A stretch of DNA of 35,538 nucleotides, from the NCBI GenBank assembly GCA_900290295.1, contig OMSW01000258.1, positions 19,395 through 54,932 on the forward strand, given 5' to 3'. The notes under the pieces are model-generated. The model ran no database searches, had not been told where the DNA came from, and worked only from the letters and a program-made list of their open reading frames with translations. Of the stretch, positions 1 through 35,538 are shown piece by piece (within the stretch, counting starts at the first letter, position 1; every line of letters starts with the position of its first letter). The stretch comes from Burkholderiales bacterium (GTDB taxonomy: Bacteria > Pseudomonadota > Gammaproteobacteria > Burkholderiales > Burkholderiaceae_F). The position numbers and the translations under genes are program-made.

Positions 1-120
1 CCGCCTGGTCTTACCCGCCAAGTCCAGCTTGCGCTCGCGGGTGTGGTCGTAGTCATCAATGTCGCAATCTACGCTTGGCTTTTCTATCCTCGTCGCCGCT
101 GGCACCGAGGCCGTGGCTAA
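1..120 (+). CDS. C-terminal fragment of a small membrane protein (resembles the DUF2784 C-terminus); truncated by window start
   Basis: Frame 1 is open from base 1 to TAA at 118-120: PPGLTRQVQLALAGVVVVINVAIYAWLFYPRRRWHRGRG*; one TM helix followed by a basic tail. Family assignment is from memory of the motif. Confidence 0.5.
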   Translation, partial: PPGLTRQVQLALAGVVVVINVAIYAWLFYPRRRWHRGRG

Positions 121-416
121 CCCTCCCGTGAAACGAATCTTCATCGCACCGCGCCCGTGGGTCGTCGCTCGCGTCAAGACGGTGGCGCGACGGGCCCTTC
201 CCGCTCAAAAGACAATTGCGCCCGCCCCAGTCGGGATGCATGGCCGGTCGCCGCTGGCTGGCGGCTTGGGAAAGTGCGCCGACAAATGTCGCGCATTTCA
301 ACCGCAGCTTGTGGCCAACTTGTCGCTCGGGTCAATCTGCTACACAATCTGCTTCACGGCATTGCGTGGCAGCCGGCCGCAAGCCGGCGCCTATGCTTCG
401 TTGGATGGTCGGATTT

Positions 417-989
417 GTGAGCAAGGCATTCGTCAAAGAATCGTCAGAGGACGACGACGACGCCCTCGAGGCGCCGCCGATACCAGCGGGGTCGAAGAAC
501 TACATGACGCCGGGAGGGTATCGTCGCCTGCGTGCGGAACTCGGCCACCTGGTCACTACCGCGCGGCCCGAAGTCGTGCGCACGGTTTCCTGGGCCGCCT
601 CCAACGGCGACCGGTCCGAGAACGGTGACTACATCTACGGCAAGAAGCGCCTGCGCGAGATCGATCGCCGCATTCGATTTCTGACCAAGAGACTCGAACT
701 CGCGGAGGTTGTAGACCCGGCCCGGCGAGGTGTTGTGGACCAGGTCTTCTTCGGAGCAACGGTCGCATATGCCACAACGGATGGTGCACGCAACGAGGTA
801 ACCATCGTCGGCATCGACGAGGTCGACCCGAAGCGCCGATGGGTGAGCTGGGTATCGCCGATCGCGCGCGCCATTCTCAAGTCCCGGGAGGGCGATTCGG
901 TACAGTTCCAGACGCCGTCGGGTCCGGAGACCATAGAAATTCTCGAAATTCGCTACGACAATTCGGACGGGGGAAGCTCGGGTGCCTGA
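417..989 (+). CDS. greB: Transcription elongation factor GreB
   Basis: GTG start gives MSKAFVKESSEDDDDALEAPPIPAGSKNYMTPGGYRRLRAEL...NGDRSENGDYIYGKKRLREIDRRIRFLTKRL, typical GreB coiled coil and C-terminal domain. Start is inferred from the SKAFVKE motif. Confidence 0.93.
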   Translation: MSKAFVKESSEDDDDALEAPPIPAGSKNYMTPGGYRRLRAELGHLVTTARPEVVRTVSWAASNGDRSENGDYIYGKKRLREIDRRIRFLTKRLELAEVVDPARRGVVDQVFFGATVAYATTDGARNEVTIVGIDEVDPKRRWVSWVSPIARAILKSREGDSVQFQTPSGPETIEILEIRYDNSDGGSSGA

Positions 990-3313
990 GCCCGGACATT
1001 GAGCCGGGTGCGCGCGACACGAGTTACCTGGCGGATGCGCCGCAGCGTGCGCACGACACGGGCCAGATGGCGCCGGTCATGCACTTGTATCTTGAAGTGA
1101 ATTGTAACCTCGCGCGCGTCCTCGTCTTCGATGTTGACGCTGAGAATATTGGATTCGGCTTCCGCGACCGCGACCGCCACGTACCCCAGTACGCCGCGCT
1201 CGTTGCGCGCACGTACGTCCATGTTGACCGCATAAAGGCCGACCGGATCTTCCGACCACTGCAGATCGAGCCAACGGTCGGGATCGGCGCGGCGCGCACG
1301 CTGGGCATGGGTGCAATCCGACTGGTGCACGACGAGCCCTAGGTCACGCCGCAATTGCCCGACAACCTCGTCGCCCGGGATCGGCGTGCAGCAGTTCGCC
1401 ATCTGCAGGGCCATTCCCTCGGTGCCTTGGATCTGCACGGGCGCGGCCGATGGAGCGGGGCCGGATGCCCGCGCGTCCGAGGCGGAGGCGCTGCGCGACC
1501 GGATCCGACTTAATTGCCGTACCAATACTGCCGCAAGGCGGCGACCCAGGCCGACATCGGCGAGCAATTCATCCCGATCACGCGCCTGCGCCTCGCGCAC
1601 GAGTTCACTCCACGCTTCCGGCCCGGCATCGGCCACGTTGAAGGAAAATTGGGCGGCTGCCTGTTCGAGCAGGCGCGCGCCGAGATCGACCGACTCCTGG
1701 CGCTTCATGGTCCGCAAAAAATGACGGATTTCCGCGCGTGCCCGTCCGCTGCGCACGAAGCCGAGCCACGCCGGATTGGGTCGCGCCACTGGCCCGGTGA
1801 CAATCTCGACCACATCGCCGTTGCGCAGTTCGGTACGTAACGGCTGAACCTCGCCGTTTATGCGCGCCGCGATGCACTTGTTGCCGATATCGGTGTGAAT
1901 GGAGTACGCGAAATCGACGGCTGTGGCGCCGCGCGGAAGCGAGACGATCTTGCCCTTCGGGGTGAAGATGTACACCTTGTCCGGGAAAAGGTCGACCTTG
2001 ATGTTCTCGAGGAATTCGGCGGAGTCGCCGGTCTGCTGCTGGAGTTCGATGAGCGATTGCAACCACTGGTGCGTGCGCGACTGCATGTCGGACAAGGTCT
2101 GCTCGTCCTCCTTGTACAGCCAGTGGGCGGCGACGCCGGATTCGGCAACGCGGTTCATTTCGCGCGTGCGAAGCTGGAATTCAACGGGTTGACCGAATGG
2201 TCCGATCAGCGTCGTGTGCAGCGATTGGTAGCCATTGACCTTGGGAATCGCGATGTAATCCTTGAATTTACCCGGGACCGGCTTGTAGAGTCCATGCAGC
2301 ACCCCGAGCGCCAGATAACAATCGGGCACGCTGTTCAGGACAACGCGGAAGCCGTAGATGTCGAGCACCTCCGAAAACGACAGGCGCTTCTCGACCATCT
2401 TGCGGTAGATACCGAAGAGCGTCTTTTCACGTCCAAAGATCTCCGCGCGCAGCTTGCTGCGCGCCAGCGCGTTTTGGACGGCAACATGGATCTTCTTGAG
2501 AACCTCGCGGCGGTTCCCGCGCGCGGTGAAAACCGCCTTCTCAAGTACGCGATAACGCAGCGGGTACAGGAGCGCGAAGCAGGCTTCCTGCAATTCGCGG
2601 TAGATCTCGTTGAGCCCGAGGCGATGCGCGATCGGCGCGTAGATGTCGAGAGTTTCGCGCGCAATGCGCTTTTGCCTTTCGCGATCGACGGCGCTCAGAG
2701 TGCGCACGTTGTGCAGGCGATCGGCGAGCTTTATGAGAATTACGCGCACGTCGCGCGCCATCGCGAGCAGCATCTTGCGGAAACTCTCCGCCTGAGCCTG
2801 TGCATTACTCGCGAAATTCAATCGATCGAGCTTGGAAACACCATCGACCAGCTCCGCCACGGCCGGTCCGAATTGTTCGGCCAGGTCCTGCTTGGAGGTT
2901 CCGGAGTCTTCCATCACGTCGTGCAGCAGGGCCGCCTGCACGGCGCCGACATCCATGCGCCAGTGCGCCAGGATCTTGGCAACCGCGATGGGGTGGGTAA
3001 TGTACGGTTCCCCGCTCTTGCGAAATTGGCCCAGGTGGGCAGTGTCGGAAAAACGAAATGCCGCCTTGACCTTCTGGATATCGCCCGACGACATGTACAC
3101 CTTCAGGCGATCGGTCAGATCGGAGAAGCTGACCACCTTGCGGTCGGTCGCGGACGGATCAATCGCCGCGTCGCTGGGCTCGGTTCGCCAAACGGCACTA
3201 CCGGCTTTGCGCAAGGCCTGCGCCGCACGGCGCGCGAAGCCGGGCGCCTTGCGCGGCGGCGCCGGAGAATCCGCCGGGGCGATTGGGACAGGGCTGTCTG
3301 CTGACGTCGTCAT
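953..3313 (-). CDS. spoT: Bifunctional (p)ppGpp synthetase/hydrolase (RSH family, SpoT/RelA)
   Basis: HD hydrolase (ALLHDVMEDSG), synthetase domain (NGYQSLHTTLIGPFGQPVEFQLRT), TGS domain and C-terminal ACT domain; start MTTSADSP chosen. Confidence 0.96.
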   Translation of the reverse strand: MTTSADSPVPIAPADSPAPPRKAPGFARRAAQALRKAGSAVWRTEPSDAAIDPSATDRKVVSFSDLTDRLKVYMSSGDIQKVKAAFRFSDTAHLGQFRKSGEPYITHPIAVAKILAHWRMDVGAVQAALLHDVMEDSGTSKQDLAEQFGPAVAELVDGVSKLDRLNFASNAQAQAESFRKMLLAMARDVRVILIKLADRLHNVRTLSAVDRERQKRIARETLDIYAPIAHRLGLNEIYRELQEACFALLYPLRYRVLEKAVFTARGNRREVLKKIHVAVQNALARSKLRAEIFGREKTLFGIYRKMVEKRLSFSEVLDIYGFRVVLNSVPDCYLALGVLHGLYKPVPGKFKDYIAIPKVNGYQSLHTTLIGPFGQPVEFQLRTREMNRVAESGVAAHWLYKEDEQTLSDMQSRTHQWLQSLIELQQQTGDSAEFLENIKVDLFPDKVYIFTPKGKIVSLPRGATAVDFAYSIHTDIGNKCIAARINGEVQPLRTELRNGDVVEIVTGPVARPNPAWLGFVRSGRARAEIRHFLRTMKRQESVDLGARLLEQAAAQFSFNVADAGPEAWSELVREAQARDRDELLADVGLGRRLAAVLVRQLSRIRSRSASASDARASGPAPSAAPVQIQGTEGMALQMANCCTPIPGDEVVGQLRRDLGLVVHQSDCTHAQRARRADPDRWLDLQWSEDPVGLYAVNMDVRARNERGVLGYVAVAVAEAESNILSVNIEDEDAREVTIHFKIQVHDRRHLARVVRTLRRIRQVTRVARTRLNVRAQAPELPPSELS

Positions 3314-3420
3314 AGGCACCACGCTAGCGCGCCTACGGACACAGAGCAAACCGGGTACGAACGCGCGCGAACGGCGCGGCTGGAGCGATGCTACGAGCGG
3401 GCCAGAACGCCGTTCCCCGA

Positions 3421-3624
3421 TTAGGTTGGCACCTTGCGCAACATCTCGATCCCGACCTTCTGCGCAGCGATTTCACGCAACGCCGCCACGGCGGGCTTGT
3501 CCTTAGTGTCGATCTTGGGCGCGTGGCCTTGCGTCAATTGGCGCGCACGGTACGCCGCAGCGAGAACCAACTGGAAACGGTTGGGGATCTGCTTTAGGCA
3601 GTCTTCTACGGTGATGCGGGCCAT
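3421..3624 (-). CDS. rpoZ: DNA-directed RNA polymerase omega subunit
   Basis: [33 protein letters not shown]...[16 protein letters not shown]; located upstream of spoT on the same strand. Confidence 0.96.
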
Positions 3625-3700
3625 GGCGCGTATTCCAGAATGTCTTAGGGTGGGTAAACGACGCGGAATTCCTCGAATTAAACGGGAACTCCTCAGTTAC

Positions 3701-3706
3701 ATTATA
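3701..3706 (-). promoter_or_regulatory. Candidate -10 element (TATAAT) for rpoZ-spoT
   Basis: Minus strand reads GCACGC-TATAAT-GTAACTGAGGAG about 75 nt upstream of the rpoZ ATG; the -35 is weak and overlaps a palindrome at 3717-3730. Confidence 0.4.
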
Positions 3707-3964
3707 GCGTGCATCCCAGATCCGGATCTGAGTGCTTCGAAGCTCGTCCGTGATCCTTCGCGGAGTCGCGGCCTATAGCGGCCACTCATCCAAGTAGATG
3801 AGACCCGCGAACGCCGCGAACGTTTCGCACCAGCGGTCTGTATCCAGATGTAAGACTCGCTGCCGCCCGAGGCTGCCGCTGTCAACTGGCGGGCCGCCCG
3901 GGGCGTTCAAGGGTGCAGCGTGACTCGGTTACCCGATAAGCAAGACCTTGTAGGAGTGCCTCAA

Positions 3965-5191
3965 GTGAAATGGCTTATTGCTTTGCCCCTTATCGCCAGC
4001 ATGGCGGCGTGCATTGTGCAGCCGGTTCAGCCCGAGCCGCCGCCACCGGTTGCGTACCGACCGATTCCACCACCTCCACCACCTCCCCAATACCTTCCTC
4101 CGCCGCCACCGCCTCCGGCCGCTGATTCGTACGTCCCTCCGCCACCAATGCCAGCGGATGCGGGGGGCTATCCGCCACCGACGGACGAGGCCTATGTTCC
4201 ACCGGCCCCGGAGCCAGTTGTCAGCGTGTATGTCGATCCGCCAATGCAGGAGCCTGAGCCCATCGGCGTACCCTGGGCTCCGCCGCCAATGATGGTGGAG
4301 GACCCGGGACCGATGCCGTACTACGGCGCGGTCTGGACCGGCGGCTACTGGGTTTGGGAAGGCCAGTGGGTCTGGGCGCGCGGCCGCTGGATGGGACCGC
4401 CGATGGTCGGATACGCTTGGACGCAGCCGTATTACGAGAACCGCGGCGGAATCGTCGTGTTCACACCAGGCTATTGGGCCGCACCCGGCGCCGTTTTCGT
4501 TGCACCTGCCGTCGGGGTGACGGTCGCTGTCGTGGTGGCGCGCCCCGGCGTTGTCATGGGCCCGCCATGCTGCCAGGGACCGGTCGGCGTTTTTGTGCCG
4601 CCGCCACCGGGTTCGCGGCTGGGAATCATCGTTCCGGCACCGGTCGGAACCAGTCCGGCGGTCGTCGTTGGCGCCCCGCCCGTCGTTCGGCCCGGCATGA
4701 TGGTGCAGCCGGGCGATGGCGGCCACGTGCGTATCGCGGCCCCGGCCGGCGTAACCGCCAACGGAAGGCCGGTGAGTGCGATGGCTCCGCGAGAGGCGCA
4801 CCTGGCCGCGGCGCAGGCGCCAGTGGTGCGCGTCGCCGCGCCCGAGCCGGTGAGCCGGACGCCGATCCCGTCGTACTCTCCGAAACGGGGTTACTCGCAT
4901 CTGCCCGAAGCGCGGCCGGTGCACCCGGTTGTGGCGCAGCCGAATCAGTTGCAGCACGCGCCACAGACGCGCGCTCCCGGCGCACCTGGCGCCCCAGCGA
5001 CGCTCCAGGCTCGGCCGCCAGTATCTCAGCAAGCCTTCAGCGCGGCTCCTCCGGCGCTGCAACCATCGCCGCGCCCGGCGGCGCCGAAATCAACCGCAGC
5101 TGCGCCCGCCAAATCGCACCCCGAGGGGGGCGAGAAGAGGCCGGTGAAAAAAGACGAGCGCGAAGGTCGGGAAAAGGAACACCACGAATAG
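3965..5191 (+). CDS. Proline-rich putative lipoprotein with aromatic WxxGxW-type repeats
   Basis: GTG start gives MKWLIALPLIASMAAC (signal peptide plus lipobox-like Cys), then a long Pro-rich segment, YYGAVWTGGYWVWEGQWVWARGRWMGPP, and a Pro/Ala-rich charged C-terminus. Confidence 0.75.
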   Translation: MKWLIALPLIASMAACIVQPVQPEPPPPVAYRPIPPPPPPPQYLPPPPPPPAADSYVPPPPMPADAGGYPPPTDEAYVPPAPEPVVSVYVDPPMQEPEPIGVPWAPPPMMVEDPGPMPYYGAVWTGGYWVWEGQWVWARGRWMGPPMVGYAWTQPYYENRGGIVVFTPGYWAAPGAVFVAPAVGVTVAVVVARPGVVMGPPCCQGPVGVFVPPPPGSRLGIIVPAPVGTSPAVVVGAPPVVRPGMMVQPGDGGHVRIAAPAGVTANGRPVSAMAPREAHLAAAQAPVVRVAAPEPVSRTPIPSYSPKRGYSHLPEARPVHPVVAQPNQLQHAPQTRAPGAPGAPATLQARPPVSQQAFSAAPPALQPSPRPAAPKSTAAAPAKSHPEGGEKRPVKKDEREGREKEHHE

Positions 5192-5206
5192 GCGCGCGCG
5201 AGGGTC

Positions 5207-5836
5207 CTAGCCGGGCGGTATTCCGAGCTGGGCAAACAGTTCGTGGTGGCGCGCCGCCTGGGACTCGTAGCGCAGGCGGGTGGCGGTAACGACCGCGTTC
5301 AGCTGCGCGAGGGCTACTTCGAAGTCCTCATTGATGATGATGTAATCGAACTCCGGCGCACGGGCGATCTCGCTGCCGGCGGCGAGCAGGCGCCGCTTGA
5401 TGACGGAAGGGCTGTCCTGGCCGCGCTTGTGCAGACGCTCGTCGAGCGCATCGATGGATGGCGGCAAAATGAAGATGCCCACCGCCTTCGGAAAGTGCAC
5501 TTTGATCTGCCGCGCACCTTGCCAGTCGATCTCCAGCAACACGTCGGTGCCAGCGGCCAGGCGGATCTCGATCTCGCTGCGCGAGGTAGCGTAGAAATTG
5601 CCGTGAACTTCCGCGCTTTCGAGAAACTCCCCTCGCGTCTTGCGGCGTTGAAACTCCGCCATATCGATGAAATGGTATTCGCGGCCATCGACCTCGCCCG
5701 GCCGCGGCGGCCGGGTCGTGCAGGAGACCGATAGCGAAATTGCCCGGTCGCGCGCGAGCAAGGCGTTGACCAGGGACGATTTGCCCGCGCCGGAGGGTGC
5801 GACAACCATGAAAAGTTGGCAGCCGGATTCGGACAT
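5207..5836 (-). CDS. gmk: Guanylate kinase
   Basis: P-loop [40 protein letters not shown]; start could be further upstream. Confidence 0.95.
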
Positions 5837-5915
5837 GGGCCGGGCCGATGGCCGGTTGGCCCTCATGGATGTGGCTCTCTGGGCATTGGCGGCTCCGCGC
5901 CGGGGTGCTCGCAAC

Positions 5916-6815
5916 TCATTCGAGATTCTGCACCTGTTCGCGCATCTGTTCGATCAGTAGCTTCAATTCCACCGCGGCCGTTGTCATTTCAATTACGCTT
6001 GCCTTCGATGCGATGGTATTGGCCTCGCGGTTCAGTTCCTGCATGAGGAAATCCAATCGGCGTCCGACCCCTCCGCCCCGGTGCAGGGTGCGCCGCACCT
6101 CTGCAACGTGGGCCGCCAGTCGATCCATCTCCTCGGCCACGTCGGCACGCATGCCGTACAAGGTCAGCTCCTGCCGGATACGATCGTTGAGTTCTTCGCG
6201 CGACAGCGCTGACCCCGCCAGGGCCGTTGCCAGGGCCTGCGTCATGCGTTCGTTCAGGCGCCGCTCCATTTCGGCCAGGATCCGCGGAACGCCGTCGCGC
6301 AGTTGGGACAGGATCTTGTCGATGCTGTCGCAGCGTTCGATCAATGCCGCACGCAGCGCCACGCCCTCGCGGGTGCGAGACTGCTGCAGCCCTTCGAGAG
6401 CGCTATCGAGCGCTTGCATCAGGGGTGCGCGCCAAGCCTCCGGATCGGTGGCAGTCGTTTCGATCACGCCGGGCCAGCGCAGTATGTCGCCAATCCCCAT
6501 CGGGGTCGCTCGCGGCAGCGCCGCGTGCACCTGGGCCGTTAGCGCGGATATCTGTGCCAGCACGGTCTCGTTGACGCGCGTGCTGGCGCCGACCGGGGCG
6601 CGGGCGATTGTGACGCGACAGTCCAGTTTGCCGCGCGCAATTGCCGCACCGATGCGCTCGCGCAGTGGAGCCTCGGCATAGCGCAGTTCTTCCGGAAGCC
6701 GAAGAGAAAGCTCCAAAAACCGCCCATTTACGGACTTAATCTCCACCGTAATTGCCCCAAACTCGGTCGTTCGGGTCGAATCGGAGAATCCGGTCATGCT
6801 GGCGATTTCCGCCAT
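5916..6815 (-). CDS. yicC: YicC family protein (YicC/YloC endoribonuclease-like)
   Basis: [45 protein letters not shown]...; C-terminal [36 protein letters not shown]. Confidence 0.93.
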
Positions 6816-6994
6816 TGGTTTTTACCTCATTCGCTGCGGCGCATAAAATGTCTTACGGTTTACACCCGGAGTTGGATAAAATGCGCGCGCTTGCGGGATT
6901 TTGCCGCATGCACTTGGCGCAAGCGACCGGCGCATTCCCCGTAGTCCAATCGCAATCACAGCTGCAACGGCAACCGTAACCGCGTAAGCAACTC

Positions 6995-7990
6995 ATGGCG
7001 GCTCAGACCAACGCGTCTTTACCCGAAGGCATGCAACTCGGTGCCTACCGCATTGTAAAGAAGATATCGAGCGGTGGCTTCTCGATTGTCTACCTTGCGC
7101 AGGACGAGAACGGCAACTCCGTGGCGATCAAGGAATACATGCCGGCGGCGCTCGCGCAGCGCAAGCCCGGTGATTTCGCGCCCTACGTCACGCCGGAAAA
7201 CCTCAACACCTACCGGATCGGCCTGAAATGTTTTTTTGAGGAAGGCCGCGCCCTGGCATCGATCTTCCATCCGAACATCGTGCGTGTGTTGAACTTCTTT
7301 CGCGCCAACGAGACCGTTTACATGGTGATGCACTACGAGTCGGGGCGCTCGCTGCAGGAGCACGTTCTGCGCAACCGTAGCAAGGACCAAAAGGACGTCC
7401 TGTCGGAGCGTTTCATCCGCCGCGTGTTCGCCCAGGTCATGAATGGATTGCGCGAGGTGCACAGCAACCGCCTGCTGCACCTGGACGTCAAGCCGGCCAA
7501 CATCTACCTGCGCATGGATGGCGCCCCGATCCTGCTTGACTTCGGCGCCGCCCGGCAAACCTTGCAGCGCGATATCAGCAAGACCTACCCGATGTACACG
7601 CCCGGTTTTGCCGCTCCGGAGCTGTACAAGCGCGATGCCGAACTCGGACCGTGGACCGACGTCTACAGTATCGGATCCTGCATCTATGCGTGCATGTCCG
7701 GGCTACCACCGCAGGAATCCGATCAGCGACTGCGCGATGACAAGATGCCGCAGGCCTTGCGCTCGTTTCGCGGGCTGTACTCGGCGCAGATGATATCGAT
7801 GGTCGAGCGCTGCCTGCGGCTGAACTCCCTCGAGCGTCCGCAAACGGTGTACGCTGTTCAAAAGGAACTGATCAACAACGTTCCGGAAAGCCCCGAGTTT
7901 TCATTTCTGGAACGAACTGGGGCGCGCGTGCGTCACTTTCAGGAGCGCATGGCGCGCTTTGCAAAGGAACACAACATCACCTGGTTTTGA
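6995..7990 (+). CDS. Serine/threonine protein kinase, cytosolic
   Basis: Gly-rich loop ISSGGFSIVY, AIKEY, catalytic loop HLDVKPANI, DFG (DFGAARQ), APEL; no obvious TM or sensor domain. Confidence 0.92.
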   Translation: MAAQTNASLPEGMQLGAYRIVKKISSGGFSIVYLAQDENGNSVAIKEYMPAALAQRKPGDFAPYVTPENLNTYRIGLKCFFEEGRALASIFHPNIVRVLNFFRANETVYMVMHYESGRSLQEHVLRNRSKDQKDVLSERFIRRVFAQVMNGLREVHSNRLLHLDVKPANIYLRMDGAPILLDFGAARQTLQRDISKTYPMYTPGFAAPELYKRDAELGPWTDVYSIGSCIYACMSGLPPQESDQRLRDDKMPQALRSFRGLYSAQMISMVERCLRLNSLERPQTVYAVQKELINNVPESPEFSFLERTGARVRHFQERMARFAKEHNITWF

Positions 7991-8937
7991 GGTCGCAATT
8001 GCGCTTCTCAATCTATCAAGAAAGCAAGAAGGGCGGGCGCAAGGTCAACCAGGACCGGATGGGGTATTTGTACACGCGTGATTCCCTGATGATGATGGTC
8101 GCTGACGGCATGGGTGGTCATGCGCGCGGCGAAGTCGCCGCGCAGATGACCATGCAGACCGTGGCGTCGATATATCAGCGCATGGCGAAGCCCCTGCTTC
8201 CGGATCCGGCGCGGTTCCTCGAAGAGGCGGTGCAGGCCTCGCACCATGAACTTCATCGCTATCGGGCGGAACAAGGCCTGCCGGAGGCGCCGCGGACCAC
8301 CATCGTCCTTTGTGTCGTTCAGCGGGGCGTGGCGACTTGGGCACATGCCGGCGACTCGCGCCTGTACCTGATCCGCAACGGCAGCATCCTCGACCGCACG
8401 CTGGATCATTCGCGTGTGCACCACCTCGTGTCGTCCGGACTGATTCGCCCGGAGGACGCCAAGGACCATCCGGAGCGCAATCGCATATTCAATTGCCTGG
8501 GGGCGTTCATCGCGCCAACGGTGGACATTAGTCACCCAACGGCATTGCATGGCGGCGATATCCTGCTGCTTTGCACGGATGGTCTTTGGGGAACCTTGAA
8601 CGACCGCGCCATTATCGATGCGTTCTCCGATAAGACGGTGATGCGGGCGGTTCCCGAACTGGTGGATGCGGCGCTGGAAGAAGGCGGTCCGGAATCGGAC
8701 AATTGCACCGCGTTGGCGATGGCATGGGCTGGTGCGGAGTCGCTGGACATGGTCCCACCATCTGAGGCCCCGGTTTCGACCTTGGTGATCCCGGAAGGTG
8801 CGATGACATCGACGATCCAGATTCCCCGTGCCGGCGACGAGCCGGGGCCGGTTTATACCGACGATCAGATCGACGATGCCGTCAACGAGATCCAAAAGGC
8901 GATCCAGCGCGCATCCAAATTGATCACGGATCAATGA
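7987..8937 (+). CDS. PP2C-family serine/threonine phosphatase
   Basis: [62 protein letters not shown] start overlaps the kinase stop. Confidence 0.93.
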
Positions 8938-9701
8938 GCCAGCGCAGCGCGGGACGAGGCGCCGATCAGCTACGGCGCATCGAGTTCATCCGGGGGTATA
9001 CCCGGCACGCGGAGGGCTCCGCGCTGGTTGCTTTTGGCGACACGCGCGTACTGTGTACCGCGTCGATTGAAGAACGGGTACCAGCGTTTCTGCGCGGCAA
9101 GGGACAGGGCTGGTTGACCGCCGAGTACGGAATGCTGCCCAGGGCGACCGGGACGCGTTCGGAGCGCGAGTCTGTTCGGGGCAGGCAAGGGGGCCGCACA
9201 CAGGAGATCCAGCGACTGATCGGACGCTCCTTGCGCTGCGTTGTCGATCTGAAAAAAATCGGGGAGCGCACGATCCAGATCGACTGTGACGTACTTCAGG
9301 CCGATGGCGGCACGCGTACCGCGTCGATCACTGGTGCCTATGTCGCCTTGGTCGACGCCGTGCGCTGGTTGCGCAGCCGTGGCCTCCTGGGTTCGGAGCT
9401 TGGCGCGGCAACCGCCGCCGCCGTCGAACCGATACGCGATGCGGTCGCCGCGGTGTCCGTCGGCATTATCGCCGGTGAGGCATTGCTCGACCTCGATTAT
9501 CTCGAAGACTCGCAATGCGATACGGACATGAACGTCGTGATGACCGGTAGCGGCGGTCTGGTGGAGGTACAGGGTACGGCCGAGGGGGCGCCGTTCTCGC
9601 GTGCGCAACTCGATGCCATGGTGGACCTGGCACGAACCGGCATCGAGCGTCTGGTCGCCGCGCAGGATTTGGCGCTGGCCGAGCCCTTGCCCTCGCATTG
9701 A
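8934..9701 (+). CDS. rph: Ribonuclease PH
   Basis: [66 protein letters not shown] overlap with the phosphatase stop. Confidence 0.97.
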
Positions 9702-9735
9702 TCGGCGCGAACTGCGCGTACGTCATAGGCGATCC

Positions 9736-10353
9736 ATGCGTACTATCAGCAGCGGGGAGCGGCGCCTGGTGCTTGCCTCGAACAATCGCGCCAAGCTGGC
9801 CGAATTGCGTGCTCTGCTCGAACCGATGGGCGCATGCGTCCACGTCCAGGGCGCCCTGGGCATCGAAAGCGCCGAGGAGCCGCACATCACTTTTGTTGAG
9901 AACGCCCTGGCAAAGGCGCGGCACGCGGCGCGGGCGAGTGGCTGCCCGGCGCTGGCCGACGATTCCGGACTTTGTTGCCACGCACTGGGCGGCGCCCCCG
10001 GCGTGCGGTCGGCGCGCTACGCCGGCCAGCACGCAACGGATGCGGAGAACAACGCAGCGCTGTTGCGCCGCCTTGCCGGGTCGACGGAGCGGCGCGCGCA
10101 CTATCATTGTGCCGTTGTGGCCTTGCGCGCTGCCGATGATCCCGAGCCCCTGATCGCGGAAGGCCGTTGGGACGGAGAGATCGTCGAGACGGCGCAGGGC
10201 CGCGGCGGATTTGGATACGACCCGCATTTTTGGATCGCCGCGCTCGGTTGCACTGCGGCGCAGCTGGATGCAGCACAAAAGAACCACATCAGTCACCGTG
10301 CCGTCGCGATGCGCGCGATGGTTGCGTTGCTACGGGAGCGCTGGGGTTGGTAG
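9736..10353 (+). CDS. rdgB: XTP/dITP diphosphatase (RdgB/HAM1 family)
   Basis: RLVLASNNRAKLAELRALL, FVENALAKARHAARASGCPALADDSGLCC, GYDPHFW. Confidence 0.95.
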   Translation: MRTISSGERRLVLASNNRAKLAELRALLEPMGACVHVQGALGIESAEEPHITFVENALAKARHAARASGCPALADDSGLCCHALGGAPGVRSARYAGQHATDAENNAALLRRLAGSTERRAHYHCAVVALRAADDPEPLIAEGRWDGEIVETAQGRGGFGYDPHFWIAALGCTAAQLDAAQKNHISHRAVAMRAMVALLRERWGW

Positions 10354-10378
10354 CCGTGGGCAACGGGAAGGGGGGCCG

Positions 10379-11602
10379 GTGACAGCGGCCAGCGCGCCGG
10401 ATCGGGAAGTAATTCCAATCTGGCAGGCGGGTGCCAAGCGCCGCATCCAGCCTCCGCTTTCGCTGTACATCCACATACCATGGTGCGTGCGCAAGTGCCC
10501 GTACTGCGACTTCAATTCGCATGCCATCGACGCGCAGCAGCCCCTTCCCGAAGACGCCTACCTGTCGGCGTTGTGCGCTGATCTGGAGTCGATCCTGCCG
10601 AGCATTTGGGGTCGTACCGTGCACAGCGTATTTATTGGCGGTGGAACGCCCAGCCTCCTCTCGGGCGATGCGGTCGAGCGCCTGCTATCCGATGTGCGGG
10701 CGCGCGTGAGGCTGAGCACGGAGTGCGAAATCACCCTGGAGGCCAATCCGGGAACGTTTGAAGCAGGCCGATACGCCCGATTCCGTCAGGCAGGAATCAA
10801 TCGCCTGTCCATCGGAATACAGTCCTTCGAGGACGGCAATTTGCTTGGCCTCGGGCGAGCGCACGATGGCGCGCAGGCGATCCGTGCGGTCGAAGCCGCA
10901 CGGCGCGAGTTCTCGAATTTCAACCTCGACCTCATGATCGGGCTGCCCGGCCAGACGGCAGAGGATGCAAGAAAAGATATTGTCCGGGCGCTGCAGTTCG
11001 CACCGCCCCATCTTTCGATCTACCAGCTCACGATCGAACCCAACACGGTCTTCCACAAATTTCCACCGCGGTTGCCCGACGAGGAAACGGCCGCGGCGAT
11101 TCAAGGTGTCGTCGAAGATCTTGTTGCAGTCCAGGGCTACGAGCACTACGAAGTTTCCGCCTATTGCCAGCCCGGCCATGCCGCACGCCACAATCTGAAC
11201 TACTGGACGTTTGGCGATTATCTCGGTATCGGCGCGGGCGCCCATGCCAAGATCTCGCTGCCGGACCGGATTGTCCGCACGGAGCGCTTTCGCCTGCCCG
11301 CGTCATACCTGGAAAACGCAGCGCGCGGCCGATTCGTCGCGAACGAACGCACCCTGGCGCCGGCGGACCTTGTTTTCGAGTTCATGCTCAATTCGCTGCG
11401 GTTGACAGCCGGATTCGCGCCGTCGCTTTTTGTAGAGCGCACCGGCCTCCCGCCCGGGGCGCTGGAGCCAGGCCTGCGGCAGGCGCAGGCACGTGGCCTG
11501 CTGGAAATCGGTGCCGACCGCATTCGTCCGACCCAATTGGGCATGCGATTTCTTAACGATCTGCAGGCCATGTTCCTGGCCGATGCGGACGCCTCGCCAT
11601 AG
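10379..11602 (+). CDS. hemW: Radical SAM heme chaperone HemW (coproporphyrinogen III oxidase-like)
   Basis: CVRKCPYCDFNSH (CxxxCxxC), FIGGGTPSLLS, GIQSFEDGNLLGLGRAHD, HNLNYW; GTG start inferred. Confidence 0.94.
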   Translation: MTAASAPDREVIPIWQAGAKRRIQPPLSLYIHIPWCVRKCPYCDFNSHAIDAQQPLPEDAYLSALCADLESILPSIWGRTVHSVFIGGGTPSLLSGDAVERLLSDVRARVRLSTECEITLEANPGTFEAGRYARFRQAGINRLSIGIQSFEDGNLLGLGRAHDGAQAIRAVEAARREFSNFNLDLMIGLPGQTAEDARKDIVRALQFAPPHLSIYQLTIEPNTVFHKFPPRLPDEETAAAIQGVVEDLVAVQGYEHYEVSAYCQPGHAARHNLNYWTFGDYLGIGAGAHAKISLPDRIVRTERFRLPASYLENAARGRFVANERTLAPADLVFEFMLNSLRLTAGFAPSLFVERTGLPPGALEPGLRQAQARGLLEIGADRIRPTQLGMRFLNDLQAMFLADADASP

Positions 11603-11672
11603 GTTAAAGCTCACGGGGCGAAGCGGCGGCTTGCCCACTTTTGTGGCATATGACGCACTATATTTGTTAGTG

Positions 11673-11689
11673 TGCACCATGTTGATGCA
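11673..11689. promoter_or_regulatory. Candidate NtrC (NRI) binding site
   Basis: TGCACC-ATGTT-GATGCA, one mismatch from the recalled NtrC dyad TGCACC-N5-GGTGCA; about 130 bp upstream of the sigma-54 promoter. Confidence 0.6.
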
Positions 11690-11818
11690 TTTTTTCGGGG
11701 CATGGCCATGATCAACTGGCGAGCTCCCAGCAACCCAGGCCGGCGGCGCCTCAGGGCAACTCTGCTACGCTGGCAAACGAGCAGCAGCCAGGGGGTGCGC
11801 GTTGCTCCTTACGGACAC

Positions 11819-11835
11819 GGGCACATTTCCTGCTT
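11819..11835 (+). promoter_or_regulatory. Candidate sigma-54 (-24/-12) promoter of glnA
   Basis: GGGCACATTTCCTGCTT: GG-N10-GC spacing, close to TGGCAC-N5-TTGCT; 45 nt upstream of the glnA ATG. Confidence 0.65.
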
Positions 11836-11879
11836 GATTCATACAATTAAACGGAATTCTTTGTTGAGGAGAGGGATCG

Positions 11880-13292
11880 ATGGCGTCGGCAAAAGACGTG
11901 TTGAAGCTAATCGTAGACAACGAGGTCAAGTTTGTTGATCTGCGCTTTACCGATACGCGAGGCAAGGAACAGCACGTTTCCGTACCGGTAAAGGCCTTCG
12001 GGGCAGACAAGTTCACCGACGGGCATGCGTTCGATGGTTCGTCGATTGCGGGCTGGAAGGGGATCAACGACTCGGACATGCTGCTCATGCCCGATCCGGA
12101 AAGCGCGCACATGGACCCATTTCGGGAGGAAAACACGCTCATTTTGTCCTGCGACGTGCTCGAGCCCATGACCGGCAAGGGCTACGAGCGCGACCCGCGC
12201 TCACTGGCGCGGCGTGCCGAGGCCTACTTGAAGTCCAGCGGGCTGGGCGACGTGGCCTACTTCGGCCCGGAACCGGAGTTCTTCATTTTCGACTCGGTGA
12301 CCTGGAGCGTCGACATGCAGGGCTCCTTCGTCAAGATCAAGTCGGAAGAGGCTCCGTGGTCCTCCGGAATCGACTACGAGCAGGGCAATCTCGCTCACCG
12401 CGCACCGATCAAGGGCGGCTATTTCCCCGTGCCCCCGATTGACTCCTTACAGGATATTCGCTCGGAAATCTGCCTGCTGCTGGAGCAGCAGGGGGTCGAG
12501 GTGGAGGTGCATCACCACGAAGTCGCGGCACCGGGACAATGCGAAATCGGAACGAAGTTCACCAGCCTGGTCAAGCGTGCCGATTGGATGCAGATATTGA
12601 AATACACGATCTGGAACGTCGCTGCCTCGTACGGCAAGACGGCAACGTTCATGCCCAAGCCGGTGGTCGGCGACAACGGCTCGGGAATGCATGTACACCA
12701 ATCGGTGTGGAAGGACGGACAGAACCTGTTTGCGGGCAATCTGTACGCGGGTCTTTCCGAGTTTGCGCTGTACTACATCGGCGGAATCATCAAGCACGCC
12801 CATGCCTTGAACGCAATTACCAATCCCGGTACCAACTCGTACAAGCGGCTGGTTCCCGGTTTTGAGGCGCCGATCAACCTGGCGTACTCGGCGCGCAATC
12901 GTTCCGCTGCCTGCCGTATCCCGTTCGTTTCCAGCCCCAAGGCACGACGGGTCGAGGTCCGCTTTCCGGATCCCACGACCAACCCGTACCTGGCGTTTTC
13001 GGCGATGTTGCTCGCAGGCCTGGACGGTGTGCAGAACAAGATCCATCCGGGGGATCCGATCGACAAGAATCTGTACGATCTGGAACCGGAAGAAGCCGCC
13101 AAGGTGCCCAAGGTCGCGCACAGCCTGGACATGGCCCTGGAAGCCTTGGACCGTGATCGCGAGTTCCTGACCCGCGGCGGGGTGTTCACCAACGATGCGA
13201 TCGATGCGTACATTGCCCTTAAGAACGAGGAAGTGACGCGTTTTCGCATGACCACGCACCCCGTCGAGTTCGACATGTACTACAGTCTGTGA
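11880..13292 (+). CDS. glnA: Type I glutamine synthetase
   Basis: [55 protein letters not shown], adenylylation-region [11 protein letters not shown] gaggaga. Confidence 0.97.
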
Positions 13293-13330
13293 CCGGAAGC
13301 AGGGTAGGGATCGGGAGTTTTTCGGGTAAG

Positions 13331-13355
13331 GGGCGGCCGCAGAGCCGCCCTTTTT
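13331..13355 (+). terminator. Rho-independent terminator downstream of glnA
   Basis: GGGCGGC-CGCAGA-GCCGCCC followed by TTTTT; perfect 7-bp stem, 38 nt after the glnA stop. Confidence 0.88.
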
Positions 13356-13493
13356 CCTTGGTTTGCACTGCAAAATACGCGGCATCCGGGCCCGGTAATG
13401 CGTCGAATGGTCGAACCAAACACGCCAATTCGCGATTATCATCGACGGCACCACCGGGTAGACTAGCGTTGATAGAGTACCGATCGGAATGCG

Positions 13494-13994
13494 ATGCGGC
13501 ACGGCGTACTTTTGATTGCGGGCTTGGTCTTGTCGGCGGGCTGCGCGGCTGCGCAGCCGGAGGTTATCTTTGTCTGTACCGATGCCGACGGTCACAAAAC
13601 CTACCAAAACTCCGGCGACGGGACCGCCTGTCGTCGTGTCGACGGTATCGTCGCGACGATCCCTTCGTCAGAGCTGCCGCGCGGCCAGTCGCCCCGACCG
13701 ATTTCCACCCGCAGCGGGATTTCCCCGGCCAGTTTTCCGCGCGTGGACGTCAATACCCAGCGTCTGCGCGATTCCGATCGCCGCCGCATCCTGGAGGAAG
13801 AACTTCGTGCCGAGCAAGAACGCCTTGCTCGCCTGCGCACCGAATTCAACCACGGGGAGCCGCAGCCTGCCAGCGACGAGGTAATAGGGACGGGTCGTTA
13901 TCGCGACCACGTGCAACGCCTTTTCGAGGATATCGAGCGCTCAGAGGGCAATATCGCCTCGCTGCAACGAGAACTGACGCCGATTCGATATTGA
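13494..13994 (+). CDS. DUF4124-like exported protein with C-terminal coiled coil
   Basis: Signal peptide MRHGVLLIAGLVLSAGCAAAQ then VIFVCTDADGHKTYQNSG; charged helical C-terminus. Confidence 0.7.
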   Translation: MRHGVLLIAGLVLSAGCAAAQPEVIFVCTDADGHKTYQNSGDGTACRRVDGIVATIPSSELPRGQSPRPISTRSGISPASFPRVDVNTQRLRDSDRRRILEEELRAEQERLARLRTEFNHGEPQPASDEVIGTGRYRDHVQRLFEDIERSEGNIASLQRELTPIRY

Positions 13995-14025
13995 TCTGCC
14001 CCGACGTCCCGGGGACGGTCCTGTT

Positions 14026-15138
14026 GTGAGTTCGGGCTTGCCGCCATCGCGCACGGAGCTTGCTATGGCGGCCGACTCCGGGTTGGACCTGCTGGCCGTT
14101 GCCGTGGTCCTGGTCGATCGTTCCGGGGTGGTGCGTCGGGCCAATCCGGCGGCCGAAACGACGTTTGACCTCTCTCGCCGCCTCCTCGAAGGCCATGCGG
14201 TGCGCGCCTTATTTGTACAGTCCGCGCGGGTCGACGAGCTGCTCACTGATGCGCTTGCCCATAACTTTGCCCAGCGGCGCCTCCTGATGGCCGTGCGCCG
14301 TCCCCTGCGCGAACCCCTGCCGGTGTTGGTCATTGCCAGTGCGGTGCACCAGGACGATATCGCATTGGTCTTGGAACTATCCGATCCGCGACACCAATGG
14401 CGGGCGGGCCGGGAACAGCGCCGCGCGGATGTAAGCGAGGCAAATCGGCGGTTATTGCGTAACCTCGCCCACGAGATCAAGAATCCCCTGGGCGGAATCC
14501 GTGGTGCCGCCCAACTGCTGGAGACCGAACTGCGCACCGCCGAGCAGCGCGAATTCACCCGCGTCATCATCTCCGAGGCGGACCGGTTGCAGTCGCTGCT
14601 CGACCGCGTGCTGGCGCCGCACCGCGGCCCCAGGGTGGTCGACCAGATGAACATCCACGAGGTCTGCGAGCGAGTGCGGGCGGTAATCCTGGCGGAATTC
14701 CCGACGGGACTGCGCGTCGTGCGCGACTACGACGCCTCGGTGCCGAACTTTCGCGGCGACCGCGAGCAACTCATCCAGGCACTGCTGAACGTGGTGCGCA
14801 ACAGCGCCCAGGCGCTTACCGAGCAGATTGTCCAGGACGATGCCCGTATTGAAATTCGCACGCGCATTGCTCGGCAGGTCACGTTCGCCCGGCGACACTG
14901 CCGGTTGGCACTAGATTTGCGTGTTATCGACAATGGACCGGGCGTTCCGGACGAAATCCGGGAACGGGCATTTGATCCGCTGGTCTCCGGCAGGGAGGGT
15001 GGCAGCGGCCTCGGGTTGGCGTTGGCACAGAGCTACATCAATGAAAACGACGGCATGATCGATTTCGAAAGCGAACCCGGTCGAACGGAATTCCGGATCC
15101 TGTTACCGCTGGACCCGCCCGACGGCGTAAGCAAATGA
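14026..15138 (+). CDS. glnL: Nitrogen regulation sensor histidine kinase NtrB (NRII)
   Basis: PAS-like N-terminus, H-box NLAHEIKNPLGGIRGAAQLLE, N-box NVVRNSAQAL, DNGPGVP, GSGLGLALAQ. Confidence 0.95.
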   Translation: MSSGLPPSRTELAMAADSGLDLLAVAVVLVDRSGVVRRANPAAETTFDLSRRLLEGHAVRALFVQSARVDELLTDALAHNFAQRRLLMAVRRPLREPLPVLVIASAVHQDDIALVLELSDPRHQWRAGREQRRADVSEANRRLLRNLAHEIKNPLGGIRGAAQLLETELRTAEQREFTRVIISEADRLQSLLDRVLAPHRGPRVVDQMNIHEVCERVRAVILAEFPTGLRVVRDYDASVPNFRGDREQLIQALLNVVRNSAQALTEQIVQDDARIEIRTRIARQVTFARRHCRLALDLRVIDNGPGVPDEIRERAFDPLVSGREGGSGLGLALAQSYINENDGMIDFESEPGRTEFRILLPLDPPDGVSK

Positions 15139-16634
15139 CGACAGCGCAGATCGAAGGGGCAGACAAGGCGCAGGTCTGGGTCGTCGATGATGATCGCTCG
15201 ATCCGATGGGTGCTGGAAAAGGCGCTGAGCCGGGCCAACCTGCCGTCGCGTGTCTTTGCCACGGCGGGCGAGGTATTGGACGCGCTCAAGGTAGCCAAAC
15301 CGCAGGTCCTGGTCTCCGACATTCGAATGCCGGGCATGGGCGGCATTGAATTGCTGCAGGAGGTCAAGCGCAGTCTTCCCAGCCTGCCGGTAATCATCAT
15401 GACGGCCTACTCCGACCTGGAAAGCGCCGTTTCCGCATTCCAGGGCGGGGCTTTCGAGTACCTTCCCAAGCCCTTCGATATCGAAAAGGCCATCGAGCTA
15501 ATTCGTCGCGCGCTGGACGAAAGTCTGCAAGTGGTTGGTGTCGAGGAAGATCCGCTCGAGGTGCCCGAGATTCTCGGGCAGGCCCCGGCCATGCACGACG
15601 TGTTTCGCGCCATCGGCCGGCTGTCGCAGTCGCATGCGACCGTGTTGATCACTGGGGAGTCCGGCAGCGGCAAGGAGGTTGTCGCGCGGGCGCTGCACCG
15701 CCATAGCGCACGCGCTGCGCGACCGTTCATCGCCTTGAACACGGCGGCAATTCCGCGCGATTTGCTGGAATCCGAACTGTTCGGGCATGAGCGTGGCGCC
15801 TTCACCGGTGCGCAGGCGATGCGCCGCGGCCGTTTTGAACAGGCCGAAGGGGGGACGCTGTTTCTCGACGAGATCGGCGATATGCCGGCAGAGCTGCAGA
15901 CGCGGCTGCTACGTGTTCTGTCCGATGGCTTTTTCTACCGAGTGGGTGGTCACCAGCCTCTGAAGGCCGATGCTCGGGTTATTGCGGCGACGCACCAGAA
16001 TCTTGATGAGCAGGTGCGGGAGGGGCGCTTTCGCGAGGATCTGTTTCATCGACTCAATGTGATCCGATTGCGTCTGCCGCCCCTGCGCGAGCGGCGGGAG
16101 GACATTCCGCTGCTGGCGCGTCATTTTTTGGCGCGCAGTGCCAAGGAGCTTGGGGTCGAATCCAAGCGGCTTACGGAAGAGGCGCTGCAATTTGTTTCGC
16201 AGTTGCAGTTCCCTGGCAACGTGCGTCAACTCGAGAATCTTTGCCACTGGCTAACGGTTCTGGCGCCCGCGCAGTGGGTGCGGGTCGAGGACTTTCCTCT
16301 CGAGTTGCGCCAGGAACGCGGTCTGGTGGCCGGGCCGCTGCCTGCGGAGTCGGCGCCGGTGGCCGAGATACACCGCGCGGCCGCTGCTAGCGCTTCAGCG
16401 CCTGCCGGATCGGACTGGCGGGCTACGCTGCGCCTGGAAGTCAAGCGGCTGCTCGAAAGCGGCGAATCGGGAATCATCGACGAGCTCACGAGTGACTTTG
16501 AGAGTGTCGTGATCGGCAGCGCGCTGAGTCATGTTCGTGGCCGACGCATCGAAGCGGCGGCCCGGCTCGGATTGGGCCGAAACACCATTACCCGCAAAAT
16601 CCGTGAGCTCAAGCTTGACCATTCGGACGACTGA
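15135..16634 (+). CDS. glnG: Nitrogen regulation response regulator NtrC (NRI)
   Basis: Receiver (VWVVDDDRSIRWVLEKAL, VSDIRMPGMGG), sigma-54 AAA+ (GESGSGKEVVARALH, GAFTGA), Fis-type HTH (EAAARLGLGRNTITRKIREL); ATGA overlap with ntrB. Confidence 0.96.
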   Translation: MTTAQIEGADKAQVWVVDDDRSIRWVLEKALSRANLPSRVFATAGEVLDALKVAKPQVLVSDIRMPGMGGIELLQEVKRSLPSLPVIIMTAYSDLESAVSAFQGGAFEYLPKPFDIEKAIELIRRALDESLQVVGVEEDPLEVPEILGQAPAMHDVFRAIGRLSQSHATVLITGESGSGKEVVARALHRHSARAARPFIALNTAAIPRDLLESELFGHERGAFTGAQAMRRGRFEQAEGGTLFLDEIGDMPAELQTRLLRVLSDGFFYRVGGHQPLKADARVIAATHQNLDEQVREGRFREDLFHRLNVIRLRLPPLRERREDIPLLARHFLARSAKELGVESKRLTEEALQFVSQLQFPGNVRQLENLCHWLTVLAPAQWVRVEDFPLELRQERGLVAGPLPAESAPVAEIHRAAAASASAPAGSDWRATLRLEVKRLLESGESGIIDELTSDFESVVIGSALSHVRGRRIEAAARLGLGRNTITRKIRELKLDHSDD

Positions 16635-16679
16635 GGGCGAGACGAGCAAGCGGCCTGGCATCGGCCACGGCGGCCCCCG

Positions 16680-17507
16680 TTACGGTTGCAGTACCGAGGG
16701 CCGGATGGCTCCTCCGTCCGAGGCGCTGGCAAGCGTGGCAATCACCGGCGCATGATCGCTCGGGCGCTCCTTGCGCCGCAATTCGACGTCGATCGAGCAG
16801 CCGGTGCAGATCCTGGCAAGCGCGGAGGTCAGGAGTATGTGGTCGATGCGCAGCCCCATCTTGCGACGGAACGCCAGGTCCCGGTAATCCCACCAGGTGA
16901 ACGAACGCTCCGGTTGGTCGAAGAGGCGGAAGGCATCGCCTAGCCCCAGCGCTACCAGACCGCGGAACGCTTCCCGCTCGGCATCGGAGCACAGGATCTG
17001 GCCGTCCCACAGTGCAGGATCGTGCACATCCCGCGGCTCGGGCGCGATGTTGAAGTCGCCCAGCAAGGCCAAGCGCTCGTGCTGCACGATTTCATTGCGC
17101 AGCCACTGCGTCAGCGCCGTGATCCATTTCAGCTTGTAGGCGTATTTCTCGCTTCCCACCGCCTGGCCGTTGGGAAAATATGCGCACACGATGCGCATGC
17201 CGTCTACGGTTATGGCGATCACGCGTTTTTGCGCGTCGTCAAAATCCGGCAGACCGGTCACCACCGCGTCGGCATTACCCACACTTTCGGCCCGTAGCAG
17301 TATGGCCACGCCGTTGTAGGTCTTCTGGCCGGCAAAGTGACAGCGATAGCCGACGTCGAGCAAGTCCCGGGCAGGGAAGCTGTCGTCGGCAAGCTTGGTC
17401 TCCTGCAGGCAGACGATGTCCAGCGGCCGCGTGTTGAGCCACGCCAGCAGGTGCGGCAGCCGGACCTTGAGCGAATTGACGTTCCAGGTGGCAAGGCTAA
17501 AGGACAA
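16680..17507 (-). CDS. xth: Exodeoxyribonuclease III
   Basis: TTG start gives MSFSLATWNVNSLKVRLPHLLAWLNTRPLDIVCLQETKL...; GDFNIAP; LRIDHILLT; PSDHAPVIATL. Confidence 0.93.
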   Translation of the reverse strand: MSFSLATWNVNSLKVRLPHLLAWLNTRPLDIVCLQETKLADDSFPARDLLDVGYRCHFAGQKTYNGVAILLRAESVGNADAVVTGLPDFDDAQKRVIAITVDGMRIVCAYFPNGQAVGSEKYAYKLKWITALTQWLRNEIVQHERLALLGDFNIAPEPRDVHDPALWDGQILCSDAEREAFRGLVALGLGDAFRLFDQPERSFTWWDYRDLAFRRKMGLRIDHILLTSALARICTGCSIDVELRRKERPSDHAPVIATLASASDGGAIRPSVLQP

Positions 17508-17547
17508 GGCCGCTTGATCCTCAGTCCGGTTCGGCCACCGAAACGAG

Positions 17548-18129
17548 TCAACGAGAGTCCGCCGGCCCTGCCGCTGGCGGCGCAGCGGCCGTTTGCGAAT
17601 CCGCAGTTGTGGCGGGAACGGGCACCAGGGGAGTGGCTGCGGACCATTGCCAGTCGCGCGGCAGTGGTATGCCCTGTGGATAGCCGGCATCGGCCAGCGC
17701 CTCGGCCCACGACGAGGGTTCGAATCCCCGCAAGATCTGTCGACCGATGGCGATGGCTGGTAGTCGTTCGCCGCCGCCCAATTGTCGGAATGCCTCGATG
17801 TCCTCGCGCGTGCCGACCGTTCGCTCCGCAAAGGGCACGGCGTGCGCTTTAAGAAACGCACGGCCTTCTTCACACGGCGGACAATCCGTGCGCGCGTACA
17901 GGATTACCGGGAAATCCTTAGCGGCGCGCCGGATCTCGAAGGGCAATTGCGCCAGTGCATCACTGCCCTGGGGTGCCGTCCCCATCTGGCCAAGGGGCTC
18001 GACGTGCTTGGCGTCTCGCGGAGGCTGGTCCCCGTAGGCGACATGACCATCGGGGTCGGTCCACTTGTACTGCGCCTGGGCGCCGCACGCGAGCAAGGCC
18101 AGGGACAAGGCTACGGCACGCAGAAACAT
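17548..18129 (-). CDS. Exported DUF4124 plus glutaredoxin-like domain protein
   Basis: Signal peptide, YKWTDPDGHVAYGDQPP (DUF4124), then VILYARTDCPPCEEGRAFLKAHAVPFAERTVGTREDIEAFRQLGGGERLPAIAIG (thioredoxin fold, CPPC). Confidence 0.82.
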   Translation of the reverse strand: MFLRAVALSLALLACGAQAQYKWTDPDGHVAYGDQPPRDAKHVEPLGQMGTAPQGSDALAQLPFEIRRAAKDFPVILYARTDCPPCEEGRAFLKAHAVPFAERTVGTREDIEAFRQLGGGERLPAIAIGRQILRGFEPSSWAEALADAGYPQGIPLPRDWQWSAATPLVPVPATTADSQTAAAPPAAGPADSR

Positions 18130-18202
18130 TCCGGATCCAGAAGGAGAATTGCCAGGCAGGTCGCCGAAGACGCTATCCTCCCGGAAATCCCATTTCGAGG
18201 CA

Positions 18203-18241
18203 ACCGCCTGTTTGCGAGCGCTCGCAAACGCGTGCGGCGGT
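18203..18241. repeat. Inverted repeat with a perfect 20-nt palindromic core (GTTTGCGAGCGCTCGCAAAC, 18210-18229)
   Basis: Core is fully self-complementary; flanking ACCGCC (18203-18208) and GGCGGT (18236-18241) extend the dyad. Confidence 0.85.
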
Positions 18242-18255
18242 CACCGGCTGCCGCG

Positions 18256-19050
18256 TCAGCCGAAACGGCCCGTAATGTAGTCCTCGGTCTGGCGACGTTG
18301 CGGTCGTGTGAACAGGTCGGCAGTGGTGCCGAACTCGATCATCTGTCCGAGGAACATGTACGCCGTGTATGCCGACACCCGGGCGGCCTGCTGCATGTTG
18401 TGGGTGACGATGATGATCGTGAAGTCGTTTTGCAATTCGTTGAGCAACTGCTCGATGCGGCCGGTGGCGATGGGATCAAGCGCCGAGGTCGGTTCGTCGA
18501 GAAGCAGAACCTGGGGCCGCAAGGCAACCGCGCGGGCGATGCACAGGCGTTGCTGCTGCCCCCCGGAAAGGCTCAGCGCGCTGCTATTCAGCTTGTCCTT
18601 GACCTCGTTCCACAGCGCTGATTCGCGTAGCGCTTGCTCGATGCACTCGTCGAGCTGTACCCGCGGCAGTTTTAGGTGGTGGCGCAGCCCATAGGCCACG
18701 TTTTCGTAGATCGAGAGCGGAAACGGCACAGCCTTCTGAAACACCATGCCGACGCGCGTGCGCAATCGGTTGAGGGAGTATCCGCTGGCGAGGATATTCT
18801 CGCCGTCCAGCAAAACCTCTCCGGTTGCCTCCAGGCCGGCGTACGCGGAATAGATCCGGTTGAAGACCCGCAGCAGGGTGGATTTGCCGCAACCGGACGG
18901 ACCGATGATTGCCGTTATCTTGCGCTCGGGGATGTCGAGATTGATACTTTTGAGTGCGTGATAGTCGCGATAGTAAAAGTCCAGCTCGCGTACCGAAATC
19001 TTGGTGCGGGTGGCGTCCGTCAGCACAGGGTCATCGGCGATTTTGTTCAT
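18256..19050 (-). CDS. pstB: Phosphate ABC transporter ATP-binding protein
   Basis: Walker [46 protein letters not shown]; PstB-like N-terminus. Confidence 0.96.
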
Positions 19051-19065
19051 GGCGCTTGCTTTTGC

Positions 19066-19932
19066 TCAGGCGGCCGCGTCGAAGCGATTGCGCAGCAGGT
19101 AAGCGCGCGTGGCGACGCTCAAGAGGAGAATAAAGACCGTTACGATGAAAGCACCGGCCCAGGCGAGTGCGTGCCAGCTGTCATACGGACTCATCGCGAA
19201 CTGGAAGACGACGACCGGAACACTGGAAGTCGGCGCATTCAGGCTCGGCGCCCAGAATTGATTGTTAAGCGCGGTAAATAGCAGCGGCGCCGTTTCGCCG
19301 CTGATTCGGGCCAGTCCGAGCAAAACCCCGGTGAGGATGCCCGGTGCTGCGGCCCGGTAAAGCACCTGCACGGTAACTTTCCAGCGGGGTATCCCTAGCG
19401 AAAGGGCAGCTTCCCGCATGACATTGGGCACCAGACGCAGGGTTTCATCGGTTGTGCGCACCACTACCGGCAGAACAATGAGTGCAAGTGCGATGGCCCC
19501 GGACCATCCGGAGAAATGGCCGACGCTGCGTACCGCCAGGGTATAGACGAACAGCCCAAGGACGATCGAAGGCGCCGACAGCAGGATATCGTTGACAAAC
19601 CGGATCGTCTCACGCCAGGCCGGGTGGCGCTCGGCGAATTCCGAAAGATAGGTCCCAGCCGCAATTCCGAGCGGGGCACCGATCAGCACGCCCAGGAGAC
19701 TCATCTCGAAGCTGCCGACCAGCGCGTTGGCAAGTCCACCCTCGCCACCGGGTGGCGGCGTGGTCTGCGTGAAGATCGCGGGGGTAAGAGCGTGCATGCC
19801 GTTGTTCAGGGTGACGAGGAGTATCCAGAACAGCCAAAACAGTCCGAAGGCAGTTGCGGCCACGCCCAGTGTTTTGGCAAAGACATCCGTCACGCGTCGC
19901 CGGCGATAGTAAAATCCGGTTGCCCGCGACAT
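19066..19932 (-). CDS. pstA: Phosphate ABC transporter permease PstA
   Basis: Multi-TM permease; ALSLGIPRWKVTVQVLYRAAAPGILTGVLLGLARISGETAPLLFTA. Confidence 0.95.
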   Translation of the reverse strand: MSRATGFYYRRRRVTDVFAKTLGVAATAFGLFWLFWILLVTLNNGMHALTPAIFTQTTPPPGGEGGLANALVGSFEMSLLGVLIGAPLGIAAGTYLSEFAERHPAWRETIRFVNDILLSAPSIVLGLFVYTLAVRSVGHFSGWSGAIALALIVLPVVVRTTDETLRLVPNVMREAALSLGIPRWKVTVQVLYRAAAPGILTGVLLGLARISGETAPLLFTALNNQFWAPSLNAPTSSVPVVVFQFAMSPYDSWHALAWAGAFIVTVFILLLSVATRAYLLRNRFDAAA

Positions 19933-20924
19933 CAGTGGCCCTCCTTGCGCGCCAGGTTATAGAGCATCAGACGCGCAATCGCGAGCACGATGAACGTCAC
20001 CACGAAGAGCAGGAAACCGAGCGCGATGAGTGCCGAGAGGTAGATGTCGGAATCGGCCTCGGTGAATTCATTGGCGATTGTTGCGGCGATCGAATTGCCG
20101 GGCATCAGCAAGGACTCGCTTAGCTGGTGGGCGTTGCCCAAGACGAAGGTTACGGCCATCGTCTCTCCCAAAGCGCGACCGAGCCCGAGGAAGATGCCGC
20201 CGACAACGGCCGAGCGCGTGTACGGCAGCACGACGTTCCATACAACTTCCCAGGTCGTCGAACCGAGGGCGTAGGCCGATTCCTTGAGCGAAGCGGGAAC
20301 GGTCCGGAACACGTCGCGCATGACTGAGGAGATGAACGGAATTACCATAATGCCAAGCACGATTCCGGCCGTGAGCATGCCAATTCCTAGCGGCGGGCCG
20401 CGAAATAGCGGGCCGATCCAGGGCACTGCCCCAAGGTGCAGGTCGACCCAGGGCAGCACGTAGGCCGCCATGAACGGAACGAAGGAAAAAAGGCCCCACA
20501 TTCCGTAGATGATGGAAGGTATGCCGGCGAGTAGCTCGATTGCGGCGCCGACCGGTCCGCGTAACCAGGTGGGCGCGATTTCAGTGAGAAACAAGGCGAT
20601 GCCAAAACTTACCGGGATCGCGATAACCATCGCGATGGCCGAACTCACCAGGGTGCCATAGATCGGCACGAACGCACCGAACTGGTGGCCGACGGCATCC
20701 CATTCATCGTTGACGATGAATTTCCAGCCGAACGTTTCGAAGGCCAGGCGCCCACCCCAAAGCATCGAGGCCGCGGCCGCGCCCAGAATCAACAGTACCA
20801 GCGTAGCTGCGGCAAACAAGAGCGCGCGAAAGAACGCGTCCTGGCGCGTTTCCACCACCGATCGCGCCTTGATATGCGCGTCGTCGATCGTCAAGCCAAT
20901 GGCGGCAGACGGCAGGGCGCTCAC
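19932..20924 (-). CDS. pstC: Phosphate ABC transporter permease PstC
   Basis: ALGSTTWEVVWNVVLPYTRSAVVGGIFLGLGRALGETMAVTFVLGN; multi-TM. Confidence 0.95.
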   Translation of the reverse strand: MSALPSAAIGLTIDDAHIKARSVVETRQDAFFRALLFAAATLVLLILGAAAASMLWGGRLAFETFGWKFIVNDEWDAVGHQFGAFVPIYGTLVSSAIAMVIAIPVSFGIALFLTEIAPTWLRGPVGAAIELLAGIPSIIYGMWGLFSFVPFMAAYVLPWVDLHLGAVPWIGPLFRGPPLGIGMLTAGIVLGIMVIPFISSVMRDVFRTVPASLKESAYALGSTTWEVVWNVVLPYTRSAVVGGIFLGLGRALGETMAVTFVLGNAHQLSESLLMPGNSIAATIANEFTEADSDIYLSALIALGFLLFVVTFIVLAIARLMLYNLARKEGH

Positions 20925-20960
20925 GGTTTGTCTTCGAAAGCGGGCTGTGTGTCCAATGGA

Positions 20961-21995
20961 TTATTTGATTTCGCTGGCCCAATAGCTTTCAATGCTCTTG
21001 ACCAGGGGCGCCGGTAGAGCCACGTAATTGAGTTCCTTGGCGCGAGCCTGACCCTTTTCCAGCGCCCAGCGGAAGAAGTCAAAAGCCGCCTTGGAGCGCA
21101 CCGGGTCCTTGGGTTGGCGATAGACAATCACGAAGACGCTTGCTGTGATCGGCCAGGCATTGGCGCCCGGCGCGTCGGTGATGACGAGACTGAAGTCCTT
21201 GGCTACGGACCAGTTCGCGCTCGCGGCCGCGGCTTCGAAGCTCTCCAGACTGGGCACGACGAAGTTGCCGGCGCGGTTTTGCAACTGCGTAAAGGACATG
21301 CCCGTTTTCAGGGCGTATTCGAGTTCGACGTAGCCGATCGAATTCTTGATCTGCTTGACATACGCCGCTACTCCCTCGTTTCCCTTGCCGCCGACACCGA
21401 CCGGCCATTGCACGGATGTTCCCTCGCCGACCTTGGTGTGCCAGTCGTTGCTCACCTTGCCCAGATAGTTCACAAAGTTGAACGTGGTGCCGGAGCCGTC
21501 GGAGCGGTGCACGACCGAAATGGCTCCGGCGCCAAGCTTTAGCCCAGGATTGAGCGCAGCAATCGCGGGATCGTTCCACTGCGTAATCTGCCCTAGATAG
21601 ATCCGCGCCACCGTGTCGCCGTCCAGACGCAGTTGACCAGGCGCGACACCGTCGATGTTGACCACCGGGACGACGCCGCCGATAACAATGGGAAACTGCG
21701 CCAGTCCGAACTGGGCAAGTTCATCGGGTGGAAGCGGCTTATCCGTGGCACCGAAGTCGACCGTGGCCGCCTTGATCTGGGCGATGCCGCCGCCGGAGCC
21801 GATGGACTGATAATTGATCTTGTTTCCGGTGGCGTCCCTGTAATCGGACGACCATTGGGACAGTAACGGATACACGAACGTGGATCCGGCTCCCGTGAGT
21901 TCGGTTGCCACCACAGCCTGCGCGAGCAATAGGCTGGCGGTCAATGCGGCGGAGGAACGCAGAGCGCGAAACCGCGAGCCGAAGAGTCTTTTCAT
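20961..21995 (-). CDS. pstS: Phosphate ABC transporter substrate-binding protein
   Basis: Signal peptide, LTGAGSTFVYPLLSQWSSDYRDATGNKINYQSIGSGGGIAQI, VHRSDGSGTTFNFVNYL. Confidence 0.96.
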   Translation of the reverse strand: MKRLFGSRFRALRSSAALTASLLLAQAVVATELTGAGSTFVYPLLSQWSSDYRDATGNKINYQSIGSGGGIAQIKAATVDFGATDKPLPPDELAQFGLAQFPIVIGGVVPVVNIDGVAPGQLRLDGDTVARIYLGQITQWNDPAIAALNPGLKLGAGAISVVHRSDGSGTTFNFVNYLGKVSNDWHTKVGEGTSVQWPVGVGGKGNEGVAAYVKQIKNSIGYVELEYALKTGMSFTQLQNRAGNFVVPSLESFEAAAASANWSVAKDFSLVITDAPGANAWPITASVFVIVYRQPKDPVRSKAAFDFFRWALEKGQARAKELNYVALPAPLVKSIESYWASEIK

Positions 21996-22169
21996 GCAAA
22001 TCCCTCTGCTAGATCTTGCACACATAGGCAGCCCGACAATGTAGGCGCGAAATATGTCCGGAAAGTTACATTGCTTCGCAGCATCGATGACATGAGCGCC
22101 TTTCAAGAGCTACGAGGCTGGTTTTTGCTTCCGGTAGGAACTTCATAATATGAAAATAGATACCATGAT

Positions 22170-22198
22170 TTGAAATTTTGGAAACGTGCTGATACAGT
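22170..22198 (+). promoter_or_regulatory. Candidate sigma-70 promoter upstream of aceE
   Basis: TTGAAA-N17-TACAGT in an AT-richer patch of the divergent pstS/aceE intergenic region. Confidence 0.35.
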
Positions 22199-22319
22199 TG
22201 CGAAGTTGCCAGCATGCGCCATCCCACATGTTGGGGCGCCACAGCCTTGCAACGGTCGGTCCCGGTCTCAGAGTGCCAGAATGGGCGGCCTTGAAAAAAA
22301 AATGCAGGAGGAGAGCACG

Positions 22320-25022
22320 ATGTCTGCAATCCCGAGCGCGAATGCCGCAAATGACCCCGATGTTCTGGAGACCCAGGAGTGGCTCGACGCGCTCGATGGC
22401 GTGATCGAGCGCGAAGGCCCCGAACGCGCGCATTATCTTCTGGAAAAATTGGTCGAACAGGCGCGCCGTTCGGGCGCCTATATTCCGTTTTCCCCGAATA
22501 CCGCCTACGTCAATACGATCCCGCTGCACCAGGAAGCGCACTCGCCCGGCGACGCCGCGATCGAGGAGCGGATACGTTCGTTTATTCGCTGGAATGCCAT
22601 GGCGACGGTGGTTCGCGCCAATCGGGGTGAGGGCGATCTGGGAGGCCACATTGCCAGCTACGCCTCGGTCGGCACCTTGATGGAGGTGGGGTTCAACCAT
22701 TTTTGGCGCGCGCCCGCTGCCAACCAAGGTGGCGATGTGCTGTACATCCAGGGGCACTCGTCACCGGGCGTCTATGCCCGCGCCTTCCTGGAAGGGCGCA
22801 TCAGCGAAGACCAGCTGGTCCACTTTCGCCGGGAGGTCGACGGCAAGGGCATCAGCTCCTACCCGCACCCGAAGCTGATGCCCGATTTTTGGCAGTTTCC
22901 TACGGTGTCGATGGGACTTGGTCCGATTCAGGCAATCTACCAGGCGCGCTTTCTGAAATACCTGCATGCTCGTGGAATCGCGGACACCTCCGAACGCAAG
23001 GTCTGGGCATTTTGTGGCGACGGCGAGATGGACGAGCCCGAATCGCTGGGCGCGATCGGCATGGCGGCGCGGGAGAACCTCGATAATCTGATCTTTGTCG
23101 TCAACTGCAACCTGCAGCGGCTCGATGGACCAGTCCGCGGCAACGGCAAGATCATCCAGGAGTTGGAGGGCGAGTTTCGCGGTGTTGGGTGGAATGTCAT
23201 AAAGCTGATCTGGGGCTCGTACTGGGACCCGCTGCTAGCCCGCGACAAGGACGGTCTGCTGCTTCGGCTGATGGAGGAGACGGTCGACGGCGAATACCAG
23301 AACTACAAGGCCAACGACGGCGCCTTTGTGCGCAAGCATTTCTTCGGCAAGTACCCGCAGTTGCTCGAAATGGTCTCGCGCATGTCCGATGCGGACATAT
23401 GGCGCCTGAATCGCGGCGGCCACGATCCGCACAAGATCTACGCTGCCTATGCCTCGGCCGTCGCGCATAGCGGACAGCCCAGCGTCATTCTTGCCAAGAC
23501 CGTCAAGGGCTACGGCATGGGAAAGATCGCTGAGGCCAAGAATCCTTCGCATCAGGTCAAGAAGCTCGACACCGAGGCGGTGCGCGAGTTCCGCGACCGC
23601 TTTCGCATACCGATTCCCGACGACAAGCTTGACGAGCTACCCTTCTATCGGCCGGACGAAAATTCCGCCGAGATGAAATACCTGCAGGAGCGCCGCCGTG
23701 CGTTGGGCGGATATGTGCCGCAGCGCCGTCGCACTTCGGACGAATCGCCCCCGGTTCCACCGCTGGAGACCTTCTCGGCGATTCTCGAAGCGACCGCCGA
23801 GGGGCGCGAAATCTCCACCACGCAGGCCTTTGTGCGATTCCTAACGCAACTCGTGCGCGATAAGGCCCTGGGCCCGCGCGTGGTGCCGATCATCCCCGAC
23901 GAGGCACGTACCTTCGGCATGGAAGGCATGTTCCGCCAGTTGGGCATCTTTGCGCGGCACGGACAGCTGTACGAACCGGTCGACCGCGACCAGGTCATGT
24001 ATTACCGAGAAGACAAGGCCGGACAGATTCTCGAGGAGGGTATCAACGAAGCCGGCGCGATGAGCTCCTGGATCGCTGCGGCGACGAGCTACTCGACGAA
24101 CAACCGCATCATGCTGCCCTTTTACATCTTCTACTCGATGTTCGGATTCCAGCGCATCGGCGACCTGGCCTGGGCTGCCGGCGACATGCAGGCGCGAGGA
24201 TTCCTGCTTGGCGGCACGAGCGGCCGGACAACGCTCAACGGCGAAGGCCTGCAACACCAGGATGGTCATTCGCATCTTCTTGCCGCGACCATTCCGAACA
24301 GCGTCTGCTATGACCCGACCTTTGCCCACGAGGTCGCTGTCATCCTGCAGGACGGTCTGCGGCGCATGGTCGCCGAACAGCAGAACGTCTGGTACTACGT
24401 CACGCTGCTCAACGAAAACTACGCCCACCCCGGCATCCGCAAGGGTCAGGAGGAAGGCATTTTGCGCGGCATGTACCTGCTGCGCGAAGGTCCGGCGGGG
24501 AGCGGCAAGGGCAAGTCGATTGCGCGCGTGCAGTTGCTGGGTAGCGGGGCGATCCTGCGCGAAGTTCTTGCGGCGGCCGAAATTCTCGAACGCGACTTTG
24601 CCGTCGCAGCCGACGTCTGGAGCACCACGAGTTTCACCGAACTGCGTCGCGACGGGATCGACTGCGAGCGCTGGAGCATGCTGCATCCGACGGAGAAGGC
24701 GCGCAAGCCGTACGTCACGCGACAGCTCGAGCGCAGCGCCGGACCCATCGTCGCGTCGACCGACTACATGCGCTCCTTTGCCGACCAGATTCGTCCCTAC
24801 GTGCCGCACGGGCGCTCGTATACGGCGCTGGGAACCGACGGGTTCGGTCGCTCGGACACGCGCGAGGCCTTGCGCAGATTCTTCGAGGTCGATCGGCACT
24901 TCGTCGCAATCGCCGCGCTCAAGGCCTTGGCCGACGAAGGCGCGTTTGCGCCCGCGAAGGTGGCGGAGGCCATCCGCAAGTTTGGCATCGATCCGAATAA
25001 GCCCAACCCGGCAACGCTCTGA
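22320..25022 (+). CDS. aceE: Pyruvate dehydrogenase E1 component (homodimeric)
   Basis: QEWLDALDGVIEREGPERAHYLLEKL..., GHSSPGVYARAFLEGR, GDGEMDEPES, GGTSGRTTLNGEGLQHQDGHSH; ATG preceded by AGGAGGAG. Confidence 0.97.
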   Translation: MSAIPSANAANDPDVLETQEWLDALDGVIEREGPERAHYLLEKLVEQARRSGAYIPFSPNTAYVNTIPLHQEAHSPGDAAIEERIRSFIRWNAMATVVRANRGEGDLGGHIASYASVGTLMEVGFNHFWRAPAANQGGDVLYIQGHSSPGVYARAFLEGRISEDQLVHFRREVDGKGISSYPHPKLMPDFWQFPTVSMGLGPIQAIYQARFLKYLHARGIADTSERKVWAFCGDGEMDEPESLGAIGMAARENLDNLIFVVNCNLQRLDGPVRGNGKIIQELEGEFRGVGWNVIKLIWGSYWDPLLARDKDGLLLRLMEETVDGEYQNYKANDGAFVRKHFFGKYPQLLEMVSRMSDADIWRLNRGGHDPHKIYAAYASAVAHSGQPSVILAKTVKGYGMGKIAEAKNPSHQVKKLDTEAVREFRDRFRIPIPDDKLDELPFYRPDENSAEMKYLQERRRALGGYVPQRRRTSDESPPVPPLETFSAILEATAEGREISTTQAFVRFLTQLVRDKALGPRVVPIIPDEARTFGMEGMFRQLGIFARHGQLYEPVDRDQVMYYREDKAGQILEEGINEAGAMSSWIAAATSYSTNNRIMLPFYIFYSMFGFQRIGDLAWAAGDMQARGFLLGGTSGRTTLNGEGLQHQDGHSHLLAATIPNSVCYDPTFAHEVAVILQDGLRRMVAEQQNVWYYVTLLNENYAHPGIRKGQEEGILRGMYLLREGPAGSGKGKSIARVQLLGSGAILREVLAAAEILERDFAVAADVWSTTSFTELRRDGIDCERWSMLHPTEKARKPYVTRQLERSAGPIVASTDYMRSFADQIRPYVPHGRSYTALGTDGFGRSDTREALRRFFEVDRHFVAIAALKALADEGAFAPAKVAEAIRKFGIDPNKPNPATL

Positions 25023-25093
25023 AGGGCCGCGGCATGCGCGCGCGTACATCCGAATCATTGCAGCGGGTTGCGATCCGCTGAGTCGAGGGTGCC

Positions 25094-25801
25094 ATGGGAA
25101 ATATGCTGGAAGTCCGGGTTCCGGATATTGGCGACTTCAAGGACGTCGAGGTCATCGAGTTGCTGGTCAAGCCCGGCGACACGGTTGCCCCCGAGCAGTC
25201 CTTGATAACCGTCGAATCGGACAAGGCGTCGATGGAAATCCCCTCGTCGGCGGCCGGGGTCGTGCGCGAGATGAAATTGCGCCTGGGGGACAAGATCTCC
25301 GAAGGCTCCGTGATCCTTTTGCTCGAGCCGGGTGCGGCCACGGCCGGCGCTGCCACACAACCGGCGCCGGCCGCCGGGCCTGCTCCAACGGCGCCGAAGG
25401 AAGTCGCGGCGCCATCGGCCGCGGCCGTCGCGGCCGGCGGGGGTGCCGTAGGAAATATGCTGGAAGTCCGGGTTCCGGATATTGGCGACTTCAAGGATGT
25501 CGAGGTTATTGAGTTGCTGGTCAAGCCCGGCGACACGGTTGCGCCCGAGCAGTCCTTAATAACCGTCGAATCGGACAAGGCGTCGATGGAAATCCCCTCG
25601 TCGGCTGCCGGGGTCGTGCGCGAGATGAAATTGCGCCTGGGGGACAAGGTCTCCGAAGGCTCCGCAATCCTTTTGCTCGAGACGGGTACGGCCATGGCCG
25701 GCGCTACCGCGCAACCGGCGCCGGCCGCCGCGGGTGCAGCCGGGGCGAGCGCGGTCGCGCCGACGGCAACGGCGTCGCCGAGTTCGACTGCGTTCGCGGT
25801 C
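25094..25801 (+). repeat. In-frame tandem repeat of about 354 bp encoding a lipoyl domain plus Ala/Pro linker
   Basis: Copy 1 begins at 25094, copy 2 at 25448 (period 354 bp = 118 codons); about 240 bp of each is nearly identical, linkers diverge. The end given assumes two full periods. Confidence 0.9.
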
Positions 25802-26776
25802 GAAATGGGAGCGCGGCCTAGCGCCGACGAGACCGCGGCTATCGGTGCGAGCAAGACGCACGCATCGCCTTCGGTGCGTCGCACCGCGCGCGAGCTGGGG
25901 GTGGATCTGACGCTCGTTCGCGGCACCGGGCCCAAGGGCCGCATCTCGCAGGACGATGTTCGTGATTTCGTCAAGAGCGCCTTGCAAGGCGGCGCTGCAT
26001 TGCGTGCGGCGGCGCCGCTGGCATCGGCCGGCGGTCTGCAGGTATTGGCCTGGCCGCAGATCGATTTCGCAAAATTTGGTCCCGTGGAACGTGTCGAGAT
26101 GTCGCGTATCCGCAAGCTATCGGGGCCGAATCTGCACCGCAATTGGGTGACGATCCCGCATGTGACCAACCACGACGACGCCGACATCACGGCGCTGGAA
26201 GAGTTTCGACTGCAGCTAAATCGCGAAAACGAGAAGACCGGCCTCAAGATCACGATGCTTGCCTTTCTTATCAAGGCCTGCGTTGCTGCGCTCCAGCGCT
26301 TTCCCGATTTCAACAGCTCGATCGATCCGAGCAGCGGCGATGCGATATTCCGGAAAAAGTACTACCACATCGGATTTGCTGCCGATACGCCGAACGGGCT
26401 AGTCGTGCCGGTGGTGCGTGATGCCGACCGCAAGGGCGTGCTCGATCTGGCGCGGGAGACCTCCGCCCTGGCGGCCAAGGCGCGCGACGGCAAGCTCGCC
26501 CCGTCGGATATGCAAGGCGGAACCTTCTCGATTTCTTCGCTGGGTGGAATCGGCGGCACGTACTTCACGCCGATCATCAACGCGCCGGAGGTGGCGATCC
26601 TGGGGGTCTGTCGCGCCGCAATGCGGCCGGTTTGGGATGGCAAGCAGTTTGCGGCGCGGCTGATCCTTCCGCTCTCGCTGTCGTGGGACCACCGCGTGGT
26701 CGATGGTGCAGGTGCGGCACGCTTTAATTCCTACCTCGCGCAACTATTGGCGGATTTTCGGCGCGTGTTGGTATGA
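25094..26776 (+). CDS. aceF: Pyruvate dehydrogenase E2 (dihydrolipoyl acetyltransferase), two lipoyl domains
   Basis: Two ESDKASMEIPSSAAG lipoyl domains, peripheral-subunit-binding domain (ASPSVRRTARELGVDLTLVRGTGPKGRISQDDV), catalytic DHRVVDGAGAARF. Confidence 0.96.
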   Translation: MGNMLEVRVPDIGDFKDVEVIELLVKPGDTVAPEQSLITVESDKASMEIPSSAAGVVREMKLRLGDKISEGSVILLLEPGAATAGAATQPAPAAGPAPTAPKEVAAPSAAAVAAGGGAVGNMLEVRVPDIGDFKDVEVIELLVKPGDTVAPEQSLITVESDKASMEIPSSAAGVVREMKLRLGDKVSEGSAILLLETGTAMAGATAQPAPAAAGAAGASAVAPTATASPSSTAFAVEMGARPSADETAAIGASKTHASPSVRRTARELGVDLTLVRGTGPKGRISQDDVRDFVKSALQGGAALRAAAPLASAGGLQVLAWPQIDFAKFGPVERVEMSRIRKLSGPNLHRNWVTIPHVTNHDDADITALEEFRLQLNRENEKTGLKITMLAFLIKACVAALQRFPDFNSSIDPSSGDAIFRKKYYHIGFAADTPNGLVVPVVRDADRKGVLDLARETSALAAKARDGKLAPSDMQGGTFSISSLGGIGGTYFTPIINAPEVAILGVCRAAMRPVWDGKQFAARLILPLSLSWDHRVVDGAGAARFNSYLAQLLADFRRVLV

Positions 26777-27330
26777 CCTACCCGGTGCTGCCGATTGAGT
26801 TGCGGCACATCGAGAGTTTTGGCGATTGCGTGGGCGAGGTTGCACGCGAGCGTCGCTACCTGGCGATCGTGGATGCGTTCCCGGCCGAGCAGAACGCGCT
26901 GTGGGTTGCCGTAAATCGGGCGCGTGGAAACCCGCTCTACGTTGCGCTCGATGGCGACCGCGTGGTTGGCTGGTGTGAGATCCGGCGCGAAACACTGCCG
27001 GGGCGCGAGCATTGCGGGACGCTGGGGGTCGGCGTGCGGCGTGGTTTTCGCGGCGCGGGGTTGGGTCGGCGCTTGATCGAAACGGCGATCGCCGCAGCGT
27101 GGCAGCGGGGGTTTGAACGCATCGAGCTATGGGTCCGCAGCCCCAACTCCCTGGCGATCCGCCTGTACGAGAAGCTCGGTTTCGTGGAAGAGGGACGCCG
27201 GCGCAACGCGGTGCGCCTTGACGACGGATTTGAGGACGAATTGCTGATGGCCATGATGGCCCCCGTGCCCGCCGGCCCGGGGGTCTCGTTGACTGCTGCG
27301 GCGCAGCCGTGGCAGCGGGAGACAAAATGA
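26773..27330 (+). CDS. GNAT-family N-acetyltransferase
   Basis: TLGVGVRRGFRGAGLGRRLIETAIAAAWQRGFERIELWVRSPNSLAIRLYEKLGFVEEGRRRNAVRLDDGFEDELLMAMM; ATGA overlaps with aceF and lpdA. Confidence 0.9.
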   Translation: MTYPVLPIELRHIESFGDCVGEVARERRYLAIVDAFPAEQNALWVAVNRARGNPLYVALDGDRVVGWCEIRRETLPGREHCGTLGVGVRRGFRGAGLGRRLIETAIAAAWQRGFERIELWVRSPNSLAIRLYEKLGFVEEGRRRNAVRLDDGFEDELLMAMMAPVPAGPGVSLTAAAQPWQRETK

Positions 27331-28775
27331 GCGCAGTGCCTGCGGAATCGGACATCTACGACCTGCTTGTTCTGGGCGCAGGACCCGGTGGCTATTCGGC
27401 CGCATTTCGGGCCGCCGACCTTGGCATGCGCGTAGCGCTGGTCGAGCGCTATCCGACCTTGGGTGGCGTATGCCTGAATGTCGGCTGCATTCCGTCCAAG
27501 GCGCTGCTGCACGTTGCAGCGGTGATGGAAGAGGCAGCGCACTTTGCCAAAATCGGCTTGCGCTACTCGGCGCCGGAAATTGATCTGTCGAAGCTGCGCG
27601 AACATAAAAACAAGGTTGTCGGCAAGCTGACAGCAGGACTGGCCGCCATGGCCAAGCAGCGCAAGGTCGAGGTGCTGCGCGGAGTTGGTCGCTTTGTCGA
27701 CGCCAACCACCTCTCCGTAGCGTCGGACACCTCCCAGTCGGCCCCGGCCGTACGGCGCTGTGGCTTTCGCCAGGCGATCATCGCGGCCGGATCGCAGGCC
27801 GCTTCCTTGCCGTTTCTTCCCGACGATCGCCGCATCGTCGATTCGACCGGCGCCTTGGAGTTGCCTTCGATCCCCAAGCGCATGCTGGTGATCGGTGGGG
27901 GCATTATCGGGCTGGAAATGGCGACGGTTTATTCGGCGCTGGGCAGCCGCATCGATGTCGTAGAGATGACGGACGGTCTGATGCCGGGAACGGATCGCGA
28001 CCTCGTGAGGGTCTGGCAAAAATACAACGAAGGACGATTCGATCACGTTTTGCTCCGGACGCGCACGGCGGCCGTGGAGGCGCGGCCAGAGGCGCTACGC
28101 GTGCGTTTTGACGGCGAGCAGGCGCCCGCGACGCAACAGGACTACGACATCGTCCTGGTTTCGGTTGGACGGCGCCCGAACGGCAAGCAGATCGGCGCGG
28201 AAAACGCCGGGGTCGCTGTCGATGAACAGGGATTCATCGCGACGGATGGACAGATGCGTACCAACGTGCCCCACATCTTTGCCATCGGCGATATTGCGCG
28301 AGCACCGATGCTTGCCCACAAGGCGGTCCATGAGGCGCATGTGGCAGCCGAGGCGGCCGCCGGACTAAAGACGCGTTTTGACGCCCGGGTCATTCCCTCC
28401 GTGGCGTATACCGATCCGGAGATCGCCTGGGTCGGATTGACCGAGGACGACGCCAAGAAACAGGGAATTGCTGTCAAGAAAGGCCTGTTCCCGTGGGCTG
28501 CGTCGGGCCGGGCGATTGCAAACGGACGCGACGAGGGATTCACAAAGCTTCTTTTCGATGAGACTACGCATCGCGCCGTCGGCGGCGCAATTGTCGGTAC
28601 GCACGCCGGAGACTTGATCAGCGAAGTGGCGCTGGCCATCGAAATGGGGGCCGATGCCGTTGACATCGGCAAAACCATTCATCCGCACCCGACACTGAGC
28701 GAGTCCATTGGCATGGCCGCCGAGGTCGCCGAGGGGGTCTGCACCGACGTACCCCCGCCCAAGAAGCGAGCCTAG
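27327..28775 (+). CDS. lpdA: Dihydrolipoyl dehydrogenase (E3)
   Basis: DLLVLGAGPGGYSAAFRAADLG, GGVCLNVGCIPSKALL, VIGGGIIGLEMA, HPHPTLSES; no N-terminal lipoyl domain. Confidence 0.96.
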   Translation: MSAVPAESDIYDLLVLGAGPGGYSAAFRAADLGMRVALVERYPTLGGVCLNVGCIPSKALLHVAAVMEEAAHFAKIGLRYSAPEIDLSKLREHKNKVVGKLTAGLAAMAKQRKVEVLRGVGRFVDANHLSVASDTSQSAPAVRRCGFRQAIIAAGSQAASLPFLPDDRRIVDSTGALELPSIPKRMLVIGGGIIGLEMATVYSALGSRIDVVEMTDGLMPGTDRDLVRVWQKYNEGRFDHVLLRTRTAAVEARPEALRVRFDGEQAPATQQDYDIVLVSVGRRPNGKQIGAENAGVAVDEQGFIATDGQMRTNVPHIFAIGDIARAPMLAHKAVHEAHVAAEAAAGLKTRFDARVIPSVAYTDPEIAWVGLTEDDAKKQGIAVKKGLFPWAASGRAIANGRDEGFTKLLFDETTHRAVGGAIVGTHAGDLISEVALAIEMGADAVDIGKTIHPHPTLSESIGMAAEVAEGVCTDVPPPKKRA

Positions 28776-28854
28776 CGTTCTTTCGGGAATCAATTGACGC
28801 CGCGGCTTCGATTGCATTTGCACCGTTGACCGAGACCCCGCCGGTCGCGGCAAA

Positions 28855-29448
28855 TTAAATGCGGCGGCGCATGCGTTCGAGACGCTGCAGTGCGCGCCAG
28901 CGGCGCATCCGGCGGCCGCCACGCCGACGCCACGCGGCGAAATCGGCGCGCCACTGACTCACGCGCGTATGTGTTGCGCGCCATATTGGGTGTGCCCCGA
29001 TTTGGGCGTATGCCCAGTCGCGCCACCGCAGCACCGCCGCGCGCACGGCGACAAACCAGTGCACCTGCATTAGCGCCGGCTGCGTAAGCACATATATGCG
29101 GGCAAACAGCGCCGTCGCCAGAACCTTGGCGGCGATGATCACCAGGGTGCCACGCACCACATGACCCGTGGCGATGGAATGCAAAGCAATTAGCTTTACC
29201 GGAAGCGCCAACGAGGTCGGCAATACGAAGACAAATGCGGCACCAGCAGGCGGCAAGCATGCGATCCAGGACTCGAAGTTACGAATGCCGGGCACGCTAC
29301 CGAGCACCCTCATTAGGCCCTGCAGCGTTTCCCAGAGCCATTCCTCGAGGACATAAACGAGCGTGGCTAGGCCAACGACGCCCGACCATAGCCAGCGCTT
29401 ACCGCGACGTAGCAACATCCTCTTATCATCCGGGTTTACGCACTTCAA
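28855..29448 (-). CDS. Hypothetical membrane protein with Arg/Trp-rich C-terminal tail
   Basis: Hydrophobic segments ([60 protein letters not shown]), then [32 protein letters not shown]. Start could be 29418. Confidence 0.7.
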
Positions 29449-29469
29449 TCAAGTGCAAAGGAGAAAAAG

Positions 29470-30147
29470 ATGTCGATCCAGGACGAACTCAAACGCGCGG
29501 TTGCACGGGCCGCGCTGGGGCAGGTGGCGCCGTGGTTTGGCACGAATGCGGCAATAGGCGTCGGTACGGGATCGACGGCGGATCTTTTTATCGACGAACT
29601 TGCCGCCCACCGGGGTTCGATCGCCGCCACGGTCGCAAGTTCCGATCGTAGCGCCGCACGGCTGCGCAGCCACGGGATCCGGGTCGTGGACCTGAATGAG
29701 GTCGAGTCCGTGCCGGTCTACGTCGACGGCGCGGACGAAATCGATGCGTCGCTCGCCATGATCAAGGGCGGCGGCGGGGCGCTGACGCGGGAGAAGATCG
29801 TTGCCGCGGTGGCGCAAACCTTTGTCTGCATTGCCGACGCCAGCAAGAAGGTCGAGGTTCTTGGCCGTTTTCCCTTGCCGATCGAGATCATCCCGATGGC
29901 GCGCAGCTTCTTGGTGCGGGAGCTATCCCGACTTGGCGGCGAACCGCGTTTGCGCGATGGCTACTTGACCGATAATGGCAATCAGATACTGGACGTGCAC
30001 GGATTGCGGATCACGCATCCGCGCTCCTTGGAGGAGCAGATCAACCAACTGCCGGGGGTGGTCACCGTGGGTTTGTTTGCCGCGCGCGGCGCCGATATCC
30101 TGCTCCTGGGATCGCCCGACGGGGTACAGGAATCGCGGCGCAAGTAG
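29470..30147 (+). CDS. rpiA: Ribose-5-phosphate isomerase A
   Basis: [44 protein letters not shown] aaggag. Confidence 0.96.
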
Positions 30148-30154
30148 TCGGAGC

Positions 30155-31252
30155 ATGGCCCAGCGTCTTCTTTACGCCGCCAGTGCGCCGTTCGAGTCCG
30201 CGCGGCGGATCGACGATGCGGGGCCGCGGCTGCAACGGCTACACGGGCATAGCTTCCTGTCCAAGTTGCGCCTGTGGGCGCCACCCGCCGCTGACGGATC
30301 GGGGTTGGGGCCGTTCCCCGGTGCAGAAGTCGACGCCCTGCGCGAGCGCTTGAAGGATTGCGTGGCGCCACTGGATTACCAGCTGCTCAACGATCACCTC
30401 GGATCGCCGACGGATGAGAATCTGGCCCGTTGGATCCGGGAGCGGATCGATCTGCGGGCTGTCGATGTTGTCGGCATACAGAGCACGCGCTGGCAAGGGG
30501 TCGATCTAGACGCGAACGACTGTGCGCACGTCTGGCGACGATACCAGTTTGAATCCGCCCACCGCCTGCCGAAGGTCGGCCCCGACCATAAATGTGGCCG
30601 GATGCACGGCCATGGGTTTGCCGTCATCTTGCACGCTGACGCGACACCCGGCGCGCAAAGGATCGATGTTGATCTGCTGGATCGGCTCTGGGCCCCGCTG
30701 CAGCGCCTCTTGCATAACGCCTGCCTCAACGAAATCGCCGGCCTGGAAAATCCAACCAGCGAGCGGATCGCCAGTTGGATCTGGGAGCAGATCCGGCCGC
30801 AGCTGCCGGCACTACGATGGGTAACGGTCTACGAGACGGCAACCTGCGGTGCGCACTTCGACGGCCAGCGCTATCGGATCTGGAAGGAATTCGGTCTGGA
30901 CAGCTCCGTACGCATGCGGCACGCTCCTGCAGGAGATGGGCGCCGCCGCATTCACGGCCACAGCTACCGCCTGCGCCTGCACCTGGCGGCGCCACTGGAC
31001 TTGGTATATGGCTGGACAATCGATTTTGGCGACGTCAAGGAGCTCTTTGCACCGGTTTTCGCGCGCCTTGACCATCACCCCCTTGATGAACTGCCCGGAG
31101 TGGCCGATGCCGGCGCCGCAGCAATCGTACATTGGGTTCGACAGCAGGCTGTAGACCGCTTGCCGCAGTTGGAGCGCATCGATCTATACGAGACCCCGGG
31201 CTGCGGAGTGATTCTGGCCTGGGGCCAAGAACTGCCGGCGCTGCCGATCTAA
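30155..31252 (+). CDS. Three-domain 6-carboxytetrahydropterin synthase-like (QueD/PTPS) protein
   Basis: Three tandem T-fold modules with HGH motifs: RLQRLHGHSF (aa 25-34), FESAHRLPKVGPDHKCGRMHGHGF (aa 132-155), GRRRIHGHSY (aa 262-271); GLENPTSERIASWIWEQI and IDFGDVKELF...RLDHHPLDELPG are QueD hallmarks; queE is downstream. Confidence 0.88.
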   Translation: MAQRLLYAASAPFESARRIDDAGPRLQRLHGHSFLSKLRLWAPPAADGSGLGPFPGAEVDALRERLKDCVAPLDYQLLNDHLGSPTDENLARWIRERIDLRAVDVVGIQSTRWQGVDLDANDCAHVWRRYQFESAHRLPKVGPDHKCGRMHGHGFAVILHADATPGAQRIDVDLLDRLWAPLQRLLHNACLNEIAGLENPTSERIASWIWEQIRPQLPALRWVTVYETATCGAHFDGQRYRIWKEFGLDSSVRMRHAPAGDGRRRIHGHSYRLRLHLAAPLDLVYGWTIDFGDVKELFAPVFARLDHHPLDELPGVADAGAAAIVHWVRQQAVDRLPQLERIDLYETPGCGVILAWGQELPALPI

Positions 31253-31283
31253 GGCCTTGGTTCCCCGCACCGTGTGACGTGAC

Positions 31284-31934
31284 ATGAAGTACGCCGTAAA
31301 GGAGATCTTCTATTCGCTGCAAGGCGAGGGCGCACAGAGCGGCCGCCCGGCGGTGTTTTGTCGATTTGCGGGATGCAACCTGTGGTCCGGCCTGGAACGC
31401 GATCGCGCAACGGCAACCTGCCAATTTTGCGATACGGAGTTTGTCGGCGTCGATGGATCCGGTGGCGGCAAGTTCGCCGGTGCCGATGCACTGGTGGTCG
31501 CACTGCAGGCAAAATGGCCCGGTGTCGGTGTCGGGATGCGCCGGCGGATCCGACCATTCGTCGTCTGTACTGGCGGCGAGCCCTTGTTGCAAGTTGATGC
31601 CGATCTGGTGCAGGCCTTGCAGGCTCGGGGTTGGGAGGTGGCGGTGGAGACCAACGGTACCCGGCCGGCGCCCGCGGGCATTGACTGGATCTGCGTTAGC
31701 CCCAAGGCCGGCACCGATCTCGTACTCCGGAGCGGCAACGAGCTCAAGCTCGTATACCCGCAGCCGGCCGCAATGCCTGAGAGGTTTTGTGAACTGGATT
31801 TCGAGAATTTTTTTTTGCAGCCGATGGCGGGACCGCGGCTGCGGGAAAATACGCAGCTAGCCTTGGAGTACTGCAAGGCCAACCCGCAATGGCGTTTGAG
31901 TCTGCAAACCCACAAGATTCTGGGAATTCCCTGA
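31284..31934 (+). CDS. queE: 7-carboxy-7-deazaguanine synthase QueE
   Basis: [50 protein letters not shown]: radical SAM CX14CX2C motif; [16 protein letters not shown]. Confidence 0.95.
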
Positions 31935-32001
31935 ACCGGACCGCATCGTCTCCTGCCATGAATCCACCGTTGTTTGTTCGCCGGCCCCTGCGGAGAGCGC
32001 C

Positions 32002-32763
32002 TTGTCCGTAGCGCGGTCGCGCGTCGCGCTGGTGACCGGCGCTGGATCCGGGATCGGCCGCGCCGTGGCCGGCGCCCTCTTCGATGCCGGGTACCGGCTC
32101 GTACTTGCCGGACGGCGATTCGAGCGACTGGAACGCGTCGCCTCGGAGTTGGGCGGCAGCGTGGCCGACACGCTTGCAGTGGCCTGCGACGTGGGTGACC
32201 CGGGTTCCGTGCGGGCCCTGTTTTGTTCAGCGCTCGACAAATTCGGCCGCCTGGACCTCTTGTTCAACAACGCCGGAACAAGCGCCCCGGCGGTTCCGAT
32301 GGAGGATATCGGTTACGAGCAATGGATGGCGGTGGTGAACACCAACCTCACCGGGACATTTCTTTGTACGCAGGAGGCCATCCGAATCATGAAGCGCCAG
32401 CGGCCTGCGGGCGGGCGCATCATCAACAACGGCTCGATTTCCGCCCACGCCCCACGGCCGCTGTCGGCACCGTACACCGCGACCAAGCACGCGGTAACGG
32501 GCCTGACAAAGTCCACCGCCCTGGACTGCCGCGGCTACGATATCGTCTGCGGGCAGATCGATATCGGCAATGCCGCAACGGAAATGACGCAGGCCATGGC
32601 GGAGGGGGCGCGCCAGGCCAATGGAACCCGCATGGTCGAGCCGCTCATGGATGTCGAGCTTGTCGGGCGCGCGGTCGTGCACATGGCCAGCCTGCCGTTG
32701 GACGCCAATGTCTTATTCATGACGATCATGGCCAGTAAAATGCCCTACGTGGGTCGGGGCTAA
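32002..32763 (+). CDS. SDR family oxidoreductase
   Basis: [14 protein letters not shown] (Rossmann), NNAG, NGSISA, YTATKHA catalytic YxxxK; TTG start uncertain. Confidence 0.9.
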
Positions 32764-32854
32764 AGCGCGGTCCAAGCAGCCGCGATTGCAGCCGTCGGGA
32801 TGCCATCGCGCCGGGTACATCTTCGCGTAACTTAGGAAAGGCTGGAGTCTGCGC

Positions 32855-33250
32855 ATGAACGAGATTCCGATCGGCGTCCAGGGCAGGTTCGAGCTGGTGG
32901 TAACAGCCGAACACTTGGCCAATCGTTTCAAGGACCCGACGCTCCCGCCGGTCCTGGCGACGCCGGTCATGGTCATGATCATGGAAAACGCGGCGCTCGA
33001 CGCGATCAAGCCGTTCCTCGAGCCAGGCATGACTGCGCTGGGAACCCGCGTTGATGTTGTCCATCATGCGCCGACACCGGTCGGCCGCACGGTTACCGGG
33101 CTGGCCGAAGTTACCAAGGTCGATGGCCGACGCGTCGAGTTTGCCGTGCGCGCCGTCGACATGGCGGAGCTAATCGGCAATGGCACGCACGAGCGCGTGC
33201 TTATCGATATTGCAAAGTTCCAGCAACGGCTCAAGGCCAAGTTCGCTTAG
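32855..33250 (+). CDS. Hot-dog thioesterase, fluoroacetyl-CoA thioesterase (FlK)-like
   Basis: LPPVLATPVMVMIMENAALDAIKPFLEPGMTALGTRVDVVHHAPTPVG matches the FlK-type Thr/Glu/His arrangement. Confidence 0.8.
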   Translation: MNEIPIGVQGRFELVVTAEHLANRFKDPTLPPVLATPVMVMIMENAALDAIKPFLEPGMTALGTRVDVVHHAPTPVGRTVTGLAEVTKVDGRRVEFAVRAVDMAELIGNGTHERVLIDIAKFQQRLKAKFA

Positions 33251-33257
33251 GATTCCC

Positions 33258-34094
33258 ATGCAAACGGAATTGAAGTCATTGAGCCACGCCCAGACCACCA
33301 TGATGGATCTGGCGGTGCGCTTCGGACCCAAAGTGCTGGTGGCGATTCTCATCGTTGCGACCGGCGTGGTCGTTGGGCGGTGGCTCGGGCGGGCAACCGA
33401 TCGCGCGCTCGAACGCATACAACTCGAGCTGCCGGCACGATTGCTGATGGTCCGATTCGTTCGGATTCTGGTGCTCGGGCTTTTTGCCATCATGGCCCTG
33501 CAAAATCTGGGGGTGGAACTGCTCCCACTGATTGCCGGGCTGGGAGTCGCGGGCGCCGGCGTTGCCCTGGCGACGCAGGGCGTACTCAGCAACGCCGTGG
33601 CGGGATTGACGATCATTTTTACCAAGCCCTACCGCATTGGGGAGTCCATCGCGATTGTTGGCGTCGACGGCACGGTAGAATCGATCTCGCTCTTCAATAC
33701 CGTCCTGCGCCACGCCGACCGTTCCTGCATCGTCGTGCCAAATCGCAAGATCGTCGGAGAAATCCTGCACAACTTCGGCCGCATGCGCCAGGCGGATCTG
33801 CGGGTCGGGATCGCCTATGGCGCCGATCTGCACCGCGCCCTGGCGACCATCGAGGGTGTGGTTCGGTCTCATCCGCGCGTTCTGGTGGAACCGGCGCCGC
33901 TGATACAGGTCGCTGCGCTGGGCAGCACTGCCGTGCAGATCACCGCCAAGCCATGGGTCGCGGTCGGCGATTTCGGTTCGGTCGAAGGCGAGCTGAACTT
34001 GCAAATCGTTGATGCCTTGCGCCGGTCCGGGATTGAAATGCCATTGCCGCAGTGTGACGTGCGCCTGTTGGCCCCTGCCAAGATCAGCGCCTGA
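33258..34094 (+). CDS. MscS family mechanosensitive ion channel
   Basis: TM segments then LGVAGAGVALATQGVLSNAVAGLTIIFTKPYRIGESIAIVGVDGTVESISLFNTVLRHADRSCIVVPNRKI. Confidence 0.93.
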   Translation: MQTELKSLSHAQTTMMDLAVRFGPKVLVAILIVATGVVVGRWLGRATDRALERIQLELPARLLMVRFVRILVLGLFAIMALQNLGVELLPLIAGLGVAGAGVALATQGVLSNAVAGLTIIFTKPYRIGESIAIVGVDGTVESISLFNTVLRHADRSCIVVPNRKIVGEILHNFGRMRQADLRVGIAYGADLHRALATIEGVVRSHPRVLVEPAPLIQVAALGSTAVQITAKPWVAVGDFGSVEGELNLQIVDALRRSGIEMPLPQCDVRLLAPAKISA

Positions 34095-34121
34095 TTTGCC
34101 CCGGCAATGTAAGCGCGGACT

Positions 34122-35538
34122 TCACCATGCCACGCTTACGCTCAGGCGCGCGCTGCGCGCAGCGGCGGGGAAAAGGTAGATAGAACCCCAGGGCGCCAGC
34201 GGTGCCTCGCGCCAGTAGCTGCGGTTGGTCAGATTGTCCACTCCCGCGCGCCAGGTCCAGTGCAGACCCCGGTGCGTCCATGCGTAGCGCACGGCCGTGT
34301 CCCACTGCCAGTAGTTGGGTAAATCGACCGATCCGTCCGGCAGCACGGCCTTGTGTCCCGCGTATGTCCATAAGTTGAGCCAGGTGAATCCGGCAAGAGA
34401 GAGGGGCGACCAGGCGTCTTGCAGCGACGCAGCCAAGGGAGCGACATTGGTGGCCGCCTTGCCGACCCAGGCCGGATCCACCGCCTGGATCGTCTTGGCA
34501 TCCATGAACGTCACATTTGCCCGCAGTTGCAGCGTCGCAAGGGCCTGCCACTGGGATTCGATCTCCAGCCCCTGGTGACGCTCCACGCGAGCGCCGGCGA
34601 CCTGTAGCGCCTCGCCGTTGCTGAGCGGGACGTTGTCGGGAAACGGTTTATCAATACGAAAAAGCGCCGTGTCGACGAACCAGGCATTGCCTGCGTGTTG
34701 CTTGAAGCCGACCTCGACTTGGCGGCTGCGTTGCGCCGGCAGCACTTGGCCGGGATTGGCGAAGCTCACGGACTGTCCGGTGAACAGGGTGGCGGGGTGG
34801 TTGGGAACACTGTTCACTTCGACGCCGCTGCCGGCGGCCGCGTAGGTGAACCCGCCGCTCCAGGGTTCGTATCCCAGGCCGAACCAGGGCGTGAGGAAAT
34901 GTTGCTGCAGAACTGTGGACTCGGAATCGTTGGTGAGGGAGCTGTCTTGCGTAATACGCGTGAACCGTGCCCCCAGCCAGGTGGACCAGTGCTGCGCGAA
35001 ATGCGCGACGTCGAACGCGTAGAGTTCGTCTAGGTCGGTATTCAGGGGTGCATTGAATACGTTCGGTTGGGCATCGGCCGGCAATGACACCGGCGCATAG
35101 ACGTTGAACACCGGTCCGGCAGGGAAGGAGACGAGGTTGTATACCTGTTGGTACGGGTAGCGTTCGCTGTAGCGAGTCGTGCAGAATCCGAGTGTGAGCT
35201 CCTGTTCGGCACCGGCGGTGACCACGCGCCCATGCAGTCGCGTGTCGGTATCGTTGGTATTGCGCACCTCGTCGTCGCTGATGTACTGGTACACGTCGAC
35301 GTTGTAGTTGCCACAGAGCCCGTTGTAGAGGTAGTAGTAGCCTTGGCCGACGGGTCTATTGCTGTTAAGGCTGCTGTTGAAGTAGGAGCACCCATCGGGG
35401 AACGCAACGCGGTCATTGGCGACACTGCGTTGGGTGCCCGCGTGCAACGATAGATCCCAGTTCGGACCCAAGCGCTGGTTCAGGCGTATCGAGGCACTGG
35501 TCTCGGTGCTTTCAAATGGCTGGGTCCAGGGTTGCGAA
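34122..35538 (-). CDS. TonB-dependent receptor, C-terminal part (N-terminus beyond window end)
   Basis: Beta-barrel-like sequence, C-terminus GVDNLTNRSYWREAPLAPWGSIYLFPAAARSARLSVSVAW (terminal aromatic); the frame stays open through 35538. Confidence 0.88.
   Translation of the reverse strand, partial: SQPWTQPFESTETSASIRLNQRLGPNWDLSLHAGTQRSVANDRVAFPDGCSYFNSSLNSNRPVGQGYYYLYNGLCGNYNVDVYQYISDDEVRNTNDTDTRLHGRVVTAGAEQELTLGFCTTRYSERYPYQQVYNLVSFPAGPVFNVYAPVSLPADAQPNVFNAPLNTDLDELYAFDVAHFAQHWSTWLGARFTRITQDSSLTNDSESTVLQQHFLTPWFGLGYEPWSGGFTYAAAGSGVEVNSVPNHPATLFTGQSVSFANPGQVLPAQRSRQVEVGFKQHAGNAWFVDTALFRIDKPFPDNVPLSNGEALQVAGARVERHQGLEIESQWQALATLQLRANVTFMDAKTIQAVDPAWVGKAATNVAPLAASLQDAWSPLSLAGFTWLNLWTYAGHKAVLPDGSVDLPNYWQWDTAVRYAWTHRGLHWTWRAGVDNLTNRSYWREAPLAPWGSIYLFPAAARSARLSVSVAW

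Follow-up and report, generated by a model that had tools for sequence, protein, structure and literature searches.

A triplicated and fused QueD predicted to form a single-chain pseudo-trimer with one composite active site

A 365-residue open reading frame in a 35,538-nucleotide stretch of Burkholderiales DNA (the window, from contig OMSW01000258.1) raises the question of how three QueD-like domains in one chain could provide the active site of an enzyme that typically has a single domain of about 120-150 residues and assembles as a homohexamer. Translation of the forward frame at 30155-31252 showed no internal stops, and stops interrupt the frame examined on the reverse strand. The gene and its domains are arranged as follows.

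30155..31252, + strand: triple-domain QueD gene, 365 aa plus stop (ORF translation, Pfam, NCBIfam and alignment)
30155..30520, + strand: domain 1 (aa 1-122), degenerate T-fold (Pfam and alignment)
30521..30871, + strand: domain 2 (aa 123-239), putative zinc half-site (Pfam and alignment)
30872..31249, + strand: domain 3 (aa 240-365), putative Asp-His half-site (Pfam and alignment)

The PTPS profile PF01242 matched three separate stretches of the protein with a total of 171.1 bits. Scanned singly after splitting at about residues 1-122, 123-239 and 240-365, domains 1, 2 and 3 scored 34.6, 74.1 and 71.7 bits, each above the Pfam cut-off of 22.4 bits. The NCBIfam QueD equivalog TIGR03367 reached 127.1 bits summed over three stretches of the whole protein (cut-off 89.25) and just 37-51 bits on single domains alone. 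HGH motifs are located in all three domains (H30-H32, H151-H153 and H267-H269). The initial annotation of this DNA had read three PTPS/QueD modules from the frame, each with an HGH motif, and had expected three profile matches; all of this is borne out, with both profiles, and its domain limits lie close to those used here. The pairwise identity among the three domains is 27-34%, indicating an old duplication rather than a recent tandem error.

A frame error, which the initial annotation had named as a possible refutation, and an assembly fusion are both excluded, as the window protein aligns over its whole length with 49 other full-length triples from other genomes at 38-67% identity. The triple QueD is a conserved family and not a frame error. 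Matches spanning the triple were counted in 26 of 200 genomes of the order, in 19 of 369 of the class and in 14 of 399 of the phylum, the last mostly outside the window's class. Full-length triples were found in Jezberella, Ramlibacter, a Thiomonas MAG and other MAGs of the Burkholderiales/Betaproteobacteria. In the window's own family, none of five sampled members gave a match at 1e-15, so the distribution is patchy. A mobile origin was also considered and was rejected: no record in the plasmid and phage collections reached 80% coverage of the triple, the annotated matches there being ordinary QueD. A further PTPS match outside the triple was found in just two of the 39 triple-bearing genomes (G284 and G290), and the other 37 have no PTPS gene besides the triple. 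Computed over these genomes, the triple QueD has replaced the ordinary QueD.

Irregular loci were noted within the family. One genome (G518) holds two triple copies, at G518:C1:2377965-2379038 on the + strand and at 2324947-2326095 on the - strand (L099), each beside a queuosine gene, with queC before one and queE after the other. The second copy lies in a 755-aa open frame, and a fusion to another enzyme was rejected by eye, since the first 372 residues resemble a domain-free open frame of GC-rich DNA; queE adjoins. In a MAG labelled Bordetella parapertussis (L019), the triple match breaks after an open frame of about 119 aa, reflecting either a frameshift or a mislabelled MAG.

The origin of the fusion was analyzed with a tree of the separated domains and single-domain QueDs (123 columns), using the other PTPS group as the outgroup. 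Domains 1, 2 and 3 each form one clade, with bootstrap values of 100, 85 and 100, and group with the E. coli/P. aeruginosa-type QueD, not with the outgroup PTPS. This implies that an E. coli-type QueD was triplicated and fused once, long ago. The stem lengths of 2.5, 0.42 and 0.95 changes per column for domains 1, 2 and 3 fit a history, within the reach of a 123-column tree, in which domain 2 stayed nearest to the ancestor and domain 1 drifted furthest.

The genes flanking the triple are listed below.

29470..30147, + strand: rpiA, upstream neighbour, 7 bases from the triple QueD (Pfam and NCBIfam; context only)
31284..31934, + strand: queE, 7-carboxy-7-deazaguanine synthase, the next pathway enzyme (TIGR04508, 343 bits vs a cut-off of 240)

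The queE gene starts 31 bases downstream of the triple, and 32 of 50 other loci likewise have the two genes adjacent. All but one of the 39 triple-bearing genomes contain queC, and in 23 of these 38 its distance from the triple is no more than about 1 kb; the exception is the window's own MAG, which is 88% complete. This source genome has no queC above the TIGR00364 cut-off, leaving the pathway incomplete as assembled, and it also carries Tgt and QueF, the QueF gene lying at G000:C137. The queC gene is probably just missing from the assembly; otherwise the pathway has a gap. Together with the QueD equivalog match, this gene context strongly supports a QueD function in preQ0 synthesis, in agreement with the preQ0/queuosine role proposed in the initial annotation. 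In Ramlibacter montanisoli (L008:4292-4998), upstream of the triple, two half matches to TIGR00364 lie in two different frames and mark a split queC, possibly a frameshift. Elsewhere in the window, an open reading frame at 25094-26776, downstream of an E1-like one, has two almost identical repeats in its N-terminal part (VRVPDIGDFKDVEVIELLVKPGDT...), which by eye look like the duplicated lipoyl domains of a dihydrolipoamide acyltransferase.

The catalytic residues of each domain were mapped to E. coli QueD numbering (H16, C27, H31, H33, D70, H71 and E110, the numbers of D70 and E110 having been verified) in a family alignment of 50 triples, the window protein included. Seventeen single-domain PTPS sequences, picked by motifs and hence a reference rather than a test, keep all eight residues (17/17). 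The corresponding codons in the window are as follows.

30242..30250, + strand: HGH of domain 1 (aa 30-32), invariant in 50/50 relatives
30560..30613, + strand: H136, C147 and H151-G-H153 of domain 2 (zinc ligands and nucleophile), invariant in 50 triples
30833..30835, + strand: E227 of domain 2 (pterin-binding Glu), invariant in 50 triples
31070..31075, + strand: D306-H307 of domain 3, proposed to complete the domain 2 site, invariant in 50 triples

Domain 2 keeps the three zinc histidines (H16, H31 and H33), C27 and E110 in all 50 triples. In the window protein these are H136, H151, H153, C147 and E227, and H187-N188 replaces the Asp-His pair. This pair is lost from domain 2 in 29 of the 50 triples and intact in 21, with at least 11 changes on the family tree compared with none for the Asp-His pair of domain 3. 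Domain 3 retains the D70-H71 pair in every triple, never has the first zinc His (H16, 0/50) or the Cys (C27, 0/50), and has lost its HGH in about a fifth of the members; in the window protein D306-H307 is kept, V252 replaces the first zinc His and R263 the Cys. Domain 1 is the most eroded, with H16 in 0/50, C27 in 2/50, E110 in 0/50 and a complete Asp-His pair in 0/50, although its HGH (H31-G-H33) is invariant (50/50). In the window protein it keeps H30-G-H32, has R17 at the first zinc His, lacks the Cys and the Glu, and reads D74-Y75 in place of Asp-His. The CxxxHGH signature is found in domain 2 (C147-G-R-M-H151-G-H153), its Cys and HGH being invariant across the family. The full set of three zinc histidines, Cys, Asp-His and Glu in the window protein is complete across domains 2 and 3 jointly and in no single domain, so that at most one composite site is expected rather than three. 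The three modules are therefore not equivalent, a point missed in the initial annotation: the Cys and one zinc His are missing from domains 1 and 3, and the Asp-His from domain 2.

Substitutions at the first zinc His were observed in some single-domain proteins. Two QueDs (L095 and L096, in genomes G583 and G545) have an Arg there (FHLQCARRLP and FHLEASRRLP) with a His five residues before it, and keep the Cys, HGH, Asp-His and Glu; the zinc ligand has possibly moved. Three QueD-like proteins of Spartobacteria (L020, L021 and L022) read FEAAQTLP, with Gln as the first zinc His and the remaining catalytic residues kept.

In PTPS, the Cys is located on one subunit and the Asp-His pair on the neighbouring subunit. 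The enzyme is a dimer of trimers, with each site between monomers of the hexamer (PMC7546909), and the title of Burgisser et al. (1995, cited in PMC7546909) refers to an 'intersubunit catalytic triad'. Given this intersubunit triad and the division of residues among the domains, the chain is best read as a pseudo-trimer in itself that holds a single composite site: the protein is probably the cell's QueD (6-carboxytetrahydropterin synthase), triplicated and fused once, with its site between domains 2 and 3. Domain 2 would give the zinc site, Cys147 as the nucleophile and Glu227 for pterin binding, and domain 3 would give Asp306-His307, completing the triad across the domain 2/domain 3 interface and taking the role of the neighbouring subunit in the homotrimeric PTPS/QueD. 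Domain 1 would be mainly structural and close the ring. We infer one active composite site per chain, not three, and two chains would stack into a dimeric pseudo-hexamer.

A single rule, pairing the zinc site of domain n with the Asp-His of domain n+1, would account for all three decay patterns. Under this rule, a live zinc site 2 keeps the Asp-His of domain 3 frozen, a dead zinc site 1 lets that of domain 2 drift, and a dead zinc site 3 explains the loss of that of domain 1. The opposite rule (n-1) is disfavoured, as it needs an Asp-His in domain 1, where it is absent. However, two observations stand against parts of this scheme. The retention of the Asp-His in domain 2 by 21 of the 50 members speaks against the composite site, and the strict conservation of the domain 1 HGH (50/50) is not accounted for by a purely structural domain 1. 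The HGH may serve stacking on the second ring. An asymmetric ring with one site per chain, arisen by complementary loss, in which the invariant HGH has been repurposed, for example as a contact point for the opposite ring or QueE/QueC, is a tentative and rather doubtful extension.

The AlphaFold2 model of the whole 365-aa chain has a pLDDT of 93.4 and a pTM of 0.91, which speak for one defined arrangement of the three domains. The linkers, from the last strand of one domain to the first strand of the next, are only about 4-5 residues long. Closure of the ring and D306/H307 facing C147 are predicted. Comparison of the model with the E. coli and P. aeruginosa QueD structures gave a TMt of about 0.9 (Foldseek), the best matches spanning the length of one domain and so bearing on the domain fold rather than on the ring. 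Of the pseudo-trimer suggested in the initial annotation, the single chain as a ring is consistent with the pTM and the short linkers.

The same residue division would be compatible with domain 2 as the sole catalyst taking its Asp-His from domain 3 of another chain, through a domain swap or stacked rings, the fusion being a tether only. The division cannot tell intra-chain from inter-chain pairing, and PTPS itself is a dimer of trimers (PMC7546909); however, linkers of 4-5 residues and the one-chain pTM of 0.91 favour pairing within the chain, and this arrangement is unlikely. Domain 2 might instead work without an Asp-His partner, or with a substitute pair, leaving the Asp-His of domain 3 for folding or another role. 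The zinc ligands, Cys and Glu all reside on domain 2, and structural roles of an Asp-His pair are compatible with its conservation in sequence. Yet the domain 3 pair is retained in 50/50 members while none of them keeps the first zinc His or the Cys of that domain, its HGH is lost in about a fifth of the members and its Asp-His never, and the same pair drifts freely in domain 2. The PTPS triad is moreover intersubunit by the title of the 1995 paper, making this reading very unlikely.

The degeneration of two of the three domains and the lack of a detected queC in the 88%-complete source genome could point to a pseudoenzyme or a new function, in which CPH4 is no longer made and the protein is a regulator or serves another pteridine pathway such as folate. 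However, domains 2 and 3 together hold a complete residue set, 37 of the 39 genomes, nearly all of which carry queC, have no other PTPS gene, the gene lies in a queE/queC operon, and the folate-type ExxHGH motif is absent. Such a change of function is extremely unlikely, and the pseudo-trimer with one composite domain 2/domain 3 site is preferred.

If true, the family would offer a clean natural example of a homotrimer turning into a pseudo-trimer with complementary decay of the duplicated active sites, in which the losses in about 50 sequences record which subunit gives which catalytic half. The intersubunit triad of QueD/PTPS could then be tested in a single chain by mutating each half-site once. 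For annotation, QueD proteins of 330-380 aa are real and are not fused gene calls. No literature on a triple or fused QueD was found in open papers, and as most subscription journals lie outside that scope, a prior description is possible; what appears new here is the division of the catalytic residues among the domains, as read from 50 aligned triples.

By profile, motif and context, the triple belongs to QueD/PTPS-I (E. coli 4NTK; P. aeruginosa 2OBA), but its subunit architecture is different. All three domains have the QueD-type PTPS T-fold, domain 2 shares the CxxxHGH, zinc and Glu set, and the match to 2OBA has a whole-query E-value of 1.3e-27 with the best stretch in domain 2. The genomic link with queC and queE is likewise shared, queE adjoining here and queE or queC in many of the relatives. 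However, the triple has three fused domains per chain whereas QueD has one, and it is predicted to have one site per ring with residues split over domains 2 and 3, compared with three sites in QueD. We regard the single-domain homohexamer as a common rather than a defining feature of QueD. The eukaryotic PTPS (PTPS-II; rat 1GTQ/1B66), a homohexamer formed as a dimer of trimers with zinc and an intersubunit triad, served as the mechanistic model; it differs from the triple in its single domain and its biopterin pathway. The motifs of PTPS-II and of PTPS-III (folate) are CxxxxxHGH and ExxHGH, respectively (PMC5041015). A PTPS-III/folate role was rejected, as domain 2 reads CGRMHGH with G148 three residues before the HGH.

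More than one T-fold per chain, as in the triple, is also seen in urate oxidase and GTP cyclohydrolase IB (FolE2), which are among the weaker fold matches and differ in having two T-folds per chain, another chemistry and TM-scores of about 0.2-0.35 on the query. The closest parallel is the bimodular QueF (E. coli and V. cholerae; preQ0 reductase) of the same pathway in which the trimodular QueD arose, whose catalytic motifs are divided between two tandem T-folds with an interdomain site (PMC5372742). The likeness is an analogy of design only, as QueF profiles of Pfam and NCBIfam gave no match to the triple QueD protein. The bimodular QueF has two domains, forms a dimer without a tunnel and carries out another chemistry, whereas the triple QueD has a zinc site and three domains matching the threefold QueD ring.
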